From: Thermoanaerobaculia bacterium | GTDB lineage: Bacteria > Acidobacteriota > Thermoanaerobaculia > Gp7-AA8 | NCBI GenBank assembly: GCA_017883205.1 | Contig: JADGNZ010000054.1 | Span: 1-41,202 of the forward strand | Direction: 5' to 3' | DNA length: 41,202 nucleotides | Program-made: the position numbers and the translations under genes | Notes under the pieces: model-generated | What the model was told of the DNA's origin: nothing | Databases searched by the model: none | The model's input: only the letters and a program-made list of their open reading frames with translations | In this document: positions 1 to 41,202 of the stretch, in pieces | Numbering within the stretch: position 1 is the stretch's first letter | How the letters are laid out: every line of letters starts with the position of its first letter

Positions 1-75
1 CTATCTAACTCAGCTCCGGCTAAGAAAATCTCCGATCATCGGGAGGCTCGCCGCTTGACTTAACACCTCAGATGG

Positions 76-316
76 CTGAGCCGCCGAAGCCGCCGCAAGA
101 TTCGGTGCACTCGCAACCGGCAGACATCGGCGGCGAAGGACGGTCGAAGGATCTCAAAATGCGAGGATCTCGTTCGTGCGTCTAAGATCACGATCGCTCG
201 CGCTGGACGAACACGATCTGCGAAGTTTGAGATCCTTCGACGTCCTCCGCCGCCGATCACATACTGCGCAAGCATCGCGATTCGAGTGGGCGGCTCCGGC
301 AGTCTCAGGATGACAC
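76..316. repeat. Long palindromic repeat, MITE-like, copy 1
   Basis: The segment begins with CTGAGCCGCCGAAGCCGCCG and ends with CTCAGGATGACACC. It contains facing GGATCTCAAA and TTTGAGATCC blocks, so the two halves are an imperfect inverted repeat. The same outer arms and internal blocks recur at 19019-19231 with a partly different centre. No transposase-like frame lies inside. A non-autonomous palindromic element is the simplest reading. Bases 1-75 and 317-403 show nothing else that can be supported. Confidence 0.7.
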
Positions 317-403
317 CATGCTCGATTGGACTATTACTCCCGATGACACGATTCGTTTGGCAGACAGGATTGCACGACGATGCGTCAGTGAGCTCTGCGT
401 GCT

Positions 404-883
404 CTACGTGTTTGCCATCTTCTCCAGCGCTTCGCCCGTCAGCCGGAATACTGTCCACTCGTCCATCGGCCGCGCGCCGAGGGACTTGTAGAACGCGATG
501 GAGGGCTCGTTCCAGTTGAGGACTGCCCATTCCACGCGGCCGCAGTTGCGGTCGCGCGCGATCTGCGCGAGACGAACCAGCAGCGCTTTGCCGTAGCCGC
601 GGCCGCGAAACTCCGGCTTGACGAACAGATCCTCGAGATAGATGCCCGGCTGCGCGAGGAACGTCGAGTAGTTGTGGAAGAAGATCGCGAAGCCTGCAGG
701 CACGCCATCCGACGAACCGATCAACACCTCGGCCAGCCGCACCGCTCCGAACAACGTCAAACGCAGTTGTTCCTCGGTCGCCACGACCAGGTGTGCAAGC
801 CGCTCGTATTCGGCGAGATCGCGGATGAACTGCAGGATCAGCGGGACATCGGATTCCGTCGCCTCTCGAATTTCGAATGCCAT
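404..883 (-). CDS. GNAT family N-acetyltransferase
   Basis: This is a 159-residue protein beginning MAFEIREATESDVPLI, a typical GNAT N-terminus. GNAT enzymes transfer an acetyl group from acetyl-CoA to an amine; the substrate here is unknown. The acetyl-CoA-binding motif A is visible as GRGYGKALLV, followed by NWNEPSIAFYKSLGAR, which matches the asparagine and tyrosine region of motif B in diamine/spermidine acetyltransferase-like members. The frame stays open upstream of this ATG, but that extension runs through repeat sequence and the opposing gene, so the internal ATG at 883 is preferred. The next gene starts divergently only about 21 bases away, which leaves no room for ordinary promoters between the two start codons. 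Confidence 0.88.
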   Translation of the reverse strand: MAFEIREATESDVPLILQFIRDLAEYERLAHLVVATEEQLRLTLFGAVRLAEVLIGSSDGVPAGFAIFFHNYSTFLAQPGIYLEDLFVKPEFRGRGYGKALLVRLAQIARDRNCGRVEWAVLNWNEPSIAFYKSLGARPMDEWTVFRLTGEALEKMANT

Positions 884-904
884 CGTGCGTGCGATGATAT
901 CTGG

Positions 905-2326
905 ATGCGTGTGTTGATTGTGTGTTGCGTGGTGGCTGTCTTCGCGTATGGGGAGTCGGTTGTCGGGGGTCGGGCGTCGGAGAGTACGGCCCCGAGAACT
1001 GGCGCAGTGCCTCAAGCAGTTGCTGCTTCGACTCCTTCATCGCAAGCGGTCACGACAAAGCTCTCTCCGACCCCCGACACCCGACAAACGACCCCCGCGA
1101 AACATCTCGACGTCCATGTCACCCCCGAGATGATCCGCCACAGCCGGATCTACGACGTTCTCTACTTCACCGACGTCGTCTACGGCATCGGCATTCTCTT
1201 GCTCATCCTTGCCACCGGCTGGTCGGGACGCATGCGCGACCTTTCTGCGAAGTACGCACGCTGGTCATTCGTCGCGGCGATGTTGTATTTCGTGCTGCTG
1301 TCGCTCGTCACGACGGCATTCACGTTTCCGCTCGACTTCTACGGCAGCTTCATCGTCCCGCACCAGTTCGATCTGACGAACCAGAGCTTCGCCGGATGGT
1401 TCGGCGACTTCGCCAAAGGTCTCGGTGTGAATCTCGTCATCGGCGCGCCGATCGCCGCGCTGGCGCTCCTCGGCATCCGACGCATCCGCCGCTGGTGGAT
1501 CGTGCTCTGGCTCGGATCGATTCCGCTGATCCTCCTCGGCGTCCTGGCCACGCCGCTGATCATCGATCCGCTCTTCAACGACTTCCGCCCGTTGCGTGAC
1601 GCATCACTGCGCCAGGCGTTGCTCGACGAAGCATCGCACGCCGGCATCGAGCAAAGCCGTGTTTACGAAGTCGACAAGTCGAAGCAGACGAAAGAAATGA
1701 ACGCCTACGTCACCGGCATCGGTCCCTCGGCGCGCATCGTCATGTGGGACACGCTCCTGGCAAAGCTCGATCGCGACGAGATCCTGGCGGTGATGGGCCA
1801 CGAGATGGGCCACTACGTTCTCAAACATCTATGGTGGGGAATGGCCTTGGGCATCGCCATCTCCTTCCTCGGGTTCTGGATCGCGCAACATCTCTTCGAA
1901 TGGGGTCTCGCGCGCTGGGGCGTCCGCTGGAGCGCGGGCTCGCGCGGCGACCCGGCCGCGCTGCCGTGGCTGCTCGCCGTCAGCAGTCTGCTCGCCTTCC
2001 TCCTCTCGCCCGTCTACTCCGGCTACTCGCGCCACGTCGAGCATCAAGCCGACATCTTCGGACTCGAGCTGACGCACAAGAACGAAGCGATGGCCAGCTC
2101 CTTCGTGAAGTTCGCCGAGGATTCGAAAGCCGATCCCCGCCCGCCGCGATTCATCGAATGGTGGCGCTACTCCCACCCATCGCTCGGCCGCCGCATCGAT
2201 TTCGTGCTCGCGTACAAGCCGTGGGAGAAAGGTCAGCCGAACGAGCTGTGGCATCCGCCGAGGAGTGCGGACGTCTCGTCCGCGGCCATCGGGGCGTCCC
2301 GCCCCGATGGTTGGACTTGGCGATAG
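905..2326 (+). CDS. M48 family (Ste24-like) membrane metalloprotease
   Basis: This is a 473-residue integral-membrane zinc protease related to CAAX prenyl protease Ste24/HtpX; it probably processes membrane proteins or peptides. The zinc site is HEMGH (H299, E300, H303), with the third ligand in EHQAD (E379). Several hydrophobic segments precede the motif and at least two follow it, as in Ste24. The C-terminal FIEWWRYSHPSLGRRI is the usual family ending with S/HPS. The open frame extends upstream to 674, but that part is antisense to the acetyltransferase; ATG 905 begins a hydrophobic leader, MRVLIVCCVVAVFAYG. Residues about 17-65 are low-complexity and encoded by an inverted repeat, and the last 20 or so residues by a REP-like palindrome, so both ends look extended by repeats. 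Confidence 0.85.
   Translation: MRVLIVCCVVAVFAYGESVVGGRASESTAPRTGAVPQAVAASTPSSQAVTTKLSPTPDTRQTTPAKHLDVHVTPEMIRHSRIYDVLYFTDVVYGIGILLLILATGWSGRMRDLSAKYARWSFVAAMLYFVLLSLVTTAFTFPLDFYGSFIVPHQFDLTNQSFAGWFGDFAKGLGVNLVIGAPIAALALLGIRRIRRWWIVLWLGSIPLILLGVLATPLIIDPLFNDFRPLRDASLRQALLDEASHAGIEQSRVYEVDKSKQTKEMNAYVTGIGPSARIVMWDTLLAKLDRDEILAVMGHEMGHYVLKHLWWGMALGIAISFLGFWIAQHLFEWGLARWGVRWSAGSRGDPAALPWLLAVSSLLAFLLSPVYSGYSRHVEHQADIFGLELTHKNEAMASSFVKFAEDSKADPRPPRFIEWWRYSHPSLGRRIDFVLAYKPWEKGQPNELWHPPRSADVSSAAIGASRPDGWTWR
950..1098. repeat. GTCGGGGGTCGG-type inverted repeat inside the M48 gene
   Basis: The left arm around 950-985 (rich in GTCGGGGGTCGGGCGTCGG) is mirrored by the right arm around 1064-1098 (CTCTCCGACCCCCGACACCC). 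The same family occurs at 25220-25430, 28556-28625 and 29340-29385. Here it is read in frame as the linker between the leader and the protease domain of the M48 protein. Confidence 0.6.
2287..2309. repeat. REP-like palindrome at the 3' end of the M48 gene
   Basis: Perfect 10-base arms CATCGGGGCG and CGCCCCGATG are separated by the loop TCC. It lies in the last codons of the M48 gene, 17 bases before its stop. A shorter palindrome with the same GCG-TCC-CGC centre lies in the linker of the DUF4388-SPOR gene at 26776-26792. The position between two convergent genes also fits a transcription-end hairpin, but there is no T-tract. Confidence 0.6.
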
Positions 2327-2364
2327 CGAAGGAGTTTGAAACTGGCCCCGAGCTGAAACGAGAC

Positions 2365-3747
2365 CTAATACTGCCCCGTGCTGCTGTTGGGGATCTTGTA
2401 CGAGACGCCGAAATGAATGCCGACGCGGCGATCGGTCTGGGGCAGGTATTGGCTGTGGTTGGCGTAGGTAATGGAGAGTGGCAAGGTCATCGTGTCGCTG
2501 ACTTTTTGCGAGAATGTCAGGGTCGCGACGAAGCGGTCCTTCATCGTGGGATCGTTGGAAATGTTCGTGTAGTTGACGGCGACGTCGACGCGCGCATCCT
2601 TGATCTTCGCATTCGTGAGCGGGCGTCCGTACGTGAGCGAATAGATGAGGCTCTTCGTTTCGGGGCGAACGACCGGAGTATTGGGCGGCACGACCATGAA
2701 CTTGGACAGATCGACGCTCTCACTCTGTGCCCGTTTGTACTCGATGGCGAAGGCCAGGCGATCGCCCGCATTGGCCTGTGACGCGGCGCCGGCAAAGGAG
2801 ATGAGGCGGCTCGTGCAGGCCGACGCGTTCGCGGCGTTCACTTTCCCCGACGTCGTGTTCTTCGCGGGATCGCAGACGCTGTCGTTGGCCCGCAGGAATC
2901 GGTTGAGGCTTTTCGGCGACATCTCAAACGTTCCTTTCACCGAGATCTCGTCGGGGCCTACGAGCGAGTTGCGGTAGTGGTAAGTCCCCCCGGCGTACAC
3001 CTGCGGCTGATTGTTGATCACGTTCGTCAGCGCCTTCACGATCGCCGTCGAGCGGGTCGAAGACTTCTGCTCCGCCGATGCGGCCGCCTCAACCTGTGCG
3101 ATCACCGCCGCTTGCTGCGCGGGGTCGGTGATCGCCGAGAACTGCGAGCCTTCCAGGATCGTCTGCGGCACGTCCGCCAGCAGTTGGCCGATCTTCTGAA
3201 GCTGCTCGGCGGGATCGGAATTCGCCGTTTCCAGGTAGCGGAGGAAATCGATGTGCGGCGCGATCGAGCGTCCGAAGTGCTGGTTGATCGGCGAGTACGA
3301 GATGAGCGTGGCGACATCGTCGAAGTTCGTCAGTTGCGACTTCGCGGTGGAGGCGTACGTTCCGAGGGGCGTGGAAACATCCGCGGCGAGCCAGGGGTCC
3401 GTAAAAAAGGTCTGCAGCTTGATGCGGTCGTTGTCCTCGACGAAAGGGAAGGGGATGTTCCAGTCGACTGTGACCGAAGTGGCGTTCTCGACGACGGTGC
3501 CCGCGTCGAGCCCCGCGGAGAAGAAGCTCTGGAAGTCGCGCAGGGCGGTCGCTGCCGCCTGCGTAGTCGCAGAAGGCGTTCCTGTATTCGTCGTCGCGAC
3601 ACTCTGCGCGGTCTTCGCGGCGACGCTATTGAACTTGCGCCAGCAGACGAGAAGTGTGTCGTCGGGAGTGCATTGCTGGGCAATCGCGCTTGCTGCGATG
3701 GCCATCATCAACAGGGACGCAGCGAGCGACTTGCTGGCTCTGTTCAT
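2365..3747 (-). CDS. Secreted or outer-membrane hypothetical protein
   Basis: This is a 460-residue protein whose family I do not recognise. It starts with a clear signal peptide, MNRASKSLAASLLMMAIAAS followed by AIAQQ, and the mature part begins with a CTPDDTLLVCW cysteine pair. The middle is helical and alanine-rich. The C-terminal 150 residues alternate polar and hydrophobic positions (DRFVATLTFSQKVSDTMTLP, then GIHFGVSYKIPN), which suggests beta-strands of an outer-membrane barrel, although the final residues SSTGQY do not give a classical C-terminal phenylalanine. The ATG at 3747 overlaps the stop of the upstream gene by four bases, so the two are co-transcribed. The product is probably exported; its role is unknown. 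Confidence 0.75.
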   Translation of the reverse strand: MNRASKSLAASLLMMAIAASAIAQQCTPDDTLLVCWRKFNSVAAKTAQSVATTNTGTPSATTQAAATALRDFQSFFSAGLDAGTVVENATSVTVDWNIPFPFVEDNDRIKLQTFFTDPWLAADVSTPLGTYASTAKSQLTNFDDVATLISYSPINQHFGRSIAPHIDFLRYLETANSDPAEQLQKIGQLLADVPQTILEGSQFSAITDPAQQAAVIAQVEAAASAEQKSSTRSTAIVKALTNVINNQPQVYAGGTYHYRNSLVGPDEISVKGTFEMSPKSLNRFLRANDSVCDPAKNTTSGKVNAANASACTSRLISFAGAASQANAGDRLAFAIEYKRAQSESVDLSKFMVVPPNTPVVRPETKSLIYSLTYGRPLTNAKIKDARVDVAVNYTNISNDPTMKDRFVATLTFSQKVSDTMTLPLSITYANHSQYLPQTDRRVGIHFGVSYKIPNSSTGQY

Positions 3748-4124
3748 CGCGCTTTCACCACCAGCACGATCGACACGTGATACTCGGAACCGGCGGCGGA
3801 GTTCGTCCATGTGCAGTCAAAGGGCTTTGCGCCCGCGGAATCGACGATCCAGGCGCGCAGCGTGACCGTAGGGCCGCTGGGACCGCTGAGGAGTCTCGCG
3901 CTCGCGCCGTAGCCGCCGACCACCAGTGAGTCGATGGACTTCGGCCCTGGATCGAGATCCGCTTTGACCCAGTCGGCCGCGCTTCCGCCGGGCTGGACGA
4001 CGTGAACGCTGGCGTCGAAATCGTTGCTCGCCGTACCGGTGCTGGTAGCGGCACTTGCTTCAGCGAAGAACTTCCAGCCGGGCTTCAACGGACTCCAGAT
4101 CACAAACTCCGGGCAATCAGCCAT
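3744..4124 (-). CDS. Small hypothetical protein coupled to the outer-membrane-like gene
   Basis: This is a 126-residue protein beginning MADCPEFVIWSPLKPGWKFF; the upstream extension of the frame runs into repeat sequence, and an AAGGAAA ribosome binding site precedes the ATG at 4124. The sequence looks like a single all-beta domain (VTLRAWIVDSAGAKPFDCTW, then EYHVSIVLVVKAR). There is no signal peptide, so it is likely cytoplasmic unless exported by a non-classical route. Its stop overlaps the start of the secreted protein gene (ATGA at 3744-3747), so the two form an operon and may act together. I do not recognise the family. Confidence 0.7.
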   Translation of the reverse strand: MADCPEFVIWSPLKPGWKFFAEASAATSTGTASNDFDASVHVVQPGGSAADWVKADLDPGPKSIDSLVVGGYGASARLLSGPSGPTVTLRAWIVDSAGAKPFDCTWTNSAAGSEYHVSIVLVVKAR

Positions 4125-4177
4125 GACAGTTTCCTTTCGTTGGACGAGCGCGCATTCTAAGTGAAGGACGAAAGGCT

Positions 4178-4231
4178 TTTCACGCGGAGACGCGGAGGAC
4201 GCGGAGAAGAACTTCTGCGTCTCCGCGCGTG
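4178..4231. repeat. TTTCACGCGGAG-type inverted repeat, copy 1
   Basis: The left arm TTTCACGCGGAGACGCGGAG is mirrored by CTTCTGCGTCTCCGCGCGTG. A second copy lies at 35867-35946, directly after a truncated toxin start. The rest of 4125-4391 is a C-rich CCCACTCCCACCCCCC-like tract (about 4340-4390) and shows no gene. Confidence 0.65.
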
Positions 4232-4391
4232 GGGCCAGACCTTCGGTCGTTGGTGCCAGGCAAACCGCTGACAAAGAACCACTTAGGACCGATCAATTTT
4301 GGTGTTTGTGCGAGAGTGCAGTTATTCGCAGGACTATCTACGCCGCCCACTCCCACCCCCCACCCCCCACGCCCCACCCCCCATTCGCCCC

Positions 4392-6140
4392 TTACCGCAC
4401 CATCTCGATGAACCGGTTGGCGATGGCGGCATCGAACTGTGTGCCGCCGTTTTCGGCGATCATCGCCAGGACCGCGCCGCGGGGCTGCGCGGGCTTGTAG
4501 TTCTCGGTCGAGATCATCGACTCGTAGACATCGCACACATGAATGATGCGCGCCATGCGCGGGATCTCTTCGCCGCCCAACTCGTTCGGATAGCCGGTAC
4601 CGTCCCAGCGTTCGTGGTGACAGAGCACGGCGCGGGCGATCTCGTGCCCCAGGACTGGCTCGATGAGGGCGGCGCCGACGGTGGTGTGCTCGCGGAGCAG
4701 GTGGATCTCGTCGAGCGAGATGTTGGGCTTGCGGTAGAGGCGGTCGTAGTCGAGCAGGCGCATCCCCACATCGTGAACGAGCGCCGCGATCCGCACGTTC
4801 TCGATCTCACCGGGCGACATCTCCAGATACCGCGCCAGCGACTCGGAGCGAGATGCCACCAGCTCGGAGTGGCTGCGCAACTCGGGGTACTTCGTGAAGT
4901 CGGGCTCCAGCAGCGAAAGTGCCGCGCGCTCCCGCAGCGACTGCAGCGACACGCGGTCCACCGATCGTTCGATGGCCACCTGCAGTTGCGTCAGCATTGC
5001 CGCGAGCATCTCGTGCGCGACGCGGTCGGGATTGGCGCTGAAGGCCACGGTCAGATAGAGCGACCGAAGCGCTCCGGCCACCACAGGCGCCGTGAACACC
5101 TTCACCATCTGCGCGGACTGGATCGACGTCGTGCCGGGTCCGAATGGCAACTGCACATTCCTGCGCGTGTGTCCCCCTGACTCGCCGCGTTTGGCCAGCC
5201 AGACGTTGAGCTTCGACTGCAGAAACGCCAACGCCTCCTCGGAGATCACGGCCTTCGCGGCCATTTCCTGGATTCCGCCCATGTGTCCGAACGCCGTGAA
5301 CGAGACGACGGCCACGCTCGGAATGAGAAGGATGGAGCGGAGCACGTCACGGATCGCGACGAGCTCGCTCTCGGTCAGCGACTCCGGCGCAGGCGGCAGA
5401 ACGATGCGGTTCGCCGCCGAGCGGCCGTCGATGATCAATGCGGAGAGCCGAGGAACGCGGGCGCTTTGGTCGGTGGACGCTTTCGCCGGCACGGCCGGAA
5501 TCGGGGAGGAGGTCTTGGCTGACGACGTAACGGGAACGCGGGCCACGTCCGCAGCAGCCGGCGGCAACGGCGCAGACTGAATCGTGGAGCGCGGGACGAC
5601 ATTGTGTGGGTCGTCGGGGTGAGAGAGGGAGATGAAGCGCTGCCCGAACACGTTCTTGCCCGCGAAAAGCTCGGCGATCCGCTCGGCGATCTTCTGTGCC
5701 TTCGGAATGTCGGCGCTATCGAACAGTTGCTTCTGCGCTTTGTCGCGCATGTCGATCAGTCCGATGAGTTGTCCGCGGTTGTAGATCGGAACGGCCAGGA
5801 GACGGTCGCTCGACGATTCATACATGATCTCGGAGAAGCGCGGCTCGGCGCTGAGGCCGTTGACGAAGAAGGCCGAGCGTCCGCGGCCGCAGCGATCGAC
5901 GACCGGATCCTTGCGGTCGACCGACTGCCGGATCGCGCCCTTGAATCCGTACTCCGCGACGATCTCGAAGCGTCCGATGCTGTCGTAGAGAAAGAGCGCG
6001 GCCTTCGTGGCGCGGATCTCCACGGCGCAGTCATAAAGAACTTCCTTCAGTTTCGGCTGAAGATCCTTTACCTCGGGATTCACGGGCGAGATTGTAAGGC
6101 GAGAGAGGGCAATGTGGTTATTTGGCAGGGTGAGAAGCAT
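4392..6140 (-). CDS. GAF and HD-GYP domain signalling protein
   Basis: This is a 582-residue cytoplasmic protein. An N-terminal GAF-like sensor domain spans about residues 25-160 (KAALFLYDSIGRFEIVAEYG, then RLLAVPIYNRGQLIGLIDMR). A variable middle region follows, and an HD-GYP domain fills about 400-582. HD-GYP proteins hydrolyse cyclic di-GMP, and the key residues are present: H456-D457 (VHD), H508-H509-E510 and D513-GTGYP (513-518). The final GTQFD motif is also intact, so phosphodiesterase activity is plausible. The ATG at 6140 lies at the edge of a palindromic repeat; a GTG at 6083 (VNPEVKDLQPKL) is a credible alternative start. The gene faces away from the 21-bp palindrome array. Confidence 0.85.
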   Translation of the reverse strand: MLLTLPNNHIALSRLTISPVNPEVKDLQPKLKEVLYDCAVEIRATKAALFLYDSIGRFEIVAEYGFKGAIRQSVDRKDPVVDRCGRGRSAFFVNGLSAEPRFSEIMYESSSDRLLAVPIYNRGQLIGLIDMRDKAQKQLFDSADIPKAQKIAERIAELFAGKNVFGQRFISLSHPDDPHNVVPRSTIQSAPLPPAAADVARVPVTSSAKTSSPIPAVPAKASTDQSARVPRLSALIIDGRSAANRIVLPPAPESLTESELVAIRDVLRSILLIPSVAVVSFTAFGHMGGIQEMAAKAVISEEALAFLQSKLNVWLAKRGESGGHTRRNVQLPFGPGTTSIQSAQMVKVFTAPVVAGALRSLYLTVAFSANPDRVAHEMLAAMLTQLQVAIERSVDRVSLQSLRERAALSLLEPDFTKYPELRSHSELVASRSESLARYLEMSPGEIENVRIAALVHDVGMRLLDYDRLYRKPNISLDEIHLLREHTTVGAALIEPVLGHEIARAVLCHHERWDGTGYPNELGGEEIPRMARIIHVCDVYESMISTENYKPAQPRGAVLAMIAENGGTQFDAAIANRFIEMVR

Positions 6141-6217
6141 TCATCCGCAGATGACGCAGATGGACGTAGATGTGAAGGGCTCTCTCCGCGAATATCGGCG
6201 ATATCTGCGGATGAAAC
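6139..6217. repeat. CATCCGCAGATGACGCAGATG-type inverted repeat
   Basis: The left arm includes ATCCGCAGAT and the right arm ATATCTGCGGAT. It resembles short dispersed palindromes common in genomes of this kind. It overlaps the annotated ATG of the HD-GYP gene, one reason the GTG at 6083 may be the true start. I see no second copy in this window. Confidence 0.5.
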
Positions 6218-6299
6218 GTTTGAAGGGCGCACTGATCCGACGCTTGCTCGATTCGGTGACGGGGACGTTCGAAAGCGTGCGCGCCATCGATTGACTGGT

Positions 6300-6600
6300 C
6301 GGCGCCAAGCTGCGACTGGTGGCCGTGAAGCTGCGACTGGTGGACGCCAAGCTGCGACTGGTGGACGTGATCAGTTAACTGGTGACCGTGATCAGTTAAC
6401 TGATGGACGCGACCAGTTAACTGGTGGGCGTGACCAGTTAACTGATGAACGTGACCAGTTAACTGGTGGGCGCGACCAGTTAACTGGTGGACGCGACCAG
6501 TTAACTGGTGGACGCGATCAGTCAACTGGTGAACGTCACCAGTGAACTGGTCCGCGTCACCACTCGACTGATCCGCGTAATCACGCAACTCATTCGCCGG
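6300..6600. repeat. 21-bp tandem array with CAGTTAACTG palindromes
   Basis: About 15 units of 21 bases lie head to tail. The seven central units carry the perfect palindrome CAGTTAACTG, first at 6372-6381 and last at 6498-6507, spaced exactly 21 bases apart. In several units the match extends to the 14-base palindrome ACCAGTTAACTGGT, and in one to ATCAGTTAACTGAT. Outer units degenerate (GCTGCGACTG on the left, CAGTCAACTG, CAGTGAACTG and CACTCGACTG on the right). The array lies between the divergent HD-GYP gene and the gene at 6813. The remainder of 6601-6812 holds only the upstream region of that gene. Confidence 0.9.
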
Positions 6601-6812
6601 AACAGTCAAACGTAGCGCGCTGGCTGTGGCTTGTTACGCGCCATCAGCACGGAATCTCGCGGCGTTCGACTACAGCTCGCTGTCTATAAGAGAGATCTAA
6701 CCTGCCGCTGAGAAACTATTTTTTTTCTAATGAGTCTAAAGGAATAGCGAGGAACTGACGAATCGGCGACAGCTCGCACATTTCGCTCCATAACAAAGTA
6801 AGAGGAAAAACG

Positions 6813-7379
6813 ATGAATTCCCCAACCCCCGGTGGTTCCAGTTCGACAACGGTTGTTCCGTCAACCGCGGCAGACATCGTGGCGGCGATCCGCGCTACGA
6901 CGTTGGCACCTGCCGACCGCGTGGAGATCCTGAGAGCATTACGAGAGACGATGCCGGACATGGTACCGCCCGATCCGCTGCAGAAGGGACGCATCCGCGT
7001 TGCCAAAGGAGTTTCGCAGCAGTTTGTCGACGCGGCCATCAACGGTCTCACCTCCTCGGAAGTATGGGCACAGTCGGCGGCGACGACTTCCGCCGAAATG
7101 CAGGCCCACCGTGACTTCGAAGAGCAGCGCCCCGTATTCGACGAGTTGAAGACGTACATCGACATCCTCGGCTACGGTTTGAGTTATCACCACTGGCAAG
7201 GCATTGCGAAGGCACGAAGGGTATACAAGGTCGGCAAGCAGCTCGGCGGCGATGAAGGTCTGGTCCTCCAGCCCCACATCGAGATCATGGCGTCAACGCT
7301 TCCGCGAAGGTCGCGAAAGGCAAAGACTCCACAACCGCCGGCGGCATCAACAACGCCGCCGAAGACTGTGTCCGAGTAG
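6813..7379 (+). CDS. Hypothetical protein
   Basis: This is a 188-residue protein I do not recognise. The start ATG has an AGAGGAAAA ribosome binding site. Residues 1-20 are Ser/Thr/Pro-rich, residues about 20-150 are predicted mainly helical (DIVAAIRATTLAPADRVEIL, then PVFDELKTYIDILGYGLSYH), and the last 35 residues are a basic Pro/Thr-rich tail (RRSRKAKTPQPPAAS). There is no signal peptide or membrane segment. It stands alone: the palindrome array lies upstream and a strong terminator follows 12 bases after the stop, so it is probably a single-gene transcript. Confidence 0.75.
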   Translation: MNSPTPGGSSSTTVVPSTAADIVAAIRATTLAPADRVEILRALRETMPDMVPPDPLQKGRIRVAKGVSQQFVDAAINGLTSSEVWAQSAATTSAEMQAHRDFEEQRPVFDELKTYIDILGYGLSYHHWQGIAKARRVYKVGKQLGGDEGLVLQPHIEIMASTLPRRSRKAKTPQPPAASTTPPKTVSE

Positions 7380-7391
7380 TTCTGTTGTGCG

Positions 7392-7423
7392 AGTGGCGGC
7401 TCCGTTCGGGGCCGCCACTTTTC
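7392..7423 (+). terminator. Rho-independent terminator of the 6813 gene
   Basis: The arms AGTGGCGGC (7392-7400) and GCCGCCACT (7411-7419) are perfectly complementary. The loop itself can pair as CCG-TT-CGG, and TTTTC follows. It sits 12 bases after the stop codon. Confidence 0.85.
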
Positions 7424-7435
7424 AAAATCATTTGA

Positions 7436-7491
7436 ACCACAGAGACACAGAGGACACAGAGAAACCTCTGTGCTCTCTGTGTCTCTGTGGT
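7436..7491. repeat. ACCACAGAGACACAGAGG-type inverted repeat, copy 1
   Basis: The left arm (ACCACAGAGACACAGAGG onward) at 7436-7461 is mirrored by CTCTGTGTCTCTGTGGT at 7466-7491. The second copy is at 17013-17079. The rest of 7492-7634 shows only TCCGCGGACA/TGTCCTTTCGGACA-like short repeats (about 7512-7560) and no gene. Confidence 0.75.
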
Positions 7492-7634
7492 GATCGTTTC
7501 TCCAACAATACCCGGACACCTGTCCGCGGACATCTGTCCTTTCGGACACTCCTCGGACAGCGTCAAATTCGCTGAACACACGTAGAATCAATCACTTCGC
7601 TCATGGCACCTCGGTTGCCCTGTAGTGTCGCTGA

Positions 7635-8906
7635 ATGATTGAAAACACATCCTCGATGGACCGCGCTGTCGGCCGGGGGCCGGCGTTTACGCGGCCGCGG
7701 ATGATTGCGGCGGGGGTGTTGCTGGCGGTTGTCATTGGGCTGGCGTTTGCGTTTCCGGCGATCAGGCGGTGGTCGCGCGCGGATCGCGCAGTGGACGCCT
7801 CGACGCTCTCGATGGGCGTTGTTGTGCGCGGCGACCTTGTGCGCGACATCTCCGTGCAGGGACGCGTCGTTGCGGCATTGCATCCGACGCTCGTCAGCCC
7901 GGCGCAGGGGATTGTGTCGTTGCGGACGAAGGCTGGGAGTGTAGTGCGCCGAGGGGATGTCCTGGCGGTGGTCGACAGTCCGGAGCTGCGCAGCGCGCTC
8001 GAACAGTCGCGAGCGCAGGTGCTTTCGCTGGGCACGGACTATGAGCGGGCGAAGATCGCCGGATCGCAGTCGGACGCGCGGTTGCGGCAGCAGGTTGCGC
8101 TTGCCGAGGTGCGGCTGGAGGCAGCGAAGCGTGGGCTGCAACGCGCGGAGCTGCTGCGGCACGACGGATTGATCAACGGGACTGACTTCGAGCGTGCACA
8201 GGATGATGTGCACGTCGCGCAGCTCGAGCTCGAGCAAGCCAGGCGTGAGATCGGACTCAATCGCGAGACGGCCGACTTCGATATCCGCAGCCGGAAATTG
8301 CAGGCCGACCGGCAGCAATCGGCCACCGACGAGCTGCAGAAGCGCTTCGAGGATCTGACCATCCGCGCGCCGTTCGACGGCATGGTGGCGGCGATCACCG
8401 TCAATGAGCGGGATGCCGTCGCGGCGAACCAGGCCATCCTCACCGTCATCAATCTCTCCTCGCTGGAGCTCGAGATCACGATCCCCGAGGAGTACGCGGG
8501 CGATGTGAGGATCGGAACGCCGCTCATGATCGGCTACGGCGGCGGCGAGAAGGGGGCGCACATCACCGCGGTCTCGCCGGAGATCGTCGGCAACCAGATC
8601 ACGGCGCGTGCGGTGCCCGATGAGCAGTGGCCCGAGGGGTTGCGGCAGAACCAGAGGGTCAGCGCGAGGCTCGTCTTCGAATCGAAGAAGAACGTACTCA
8701 AGCTGCCGCGCGGCGCGTTCGTCGAGGCCAGCGGAGGACGAAGCGCCTACGTCGTCGACGGCAGCATGGCCACGCGCCGCGCCATCACGCTCGGATCGGT
8801 CGGAGCGTCGGAAGTAGAAATCGTCAGCGGGTTGCGCGAAGGAGACCGCGTGATCCTTTCGGATACCTCGCCATTCGGCAACGTCAACACACTGATTCTG
8901 CAGTGA
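7635..8906 (+). CDS. HlyD/MacA-type efflux periplasmic adaptor subunit
   Basis: This is a 423-residue membrane-fusion protein that would link the inner-membrane ABC transporter encoded downstream to an outer-membrane channel. One N-terminal membrane anchor lies at about residues 25-45 (AAGVLLAVVIGLAFAFPAI). The first half of the lipoyl domain follows (LVSPAQGIVSLRTKAGSVVR with RGDVLAVVDSPEL), then a long alpha-helical hairpin (about 115-230), the second lipoyl half (DLTIRAPFDGMVAAITVNER) and beta-barrel/membrane-proximal domains. Length and order fit the family. An ATG at 7656 is an alternative start. It is the first gene of an operon with spacers of about 7-13 bases. No outer-membrane channel gene is present in the window. 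Confidence 0.92.
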   Translation: MIENTSSMDRAVGRGPAFTRPRMIAAGVLLAVVIGLAFAFPAIRRWSRADRAVDASTLSMGVVVRGDLVRDISVQGRVVAALHPTLVSPAQGIVSLRTKAGSVVRRGDVLAVVDSPELRSALEQSRAQVLSLGTDYERAKIAGSQSDARLRQQVALAEVRLEAAKRGLQRAELLRHDGLINGTDFERAQDDVHVAQLELEQARREIGLNRETADFDIRSRKLQADRQQSATDELQKRFEDLTIRAPFDGMVAAITVNERDAVAANQAILTVINLSSLELEITIPEEYAGDVRIGTPLMIGYGGGEKGAHITAVSPEIVGNQITARAVPDEQWPEGLRQNQRVSARLVFESKKNVLKLPRGAFVEASGGRSAYVVDGSMATRRAITLGSVGASEVEIVSGLREGDRVILSDTSPFGNVNTLILQ

Positions 8907-8918
8907 CAGGAGACATCG

Positions 8919-9629
8919 ATGCTGCGCATGAAGAACATACGGAAGATTTACCGGACCGAGCTGGTGGAGACGCATGCTCTGGAGGATTTCTCGCTCAACG
9001 TCGACGCCGGCGAGTTCGTGGCCATCATGGGTCCCTCGGGATCGGGGAAGACGACCTTCCTCAACGTCGCGGGCCTGCTCGACGTCTTCGAGGGTGGCGT
9101 GTACGAGCTCGATGACAAAGACGTCAGCAAGCTCTCCGACCGCGAGATGTCGCACATCCGCAATCAGAAGATCGGCTTCATCTTTCAGAGCTTCAATCTG
9201 ATCCCCGACCTCGACCTCTTCGACAATGTCGACATCCCGCTGCGGTATCGCGGCATGCCGGCAGGGGAGCGGAAGACGCGCATCGAGAAGGCGGCCGAGG
9301 TGGTCGGGCTTTCGTCGCGGCTGCATCACCTTCCGTCGCAGATGTCAGGCGGCCAGCAGCAGCGTGTGGCCATCGCGCGCGTGCTGGCGGCTGACCCGAA
9401 GCTGATCCTGGCCGACGAGCCGACCGGGAATCTCGATTCGCTCATGGCGCGCGAGATCATGGATCTGCTCGACGAGATCAACCGCCGCGGCACGACCATC
9501 GTCATGGTCACGCACAGCCCGGAGTGCGCCGCGCGCGCATCGCGCGAGATCCATCTATTCGACGGCCGCGTGATCGACGTCGAACGGCCGCCGGCACTCT
9601 TCGGTGGCGCGCTGAAGTCGGCGAAGTGA
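8919..9629 (+). CDS. ABC transporter ATP-binding protein (MacB/LolD type)
   Basis: This is a 236-residue ATPase that would drive the export complex formed with the adaptor and the two permeases. It has the Walker A motif GPSGSGKTT (residues 38-46), Q-loop FIFQSFNLIPDLDLFDNV, signature MSGGQQQRVAIARVL, Walker B LILADEPTGNLD and the H-loop MVTHSPECA. These sequences place it in the MacB/LolD/FtsE subfamily, which powers mechanotransmission rather than classical transport. An AGGAGA ribosome binding site precedes the ATG. All catalytic residues are present. Confidence 0.95.
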   Translation: MLRMKNIRKIYRTELVETHALEDFSLNVDAGEFVAIMGPSGSGKTTFLNVAGLLDVFEGGVYELDDKDVSKLSDREMSHIRNQKIGFIFQSFNLIPDLDLFDNVDIPLRYRGMPAGERKTRIEKAAEVVGLSSRLHHLPSQMSGGQQQRVAIARVLAADPKLILADEPTGNLDSLMAREIMDLLDEINRRGTTIVMVTHSPECAARASREIHLFDGRVIDVERPPALFGGALKSAK

Positions 9630-9636
9630 GGCGACG

Positions 9637-10956
9637 ATGCTCCTCTATAACGTTCGTATCGCCATCAAGAGTCTGCGCCGCAATCCGGTTCTGACTGCCG
9701 TGATCATCGGCGGCATCGCCCTCGGCATCTGCGCTTCGACCACGTTCACCACCGTCCGGCACATGTTCGCGCGCGATCCGCTGCCCGGAAAGAGCAGCAA
9801 CCTCTTTTATGTGCGGATGGACAACTGGGATCCGCACGTGCCGTATCCGGCCAATCAGGGCAAATCGGGACCGACGATCCCGCCGCAGATCAGCTACCGC
9901 GATGCCCTGGCCCTGATGCGCTCGAATATCCCGCTCCGGCAGACCGCCGCGTTCGCCGCCATGATGACGGTCTATCCCGATCCGCGGGTGGCGCGGCCGT
10001 CCAGCGAGGGCGTCCGGCTCTGCTTTTCCGACTTCTTCACGATGTTCGACGTTCCCTTCGCCTACGGCGGGCCGTGGGACCACCGTGCCGACGCGAAAGG
10101 CGAACAGGTGGTCGTCATCGACGACGCCATGAATCAGAAGCTCTTCGGCGGGGCCAATTCGGTCGGGAAGCGCGTGCGCATCGAAGACCGCGAGTTCACG
10201 GTGGTCGGCGTGCTCAAGCCGTGGCGCCCGTTCATCCGGATGTACGACCTGAACGGAAACTTCATCGCCGAGCCCGAACCGATTTACCTTCCGTTCTCGC
10301 TGACACCGGCGATGCAGATCCGCACCAGCGGCAACAGCGACGGCTGGAAGTCGGCCGGCATCAACACCTTCGAGGACTTTCTCAACTCCGACGTCGACTG
10401 GGTGCAGTTGTGGGTGGAGCTGCGCTCGCCGGTGGAGGCGGCGCAGTATCACCGCTTCGTCGACGGCTACGTCCTCGAGGAAAAGAAGCATGGCCGTTTT
10501 GAGCGGCCGCTCATGAATCGCGTCACATCGCTTCACGACCTGATGAACGAGTTTGGCGTGATCACTCCACAGGTCAACGCCATGGCGGCGATCTCGGTGC
10601 TCTTCCTCGGCATCTGCGCGCTGAACCTCACCGGCCTGCTGCTCGGCAAGTTCCTGGCGCGGGCGCCGGAGGTGTCGGTACGGAGGGCGCTCGGCGCCAC
10701 GCGCATCGCCGTCTTCCTGCAGCACATCACCGAATGTGAGCTGGTGGGACTGGCCGGCGGCATCATCGGGATGCTGCTGTCGATCGGCGCCATGCGTCTG
10801 ATCGGCAAGCTGATCTCAGCGACCTCGGTCATCGCCCTGGACGGCGAGATGATCCTGGCCGCGCTCTTCCTGTCTCTCGGCGCCGGTCTGCTGGCCGGCC
10901 TCTATCCGGCCTGGCGGATCTGTTCCGTGCAGCCGGCCGTGCAACTCAAGATCTGA
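9637..10956 (+). CDS. FtsX-like ABC permease, first subunit
   Basis: This is a 439-residue MacB-type permease lacking its own ATPase domain. A membrane helix at about residues 18-40 (NPVLTAVIIGGIALGICAST) is followed by a large periplasmic domain (about 45-300) and three C-terminal membrane helices beginning at about 310 (MAAISVLFLGICALNLTGLL). The cytoplasmic loop carries the FtsX signature VSVRRALGATRIAVFLQ. It is probably paired with the next gene product as a heterodimer, which is common in MacB-like loci with two adjacent permeases. The start lies 8 bases after the ATPase stop. Confidence 0.92.
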   Translation: MLLYNVRIAIKSLRRNPVLTAVIIGGIALGICASTTFTTVRHMFARDPLPGKSSNLFYVRMDNWDPHVPYPANQGKSGPTIPPQISYRDALALMRSNIPLRQTAAFAAMMTVYPDPRVARPSSEGVRLCFSDFFTMFDVPFAYGGPWDHRADAKGEQVVVIDDAMNQKLFGGANSVGKRVRIEDREFTVVGVLKPWRPFIRMYDLNGNFIAEPEPIYLPFSLTPAMQIRTSGNSDGWKSAGINTFEDFLNSDVDWVQLWVELRSPVEAAQYHRFVDGYVLEEKKHGRFERPLMNRVTSLHDLMNEFGVITPQVNAMAAISVLFLGICALNLTGLLLGKFLARAPEVSVRRALGATRIAVFLQHITECELVGLAGGIIGMLLSIGAMRLIGKLISATSVIALDGEMILAALFLSLGAGLLAGLYPAWRICSVQPAVQLKI

Positions 10957-10969
10957 CGAGGAGACCACC

Positions 10970-12172
10970 ATGGAATTTGGACCGATCATCCGTGCCCTGA
11001 AGCGCAACAAAGTCCGCTTTCTGCTCATCGTCGTGCAGATCGCCATCACGCTGGCCGTGGTGACGAACGCCATCACCATGATCCGCGACGAAGGCCAGAA
11101 GATGCTGAAACGCTCCGGCTTCGACGACGACAACATCGTCTGGGTGCGTTCGAAGCCATTCTCGCCGGCGTTCAAAGACCAGGCATACCGGATCTCCACG
11201 GTCAACGCCGACCTCCGCGCAATCCAGGGGATCCCCGGCGTCGTGGCGGTGGCCAACACGAACTTTCTCCCGTGGCAGGGAGGGGGGAGCTCGGGGGAGA
11301 TGGCAGTGGGCGGCGGCGACGGCAGCAAGTACCGCACGCAGACGTACACGACCACGCCGGGAATCCTCGATGCGCTCGGCGTCCATCTCGTCTCCGGACG
11401 GCTGTTGCGCGATACCGACCTCGACGACGATCCCAACTCGAAGGCGCCGGCCACCGTCATCATTTCCCGCGATCTGGAGAAGCTGATGTTCAACGGAAAG
11501 AGCGCCGTCGGGCGGCAGCTCCTCGATTCGGGCAACAGCATCTCCAATATCGTCGGTGTGTTCGATCCCTTCTACAACCCGTACGGATGGCCGATCCATG
11601 AGTATGCCGTCATGTTTGCCGGCCACGTGTCGCGCAGCGGCGCGATGTACCTCGTGCGCGTCAAACCGGGCACGATGAAGCAGATTGCTCCGCTGATCGA
11701 GAAACGGATGCTGCAGGCCAACAACGGCCGCAACATCCAGATGCAGACGATCGACGAGATCAAAGACCGCTACTTCACCCAGGGGAGGATCGTCCGGGGA
11801 GCGATGTCGATGGTCATCTCCCTGATCGTGCTCGTCACCGGCCTCGGCATCGTCGGCGTGACCGCCTTCTCCGTGACCGAACGGCGTAAGCAGATCGGCA
11901 CGCGCCGCGCCCTCGGTGCAACCAAAGGGGCCGTTCTCCGTTACTTCCTGCTGGAAAACTGGATCGTGACAAATGCTGGCCTGATTCTCGGCGTCGCCGC
12001 CGCGTACGGATTGAACATCCTGCTCGTCACGAAGACGGCTGGCGCGAAGCTCGACTGGCGATTTGTCGTCGCCGCCGTCGTGCTCCTATGGTTGCAGGGA
12101 ATCATCGCTACACTGATTCCGGCAATGCGCGCTACGCGCTTCTCGCCGGTCATCGCCACACGCGGAGAATGA
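10970..12172 (+). CDS. FtsX-like ABC permease, second subunit
   Basis: This is a 400-residue MacB-type permease with the same architecture as its upstream neighbour. An N-terminal helix (FLLIVVQIAITLAVVTNAIT) is followed by a periplasmic domain (about residues 45-275) and three C-terminal helices starting at about 280 (MSMVISLIVLVTGLGIVGVT). The coupling loop ERRKQIGTRRALGATKGAVL is a textbook FtsX signature. A GAGGAGA ribosome binding site precedes the ATG. The two permeases differ clearly in sequence, so this is an old paralogue pair. The response regulator starts one base after its stop codon. Confidence 0.92.
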   Translation: MEFGPIIRALKRNKVRFLLIVVQIAITLAVVTNAITMIRDEGQKMLKRSGFDDDNIVWVRSKPFSPAFKDQAYRISTVNADLRAIQGIPGVVAVANTNFLPWQGGGSSGEMAVGGGDGSKYRTQTYTTTPGILDALGVHLVSGRLLRDTDLDDDPNSKAPATVIISRDLEKLMFNGKSAVGRQLLDSGNSISNIVGVFDPFYNPYGWPIHEYAVMFAGHVSRSGAMYLVRVKPGTMKQIAPLIEKRMLQANNGRNIQMQTIDEIKDRYFTQGRIVRGAMSMVISLIVLVTGLGIVGVTAFSVTERRKQIGTRRALGATKGAVLRYFLLENWIVTNAGLILGVAAAYGLNILLVTKTAGAKLDWRFVVAAVVLLWLQGIIATLIPAMRATRFSPVIATRGE

Positions 12173-12173
12173 G

Positions 12174-13583
12174 TTGACTGGAACGCAGCAGCAACAGGCG
12201 CTGAGCATGGCTTCGACGCACGGACACGCCCGGATCGACGGAACGGTCCTGATCGTCGAAGATCAGCCGGCAGTTGCCAAAGCCCTGTTGCTGCTGTTCG
12301 ACATCCACGGCATCGACGCCATCGCGGTCTCGAATCCGGCCGATGCCGAAGAGGTAATCCGCCGCGGCGATGCTGACGCTGTCGTGCAGGACATGAACTT
12401 CACACCCGGCGCCACCGGCGGCGAGCAGGGTCTGGCGCTGTTCCGCACCGTTCGCGCGATCGACCCAGGCATGCCGGTGATTCTTCTCACCGCGTGGACC
12501 GCGCTCGAAACGGCCGTGCAGATGGTGAAGGAAGGCGCGATCGACTACCTCGCCAAACCGTGGAGCGATGACAAACTGCTGGCCATCGTCGGCAACGCGC
12601 TGACCGAACGGCGCGGTGAGCGCGACGTGCGGCGCTCCCGCTCCGCGCTCGCCGCGAGCGTCGATCTCTCTGGCGTCGTCTACGAAAGCACGGCCATGCA
12701 CCGCATTGTCACGCTGGCGCTGCAAGTCGCCGGTGCCGACGTGCCGGTGCTCATCACGGGACCGAACGGCACGGGGAAGGAAAAGATCGCGGACCTGATC
12801 CAGGCCAACTCGCGGAGGCGCAAGGCGCCATTCATCAAGGTGAACGCCGGGGCATTGCCCGATGAACTGATCGAGAGCGAATTGTTCGGCGCCGAGGCGG
12901 GGGCGTTTACCGGATCGAAGCGGCTGCGCATCGGACGGTTCGAGACTGCCAACGGCGGGACGCTGTTTCTGGACGAGATCGGGAACTTGTCATCCGCTGG
13001 TCAGACAAAGTTGCTGCGCGTACTCCAGAACGGCGAGTTCGAACGGCTCGGCAGCAGCGACACGCGCCGAGTCGATGTTCGCCTCCTTTGTGCTACGAAC
13101 GCCGATCTTGCCCAAGCCGTTCGCAGCGGAGCGTTTCGCGAGGATCTCTTCTTCCGCCTCAACGTGATCGAGATTCACGTGCCGCCGTTGCGCGAGCGCC
13201 GCGAGGACGTGCTGCCGATCGCTGAGTCGTTCCTCGTCGCGGCACGCAAGAGCTCGAACCGCGGATTGCGTCTCAGCGCCGATGCACGCGACGCGCTCGT
13301 CGCATACGACTGGCCAGGCAACATCCGCGAGCTGCAGAACCGCATCCAGCGTGCCACCGTCACCGCGGCGGGCGATGTTCTCTCCGCTGCCGATCTTGGC
13401 CTCTCAACCGATCGCCCGATCGCCGCCGCTCCTGTTCACGGCGAGAAAGAGCAGATCGAGAATCTGCTTCGCGAAGGGGGAGGGAACGTCTCCGATGCTG
13501 CCAAGGCCCTCGGCGTCTCACGCCAGGCGCTGTATCGGAAGATGCAGCGCCTCGGGATCGTGCTGGAGCGGCGGCCGAGGTGA
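12174..13583 (+). CDS. Sigma-54-dependent NtrC-family response regulator
   Basis: This is a 469-residue regulator. The receiver domain (about residues 22-145) has acidic residues E29-D30, phospho-acceptor D73 (VVQDMNF) and the conserved lysine in YLAKPW. An AAA+ domain follows, with Walker A GPNGTGKE (about 195-202), the sigma-54 contact loop GAFTGS (about 243-248, where most relatives have GAFTGA), Walker B TLFLDEIG and an arginine-finger region. A Fis-type helix-turn-helix closes the protein (NVSDAAKALGVSRQALYRKM). A TTG start at 12174 is preferred because GGAG precedes it at good spacing; ATG 12207 is the alternative. It probably controls the export operon in response to the kinase encoded at 15687, from which it is separated by two foreign-looking genes. 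Confidence 0.92.
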   Translation: MTGTQQQQALSMASTHGHARIDGTVLIVEDQPAVAKALLLLFDIHGIDAIAVSNPADAEEVIRRGDADAVVQDMNFTPGATGGEQGLALFRTVRAIDPGMPVILLTAWTALETAVQMVKEGAIDYLAKPWSDDKLLAIVGNALTERRGERDVRRSRSALAASVDLSGVVYESTAMHRIVTLALQVAGADVPVLITGPNGTGKEKIADLIQANSRRRKAPFIKVNAGALPDELIESELFGAEAGAFTGSKRLRIGRFETANGGTLFLDEIGNLSSAGQTKLLRVLQNGEFERLGSSDTRRVDVRLLCATNADLAQAVRSGAFREDLFFRLNVIEIHVPPLRERREDVLPIAESFLVAARKSSNRGLRLSADARDALVAYDWPGNIRELQNRIQRATVTAAGDVLSAADLGLSTDRPIAAAPVHGEKEQIENLLREGGGNVSDAAKALGVSRQALYRKMQRLGIVLERRPR

Positions 13584-13803
13584 AAATCAATCGGAGGAAG
13601 CACACGGCACTCTCTTTGGAACTCGGACAGTAACCAATGCGTTGCGTCCGCTCGCGGAAGGTGCGCAAGTCCTGCAAGTGGTATGCTACGCGAAGCCAGC
13701 TCGCCTAAAAACGACAGTTTCGTAGGCCAACGGTCGGATTGTCGGCGACCTACTTAGTTAGTATTGTCGGTGCGCGAACGCTCGTTGCCTTGGGGGAAAG
13801 TCT

Positions 13804-14334
13804 TTGATTTCTGATACCTTCGCTGAAGCAGTAGAGCGACAGAGGCAAGAAGCTCTAGCGCGAATACGCGGAGTCCGGGTGTCAGTCCTGATCTGGGGGC
13901 CGACACCAAGCGCCATCACACCCGTAGGCCTAACTAGAGGAGAACTACGTAGGGCGCTAGAGGGCGATGGTCACCTTGTCAGCTATAGTGAGGAGCTATT
14001 CGATCCCAAGTCAGACTTCTCAGTGCTCGCTCAGCAGGTCGCAGATGTCGAAGCGCACGACATCACCTTTTCACTGCCGGATTCTCCGGGCTCTATTGCT
14101 GAGGCACACGACTTCGCGCGTGTCCCAAGTGTGTCCCATCGTATTGTTACCTTCGTCGATGGTGACAACAACGACGGCTACGCTAATAAAACGTTGCTAG
14201 AGTTTCAGTCGACAGCCACCTGTCGAGTGCAGATATACAAGGCGAGCGACTTGCCTGGATGCATCGTGGAACATGCCAGGGGACTGGTCCGGCGTCTGCA
14301 AGAGTTCTACTACTTCGCCGGGAGGCGCTTCTAA
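13804..14334 (+). CDS. SLOG/nucleoside-deoxyribosyltransferase-like protein, putative effector
   Basis: This is a 176-residue protein starting at a TTG preceded by GGGGGAAAG. I do not recognise it by name. It looks like one Rossmann-like domain: a first strand VSVLIWGPTPS (about residues 26-36), a helix and strand GELRRALEGDGHLVSYSEEL (46-65), then AHDITFSLPDSPGSIAEAHD (84-103). The D-S-P-G-S-x-x-E pattern at 93-100 resembles the nucleotide-binding GS-x-x-E motif of SLOG and nucleoside deoxyribosyltransferase-like proteins, some of which are effectors in bacterial defence loci. Its stop overlaps the next start by one base (TAATG), so the two form a translational unit. Base composition is clearly AT-richer than the flanks, with codons such as CTA, AGT and ATA common, which suggests transfer. 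The functional link is an inference from a single motif. Confidence 0.7.
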   Translation: MISDTFAEAVERQRQEALARIRGVRVSVLIWGPTPSAITPVGLTRGELRRALEGDGHLVSYSEELFDPKSDFSVLAQQVADVEAHDITFSLPDSPGSIAEAHDFARVPSVSHRIVTFVDGDNNDGYANKTLLEFQSTATCRVQIYKASDLPGCIVEHARGLVRRLQEFYYFAGRRF

Positions 14335-15536
14335 TGGACCCGGTACGCATTCTAGATCACTATCGCCTTCCGCTTGTAACGAGTGGTGAGTCTATTCAAC
14401 TTCTTGCGCTTTTGCTACGCGACGGTCCTCAGGCAGTCGCAGATCTTGCCACAAGTCTGAACACGGGCGTGGGAGACGTAATCCGATCGTTAACCAACCT
14501 CTATAGTGCAGCTTTTGTGGAGCATCGCAATGCTGATCTGTGGTCCATTGCGCATCTTGGCGAGCAGGTGATGGAAAACCTGAAGGTAGTCGACTTAGCA
14601 AGCGTCGACCTGGTTAAGACTCTGGCGGAGGCGCCGTCTGATAAGCTATTTCTAATACAATGGCTTGAGAGGCCGAGCGATCTTAAGGACTCTCGGACCT
14701 GCCTGTCGTTACTGAGATCGCTGAATCAGGTAAAAAAACTACATCACGACCAAGCGGCGCGTCCAGAGGATCCTTCTGCCTTGTTGTATGCCATTCTAAT
14801 TGCGTGCGACTCGGGAGCTCAGGATTCCGGTGTCGATAACGTTGCAGGAGCAATCAGTCGGAGACTAGAGTCGTGGTTTCTTTCTGGTACGCAATTGTCT
14901 TCTGCGGAAGCGTTCAACGTCGGTTCCGTCGAGTCGGCGTGGCGCGAGGGAATGCACAAGTACATAGGCAGTAATGACCTTCTTCTGTATATTCCCAATG
15001 GATCACCGTCGCCTACCGATCCTGACACAATACAATTCACGTGGTTACGTGCCTTGGGCGCTGCTTTAGGAGGAACTGCTGATCGGGGATTTAGCGCTTC
15101 GTGTCGGTCATGGCAACGCCACCATGCTGATTTGTTTTGGAGTTCCATGTTCGAGCATGGGTCGTTCGAAAAGGACACTCGTACGATGTTGGAGCGATGG
15201 ACAGGGTTTCATGAACCGGCCACAGAGGACCTGCTTACCGAATTAACAGATCGGCTACTTCTAGCAGTAGGCAGCGCGCCCGCTGACCGATGGCTGTCAA
15301 TCGCTGCTCCGGAGCCCAGTGCTCAAGATGACTTTGATGCTCTGGCATCTATGCTAAGACTGGCGTCGCAGCGTATCCGACTAGAAGGGTTTCACGTGAT
15401 GCCGGGAGATACACAGGAAGTGCTTCGCGCAGCGTTAGCGGAGTTCACTGACCTCTTTCCGACCGAGAATGATCCTAGACCCCCAATCAGAGAGGTCGGT
15501 CCGTCTACAACGGAACCGCGGAGTCGGAAAAAGTAG
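14334..15536 (+). CDS. Winged-helix-like hypothetical protein, partner of the SLOG-like gene
   Basis: This is a 400-residue protein of unknown family. The ATG at 14334 has GGGAGG upstream and overlaps the previous stop. Residues about 20-85 look like a winged helix-turn-helix (LLLRDGPQAVADLATSLN, GVGDVIRSLTNLYSAAFVEH). The remaining 300 residues are mostly helical, with many tryptophans and no membrane segment or recognised catalytic motif, and end in a disordered tail (STTEPRSRKK). The low GC matches the upstream gene: 27 of 60 bases are G/C at 14641-14700, against 41 of 60 at 13321-13380 in the regulator. It may be a DNA-binding sensor or regulator for the upstream protein; that is inference. 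Nothing identifiable as an integrase or tRNA lies beside the pair. Confidence 0.72.
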   Translation: MDPVRILDHYRLPLVTSGESIQLLALLLRDGPQAVADLATSLNTGVGDVIRSLTNLYSAAFVEHRNADLWSIAHLGEQVMENLKVVDLASVDLVKTLAEAPSDKLFLIQWLERPSDLKDSRTCLSLLRSLNQVKKLHHDQAARPEDPSALLYAILIACDSGAQDSGVDNVAGAISRRLESWFLSGTQLSSAEAFNVGSVESAWREGMHKYIGSNDLLLYIPNGSPSPTDPDTIQFTWLRALGAALGGTADRGFSASCRSWQRHHADLFWSSMFEHGSFEKDTRTMLERWTGFHEPATEDLLTELTDRLLLAVGSAPADRWLSIAAPEPSAQDDFDALASMLRLASQRIRLEGFHVMPGDTQEVLRAALAEFTDLFPTENDPRPPIREVGPSTTEPRSRKK

Positions 15537-15686
15537 TTGAGAGGTTAATACTGTCTCCTGGGACGCTCGGTTGATTTGAAGCGTCAGCTTGTCCAAGGGC
15601 ACTGGTGCTTGGCGTACGCTAGAGGCTAGCGAGGTGAGAGTCGGCTTTACAAAGACAATGCGGCGTACTAGAGCCGAGTGTCCACC

Positions 15687-17051
15687 ATGCCCGAACGCCG
15701 CCTAACGCGCACGATCGCGCTTCATCTCATCGCCACGATCGCCGTCATCGCTATCGTGGCCGGCATCGGCGCGAACGTTTTCTTTCACGTCTCGCCGCGA
15801 GCCGCGTTCTTCTCTGGTGCCGCGCTCTTCCTCCTCGGGATGGCCGTCATGGCCATCACCATGCGCGCGCCGCTGCGTCGCATTCGCCGGAACCTCAGCG
15901 CGCTCGTCGACGGCGTTCGCGGGTTTGCGGACGATGATTTCAGCCTTCGCCTGCACGTCACCGGACATGACGAGATCACCGATCTTGTCGCCATCTACAA
16001 CGAGATCGGCAACATCCTGCGCGATCAGCGCAACGAATCGGTGCAGCGCGAACTGCTCTTCGAAACCGTCTTGCAGGCGTCGCCGCTATCGATGATCCTG
16101 ACGAGCGGCCGCGGGCGCATCGTCTTCGTCAATCGCGCTGCCCGCGATCTCTTCGGCGCCGGCGATCGCATCGAAGGCCGCCGGCTCGACGAGCTGGCCG
16201 ATGAGGTGCCCGCTCTGCGCGACGCGTTGCGTGCACCCGGCGGCGCGCTGTTCACCGTCGATGGCGAGACCTTCCAACTCAGCCAGCGCACGTTCTATCT
16301 CAACACGCGCGAGCACGTTCTCTATCTCATCGCGCGACTGACGCAGGACCTTCGCCGGCAGGAGCTCGACATCTGGAAGCGGGCCATCCGCGTCGTCAAT
16401 CACGAGCTGAACAACTCGCTCGCGCCGATCCACTCGCTCTTCCATTCCGCAAACGTCGTCCGGGACCGCCCCGGCGACAGCGGCCGGCTCGCCGAGATCA
16501 ACGCCGCGATCGAGGAGCGCCTCGCATCTCTGCAGCAGTTCATCGACGGCTACGCCCACCTGGCGCGCCTTCCGAAGCCGCGCCGCGAGCGGGTGGTTTG
16601 GCGCGACCTGCTCAATGCCGTGTTGCCCCTCGCACCGTTTGTGATCGCCGAGCCGCTCCCGCCAGACGAATGTTCGTTCGACCGAACGCAGATCGAGCAG
16701 GTCCTCCTCAATCTCGTCAAGAACGCCGCTGAGGCCGGAAGCGATGAGGGGGAGATCGTGGTCAGCGTCGTCCGCCGGGGCGGCGCGAGCGTGCTCACCG
16801 TCCAGGATCGCGGCCGCGGAATGGACGACGAGACGATGAACCACGCTCTCCTCCCGTTCTACTCGACCAAGCCCGGCGGTACCGGCCTCGGCCTCGCCCT
16901 CGCCGGCGAGATTATTGACGCGCATGGCGGCAATGTTCGGATCAGCAGGCGCGATGGTGGGGGAATCTCGATTACGTGTTTGATACCGGATGGGGGGTCG
17001 AAGAACAATTTTAACCACAGAGACACAGAGGACACAGAGGACAGATCCTAA
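15687..17051 (+). CDS. Membrane sensor histidine kinase
   Basis: This is a 454-residue kinase, the probable partner of the NtrC-type regulator at 12174. Two membrane helices lie at about residues 10-30 and 33-55. A HAMP-like segment follows (about 55-110), then a PAS-like domain (about 120-215). The dimerisation box is NHELNN with H239 as the phospho-acceptor. The ATPase domain has the N-box NLVKNAAEA, G1 DRGRGMDDE, F-box LLPFYSTKPGGTGLGLAL and G2. The ATG at 15687 is chosen; a GTG at 15678 is also possible. The last 13 or so codons (NFNHRDTEDTEDRS) are encoded by a palindromic repeat, so the original C-terminus was probably altered by the insertion. Confidence 0.92.
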   Translation: MPERRLTRTIALHLIATIAVIAIVAGIGANVFFHVSPRAAFFSGAALFLLGMAVMAITMRAPLRRIRRNLSALVDGVRGFADDDFSLRLHVTGHDEITDLVAIYNEIGNILRDQRNESVQRELLFETVLQASPLSMILTSGRGRIVFVNRAARDLFGAGDRIEGRRLDELADEVPALRDALRAPGGALFTVDGETFQLSQRTFYLNTREHVLYLIARLTQDLRRQELDIWKRAIRVVNHELNNSLAPIHSLFHSANVVRDRPGDSGRLAEINAAIEERLASLQQFIDGYAHLARLPKPRRERVVWRDLLNAVLPLAPFVIAEPLPPDECSFDRTQIEQVLLNLVKNAAEAGSDEGEIVVSVVRRGGASVLTVQDRGRGMDDETMNHALLPFYSTKPGGTGLGLALAGEIIDAHGGNVRISRRDGGGISITCLIPDGGSKNNFNHRDTEDTEDRS

Positions 17052-17079
17052 CTCTGTGTCCTCTGTGTCTCTGTGGTTC
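17013..17079. repeat. ACCACAGAGACACAGAGG-type inverted repeat, copy 2
   Basis: The left arm AACCACAGAGACACAGAGGA is mirrored by TCCTCTGTGTCTCTGTGGTT. It forms the end of the kinase gene, supplies its stop codon at 17049-17051, and ends two bases before the annotated ATG of the peptidase gene. It could fold into a long hairpin between the two genes. Confidence 0.8.
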
Positions 17080-17080
17080 A

Positions 17081-18979
17081 ATGTTTTTCGACCGCTCTCC
17101 CACACCCCAACAAAACGAAATAGCCCCGTTCCGCACCACTGTTAGACCTCGCGTGCAGCGAATCGTCCTTTCCCTTTCCGTCGCGCTGTTGACTCTTGTC
17201 TCTTCGGCGGCCTCGGCCGCTACGACAACGATGCCGCTCTCGCAGGTCCGGAAGGGCATGCATGGATACGGCGAGACTGTGTTCGACGGGACGAAGCTCG
17301 AGCGCTTCGACGTCGAGATCACCGGAGTCCTGCAGAACATCGCACCGGGACAGGACCTCATCCTGGCGAAGATCTCCAGCCCGGTCGTCGACCGTGCCGG
17401 CGTTATCGCCGGCATGAGCGGCTCGCCGATCTACATCGACGGCAAGGTGATCGGCGCGCTCGCGTACTCGTGGCAGTTCGCGAAGGAGTCGATCGCCGGC
17501 ATCACCCCGATCGACGAGATGCTCAAGATCGCGCAGGTCGACGGCGCGCCAATGGGCGTGCTGGCCGCTGCAACGCCGCGCATGACCGGCGCCGAGTTTC
17601 TCGACGCCATGATCCAGCACAAGACAGCCGAGAAGTTCGAGCTGATGATGAGCAGCCTTGCCGGTGCCTCGCCCGCGTCGTCGCTTGGCGGCGCCAAACC
17701 GATCGCGGTGCCGCTTTCGATGTCGAGCTTCGCGCCCGACACGCTCGGACGCTTCGGCAAGTATCTCGATCCGATGGGCTTCATGCCCGTACCTGCCGGC
17801 GCGTCATCGACGTCGACGACCAATACGATTCCGGCAGCCAAAGAGTTCGCCGCCGGTGACGCCATCGGCGCCGTCCTTCTTCGCGGCGACTTCAACGTCG
17901 CTGCGACAGGAACCGTCACCTACATCGATGGCGACCGCGTCTACGCGTTCGGCCATCCCTTCCTCGACATGGGCGTCGTCGCCTTCCCGATGGCGAAGTC
18001 CGAGATCGTCGGCGTGATGCCGAGTCTGGCCAGCTCATTCAAGTTCGCCAACACCGGCGCCGTCGTCGGCGCGTTCCGCCAGGACCGCGCGGTCGGCATC
18101 ATGGGCGTGATGGGGGAGAAGGCCGACATGATCCCGGTCGACCTCGAAGTCGAGGGGAGCGGCATCGCGCAGAAGTATCACGTCGATGTGCTGCGGCACT
18201 CGCAGCTCACACCGCTGATCCTTGCGATGGCTGCCGACACCGTCGTCGCCAGCGCACAGCGCGCCGCGGGCGAGCGAACGGTGATGCTGGAATCCGAGAT
18301 CAAGATCAAAGGCTACCCTGATCCGATCGTCCTTCGCGAAGGTTGGGCCGGCGCGCAGGCGCGGCAGGCTATCCCGTCGTATCTCGCGGTCGTCGCCGGT
18401 TACGTGATGTCGAACGAGTTTCACACCGCCGACATCGAGTCGGTGAAGATTCACTTCCGCCATACCGATGATCTCAAGATCGCCAAGATCCTCGAGGCCT
18501 CGCTCGAAATGCCGACGAACGGCCGCATCCACGCCGGCGACTCCGTGAAGGTTCGCGCCGTGCTCAAGCCGTACCGCGGCGAAGCGTTCGTAGACACGTT
18601 CGACGTGAAGATTCCCGACGACCAGGCGGCAGGCACCGCATATCTTCTCGTCGGCAGCGGCTCGGTCCTCAATCAAGTCGACTTCATGCTCGTGCCACCT
18701 GATCCGCGCAGTCTCGATCAGGTGATCGCCGTTCTGCGCCGCCTCCGTCCATCCACCGAGCTCACGCTTGGCCTTTACGAACAGACCGACGGCGCCGTCA
18801 CGGCTGGCGTCTATCTCCCGAATCTGCCTCCGACCATGCGGGCGATCGTCAGCAGCGATACGTCGAACGGACCGCAAGCTCCTGTCCGCTACCATGCCTC
18901 ACAACACATCGCGCATCCGCTCGGTTACATCGTCGACGGCGTCGTGAAGATCGATCTGGATGTGAAGCCGGCAATTTAG
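17081..18979 (+). CDS. Secreted SpoIVB-type (S55) serine peptidase, permuted order
   Basis: This is a 632-residue exported protein. A signal peptide is seen at about residues 25-47 (VQRIVLSLSVALLTLVSSAA). The ATG at 17081 abuts a repeat, so a GTG at 17153, directly before the signal peptide, may be the real start. The S55 nucleophile motif is GMSGSP (residues 111-116, Ser114), preceded by LERFDVEITGVLQN. The histidine-containing block AFGHPFLDMG (His292) and an RAVGIMGVMG block come later. In B. subtilis SpoIVB the histidine block comes first and the GMSGSP block last, so the domain appears circularly permuted. The C-terminal 250 residues are a beta-rich extension. Nothing else in the window suggests sporulation. 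The substrate is unknown, probably an envelope protein. Confidence 0.85.
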   Translation: MFFDRSPTPQQNEIAPFRTTVRPRVQRIVLSLSVALLTLVSSAASAATTTMPLSQVRKGMHGYGETVFDGTKLERFDVEITGVLQNIAPGQDLILAKISSPVVDRAGVIAGMSGSPIYIDGKVIGALAYSWQFAKESIAGITPIDEMLKIAQVDGAPMGVLAAATPRMTGAEFLDAMIQHKTAEKFELMMSSLAGASPASSLGGAKPIAVPLSMSSFAPDTLGRFGKYLDPMGFMPVPAGASSTSTTNTIPAAKEFAAGDAIGAVLLRGDFNVAATGTVTYIDGDRVYAFGHPFLDMGVVAFPMAKSEIVGVMPSLASSFKFANTGAVVGAFRQDRAVGIMGVMGEKADMIPVDLEVEGSGIAQKYHVDVLRHSQLTPLILAMAADTVVASAQRAAGERTVMLESEIKIKGYPDPIVLREGWAGAQARQAIPSYLAVVAGYVMSNEFHTADIESVKIHFRHTDDLKIAKILEASLEMPTNGRIHAGDSVKVRAVLKPYRGEAFVDTFDVKIPDDQAAGTAYLLVGSGSVLNQVDFMLVPPDPRSLDQVIAVLRRLRPSTELTLGLYEQTDGAVTAGVYLPNLPPTMRAIVSSDTSNGPQAPVRYHASQHIAHPLGYIVDGVVKIDLDVKPAI

Positions 18980-19018
18980 TGATCAGCGGCCAGGCCGGTA
19001 CGTTACTGCAGCGAATCG

Positions 19019-19231
19019 TGTCATCCTGAGCCGCCGAAGCCGCCGTAAGATTAGTTGCTATTGCCCTCGGCACGCATCGGCGGCGTAGGACGGTCGAAGG
19101 ATCTCAAACTACGAAGATCTCGTTGGCCCAGCGCGAGCGAACGTCATTGATCCGGGAACCGCTCGCGCTAGGCAAACACGATCGACGAATTTTGAGATCC
19201 TTCGACCGTCCTTCGGCGGCTCAGGATGACA
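19019..19231. repeat. Long palindromic repeat, MITE-like, copy 2
   Basis: The ends are exact inverted repeats: TGTCATCCTGAGCCGCCGAA on the left and TTCGGCGGCTCAGGATGACA on the right. Inner GGATCTCAAA and TTTGAGATCC blocks also face each other. It matches 76-316. The rest of 18980-19468 contains no supportable gene; the open frame through it belongs to the next gene but starts too early. Confidence 0.8.
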
Positions 19232-19468
19232 CAATCGCGCTTGGAGTCAGTGGTAACGACGGTACGTTGCCGCTTCCTGACAAACAATGTTTTCCATGCA
19301 AAGCTACAATTCAAACGTCGGCTGGTCATCGGCTTTTCGCCGGAAATGCGTGCTCATCTGACGGCTGACACTTTCCGCCTTCGAAAACGTAATCCACAAG
19401 TGGTCGGTGGCCTGCGCTTCTTGCTGACCGCTGATCACTGGCCTCTGGCCACTCTGAAAGGAAAATTC

Positions 19469-21637
19469 ATGCGCCGAGTCGCCGCGCTCGTAGTCACGCT
19501 GTTCACAGCCTCGACCCTCTTCGCCGTTGCGCCGCAGTTCTGGCGCGTTCGCAACGCGGAAGACTTTCTTGCCGGCGACATCGAGGGCTTTGCCGTCACC
19601 TCGCGCGGCGAGCTTCGTCCCGGCCCCTCGCTCAAGAAGGTGGCGACGTTCACCGATCCGTTCGTCCTGTCGCAAGTCGGCGCGCCGAACGGCGATCACT
19701 TCTTCGGCACCGGCAACGAAGGGAAGGTCTACCGCCTTCGCGGCACGGAGTTGAAAGCGATCTACACGGCGCCGGAGCCCGAGGTTTATGCCGTCGCGTT
19801 TCACGACGGGGCGGTGTACGTCGGAAGCTCGCCGAACGGAAAGGTCTACCGCGTCGATCCAAACGACGGTAAATCGACGGTCTTCTACGATCCGAAGCAG
19901 GCCTACATCTGGGCGATGGAGTTTCTTCCGAACGGCGATCTCGCGGTCGCCACCGGCGTCGATGGCAAGCTGTTTCGCGTCACACCGAAGGGCGAGGGGA
20001 AGGTTCTCTTCGACTCGCCGGAGACGCATCTCCGCTGCCTGGCGGTGAAGAAAGACGGGACGCTGCTCGCCGGCGGATCGGCGAAAGGGAGGATCTACGA
20101 GATCCGTCCCGATGGCGGAGCGCACGCGTTGTACGACTCGCCGTTGTCCGAGATCTCGTCGATCTACGTCGACGCGAACGGTATCGGGTGGGCGTCGGCC
20201 GCAAGCAACATCCTGCCGTCGACCGCGCCGGTGAAAGCCACGCCAACCAAGCCTGCCACGCAGGCAACTGCGGCTTCGGCATCTACCAGCGCGTCGTCGG
20301 GCGAACAGAAAAAGGAAGAACCGACCGGCAGCGTCGAGGTCAGCATCGGCATTGACGATTCATCGGCCGGTCCCTCAGGCAGCGGCGAGATCTATAAAAT
20401 CAATCCTGACGGCTTCGTGGAGCTCGTCCGCAAGTTCGAGCACGAGATGGCGTACGGAATCACCGGCGGCCCGAACGGCTCCATCCTCCTCGCCACCGGC
20501 CCGCAAGGCCGCATCTACCAGTTGAATGACGGCGAGGTCTCGCTCGTCGGCAGCGTTCCCGAGAAGCAGGTGGTCTCGATCTCGACGGTCGCGAACCAGA
20601 CGCTCATCACGACCACGAACAGCGGCGCGGTCTACCGGATGGAGAGTGGGCCGTCGGCCAAAGCGGAGTTCCGATCGGCCGCGAAAGATGTCGAGCGCTT
20701 CTCCCGCTTCGGTCACTATCGAATCGAAGGCGACAACCTCGGCGACGGTCATCTCGCCATCGCCTTCCGCTCAGGCAACACACGCACTCCGGATGCCACC
20801 TGGAGTCCGTGGAGCGCAGCCTCGACTTCGAGCGACGGACCGGTCGATGTTCCGGCCGGACGTTATGTGCAGTGGAAGGTGACGATGCCGAAACCTGCGG
20901 CCAACATGTCGGTCGACGAGGTGACGGTCGCCTTCATGAACCGAAATGTAGCGCCAGTCATCGACACGGTGGTCGTGCAGGAGCCGGCGGTCGTCTACAT
21001 CACCGGCAGCTACCCGCAGTCGCCGCAAATCGTCGAGGCAACGAATCCCGACGAGTACGGCATCTTCACCAGCCTCGACACCCCTCGGGAAAGGAACGAA
21101 CAGGGCAAGAAGGTCTATCGTCGCGGGTTCCGTACGTTGACCTGGCGCGCGCACGACGACAACGGCGACGCGCTTCGCTACACGCTGTCGTTCCGCAAGG
21201 TGGGCAACGAGAAATGGCTCCGCCTGCGCGAGAACTTCGAGGAGTCGTCGATGAACTTCGACACCTCGCAACTCCCGGACGGCAATTACGAGCTGCGTTT
21301 GTCCGTGACCGACGCTCAGGACAATCCCGACAATGCACTGACCGACGTCAAGGAAGGCATCCGGATCGTCGTCGACAACACGCCGCCGTCGATCACGGCT
21401 ACCAACGAAGGCGACGACGTCGTCATCCACGTGTCCGACAAGCGTTCCCCGATCGGGAAGGTGGAGTACTCGGCGGACGCGGAAAAGTGGATCCGACTCA
21501 CGCCCGTCGATGGCATCGGCGACTCTCCGAACGAAACCTACCGCATCAAACGAAGCGCCGTCGCCGGCAAGTTCGTCGTCGTCCGCGCAGTCGATGCGTT
21601 CTTCAACGTGGGAACGGAGTCGATCGCGTTGCCGTAG
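19469..21637 (+). CDS. Secreted beta-propeller-like protein with C-terminal Ig/FN3-like domains
   Basis: This is a 722-residue exported protein. The ATG at 19469 has AAAGGAAAA upstream and begins a signal peptide, MRRVAALVVTLFTASTLFAV. The open frame continues upstream, but that part is repeat sequence. Residues about 40-440 contain repeated strands of the type GNEGKVYRLRG, SSPNGKVYRVDP, GVDGKLFRVTPKG and GPQGRIYQLNDG, spaced as propeller blades. A Thr/Ala/Ser-rich linker interrupts the blades at about 245-290. The C-terminal 250 residues look like two Ig/fibronectin-like domains (RGFRTLTWRAHDDNGDALRY, then VVDNTPPSITATNEGDDVVI). No catalytic motif is obvious; binding or scaffold function in the envelope is the best guess. 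Confidence 0.82.
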   Translation: MRRVAALVVTLFTASTLFAVAPQFWRVRNAEDFLAGDIEGFAVTSRGELRPGPSLKKVATFTDPFVLSQVGAPNGDHFFGTGNEGKVYRLRGTELKAIYTAPEPEVYAVAFHDGAVYVGSSPNGKVYRVDPNDGKSTVFYDPKQAYIWAMEFLPNGDLAVATGVDGKLFRVTPKGEGKVLFDSPETHLRCLAVKKDGTLLAGGSAKGRIYEIRPDGGAHALYDSPLSEISSIYVDANGIGWASAASNILPSTAPVKATPTKPATQATAASASTSASSGEQKKEEPTGSVEVSIGIDDSSAGPSGSGEIYKINPDGFVELVRKFEHEMAYGITGGPNGSILLATGPQGRIYQLNDGEVSLVGSVPEKQVVSISTVANQTLITTTNSGAVYRMESGPSAKAEFRSAAKDVERFSRFGHYRIEGDNLGDGHLAIAFRSGNTRTPDATWSPWSAASTSSDGPVDVPAGRYVQWKVTMPKPAANMSVDEVTVAFMNRNVAPVIDTVVVQEPAVVYITGSYPQSPQIVEATNPDEYGIFTSLDTPRERNEQGKKVYRRGFRTLTWRAHDDNGDALRYTLSFRKVGNEKWLRLRENFEESSMNFDTSQLPDGNYELRLSVTDAQDNPDNALTDVKEGIRIVVDNTPPSITATNEGDDVVIHVSDKRSPIGKVEYSADAEKWIRLTPVDGIGDSPNETYRIKRSAVAGKFVVVRAVDAFFNVGTESIALP

Positions 21638-21663
21638 AGGTTGTAGAACTTGCGACTCACTAC

Positions 21664-21874
21664 CATCGAGCGCCTTCTCCCCCCGCGCTTTTTGCGGGGG
21701 GAGAAGGTGCCGAAGGCGGATGAGGGGGGAGTTGGCTACGCGAACCTCTGTTTCGAATCTGATTGCGCAGGACCGTACTCGAATAAGGTTCTTGGCGTCC
21801 GCACAGCCCCCTCATCCGGCCTTCGGCCACCTTCTCCCCCACAAGAAGCGTGGGGGAGAAGGCGCTCGATTGGG
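21664..21874. repeat. REPIN-like paired repeat, copy 1
   Basis: Left unit ATCGAGCGCCTTCTCCCCCC with its own hairpin (CCCCCCGC-TTTTT-GCGGGGGG) faces right unit GGGGGAGAAGGCGCTCGATT across a centre of about 75 bases. A second pair at 29047-29272 has the same arms but an unrelated centre. It occupies most of the gap between two convergent genes. The first hairpin may also end transcription of the upstream gene. Confidence 0.8.
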
Positions 21875-21923
21875 GTGCCCGGCGAGTTCTTGAAGGCGGC
21901 GTGCGCGTGAGAGACAGCTCTGG

Positions 21924-22661
21924 TCACTTCCGATACGCCCGCCGGATCTTCCAGAGATCGTGCAGGGCGCGGAGGAAGTCGTGCGATTTCACGTTTGAGC
22001 CGGTGACGTCGTGCCAGCGCATCACGGGTAGCTCGTAGACGGAACCGGCGACGGCGTCGCGGCCCCATCGGGCGATGTAGCGGGCGATGATCTCGACGTC
22101 GAAGATCCAGCGGGAGATGAACGGCTTGGAGAAGACGTCGCGCAACGTGTCGCTGCTGCGAAAGACTTTGGCGCCGCATTGCGTGTCGTAGACGGCCAGG
22201 CCGAGGCTCGATGAGATGAGCGTCGCGCCGACGCGGCCGAAATAGTGGCGGGCCGGGCGGCGGCTGATCTCGCGCCCGAGGAGGCGAACGCGGGCGCCCA
22301 TGACGAGGTGGATCGATGGCCGGTTCGTGAGGATGTCGAGAAATCCGGGCAACTCGGCGAGGGGAGTGGCGAGATCGGCATCCCAGAAGCCAACGTAGTC
22401 CGGCGCCTTATCGAGCGCGGCCAGAAAGCCACGGCGCACGGCCTCCGCTTTGCCGCTGTTTTGCTCGAGGTCGAGAACCGCGAAGCGACGCGGGTCGGAG
22501 TCGCGAAGCGCTTCCAGAAGGCGAAGCGTTCCATCGCGGCTGCCGTCATTGACAAAGAGGAAATCGACGTCGTGGCCAGGGACTGCAAGCTGACGAAAGG
22601 CTTCGACATCGAGCCGTCGCTCTTCGTTGTAACAGGGGACGACCAGAGTCAGGCGCGACAC
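21924..22661 (-). CDS. Family 2 glycosyltransferase, dolichyl-phosphate glucosyltransferase-like
   Basis: This is about 245 residues. The sequence LTLVVPCYNEERRL and VNDGSRDGT mark a GT-A fold, and the metal-binding DADLATPLAEL segment is characteristic of the ALG5/dolichyl-phosphate beta-glucosyltransferase-like group, which loads sugar onto a polyprenyl phosphate. The conserved DTQCGAKVFRSS and RWIFDVEI blocks of that group are also present. There is no C-terminal membrane domain. A GTG at 22661 just before the first beta strand is chosen; a TTG at 22691 would make the start overlap the divergent esterase start. Its 3' end faces a REPIN-like repeat. Confidence 0.85.
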   Translation of the reverse strand: MSRLTLVVPCYNEERRLDVEAFRQLAVPGHDVDFLFVNDGSRDGTLRLLEALRDSDPRRFAVLDLEQNSGKAEAVRRGFLAALDKAPDYVGFWDADLATPLAELPGFLDILTNRPSIHLVMGARVRLLGREISRRPARHYFGRVGATLISSSLGLAVYDTQCGAKVFRSSDTLRDVFSKPFISRWIFDVEIIARYIARWGRDAVAGSVYELPVMRWHDVTGSNVKSHDFLRALHDLWKIRRAYRK

Positions 22662-22690
22662 GCGGGGCGCATTGTAGCTACGATTGGCCA

Positions 22691-23332
22691 ATGACCGACT
22701 TCGAGATCAACACGATTCCCGCAACTGTTCACGGACGCTACGTCGTGCGCCGCGGACCCGCGGACCATCTTCTGATCGGCTTTCACGGTTACGGCGAGAA
22801 CGCCGACGTCCACAACGCTGAGCTGCAGCAGATCCCCGGAATCGAACGGTGGACGACCGTTGCCGTGCAGGCGCTTCATCCTTTCTATATGCACCGGACG
22901 GGAGCGATCGTGGCGTCGTGGATGACCAGCCAGGATCGGGATCTGGCCATCGAAGACAACTGCGCCTACGTCCGCAGCGTCGTCGATCAGTTCCCGCAAC
23001 CGCGGCAGCTCGTGTTTCTTGGTTTCTCGCAAGGCGTGGCCATGGCCTACCGCTCTGCCGCTCGTTCGGCGGCAACGGGACTCATCGCGTTGGGCGGTGA
23101 CATGCCTCCGGAGCTTGCAGGCTCGCAACCGACGTTGCCTCCCGTCCTCCTCGGACGTGGAACACGCGAGGAGTGGTACACCGACGAGAAGCTGCAGAAG
23201 GATGTTCGTATCCTCTCGAAGCTCACGACGGTGGAGACATGCGTCTTCGAAGGCGGCCACGAGTGGACGGCAGAGTTCCGTGAAGCAGCGGGGCGTTTTC
23301 TGGAGAGGCTCGCTGACTCGTCAACTACTTGA
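22691..23332 (+). CDS. Alpha/beta hydrolase, phospholipase/carboxylesterase-like
   Basis: This is a 213-residue cytoplasmic serine hydrolase of the carboxylesterase/phospholipase (YpfH-like) group. The oxyanion-hole segment LIGFHGYGEN lies at about residues 28-37, the nucleophile elbow GFSQG has Ser113, and the histidine is in EGGHEW (His190). The acid is probably in the RGTREEWYTDE segment. There is no signal peptide. It starts directly beside the divergent glycosyltransferase and ends 66 bases before uvrC. The natural substrate is unknown. Confidence 0.85.
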   Translation: MTDFEINTIPATVHGRYVVRRGPADHLLIGFHGYGENADVHNAELQQIPGIERWTTVAVQALHPFYMHRTGAIVASWMTSQDRDLAIEDNCAYVRSVVDQFPQPRQLVFLGFSQGVAMAYRSAARSAATGLIALGGDMPPELAGSQPTLPPVLLGRGTREEWYTDEKLQKDVRILSKLTTVETCVFEGGHEWTAEFREAAGRFLERLADSSTT

Positions 23333-23398
23333 CGAGTCAGCGGAATGACCGCCGCTCGCGGGATGACAATCGTCCCGTAACCTGTTCCACTTCTGCGC

Positions 23399-25219
23399 AT
23401 GTCCGAACGCCTCGACCGCCTGAAGATCCGGCTGAAAGAAATGCCAGACCGGCCCGGCGTCTATCTGCACAAGAACGCCGAGGGGGAGGTCATCTACGTC
23501 GGGAAGGCGAGGAATCTGAAGAGCCGCGTCGGCTCGTATCTGGCCGGCCGTGGAGCCCGCGACAGCAAGACGATGTCGCTCATCAACGAGATCGACTCCA
23601 TCGATTTCGTGACCACGAACAACGAGCTGGAAGCCATCCTCCTCGAGAACAACCTCATCAAGTCGAACCAGCCGCGCTACAACATCCTCCTTCGCGACGA
23701 CAAGAGCTACCCGTACATCAAGGTCACGATGTCGGAGGACTATCCGCGCGTCGTGTTCACCCGCCGTCTCGATCGGAAGAAGGGGGACCTCTTCTACGGC
23801 CCGTTCTTCGCCGGAACCGCGCGGCGCCTGCTCAAGCTCGTCGCCGACCAGTTCAAACTCCGCAGCTGCGATCTCGACATCACGATCGGCAAGAACGCTC
23901 TTCCCCGTCCCTGCCTCTACTACGACATGCACCAGTGCCTCGGGCCATGCGTCGCCGGCCTGACCACTCCCGAGCAATACCGCGACATGGTCGACGATGT
24001 CGTCCTCTTCCTCGGCGGCAAAACGAAAGAGCTCCAGGATCGTCTAACACATCGGATGTATCAGTCAGCGGAGAGCGAGAACTACGAGATGGCGACGTAC
24101 TACCGCGATCTCGTGCGCACAGTCGAGCGCGTGCAGGCCGAGCAGCAGGTGGCCTCGGCGGAAGACGAAGACGCCGACGTCTGGGGCCTTTACGAAGAGG
24201 GAAGTGACGTTGCGGTACAGCTATTCGTCATACGTGGAGGAAACGTCGTCGACCGCCGCGAACTTTTCTGGGAGAAGGTCGAGGCCTACCAGGCCCCCGA
24301 GTTTCTCGGCGAGGTTCTTCAGCGCTACTACCAGGACAATATGTTCATCCCGCACGAGGTACTGATTCCGTTCGATGTCGAGGAGTGTGACCTTCTGACC
24401 GCCTGGCTCACCGAGCAGGCTGGCAGGAAGGTCGGTCTGCGCGTTCCGCAGCGCGGAAGAGGCGTCGATCGGATCGAGCTCGTCAACCGGAACGCGCGCC
24501 TCTCGCACGAGTCGCGCTTCCGCAAGTCGACGCAGGACCGGCTGCAGATCGCTGCACAGAAGCTTGGGCAGGTGCTCGGGTACGACCGCGAGATCGGACG
24601 CATCGAATCATTCGACATCTCGAACATCCAGGGGACCGACTCGGTGGCGGGGATGGTCGTTCTCGACCGCGGAAAGTTCGACAAGAAGCAATACCGGATC
24701 TTCAACATCAAGACTGTGGAAGGAGCAGACGACTTCCGCTCGATGGCCGAGGCGGTCGACCGGCGTTACAGGCGTCTGCTCGAGGAGAACAAGACGTTAC
24801 CTGACATGATCCTCATCGACGGAGGCCGCGGTCAGTTGAACGCGGCGCTCGCTGCTTTGAACAAACTCGGCATCGACGAGATCCCGATCGCCGGGTTGGC
24901 CAAGCGCGAGGAGGAGATTTACGTACCCGGCCGCGAAGAGCCATACCGTCTCGAGCGACGCGATCCTGCGCTGCAATTGCTGCAGATGGTGCGGGACGAG
25001 ACGCATCGCTTCTCGGTCTCCTCGCATCGTCGCCGCCGTTCCAAACGAACGCTGCACAGCGCGCTCGACGATATGCCGGGCATCGGCGCCAAACGCCGCC
25101 GTCTTCTCATCGAGCGATTCGGCAGCGTCTCCGGAGTCAAACAGGCATCAGCGCAGGATCTGGTGAACGTGCTGGGACGCAAGGTGGGGCAGACGTTGTA
25201 TGAGGAGTTGCATGGGTGA
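23399..25219 (+). CDS. uvrC: Excinuclease ABC subunit C
   Basis: This is a 606-residue, full-length UvrC, the dual-incision nuclease of nucleotide excision repair that acts with UvrA and UvrB. The GIY-YIG domain for 3' incision is at about residues 15-95 (RPGVYLHKNAEGEVIYVGKA). A cysteine block typical of UvrC (RSCDLDI, then RPCLYYDMHQCLGPC) follows at about 160-185. The UVR motif that contacts UvrB is at about 220-245. The RNase H-like domain for 5' incision starts near IESFDISNIQGTDSVAG, and the C-terminus has tandem helix-hairpin-helix motifs (DDMPGIGAKRRRLLIERFG). No truncation is seen. Confidence 0.97.
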   Translation: MSERLDRLKIRLKEMPDRPGVYLHKNAEGEVIYVGKARNLKSRVGSYLAGRGARDSKTMSLINEIDSIDFVTTNNELEAILLENNLIKSNQPRYNILLRDDKSYPYIKVTMSEDYPRVVFTRRLDRKKGDLFYGPFFAGTARRLLKLVADQFKLRSCDLDITIGKNALPRPCLYYDMHQCLGPCVAGLTTPEQYRDMVDDVVLFLGGKTKELQDRLTHRMYQSAESENYEMATYYRDLVRTVERVQAEQQVASAEDEDADVWGLYEEGSDVAVQLFVIRGGNVVDRRELFWEKVEAYQAPEFLGEVLQRYYQDNMFIPHEVLIPFDVEECDLLTAWLTEQAGRKVGLRVPQRGRGVDRIELVNRNARLSHESRFRKSTQDRLQIAAQKLGQVLGYDREIGRIESFDISNIQGTDSVAGMVVLDRGKFDKKQYRIFNIKTVEGADDFRSMAEAVDRRYRRLLEENKTLPDMILIDGGRGQLNAALAALNKLGIDEIPIAGLAKREEEIYVPGREEPYRLERRDPALQLLQMVRDETHRFSVSSHRRRRSKRTLHSALDDMPGIGAKRRRLLIERFGSVSGVKQASAQDLVNVLGRKVGQTLYEELHG

Positions 25220-25430
25220 AGGGGGTGGGGTGTGGGGAGTGGGGGGTGGGAGCTTCGCGGGAGTCGCTAATCGGGGGTCGGGAGTCGTAGACAGATCGGG
25301 GACTGCCCGATTTCCCGCCGGTCTTCAAGAGTAATCCGGATGCAAGTGGCGCATCTCCGACTCCCGACCCCCGACAACCGACTCCCGCAAAGACTCCCAC
25401 TCCCCACACCCCACCCCCCAAACCAGCATG
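25220..25430. repeat. G-rich/C-rich inverted repeat downstream of uvrC
   Basis: Tracts such as GTGGGGAGTGGGGGGTGGGA and TCGGGGGTCGGGAGTCG on the left are mirrored by CGACTCCCGACCCCCGACA and CCCCACACCCCACCCCCC on the right. The family also occurs at 950-1098, 28556-28625 and 29340-29385. It lies between uvrC and the next operon, and no gene is present. Confidence 0.65.
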
Positions 25431-25482
25431 CGATAATGCGAAAAGGTCCTAACAGCCAAGAGCCGGCAGGGCGGGGGGAACA

Positions 25483-27501
25483 ATGAGCTTCGAAGGCGAA
25501 ATCGGCGAGATCGATCTGATTGAACGGCTCGTCGAGCTCGGGGGCGAGCAGTTCACCGGCGCGATCCGTTTCGAGAGCGACGGCATCATCAAGATCGTCT
25601 ACTTCAAAGGCGGCGACGTGCTCTCCGCGTCGACGAACGATCGCACCGATGCCATCGACGAGATTCTGCAGCGCGCCGGCAAGGTCACGCGCGAGCACAT
25701 CAAACAGGCGCTCGCCAAACGGAAAGAGAGCGAGACGCTCGGCGATGCCCTCCTCGGGCTCGGATTCATCACGCGAAAAGAACTGACGTGGGCTCGCCGC
25801 GTTCAAGTCATTGGGATCATCCGTTCGATCATCGGCTGGAAGACCGGTTCGTACACGATCGTCGCCGACTACCTCCCGAAGCGCGAGGAGGGGACGCTCT
25901 TTTCGCTGGCGCAGATCATCGTCGAGCTGGTCGTCACGGACAACGACCGCGCCAAGTCCGAACAGGCGATGGAGAGCGGCAACGCGGTGTTCGAGAAGGC
26001 GCCTGCCTTTGATGACGCCTTCCGCCGCCTCGGGCTCAACGAAGACGCCGAGCAGATCGTGGCGCAGATCGATGGAAAGAATACGGCCGCCGAGGTGGCG
26101 AGCCGATCCGGCAAAGACATCTTCAACGTCTACAAACTGCTCGAAGCGCTCAGACTTCTGAAGCTGGTGACACGTTCCAATAAACCTCTAGTAGAACATG
26201 AGGTTTCGCTGCCGGCCTCTTCCAACCCGGGGGACGTAGAGAATCCCGACTTCACGCTCGACGACGACGCTCCGCCGCCGGTTGCCGAGGCGCCGCACGA
26301 AGAATGGGGACTGTCACCCGAGGACGCGACGATGGAGCTCCCGGAAGTGAATCTCGCTGCATGGGAAGCCGCGAAGGCGACTCCGGCAACGCCGGCACCT
26401 GCGCCCTTGCCGGCGACTTCCAAGTCCGTTTGGGATGAGCCCGACGACGATCGCTTCTCCGGGACCGAGCTCGCGCCACCTCTGCCAGCGAGCATTAGCG
26501 CGACTGCACTCGGCGCCGAGCCGCAGTGGGGTTTCGATGAAGCGCAGATCGAGGCTGCCCGTCGCGCGGCCGTGCCGGTGCGGGCAAAGGACCAAGTCCC
26601 GAGCTCCATCGCAGCACCTGCCTCGAAGTCGCCAAGGAAAAGCAGGGCCGGTCTGTGGATCACGATCCTCGTCCTCCTGCTGCTCGGCGGAGCCGCCTAC
26701 CCAGCGTGGCAATGGTGGCAGGATCGCAACGCGCCCGCGCCGATCCTCCCCGTAAAGAGAGCGAAGCTCCGGAACGCCGGCGTCCCGCCGGCTGGCCCGG
26801 CGGCGTCCTCGCCGCCGACTTCAACAACGACGACTACAACGCCAATGTCACCACTAGCGGCAAAGACCTCCACTTCCCCGACATCACCGCTCACGGCAGC
26901 GAACACAGCGTCCGCACAGACGCAATCCTCCGCGACTACAACGGCCGCGCAAAAGGCTCCCTCTCACCCTGCGACCGCCACCACCGCCTCGACACCGCCA
27001 CTCCAGGTCGCAACCAAGACTACGCCGCCGCAAAAGCAGCCGCCTCCTGCCGCAAAGCCGACCGCAGTCCCTCGCGCTCTCCCTCGCACAGCCGCGAACG
27101 AGATCACGCCGGTTCCGGCGCAGGCATCCACCGCTACGAACACCCCGCACCTCGAGCGGACAGCTGCAGGAGCGCCGACCATCACCAACACGCCCAGCGC
27201 CGGCGCTCCAGCCTCCGACGCTACCCGCGCGAAGTACGACAACATGGCGAAGGACTTCGCCGCCCGGAAAGGCGGCACCTACACCGTCCAGTTCGAACTC
27301 GTCTGTGAGACTGCGTCGATCACCCGAGCTTTGAGTGAGGGGGGCGACAAGGCCTGGTTCGTTCCGATCAGCTACCGCGGCCGCCCCTGTTACCGCGTCT
27401 TCTGGGGCCGCTTCGACACGAGCGCCGAAGCGATTACTGCGTCGAAGACGATGCCGTCCGGCCTGAGCAAGGCGCCGGTGGTCGTCAAGATCCCACGCTA
27501 A
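25483..27501 (+). CDS. DUF4388 protein with membrane helix and SPOR domain
   Basis: This is a 672-residue protein. Residues about 5-130 match the DUF4388/PatA-like N-terminal domain (GEIGEIDLIERLVELGGEQF, then TGAIRFESDGIIKIVYFKGG). A helical region to about 235 follows, then an acidic Pro/Ala linker. A membrane helix lies at about 388-412 (GLWITILVLLLLGGAAYPAW). A Thr/Ser/Pro/Ala-rich segment (about 430-580) leads to a C-terminal SPOR-type domain (about 595-672: YTVQFELVCETASITRALSE, then GRPCYRVFWGRFDTSAEA). SPOR domains bind denuded peptidoglycan glycans at division sites. The order places DUF4388 in the cytoplasm and SPOR in the periplasm, so it may link cytoplasmic signalling to the wall. 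The stop overlaps the next start by one base. Confidence 0.82.
   Translation: MSFEGEIGEIDLIERLVELGGEQFTGAIRFESDGIIKIVYFKGGDVLSASTNDRTDAIDEILQRAGKVTREHIKQALAKRKESETLGDALLGLGFITRKELTWARRVQVIGIIRSIIGWKTGSYTIVADYLPKREEGTLFSLAQIIVELVVTDNDRAKSEQAMESGNAVFEKAPAFDDAFRRLGLNEDAEQIVAQIDGKNTAAEVASRSGKDIFNVYKLLEALRLLKLVTRSNKPLVEHEVSLPASSNPGDVENPDFTLDDDAPPPVAEAPHEEWGLSPEDATMELPEVNLAAWEAAKATPATPAPAPLPATSKSVWDEPDDDRFSGTELAPPLPASISATALGAEPQWGFDEAQIEAARRAAVPVRAKDQVPSSIAAPASKSPRKSRAGLWITILVLLLLGGAAYPAWQWWQDRNAPAPILPVKRAKLRNAGVPPAGPAASSPPTSTTTTTTPMSPLAAKTSTSPTSPLTAANTASAQTQSSATTTAAQKAPSHPATATTASTPPLQVATKTTPPQKQPPPAAKPTAVPRALPRTAANEITPVPAQASTATNTPHLERTAAGAPTITNTPSAGAPASDATRAKYDNMAKDFAARKGGTYTVQFELVCETASITRALSEGGDKAWFVPISYRGRPCYRVFWGRFDTSAEAITASKTMPSGLSKAPVVVKIPR
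26776..26792. repeat. REP-like palindrome inside the DUF4388-SPOR linker
   Basis: Arms GCCGGCG (26776-26782) and CGCCGGC (26786-26792) flank the loop TCC, the same GCG-TCC-CGC centre as the palindrome at 2287-2309. It is translated in frame as part of NAGVPPAGPAASSPP in the low-complexity linker, where an in-frame insertion would be tolerated. Confidence 0.5.
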
Positions 27502-28058
27502 TGATCGCCTCGCTCCTGACCTCGGCTGGACTCGGCCTCGGCGCAGGCATCAACGCCTACGCCACGCTGCTCGTTTTCGGGCTCGTGTCGCGATGGCAGC
27601 CGGCGATCTTTCACGATGAGCTGGCCCGCTTCTTCGCGTCGACGCCGGTGCTGATTGTGCTGGTTGTCCTTTACCTCGTCGAGTTCGTCGCCGACAAAGT
27701 CCCGACCGTTGACCACGCGTGGGACGTCATCCACACGCTCATTCGCCCGATCGCCGGCGCTCTGGTGGCCTGGGCCGCGGTCTCCGACAAGATCCCGCAT
27801 GGTGCCGTGATCCTGGCGTCGGTGATCGCCGGAAGTGCAGCGCTCGGCTCGCACCTGACCAAGGCGAGCGTGCGCGGCGTCAGCACGCTCTCGACGGCAG
27901 GTCTGGGTAATCCAATCCTCTCGCTGATCGAAGACGCGTTCGCGTTCGTGAATGCGATCATCGCCATCTTCCTCCCATGGCTGGTGATCATCACGCTCAT
28001 CGGGATGCCGCTGATTTTCTTCTTCGGTTATCAGCGTCTACGCAGTCGCCGGGCATGA
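27501..28058 (+). CDS. DUF4126 family membrane protein
   Basis: This is a 185-residue polytopic inner-membrane protein. The N-terminal SAGLGLGAGINAYATLLVFG is characteristic of DUF4126. Hydrophobic segments follow at about residues 50-70 (PVLIVLVVLYLVEFVADKVP), 88-100, 108-122 and 150-175. The sequence DKVPTVDHAWDVIHTLIRPI is another conserved stretch of the family. No biochemical function is established. Start and stop codons overlap both neighbours (TAATG at 27499-27503, ATGA at 28055-28058), so the three genes are translated as one unit. Confidence 0.85.
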   Translation: MIASLLTSAGLGLGAGINAYATLLVFGLVSRWQPAIFHDELARFFASTPVLIVLVVLYLVEFVADKVPTVDHAWDVIHTLIRPIAGALVAWAAVSDKIPHGAVILASVIAGSAALGSHLTKASVRGVSTLSTAGLGNPILSLIEDAFAFVNAIIAIFLPWLVIITLIGMPLIFFFGYQRLRSRRA

Positions 28059-28486
28059 GCTGGGTCATCGACGGCAACAACCTTCTTGGGTGCGCTGGTG
28101 CCGCCCGTTTTTCGGTGGAGACGAAGCGGCAACTCGTACGAACGCTGGGCGCATTCGCACGAGTCAACCGGACGAAGGTGGCTTGCTACTTCGATGGCCC
28201 CGAGCCGGAGCAGTTCGGCAAGACTCCCGGTAACGTGAGCGTGATCTTCAGCAACGAGCGATCCGCGGATGATCTGATCATCAAACGCGTCGCGACGGGC
28301 AGCGGCTGGAACGTCGTTACCGCCGATCGCCCTCTCGCCGCGCGCATCAAACGGCGCGAAGTCGCCATCATCGATCCGGGCAGCTTCATGAACGAACTGG
28401 AGTCGCTGCCGCAAGTGGAAGAGCGAACCGCTGCGGAGGAGTGGCTGGCGTGGTTTTCCGACCCAAAAAACCGAAACGTATTTTGA
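28055..28486 (+). CDS. NYN domain (YacP-like) putative RNase
   Basis: This is a 143-residue protein beginning MSWVIDGNNLLG, the first acidic motif of NYN/PIN-like nucleases. Further family motifs are VACYFDGPEP, SADDLIIKRVA and NVVTADRPLAARI, which supply the acidic residues of the metal site. YacP/Rae1-type NYN proteins cleave RNA, in some cases on the ribosome; the substrate here is unknown. The ATG overlaps the DUF4126 stop. A longer reading of the frame from 27977 would overlap that gene and is rejected. Confidence 0.85.
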   Translation: MSWVIDGNNLLGCAGAARFSVETKRQLVRTLGAFARVNRTKVACYFDGPEPEQFGKTPGNVSVIFSNERSADDLIIKRVATGSGWNVVTADRPLAARIKRREVAIIDPGSFMNELESLPQVEERTAAEEWLAWFSDPKNRNVF

Positions 28487-28555
28487 TGTCGGCGTGCCGA
28501 CATCGATTGTAAGCGACTGAAACAGCAACGATTTAAGTTGAAGTATTTAGCGCGG

Positions 28556-28625
28556 GGGTCGGAGGACGGCGGGTGTCGGGGGTCGGAGAATGCGGGAGTC
28601 GTAGACGTCGGGTGTCGGGAGTCGA
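28556..28625. repeat. GTCGGGGGTCGG-type G-rich repeat
   Basis: The tract carries repeated GTCGG-type words such as GGGGGTCGGAGGACGG and GTGTCGGGAGTCG. It is one strand of the inverted-repeat family seen at 950-1098 and 25220-25430; the matching C-rich strand reappears at 29340-29385, on the far side of the small gene and the REPIN-like element. Confidence 0.5.
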
Positions 28626-28701
28626 AGCTAATCGCATTTCGCACACGCTTGGGGCATCTCCTCCTTTCTAGCGAAGAGAAGGGGCGTAAGTAAGAACACG
28701 G

Positions 28702-28902
28702 TCAGAAGAAAAACAATCGGTAGAGCAAATAGAGCCAACTCGCGATGCCGTGAAGGATCGCCCACATCACCGAGTGCCACGTGAACCACGAGAGCACCCC
28801 GGCGATCCCGCTGCCGATTCCCCAGAAACACCCGCACCCTCCGTCGCGCCCGTGAGAGCGGGTACACTCGACATCGCCGCCGCAATTCTTGCACCGCATC
28901 AT
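28702..28902 (-). CDS. Small zinc-ribbon membrane protein, hypothetical
   Basis: This is a 66-residue protein starting MMRCKNCGGDVECTRS. A CxxC pair followed by further cysteines (VEC, then GGCGCFW) suggests a small zinc-binding knuckle. The second half is hydrophobic with one or two membrane segments (GIGSGIAGVLSWFTWHSVMW, then ILHGIASWLYLLYRLFFF). No homologue comes to mind. Two adjacent ATG codons (28902 and 28899) are both possible. The overlapping frame that starts at 28894 is a shadow. Confidence 0.5.
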   Translation of the reverse strand: MMRCKNCGGDVECTRSHGRDGGCGCFWGIGSGIAGVLSWFTWHSVMWAILHGIASWLYLLYRLFFF

Positions 28903-29046
28903 GGCATTCTAGGCTGATGCTGCCCCGGAGCGCGGCAACCTTCAGTTGGCTGTTACAACTAACTCCTCAAACTAGACTACTACCCCTTGGTGCACCTCCT
29001 TGCAACACCTCCTTCATGCGCCTCTTCATTTTCCTTGGAATGCCTT

Positions 29047-29272
29047 CCAATCGAGCGCCTTCTCCCCCCCGCGCTTTTTGCGGGGGGAGAAGGTGCCGAA
29101 GGCGGATGAGGGGGGCGTAAATGTGCAGGGCGATCAACCACGCCTCGTCCGAACTGCCCTGAGAGCGCGGCAGGTGCACAGATGTCGGGCTCGCAGGAAC
29201 CACCCCCTCATCCGGCCTTCGGCCACCTTCTCCCCCACAAAAACCGTGGGGGAGAAGGCGCTCGAATTGGAA
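29047..29272. repeat. REPIN-like paired repeat, copy 2
   Basis: Left arm CCAATCGAGCGCCTTCTCCC, with the same CCCCCCGC-TTTTT-GCGGGGGG hairpin as copy 1, faces right arm GGGGAGAAGGCGCTCGAATT. The centre (about 29115-29200) is unrelated to that of copy 1. The rest of 28903-29428 has no gene; a C-rich CCGACCCCCGAC tract lies at 29340-29385, just upstream of rnpB. Confidence 0.8.
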
Positions 29273-29428
29273 GGTTGCGATAAGAGGTTGAGACTTCCAC
29301 AACAGTCGCCGGCCACGCGCGCCGAAGGTCAAGCTCACGCTTCTCCGACCCCCGACCCCCGACAAGCGACGCCCGACTCACGACACCCCGGAATGGCCCG
29401 ATCCCATTCCTGTTACGTCGATCGTGTG

Positions 29429-29815
<387 letters not shown>

Positions 29816-30023
29816 CACACGTTTTGTTTTGGGGGGTGGGGTGTGGGGGGTCGGGGGTGGGAGAAGAAACCGCCGGCACTGCGTGCCCAGAAATAGGTAG
29901 CGCCAGCATTAGCAACAACACGAATGAGTAGCGCCGGCGGCTCGCCGGCTGTACCGCCGCCGGCCCGGCGGCGACTCGAACTCTCGCGTCGCCGATCAAA
30001 GGTCTGGGTGGTTGCGCCGCCGA

Positions 30024-30500
30024 GCCGTCCGGCTCACGCTGCACGCCGTCCGGCTCACGCTGCACGCCGTCCGGCTCACACTGCACGCCGTCCGGCTCAC
30101 ACTGCACGCCGTCCGGCTCACACTGCACGCCGCCCGGCTTGCACTGCGAACCATCCGGCTTACACTGCACGCCATCCGGCTTACACTGCAAACCTTCCGG
30201 CTCACACCGCACGCCGTCCGGCTCACACTGCACGCCGCCCGGCTCACGCTGCACGCCGCCCGGCTTACACTGCAAACCTTCCGGCTTACACTGCAAGCCG
30301 CCCGGCTTACACTGCACGCCGCCCGGCTCACACTGCAAACCATCCGGCTTACACTGCACGCCGTCCGGCTCACACTGCACGCCGTCCGGCTTACACTGCA
30401 AACCTTCCGGCTTACACTGCACGCCGCCCGGCTCACGCTGCACGCCACCCGGCTCGCACTGCACGCCACTCAGCTCACGCTGTACGCCGTCCGGCTCGCA
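30024..30500. repeat. Second 21-bp tandem array, GC-rich, about 22 copies
   Basis: Units of 21 bases approximate GCCGTCCGGCTCACACTGCAC. They vary at a few fixed positions (GTC/GCC/ATC/TTC before CGGCT; CACACT/TTACACT; GCACG/GCAAA). As 21 is a multiple of three and the unit lacks stops, long frames open on both strands. No ribosome binding site or plausible start lies before them, so it is treated as non-coding. In 29816-30699 there is otherwise only a G-rich tract (about 29830-29865), a GCCGGC-rich palindrome (about 29928-29975) and the inverted repeat below. Confidence 0.9.
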
Positions 30501-30511
30501 GGCGACTTCGT

Positions 30512-30603
30512 CAAGGATGAAGGCGGAAGGCAGAAGGATGAACCAGATCATGCTCTGTTCCGGTTCATCCTTCTGCCTTCATCCCTCAGCCTTCTGCCTT
30601 CCA
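30512..30603. repeat. AAGGATGAAGG-type inverted repeat, copy 1
   Basis: Left arm AAGGATGAAGGCGGAAGGCA is mirrored by TTCATCCTTCTGCCTTCATC and CAGCCTTCTGCCTT. The second copy is at 32392-32478. It lies just upstream of the LD-carboxypeptidase gene. Confidence 0.7.
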
Positions 30604-30699
30604 TTGACACTTTCTGCCATTCGCGGCGACAACGAGCGGCGCTTCGCACAGTCGCTCCTCTCACAAACGCACTAGCACCGCGTTTGCTACTCTCCATTC

Positions 30700-31611
30700 G
30701 TGCTCATACGCCCACGTGCGCTGCCGCGAAACGGCAGCGTTGTCGTCCTGGCCATGTCATCTCCGTCCGAACTTCCGCGCATCGAAGCGGCGGCGCGAAC
30801 GCTCGAGCAGCGAGGGCTGCGCGTTACGCTCGCTTCGAACATCGATCATCGCCATCGAGGCTACCTCGCCGGCGACGACGACGAGCGCCTCGCAGAGTTG
30901 AACCGTTACTTGAGGTTCGACGATATCGATGCCTTCTTCTTCGCCCGCGGCGGTTACGGCGCCATGCGCATCCTCGACGGCATCGACTACGACGCCATCC
31001 GCGCCAATCCCCGTCCGATCGTCGGATTCAGCGACATCACCGCGTTGCACCAGGCCGTCGCCGTCAAGTGTGGCATCGCTTCGTTTCACGGACCGATGCT
31101 CAATCTCGATTGGGCGGAGGGGCTGTCTCCGGCGATCGAGGAGTGGTTCTGGTCGATGCTCGCCGGCGATGCGCCGCTCATCCATCATTTCGAGCGGGCG
31201 CAGGTCGTCATCGATGGCGAAGCCGACGGAGTCCTGTTCGGCGGATGCCTGTCGCTGACGACGGCGCTGACCGGCACGCCGTACGACTTCTGGATCGAAG
31301 ACGGCATCTGGTTCTTCGAAGACGTCGACGAGCCGGTCTATCGCATCGATCGGATGTTGACCCACCTCAGGCTGTCCGGTAGACTGAAAAAAATCCGAGC
31401 TGTGGTCATTGGGAAGCTGAAAGGGTGCGGGAGCGACGCTGAAATCGAGGCGTTGCTTCGCGAGTTTTTCGCCTCCAGCAACATTCCGGTCATACGCGAT
31501 CTGCCGTTCGGCCATCAGGGAGACAACCTCCTGATGCCGATCGGCGTACCCGTCCGCGTCAGTACCCGGGACCTCACGCTCACGTTTGCGCAACCGGCGG
31601 TCCAGCGATGA
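30700..31611 (+). CDS. LD-carboxypeptidase (S66 family)
   Basis: This is a 303-residue peptidase of the LdcA/MccF family, which removes the terminal D-alanine from muropeptide tetrapeptides in peptidoglycan recycling or cleaves related amides. The nucleophile is Ser111 in VGFSDIT, preceded by FFARGGYGAMRILDGIDY, the usual conserved block. The catalytic glutamate is in WFFEDVDEP and the histidine in PFGHQGDN. There is no signal peptide, so it is cytoplasmic. A GTG start at 30700 keeps the N-terminal GSVVVLAMSSPSELPR strand; an ATG at 30757 would remove it. The stop overlaps the next gene by four bases. Confidence 0.9.
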   Translation: MLIRPRALPRNGSVVVLAMSSPSELPRIEAAARTLEQRGLRVTLASNIDHRHRGYLAGDDDERLAELNRYLRFDDIDAFFFARGGYGAMRILDGIDYDAIRANPRPIVGFSDITALHQAVAVKCGIASFHGPMLNLDWAEGLSPAIEEWFWSMLAGDAPLIHHFERAQVVIDGEADGVLFGGCLSLTTALTGTPYDFWIEDGIWFFEDVDEPVYRIDRMLTHLRLSGRLKKIRAVVIGKLKGCGSDAEIEALLREFFASSNIPVIRDLPFGHQGDNLLMPIGVPVRVSTRDLTLTFAQPAVQR

Positions 31612-32387
31612 AAACCGTTTTCAAAACGACCGGCGGGAAGGAACCCGTGAAGGACTCCGCATCGTACGCCGCTGGTGACGTGATCTTCCGCGAGGGGGAG
31701 CTCGGGACCGAGATGTTCATCATCCAGGAGGGTGAGGTGAACATCATCAAGCACCTCAACGGCGAGTCGCACATGCTCTCCCACCTCGAGAAAGGCGACT
31801 TCTTCGGGGAGATGGCGGTGCTCGAGAGCGTTCCCCGCACGGCCGACGCCATCGCAGTAACCGATGTCCGCGCCGTCGTCATCAACGGGGCCCGCTTCGA
31901 CGAGATGCTGCGCAGGAATCCCGAGGTTGCCGTCCGCATCATCCGCAAATACTCGAAGCGGCTGCGTGAGGCCAACACGCTGCTGGAGCGGCTCGTCGGC
32001 CGCGAAGTTCATAGCGAGCACGGCTCGCTCGACGCCACGCAGAACGTCGTGCCCGAAAAAGCGCATCGCCATCGACTGATCGACGTCACGACCGGCGCCG
32101 CCTTCCCGTTCAGCAAAGCCGATGAAACGACCATCGGACGCGCCGATCCGGTCACCGGCATCCTCCCCGACATCGATCTAACGCCTGTAGACTTGAACCG
32201 CTCCGTATCGCGCCGCCACGCCAAGATCATCCGCAGCGGCAACGACTACTGCATCCTCGAGGAAGTCGGCACCGTCAACGGCACCTACGTCAACGACCAG
32301 CGTATACCCACCGGTACGCCGGTCACGATCCATAGCGGCGACGCCCTGAAGATCGGATTGATCGCCATGAAGGCGCAGTTCGACTAG
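31608..32387 (+). CDS. Cyclic-nucleotide-binding plus FHA domain protein
   Basis: This is a 259-residue protein. Residues about 15-130 form a cyclic-nucleotide-binding (Crp-type) domain (YAAGDVIFREGELGTEMFII, then GDFFGEMAVLESVPRTADAI; the phosphate-binding cassette is FFGEMAVLESVPRTADA). Residues about 155-255 form an FHA domain (TIGRADPVTG, then SVSRRHAKI and EVGTVNGTYVNDQRIP), which binds phosphothreonine. There is no helix-turn-helix, so it is not a transcription factor of the Crp type. It may join cyclic-nucleotide and Ser/Thr-kinase signalling. No kinase gene is nearby. The ATGA overlap with the carboxypeptidase gene suggests coupled expression. Confidence 0.9.
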   Translation: MKTVFKTTGGKEPVKDSASYAAGDVIFREGELGTEMFIIQEGEVNIIKHLNGESHMLSHLEKGDFFGEMAVLESVPRTADAIAVTDVRAVVINGARFDEMLRRNPEVAVRIIRKYSKRLREANTLLERLVGREVHSEHGSLDATQNVVPEKAHRHRLIDVTTGAAFPFSKADETTIGRADPVTGILPDIDLTPVDLNRSVSRRHAKIIRSGNDYCILEEVGTVNGTYVNDQRIPTGTPVTIHSGDALKIGLIAMKAQFD

Positions 32388-32391
32388 TAGA

Positions 32392-32478
32392 GAAAGGATG
32401 AAGAATGAATGCGGAAGGATAAATGCGGAAGGATGAGCGATCCGGTCATCCTTCATCCTTCGAACTTCATCCTTCCAC
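32392..32478. repeat. AAGGATGAAGG-type inverted repeat, copy 2
   Basis: Left arm AAGGATGAAGAATGAATGCG, with a second AAGGAT block, faces GGTCATCCTTCATCCTTCG and CTTCATCCTTCC. It is the same family as 30512-30603 and separates the CNBD-FHA gene from recG. Confidence 0.7.
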
Positions 32479-32536
32479 TTCTCTCCTCCTCGTAGAGTTC
32501 CTTCCGTGATTCGCCGTCGCACGCGACAATAGCTCC

Positions 32537-34588
32537 GTGACCATCACCGCTGACACGCCCGTCCGCGCGCTGCCCGGTGCGGGACCGACCCGCGCCAAGC
32601 AGCTCGAAGAGGCGGGGTTCGCGACTGCGTACGACCTGATCTACAACCTTCCATATCGCTACGAGGACCGCCGCCATCCCGTCCGCATCGTCGACCTCGG
32701 CGGTCATGTCGACAAGCCGGTCCTCCTGCGCGGGAAGGTGATGAACGCAATCCTCCATGTCACCCGGCTGCGGCGGATGAAGGTCTTCGAGGTGGTGCTG
32801 GAGGATGGCACCGGCGCGGTGAAGCTGGTCTGGTTCAATCAAGGCTTCCTTGCCGATCAGATCAAGCGCGGCGACCGGCTGGCGGTGTTCGGGACGCCGA
32901 AACTCTCGGCATATGGTCAACTCCAGGTCGAGAGCGCCGACTGGGAGAAGTTTGAAGGGGACGACGAAGCCGACGGCGCCATCGTTCCGATCTACTCGAA
33001 GGTCGGCAACATTCCGCCGAAAGCCTTGAGGCAGATCATCGGTGGTGCGTTAGCCGCGCTTCCGTCGATCGACGATCCGCTCGAACCTGATTTGAGAAAA
33101 AGGCTCGGCGTGATCGATCTCGCTCCTGCGCTCGAACAGATTCACCGCCCGCCCCAGCTCGACGATGCCTTTCTCGCGCGCCGCTCGCGGGCGCATGTCC
33201 GCATCATCCTGCAGGAGTTCTTCACGCTGCAGCTCGCGCTGCGCGTGCGCCGCGCCAGCGAAGAGGTGGTGACGAAGACGCGGAAGATCGTCCTCGACGA
33301 TGCCATGCGCGCCGAGGTCAAGCGGATATTGCCGTTCCGCCTGACCAATGCGCAGAAGCGCGTCGTCAGAGAAATCGCGACAGACCTGCAATCCGACAAA
33401 CCGATGTACCGGCTGCTCGAAGGCGACGTCGGCAGCGGCAAGACGATCGTCGCGTTGATCGCTGCAATCATCATGGTGCGCAATGGGCACCAGGTCGCGC
33501 TGTTGGCGCCGACGGAGATTCTGGTCGAGCAGCACTACCAGCGCATCCGTCAATTAGTTGACCAGTCGCTCGTCGTTGCCAAGAGTATGGGCTCGCTCAC
33601 GGCAGGCGAGCGTCGCACGCTTCTGGCCGGCCTGCGCGACGGCGTGATTCAGCTCGTCATCGGCACGCATGCGTTGCTCGAAGATCGCGTCGTCTTCAAA
33701 TCCCTCGGGCTGGCCATCGTCGACGAGCAGCATCGCTTCGGCGTTGAGCAGCGGCAGCGGCTTTTCGCGAAAGGAGACACGCCCGACATCCTGGTGATGA
33801 CCGCGACGCCCATCCCGCGCTCGCTGGCCCTGGCGATGTACGGCGATCTCGAGCTCTCCGTCATCGACGAGCTTCCGCCGGGACGGCAGAAGATCAAGAC
33901 CGCGGTCCGTTCGGCCACGCAGATCGAGCGCGTCTATCACTTCATCGATACCGAGATCGCGGCCGGCGCGCAGGTCTACATCGTCTATCCGATCATCGAG
34001 GAGTCGGAGAAGTCGAACCTAAAGCCGCTCACCCTCGGCTTCGAGGCAACGACAAGGCGCTTCCCAAACCGGCGCGTGGCCATGATCCACGGCCGCATGC
34101 CGCCGGCCGAGAAGGAAGAGACGATGCAGCGCTTCAAGCGCGGCGAGATCGACATCCTCGTCTCGACGACCGTGATCGAAGTCGGCATCGACGTCGCCAA
34201 CGCGTCGCTGATGCTGATCATCGATGCCGATCGTTTCGGCCTCTCGCAGTTGCACCAACTCCGAGGCCGCGTCGGCCGAGGGGCGCGGCAGTCGTATTGC
34301 GTGCTCGTGTCGGACATCGAAAAAGACCGCCTCACGCAGTTCGCGAAAACGCTGAACGGCTTCGACCTCGCCGAGCTCGACCTCAAACTCCGCGGCGCCG
34401 GCGAGCTCCTCGGCACCCGCCAATCCGGTGCAATGCGCTTCCGCTTCGGCAACATCGTCCGCGACATCAAGCTGATGGAAAAAGCGCGCGACCTGGCTAT
34501 CGAGATCCTCGCGAAGGACGGACTGGCGCGCGCCCAAGAAATCGTAGAGCAACTACTCGGCGCAGGCATCGAAAAGGAGCGAGACTGA
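32537..34588 (+). CDS. recG: ATP-dependent DNA helicase RecG
   Basis: This is a 683-residue, full-length RecG, which remodels stalled forks and branched DNA. The N-terminal wedge/OB domain (residues about 1-240) contains FATAYDLIYNLPYRYEDRR. Superfamily 2 motifs follow: Walker A EGDVGSGKT, LAPTEILVEQHY, the DEQH box in VDEQHRFGV, TATPIPRSLA, then the C-terminal motor with MIHGRMPPAEKE, STTVIEVGIDVANA and QLRGRVGRG. The C-terminal GAGELLGTRQSG is characteristic of RecG. A GTG start at 32537 is used because no closer ATG keeps the domain whole. The stop overlaps the next gene by one base. Confidence 0.97.
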   Translation: MTITADTPVRALPGAGPTRAKQLEEAGFATAYDLIYNLPYRYEDRRHPVRIVDLGGHVDKPVLLRGKVMNAILHVTRLRRMKVFEVVLEDGTGAVKLVWFNQGFLADQIKRGDRLAVFGTPKLSAYGQLQVESADWEKFEGDDEADGAIVPIYSKVGNIPPKALRQIIGGALAALPSIDDPLEPDLRKRLGVIDLAPALEQIHRPPQLDDAFLARRSRAHVRIILQEFFTLQLALRVRRASEEVVTKTRKIVLDDAMRAEVKRILPFRLTNAQKRVVREIATDLQSDKPMYRLLEGDVGSGKTIVALIAAIIMVRNGHQVALLAPTEILVEQHYQRIRQLVDQSLVVAKSMGSLTAGERRTLLAGLRDGVIQLVIGTHALLEDRVVFKSLGLAIVDEQHRFGVEQRQRLFAKGDTPDILVMTATPIPRSLALAMYGDLELSVIDELPPGRQKIKTAVRSATQIERVYHFIDTEIAAGAQVYIVYPIIEESEKSNLKPLTLGFEATTRRFPNRRVAMIHGRMPPAEKEETMQRFKRGEIDILVSTTVIEVGIDVANASLMLIIDADRFGLSQLHQLRGRVGRGARQSYCVLVSDIEKDRLTQFAKTLNGFDLAELDLKLRGAGELLGTRQSGAMRFRFGNIVRDIKLMEKARDLAIEILAKDGLARAQEIVEQLLGAGIEKERD

Positions 34589-35541
34589 TGACCTCGGGTT
34601 TTCGAGTCATCCACTGTCAAGAAGCCGACGAGTGGCTGAATGAGATTTCTCCTCTCGCCGCCCGCTTTCGTGAGTCGGATCCCAATCAGTGGATCTTTCG
34701 TGGACAAAGGGATGCCGCGTGGCCGCTGCTTCCAACGGCGTTTCGCAAGAAGTCTTGGTCATCACTGTCATCAATACTGAGGATACCGCGAGGCGCCATC
34801 TGGTCAAGAATCGAGGATAGGAATCAGCGAATGATCGAACGAAACGTCATTCGCGACTTCTTCTATCGCAGCGATATCGCCGGATTACCTTTGCCCGATG
34901 ACTCGCCACACGTACGGCATCTTCTCGGATTGGACACTCTGAGAATTCCCACGGATGACGATCCATGGCCACCCCGTGAGTTATGGTCGGTGATTGCTCT
35001 TGCCCAGCACTACGGTGTACCCACGCGACTACTTGATTGGTCGCACTCGGCTTGGACAGCCGCGTACTTCGCCGTCGCTGACTGCGCTTCTTGCCGCGCC
35101 AATACGGCTGCCGAACGGCTAGCGGTATGGGCTTACTCACGGCCTATTCATGCGATCCAGGCACACGTTGAACGTCCTTATCGAAAGGGGCTGGGCGAGG
35201 TGCATATCGTCACCGCTCCCTATGCGAGCAATCTAAACCTCGCCGCACAACGCGGTGCGCACATGCTTTATGTGCGACCGGCAAAACCTGACGCCCCGGC
35301 CGATCGCCCGCGTTTCGATGAGGAGCTAAAGCGCATCGGTGAGGAATCCAAAAGGGATGCTCTTTTCCTTTTCACGTTGCCAACCGAGGAGGCATCTAGA
35401 GCTCTCCGTCTGCTGGCCAAAGCGGACGTCACCGCTGCAACGCTCTTTCCTGGCTATTCGGGAGTCGTTCGTGCGATGCATGAGGGTCGCATGATTTTTG
35501 AGGAGATCGAGCGGCGCGTTCGAGGGAAGCTCCCGCTCTGA
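34588..35541 (+). CDS. FRG domain-containing protein
   Basis: This is a 317-residue protein of unknown activity. The FRG domain (named for its F-R-G motif) is marked by QWIFRGQRDAAWPLLPTAFR (about residues 34-53) and AQHYGVPTRLLDWSHSAWTA (about 140-159), followed by a FPGYSGVVRAM segment near the C-terminus. There is no membrane or signal segment. FRG proteins are patchily distributed and often found in accessory regions; a nucleotide-related enzyme is suspected by some but not shown. The ATG overlaps the recG stop (TGATG), so it is read from the recG message. Codon use is somewhat less GC-rich than recG, and the gene is followed by toxin-antitoxin debris, which fits later acquisition. Confidence 0.85.
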   Translation: MTSGFRVIHCQEADEWLNEISPLAARFRESDPNQWIFRGQRDAAWPLLPTAFRKKSWSSLSSILRIPRGAIWSRIEDRNQRMIERNVIRDFFYRSDIAGLPLPDDSPHVRHLLGLDTLRIPTDDDPWPPRELWSVIALAQHYGVPTRLLDWSHSAWTAAYFAVADCASCRANTAAERLAVWAYSRPIHAIQAHVERPYRKGLGEVHIVTAPYASNLNLAAQRGAHMLYVRPAKPDAPADRPRFDEELKRIGEESKRDALFLFTLPTEEASRALRLLAKADVTAATLFPGYSGVVRAMHEGRMIFEEIERRVRGKLPL

Positions 35542-35612
35542 ATTCTCTGGCGACAACCACGCAGAACGTACTGCTTTCATCGGGTCATGCGGGATCCGAT
35601 TAAAATGTGCCC

Positions 35613-35831
35613 ATGGGCAACCTTCTCGATGAGGCCTACGCGGCCGCGAAGGAATTGCCAGAGCAGGAGCAGGAAGCGATCGGCGCCTGGCTGCTGGCGG
35701 AGATCGACGCCGATCGCAAGTGGGACGAGCTATTCGCGCAACCGTCCGAGGTGATCGAGCGCATGGCCGACAAAGCGCTTGAGGATCATCGACGCGGTCG
35801 CACACGCCCGCTTGATCCCGAGACATTTTGA
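35613..35831 (+). CDS. Antitoxin-like protein (RelE-type partner lost)
   Basis: This is a 72-residue acidic protein, MGNLLDEAYAAAKELPEQEQ, ending RRGRTRPLDPETF. The pattern of an N-terminal helix, a PEQEQEAIGAWLL segment and a C-terminal ALEDHRRGRTRPLD tail is typical of small antitoxins encoded just before a RelE/ParE-type toxin. The ATG at 35613 is preferred to the GTG six bases earlier. The expected toxin starts on top of its stop codon but breaks off after about 12 codons, so the antitoxin is probably an orphan. Confidence 0.7.
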   Translation: MGNLLDEAYAAAKELPEQEQEAIGAWLLAEIDADRKWDELFAQPSEVIERMADKALEDHRRGRTRPLDPETF

Positions 35832-35866
35832 AATCGCACACGGCTCCTGAGTTCGAGTGCGTGCAG
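35828..35866 (+). pseudogene. Truncated RelE-like toxin remnant
   Basis: A TTG overlapping the antitoxin stop (TTGA) opens LKSHTAPEFECV, which resembles the usual M-K-S-x-T-x-P-x-F start of toxins encoded after this kind of antitoxin. The homology stops there: the following bases are a TTTCACGCGGAG-type palindromic repeat. The frame remains open through the repeat and ends at 35992 within the next gene's start. Either the repeat inserted into the toxin or a deletion joined them. The toxin identity rests on a dozen residues and gene order, so it is tentative. Confidence 0.45.
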
Positions 35867-35946
35867 GGAAAAGCATTTCACGCGGAGCCGCGGAGATCAC
35901 GGAGGTTTTCTTCGCGTCCTCCGCGTCTTCGCGTGAAAGCCTTTGA
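35867..35946. repeat. TTTCACGCGGAG-type inverted repeat, copy 2
   Basis: Left arm AAAGCATTTCACGCGGAGCC is mirrored by TCTTCGCGTGAAAGCCTTTG. Copy 1 is at 4178-4231. It directly follows the toxin remnant and ends about 40 bases before the aldo/keto reductase gene. Confidence 0.7.
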
Positions 35947-35988
35947 ATCGTCCTTGTCACTCCGCGTCATCCGTCCTATGGTTCGCCC

Positions 35989-36984
<996 letters not shown>

Positions 36985-37074
36985 ACGAACTGTGTCAGTG
37001 ACCGTCTTTCGCTTGCCATTTGTTATTCTGCCGGTTCCAAAAACCGCTCCATCCAACCTGAAGGGACAATTCGC

Positions 37075-39153
37075 ATGAACATGAGACGTCTTGATCGCAC
37101 GATCGGTGTGATCGCACTTAGCCTGTTTGCATCCACCATTGCGTTCGCCGAAGACGCGAAACCCACCGCGCCTGCCGCGCCGATCGCTGCGCAGCGGTAC
37201 GGAACCTGGGGAGTAGACCTTGACGGCATGGACCGTTCGGTCAAACCGGGCGACGATTTCTTCAAGTACGTCAACGGCAAATGGGCCGCCACGACGCAGA
37301 TTCCGCCCGACAAGACCGGATACGGCGCCTTCGCAGTCCTCGGCGATCTTTCCGAGGCGCGGGTTCACGCGCTGCTCGACCGCTGGGCTGCCGACAAGAG
37401 CCTGAAGCCTGGCTCCGATGAGGCCAAGGTCGCGGCCGTCTACCGCACGTACCTCGATGAGGCGACCGCGGAGAAGCTCGACGCCAAGCCGATCCAGCCC
37501 TATCTCGACGCGGTCAAGAAGGCGCAGACGCGGGACGACATCGCCCGCATCATGGGCCGTTCCGAAAGAGGTTTCGGCAGCTCGTTCTTCGGTGCGGGTG
37601 TCGGCGACGACGCCAAGAATCCCGATAAATACGCGCTCTACCTCAGGCAGTCAGGCCTCGGCCTGGCCGACCGCGAGTTCTACCTGCGCCCGAAGTTCCA
37701 GCCCCAGAAAGAGCGCTATCAGAAGTACGTGGCCGACATGCTGGGACTCATCGGATGGGCCGATCCCGAGAAGAGCGCGGCAGACGTCGTCGCGCTGGAG
37801 ACGAAGATCGCCGAGGCGCACTGGACGCGCGCCGAGAGCCGCGATCGCGACAAGACCTACAACCCGACCACCATCGCCGAGCTGGAGAAGAACGCTCCGG
37901 GATTCCCGTGGCTCGTGGCATTCAAAGAAGGAGGCCTCGACAAAGTGGATCGTGCCGTCGTGGCGCAGAACACCGCGATTCCGAAGATCGCCAAGATCTT
38001 TGGCGATACGCCGGTCGCGACTCTTCAGGCGTGGGAAGCGTTTCACGTCGCCGATGACGCGGCGCCGCTCCTTTCGAAGCGTTTCGTCGATGCGAATTGG
38101 GAGTTTCGTTCGAAGTTCCTGAACGGGACGACGGAGCAGCGTCCTCGCTGGAAGCGCGCCGTCGCAGCCGCCGAGCGGACGATGGGTGAAGCGATCGGCC
38201 GGACCTATGTGGCCGAGTACTTCCCGCCGGAGTCGAAGGCGAAGATGGAACAGCTCGTCGCCGGCCTTCGCGCGTCGATGAAGGGACGCATCGAGAACGT
38301 GCAGTGGATGAGCCCGGAGACGAAGGCCAAGGCGCTCGACAAGCTGGCCAAGTTCAACGTGAAAATCGGTTACCCGTCGAAGTGGCGCGACTACTCGAAG
38401 CTCGAGATTCGCGAGGGCGACATGGTCGGAAACGCGGAGCGCGCCGCGAGGTTTGAGTGGGCGCGTGATCTGAGCCGTATCGGCCAGTCCGTCGACAAGC
38501 AGGAGTGGGGCATGACGCCGCAGACGGTCAACGCCTACTACCAGTCGACGAAGAACGAAGTCGTCTTCCCCGCGGCGATTCTGCAGCCGCCGTTCTTCGA
38601 TCCGAAGGCGGACATGGCGGTGAACTACGGCGGCATCGGCGCCGTGATCGGTCACGAGATCACGCACGGCTTCGACGATCAGGGCCGCAAGTCGGACGGC
38701 ACCGGAATGCTGACCGACTGGTGGGCGCCCGAAGATGCGGCGAAGTTCGAGGTGCAGGCCGCCAAGTACGGCGCGCAGTTCGAAGCCGTCAACTTCCCGC
38801 AGCTCCCCGGACTCCACATCATCGGCAAGCTCACGATGGGCGAGAACATCGGCGACCTCGGCGGCATCCTCATGGCTCTCGACGCCTACCATCTCTCGCT
38901 CCACGGCCAGCCGGCACCGGTACTCGACGGCTTCACCGGCGATCAGCGCGTGTTCATGGGATGGGCGCAGGTGTGGCGCACGCTGACCCGCGATGACGCG
39001 CTTCGCCAGCTCATCACCACCAATCCGCATTCCCCCGGCCAGGTGCGCGCATTCGCCCCGCTCCGCAATGTTGACGCCTGGTACGCCGCGTTCGACGTGA
39101 AGGAAGGCGACGCGAATTACATCAAGCCCGAGGATCGCGTTCGGATCTGGTAA
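37075..39153 (+). CDS. M13 family metallopeptidase (PepO/neprilysin-like)
   Basis: This is a 692-residue secreted zinc endopeptidase that cleaves short peptides. The signal peptide is at the N-terminus (RTIGVIALSLFASTIAFAED). A helical N-terminal domain (from about residue 50, GMDRSVKPGDDFFKYVNGKW) precedes the catalytic region. The zinc motif is HEITH (H527, E528, H531), the third ligand is E590 in GENIGDLGG, and the substrate-binding VNAYYQ motif and the C-terminal VRIW tail are intact. AAGGGA lies upstream of the ATG at 37075; a second ATG follows at 37081. A strong terminator follows 23 bases after the stop. Confidence 0.95.
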   Translation: MNMRRLDRTIGVIALSLFASTIAFAEDAKPTAPAAPIAAQRYGTWGVDLDGMDRSVKPGDDFFKYVNGKWAATTQIPPDKTGYGAFAVLGDLSEARVHALLDRWAADKSLKPGSDEAKVAAVYRTYLDEATAEKLDAKPIQPYLDAVKKAQTRDDIARIMGRSERGFGSSFFGAGVGDDAKNPDKYALYLRQSGLGLADREFYLRPKFQPQKERYQKYVADMLGLIGWADPEKSAADVVALETKIAEAHWTRAESRDRDKTYNPTTIAELEKNAPGFPWLVAFKEGGLDKVDRAVVAQNTAIPKIAKIFGDTPVATLQAWEAFHVADDAAPLLSKRFVDANWEFRSKFLNGTTEQRPRWKRAVAAAERTMGEAIGRTYVAEYFPPESKAKMEQLVAGLRASMKGRIENVQWMSPETKAKALDKLAKFNVKIGYPSKWRDYSKLEIREGDMVGNAERAARFEWARDLSRIGQSVDKQEWGMTPQTVNAYYQSTKNEVVFPAAILQPPFFDPKADMAVNYGGIGAVIGHEITHGFDDQGRKSDGTGMLTDWWAPEDAAKFEVQAAKYGAQFEAVNFPQLPGLHIIGKLTMGENIGDLGGILMALDAYHLSLHGQPAPVLDGFTGDQRVFMGWAQVWRTLTRDDALRQLITTNPHSPGQVRAFAPLRNVDAWYAAFDVKEGDANYIKPEDRVRIW

Positions 39154-39176
39154 GCATCAGCGCCGTTTCGCTTCGT

Positions 39177-39204
39177 ACGGCCACCCGCGAGGGTGGCCGT
39201 TTTT
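39177..39204 (+). terminator. Rho-independent terminator of the M13 peptidase gene
   Basis: Perfect 10-base arms ACGGCCACCC (39177-39186) and GGGTGGCCGT (39191-39200) enclose the loop GCGA and are followed by a T-run. It lies just after the stop at 39153. Confidence 0.92.
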
Positions 39205-39290
39205 CTTGAATAGCCGCTGTTGGCGACGCCGAAGGCGGCGGCGTCGGCGAAACCAGATCTCCCTTCTCTCCTGTTGGATCTTCCAATCAC

Positions 39291-39695
39291 TCAAACCCAG
39301 TTCTCCAGCTTCAGTCCCGGCACTCTTTCAAATTCGCGCAGGTTGTTGCTGACCAGCGGCACACCCAGCGCCAGTGCGTGCGCTGCGATCCAGAGGTCGT
39401 TATTACTGATGGGCGTAGCCGCCCGTTCCAGCGCGGCTCTCACGAGGCCATAGTGCCGCCCGGCCGCCGCAGAAAGCGGCAGAACTGCCACGATGCTGGA
39501 AAACTGTTCCAGCAGGGAATGCGCGCGGGGAGGGTCGCTGCTCTTGGCTGCGCCGAAACACAGCTCACCCCAGGTAATGATGGAAATGCCAAGCGACCCC
39601 GGCGCCGCGCGCGCAAAACGCCGCGCAACCGTGGTCGGACGATTGCGGGCGATGTAGATGCATAGGTTGGTGTCGAGCAGTTTGGCCGGAGGCAT
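39291..39695 (-). CDS. vapC: VapC-type PIN domain toxin
   Basis: This is a 134-residue type II toxin, a PIN-fold RNase. The first acidic motif is KLLDTNLCIY (D8), the second WGELCFGA (Glu) and the third NNDLWIAAHAL (Asp). The C-terminal PLVSNNLREFERVPGL is the usual family ending. VapC toxins cleave tRNA or rRNA; the target here is unknown. ATG 39695 is preferred over the TTG one codon upstream because its first base overlaps the last base of the antitoxin stop (TGATG), the usual arrangement of such pairs. The full length suggests an active toxin. Confidence 0.9.
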   Translation of the reverse strand: MPPAKLLDTNLCIYIARNRPTTVARRFARAAPGSLGISIITWGELCFGAAKSSDPPRAHSLLEQFSSIVAVLPLSAAAGRHYGLVRAALERAATPISNNDLWIAAHALALGVPLVSNNLREFERVPGLKLENWV

Positions 39696-39925
39696 CAAAG
39701 GCCCTTTCTCGGTTGCGGAGGCAGATCCTCCCGTTCCTCGCCGAAGACGTCGTCCGGCATGGCAGCCAACGCATCAAACGCGCCGCGAAGGTTGCGGACG
39801 GGTCGCCGCAGAATGATCTCATCACCGCGTCGCTCGATATCGACTTCGTCAGTGTCAAACTGGAACTCGCGCGGGATTCGGACCGCTTGCGAGTTGCCAC
39901 TGCGAAACACCTTTGCCGTAGGCAT
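39695..39925 (-). CDS. vapB: VapB-type antitoxin with AbrB/SpoVT-like domain
   Basis: This is a 76-residue antitoxin. MPTAKVFRSGNSQAVRIPRE is the swapped-hairpin AbrB-type DNA-binding domain found in VapB antitoxins (residues 1-45). The C-terminal part (FDALAAMPDDVFGEEREDLP) would neutralise the toxin by covering its active site. The ATG at 39925 has a CAGGAGG ribosome binding site. The open frame extends upstream but through the operator region. Expression is probably autoregulated through the inverted repeat just upstream. Confidence 0.9.
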   Translation of the reverse strand: MPTAKVFRSGNSQAVRIPREFQFDTDEVDIERRGDEIILRRPVRNLRGAFDALAAMPDDVFGEEREDLPPQPRKGL

Positions 39926-39939
39926 GGCGCCCTCCTGGA

Positions 39940-39958
39940 ATATACACGCAAAGTATAT
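39940..39958 (-). promoter_or_regulatory. Operator-like inverted repeat of vapBC
   Basis: A perfect inverted repeat, ATATAC-N7-GTATAT, lies 15 bases upstream of the vapB start codon in an AT-rich patch that also contains -10-like TATACT on the vapB strand. AbrB-type VapB antitoxins usually repress their own promoter by binding such palindromes, so this is the likely operator. Binding itself is inferred. Confidence 0.65.
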
Positions 39959-40110
39959 ACGTACCAAGCTCGCGACGCGAGCGGGGTAGGCCACTTCGTG
40001 AACCTGCTCGCGCGCGTTGTCATCGATCGCCGCTGGATCCCGCACGTCTGAAGGCGTCGTCATCGGCGAAGCTGGCTCAACGCCGCCGAAACCGGTTCAA
40101 CGCCGCCGAA

Positions 40111-40185
40111 CCGGCTCAAAGCCGCCGGAGGCGGCTCGTACGGTAGCCCGGCTCAAAGTCGCCGGAGGCGACTCGTACGGTAGCC
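40111..40185. repeat. REP units to the left of the transposase gene
   Basis: Two direct copies of a 37-base unit, CGGCTCAAAGYCGCCGGAGG then CRACTCGTACGGTAGCC, lie at about 40111-40147 and 40149-40185. The core GTCGCCGGAGGCGAC can form a hairpin. The stretch from 40051 carries related words (GGCGTCGTCATCGGCGAAGC) that recur at 40953-40980. Confidence 0.8.
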
Positions 40186-40821
40186 AGTGGTGCGAGCGCC
40201 AGCGAGCGACCACCGGTATGCATGTCGAGTTAGAGGTTTCGACCCCGGAGGGGTCGCGGAGTCTCACCAGAGATAGCGCTCGTCATATTCGATGCCGTTC
40301 TTTTCCAGAAACTCCAGGTACTCCTCCTGAAACGTCCGGCGTCGATGATGCTTTTCCTGTTCCTGAGTGTATTTCCGAACCGATGGAACGGCTGACTTGC
40401 TCACGGAGAATGCTCCATACCCTTCCTGCCAAGCGAACTTCTGCACGCGTTGCGCTTCCTTGACCCATTCGGAAGAGACGCGCTTGGCTTCGCGCACGAG
40501 GTCGGCGATCGCATGCACCGGTTTGATTCCGATCAGAAGATGGACATGATCGGCCACACCACCGATCTCCTGCGGAAAGGCATCCAACCGTTTTAGACAG
40601 CCACCGAGGAAAGCATGCAGGTCGCGCTTCCATTCAGGATGAATGAAAGGGAAACGCTCCTTCGTACTGAACACGATATGAATGTGAAGGCTGCTGTGTG
40701 TCGACGGCATTTCCGACCCCTCCGCGACCCCTGCCGGGGTCGAAATTTCGAACATCACACGAATACCGGTGGTCGCTCGCTGCGCTCGCACCACCGGCTA
40801 CCGTACGAGCCGCCTCCGGCG
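40161..40821 (-). mobile_element. IS200-like (RAYT-type) unit with about 100-bp inverted repeats
   Basis: The transposase gene lies between two nearly identical inverted repeats, 40161-40260 and 40721-40821. Shared blocks in order inward are GCCGGAGGCGRCTCGTACGG, GGTGCGAGCG and AGCGAGCGACCACCGGTAT, then TTTCGACCCCGG and GGGGTCGCGGA. Each repeat itself contains palindromes (GGTGGTCGCTCG with CGAGCGCAGC; GACCCCGG-GGGGTC). The inner end of the right repeat is 11 bases upstream of the start codon, and the left repeat begins 3 bases after the stop codon. The right arm contains one REP unit in inverted orientation. Confidence 0.8.
40264..40710 (-). CDS. IS200/RAYT-like single-strand transposase
   Basis: This is a 148-residue Y1 HUH transposase. 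It begins MPSTHSSLHIHIVFSTKERF, a typical start of this subfamily; the frame extends upstream through an inverted repeat and is not used. The HUH motif is HVH (residues 55-57, DHVHLL), and the catalytic tyrosine is Y114 (VRKYTQEQEKHH). The conserved WQEGYGAFSVS and C-terminal YLW are present, so it looks intact. RAYT proteins bind and nick REP hairpins; the surrounding REP units are likely its substrates. It has no accessory TnpB gene. Confidence 0.9.
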   Translation of the reverse strand: MPSTHSSLHIHIVFSTKERFPFIHPEWKRDLHAFLGGCLKRLDAFPQEIGGVADHVHLLIGIKPVHAIADLVREAKRVSSEWVKEAQRVQKFAWQEGYGAFSVSKSAVPSVRKYTQEQEKHHRRRTFQEEYLEFLEKNGIEYDERYLW

Positions 40822-40952
40822 GCTGGTCATCGGTCAGTTTGAAACCTAACCATGACCTGGCGGCGTCTATTATTGACACATAAAACATCTCAATTCCAGC
40901 GAGCTGCTTCCAGCCGCCGTTGGTCAAGCCGAAGGCGTTTGTCGTCAGCGAC

Positions 40953-41110
40953 CGAAGGCGTCGTCCTCGGCGAACCCGGCTCAAAGCCGCCGGAGGCAAC
41001 CCGTACGGTAGCCCGGCTCAAAGTCGCCGGAGGCGACTCGTACGGTAGCCGCCGGAGGCAACCCGTACGGTAGCCCGGCTCAAAGTCGCCGGAGGCGACT
41101 CGTACGGTAG
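40953..41110. repeat. REP cluster to the right of the transposase gene
   Basis: Four direct copies or partial copies of the same REP unit follow each other (about 40977-41012, 41013-41050, 41051-41074 and 41074-41110), alternating between GCAACCCGTACGG and GCGACTCGTACGG variants. One copy has lost its CGGCTCAAA part. The leading words (GAAGGCGTCGTCCTCGGCGA) match those at 40050-40070. No gene lies in 40822-41199. Confidence 0.8.
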
Positions 41111-41199
41111 AGAAGATGGAGTGACCCGCGCGCTCAATGTACCTTTTCGTGGGTTGAACCCTTGAGAGGAACAGAGCCACATACAAGGAGGAACGGGTC

Positions 41200-41202
41200 A
41201 TG
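41200..41202 (+). CDS. Start codon of a gene continuing beyond the window
   Basis: The window ends with an ATG preceded by AAGGAGGAACGGGTC, a strong ribosome binding site at good spacing. Only the first codon is present, so the product cannot be named. Its upstream region begins right after the REP cluster. Confidence 0.55.

Follow-up and report, generated by a model that had tools for sequence, protein, structure and literature searches.

A predicted S55-type serine protease of Acidobacteriota with its two half-domains in reversed order

The open reading frame at positions 17081–18979 (plus strand, 632 aa) of the window, i.e., the whole 41,202-nt stretch of DNA analyzed here, encodes a protein that contains both halves of the S55 peptidase domain of the sporulation protease SpoIVB in the opposite order. 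Both halves are homologous to those of SpoIVB, the residues Ser113, His292, and Asp335 are kept almost without exception in the family, and the gene forms a conserved pair with a downstream gene. We consider it probable that the protein is an exported S55-type serine endopeptidase whose half-domains are circularly permuted and which has a single active site made up of Ser113, His292, and Asp335.

The Protease Gene and Its Segments

The protease gene is a single open frame in which both halves of the domain are present; a partial domain or a frameshift was thus ruled out. An inverted repeat lies directly before the gene (17010–17081; 30-nt arms, 97% complementary, gap of 12 nt), and its 16-nt core pair recurs at 7437–7490. 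At its end, this repeat overlaps the ATG at 17081, which lacks a counterpart in an 87% identical homologue from an Acidobacteriota metagenome-assembled genome (MAG), the closest named relative among the matches listed, in which the GTG at 17153 is kept. For these reasons, the GTG at codon 25 is the likely translation start. Residues 25–46 (17153–17218), which include a helix at 25–44 in the structure model, were read by eye as a Sec-type signal peptide, and the protease is probably exported.

The Ser module (residues 50–157; 17228–17551) contains the blocks FDVEITGVLQN (76–86), GMSGSP (111–116; 17411–17428) with the putative nucleophile Ser113, and TPIDEML (142–148). An insert (158–254; 17552–17842) bridges it to the His module (255–372; 17843–18196), which contains AFGHPF (289–294; 17945–17962) with the putative catalytic His292, the proposed third catalytic residue Asp335 (18083–18085), and AVGIMGVMG (337–345). 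The chain ends with a C-terminal accessory region (373–632; 18197–18979), which is alpha/beta in the model. The Pfam scan of 29 family members detected, besides S55, no family except one weak MG2 match in one member. The sequence-only reading had placed the Ser block before the His block, which is borne out, and had numbered His292 correctly as the His of AFGHPF; the serine that it called Ser114 is residue 113, the first Ser of GMSGSP, and residue 114 is Gly.

Both Half-Domains Match SpoIVB in Reversed Order

The protein matched the Pfam family Peptidase_S55 (PF05580) with 42.3 bits (cut-off 25), and so did 29 of 29 family members at E 0.01 or better. The best stretch, residues 64–129 on profile positions 125–192, covered the Ser half only. 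The score against the SpoIVB equivalog TIGR02860 was 36.3 bits, below its cut-off of 305.25. Both the Ser block GMSGSP and the His block of S55 peptidases are present, and both hhalign and hmmsearch placed the Ser half, not the His half, first. In SpoIVB, the order is His236 and then Ser378, as the earlier reading had stated and as was confirmed by ten SpoIVB sequences and by passages of the report on its crystal structure (PMC12502668). When the solved structures were searched using phmmer, the sole significant match was SpoIVB from Bacillus subtilis (PDB 9lnf), with residues 54–140 on chain positions 222–307; a second stretch, residues 272–310 on positions 118–159, was in reversed order and was not significant alone.

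For SpoIVB, a profile was made by combining 9lnf with five phage-collection contigs, three plasmid-collection records, and one viral-collection contig, ten sequences in all, and it was compared by hhalign with a family profile of 95 homologues. The native protein gave two separate matches to the S55 domain in reversed order: the Ser module is the counterpart of its C-terminal half (S55 positions 124–192) and the His module that of its N-terminal half (positions 10–140, or 10–110 when the module was aligned alone), while the insert between them matched S55 with a P of 0.15. When the His half was placed first, a single alignment of 162–165 columns with a score of 143.7 was obtained, as against 106.2–111.7 for the best match of the native-order versions. 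Among 19 rotations of the 226-column core, the full score was reached solely with cuts before residues 134, 146, 255, and 267, all at the module junction or close to it. As both halves match one SpoIVB S55 domain and rotation yields one collinear alignment, the earlier proposal of a circular permutation, rather than a partial domain, is supported.

The same order was seen in single sequences and in genomes. Using hmmsearch with the SpoIVB HMM, the rotated version outscored the native one for 93 of 93 sequences (90 distinct; median 42.1 vs. 33.0 bits), and the Ser half came first in all 43 native sequences with both halves above 5 bits. A genome test combining the PF05580 match with a His-module profile, in which no motif selection was applied, gave His-module matches in 54 of 60 genomes; 12 of these had no Ser place listed and one was split over contigs, and in the 41 genomes with both places listed, Ser was followed by His on the same strand and contig in 41.

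The reversed order would be accidental if only the Ser block were related to SpoIVB and the His block belonged to an unrelated domain with a GHP motif. The Pfam stretch limited to the Ser half, the non-significant His half in phmmer, and the weak structural matches of the His module (Foldseek E 0.25; VIA-align Z ≤5.9) would agree with this, but the His module alone scored 52.3 against the SpoIVB profile, whereas 200 column shuffles reached a maximum of 22.3 (mean 13.4, sd 2.6) and the other controls, a reversed profile and four C-terminal segments, scored 9.8–15.5. Moreover, the GT-T and GH motifs of the His module line up with those of SpoIVB. We regard an accidental order as extremely improbable and take both halves as parts of one permuted domain.

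No PDZ domain was found before the protease half, and none was detected by Pfam at E 0.01 in 29 members. The N-terminal part of SpoIVB matched the protein by hhalign with a P of 0.053 or worse in four comparisons. A PDZ hidden in the insert or in the C-terminus was likewise not detected by hhalign: residues 150–262, which span the insert, gave a P of 0.053 against the N-terminal part and PDZ of SpoIVB, i.e., no detectable similarity.

Conservation of the Putative Catalytic Residues

For the examination of conservation, 111 loci, 80 more places from the phylum, and five from the phylum of a Gemmatimonadales genome were pooled to give 196 loci, and the ORF was found at all of them. The 196 rows correspond to 191 distinct cores, of which 185 remain at less than 95% identity. 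Ser113 and His292 were present in 196 of 196 rows, Asp270 in 195, and Asp335 in 194, with the order Ser113–His292–Asp335 in 194 rows. One Asp335 exception is truncated (L021). The other (L167) has Ile at this position, as EQIR replaces QDR, and its source genome (G071) has two copies. Within the set of 185, the counts were 185 for Ser, 185 for His, and 183 for Asp335. The conservation of Ser is partly due to selection, the Ser block being in the search pattern for loci L034–L113 and in the Pfam match by which the others were obtained; selection on His played no part in the 196-row count, and Asp335 was never a selection criterion.

The Ser-then-His order was already seen in 31 of the first 31 loci. 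The motif filter kept 95 of the 111 loci, and in the 16 filtered-out loci, which carry CGH, MGH, LGH, FGHR, or FGHY, Ser is likewise followed by His and then by Asp. The distance from His to Asp is 43 residues in 191 and 44 in three of 194 sequences, which resembles the spacing of His57 and Asp102 in chymotrypsin. A His block upstream of Ser113, which the earlier reading had named as a finding that would speak against it by restoring the SpoIVB order, was ruled out, since no column in residues 45–112 exceeds 10% His in the 196 rows.

Structure Models, Fold Matches, and Couplings

The full-length AlphaFold model had a pLDDT of 82.5 and a pTM of 0.79. No Foldseek match of this model reached E 0.001; 9lnf ranked fifth (E 0.023, probability 1.00, rmsd 2.7 Å, 106 columns), with four unrelated chains ahead of it. 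VIA-align placed residues 47–157 on the C-terminal barrels of HtrA/Deg, Spl, viral 3C, and trypsin-type proteases (Z 6.9–10.6 in the best 50 rows) and the Ser module on 9lnf (Z 8.9, 2.2 Å, 102 residues). Couplings computed from 194 sequences (Neff 143) fit a strand ring in the Ser module, with 13 pairs against 4.2 expected. By VIA-align and couplings, the Ser module thus has the six-stranded C-terminal barrel with the nucleophile that is typical of the PA clan.

The isolated His module was modeled with a pLDDT of 90.9 and a pTM of 0.81. In this model, His292 follows the third strand and Asp335 precedes the sixth, a series of strands as expected for the N-terminal barrel from the chymotrypsin order. 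The top Foldseek match of the isolated module was 9lnf, a weak one (E 0.25, rmsd 16.2 Å). The VIA-align matches were also weak (Z ≤5.9); they fell on the C-terminal halves of PA proteases, not on their N-terminal halves, and 9lnf was absent from the 50 rows. Because the two barrels of the chymotrypsin-type fold resemble each other, the match to C-terminal halves leaves an N-terminal barrel neither proven nor excluded. The couplings gave eight strand-ring pairs in this module against 4.8 expected, slightly above chance.

In the crystal structure of SpoIVB, His236 is close to residue 378, according to passages of PMC12502668. Since these two residues map onto His292 and Ser113, one composite active site with the triad Ser113–His292–Asp335 is likely. 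Couplings that link the Ser loop to the His/Asp loops were not enriched (one pair in the top 25, 0.41 expected; one in the top 100, 1.64 expected). The top inter-module coupling scored 1.80, compared with 1.13–1.32 in three block shuffles, a null that also strips phylogeny, and the coupled inter-module pairs are not concentrated around the active site.

Alternatively, the active site could be formed in trans, the Ser module of one chain pairing with another chain's His module, which would make the arrangement a domain swap and not a permutation. The insert between the modules is long, and parts of it were modeled with low confidence (pLDDT <50 for residues 155–185, 192–201, and 243–252), so that the model does not fix how the modules are connected. 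The Ser-to-His spacing of 133–222 residues (median 174, 194 sequences) is, however, long enough for an intrachain site, and the single-chain pTM of 0.79 also speaks for one chain. We therefore consider a site in trans quite unlikely and prefer a permuted domain with its active site within one chain.

The Proposed Third Catalytic Residue

In the SpoIVB crystal, Asp363 is about 24 Å from His236, and Thr393 has been proposed as the third residue instead, as stated in passages of PMC12502668. All ten SpoIVB sequences retain both Asp363 and Thr393. As a third residue shared by all these proteins, Thr393 was rejected, since the matching position 128 is Ala, Ser, or Gly in the family. An equivalent of Asp363 was not retained either: residue 99, which matches it by hhalign, is Asp in 11 of 185 sequences, and residue 100, which matches it by eye, in two of 185.

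Asp335 is the best candidate for the third residue in this protein, as judged from the alignments. In a gap-free local alignment, it lies opposite SpoIVB Asn290 (G at +0, N/D at +5, G at +9 and +12), a position occupied by Asn in nine and by Ser in one of the ten SpoIVB sequences. Because hhalign prefers a gap there, by which Asp335 does not lie opposite Asn290, the equivalence of the two is put forward as a suggestion. If true, it would explain the lack of an acid beside His236 in the SpoIVB crystal.

The variation at position 128 could also be taken to mean that the permuted S55 fold is a binding scaffold that does not cleave, the more so as the site might suffer from a permutation. The presence of all three residues, Ser, His, and Asp, in 194 of 196 rows would be unexpected for a dead enzyme, and we regard a pseudo-peptidase as unlikely compared with an active protease.

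Distribution and Gene Neighborhood

The source genome has one PF05580 match. Across the phylum, taken as Acidobacteriota from the 87% identical relative, 185 of 199 genomes matched PF05580 at E 0.01, and 168 of them were over the curated cut-off; the phylum of the Gemmatimonadales genome had matches in 6 of 61 genomes. The best 80 named loci include MAGs labeled Gemmatimonadota, Zixiibacteriota, Latescibacterota, KSB1, Planctomycetota (also Brocadia), and Myxococcales, labels which may err. A MAG labeled Bifidobacterium breve also has the gene and is probably a misnamed bin. When the plasmid and phage collections were searched with the protein, no match was found at E 1e-5. In two IMG/VR contigs (L033, positions 470–2363, and L115, positions 2001–2084), the 3' part of spoIVB abuts other DNA, which in L033 is a site-specific recombinase-like gene, named by eye; these junctions suggest an integration into spoIVB.

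A beta-propeller gene follows the protease gene on the same strand at 59 of the 80 named loci, or 59 of 72 when the eight loci without room for it are left out; at the other 13 of the 72 it was not found. In the window, this partner (19469–21637, plus strand) is probably a secreted beta-propeller protein with an Ig-like C-terminal part, the Pfam matches to both being below the curated cut-offs. The gap between the two genes (18980–19468, about 490 nt) has complementary ends, seen by eye, at about 19020 and at 19211–19230. Since the first ATG (19226) sits at the end of this complementary pair, the ATG at 19469, chosen by eye from the sequence, is the likelier start of the partner. The upstream neighbor of the protease gene is a histidine kinase gene, which adjoins it at one of the 80 loci.

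Proposed Function

In the proposed arrangement, the Ser barrel would be followed along the chain by the bridging insert of about 100 residues, the His half, and the C-terminal accessory region, and the two halves would fold together to form one active site. Ser113 would act as the nucleophile, His292 as the base, and Asp335 as the acid, which gives a triad that runs Ser–His–Asp along the chain. The protease and its beta-propeller partner are predicted to work together, with the protease cleaving a periplasmic or cell-surface protein; we infer the role of Asp335, catalysis, the location, and the role of the partner from the evidence given above. With moderate confidence, we favor the fuller reading of an active, naturally permuted protease of the chymotrypsin fold that has a Ser–His–Asp triad and a beta-propeller partner, occurs in nearly all Acidobacteriota as well as in further phyla, and has a full Asp where SpoIVB has Asn290.

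If so, this natural permutation, found throughout a phylum, would demonstrate that joining the two barrels in a new way need not cost the active site, and it would offer a natural comparison for SpoIVB and its third catalytic residue. The permuted protease and its partner also give a testable function to a conserved, uncharacterized gene pair.

Comparison with Known Proteases

S55 peptidases have been reported as widely detected in acidobacteria (PMC8841776), and these are probably genes of the kind described here. The passage in question lists the annotation alone and is silent on domain order. In the open-access literature searched by titles and the starts of abstracts, no report of the domain permutation was found; the "S55" of PMC5900883 is, in the part concerned, a strain name.

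The closest known system is SpoIVB of B. subtilis, which shares with this protein both homologous half-domains, the GMSGSP block, and the GT-T...GH block. In addition, its Asp213 (ten of ten sequences) matches Asp270 here (195 of 196 rows), by eye and just outside the hhalign range. The differences are that the halves are in opposite order, that SpoIVB has a PDZ domain and none was detected here, and that a C-terminal region of about 260 residues belongs to the protein here. Furthermore, the positions of Asp363 and Thr393 of SpoIVB are not kept here, and SpoIVB has Asn (nine of ten) or Ser where the gap-free alignment places Asp335.

The order of the catalytic residues serves in defining protease clans, and PA-clan enzymes are regarded as running His–Asp–Ser. 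The Ser module superposes on the C-terminal barrel of HtrA/Deg and other PA-clan proteases. In contrast to these enzymes, the Ser barrel precedes the His half here, and the residues, whose catalytic role is proposed, run Ser113–His292–Asp335 instead of His–Asp–Ser. In nature, a chymotrypsin-type protease fold with its halves rearranged in this way would be unusual.
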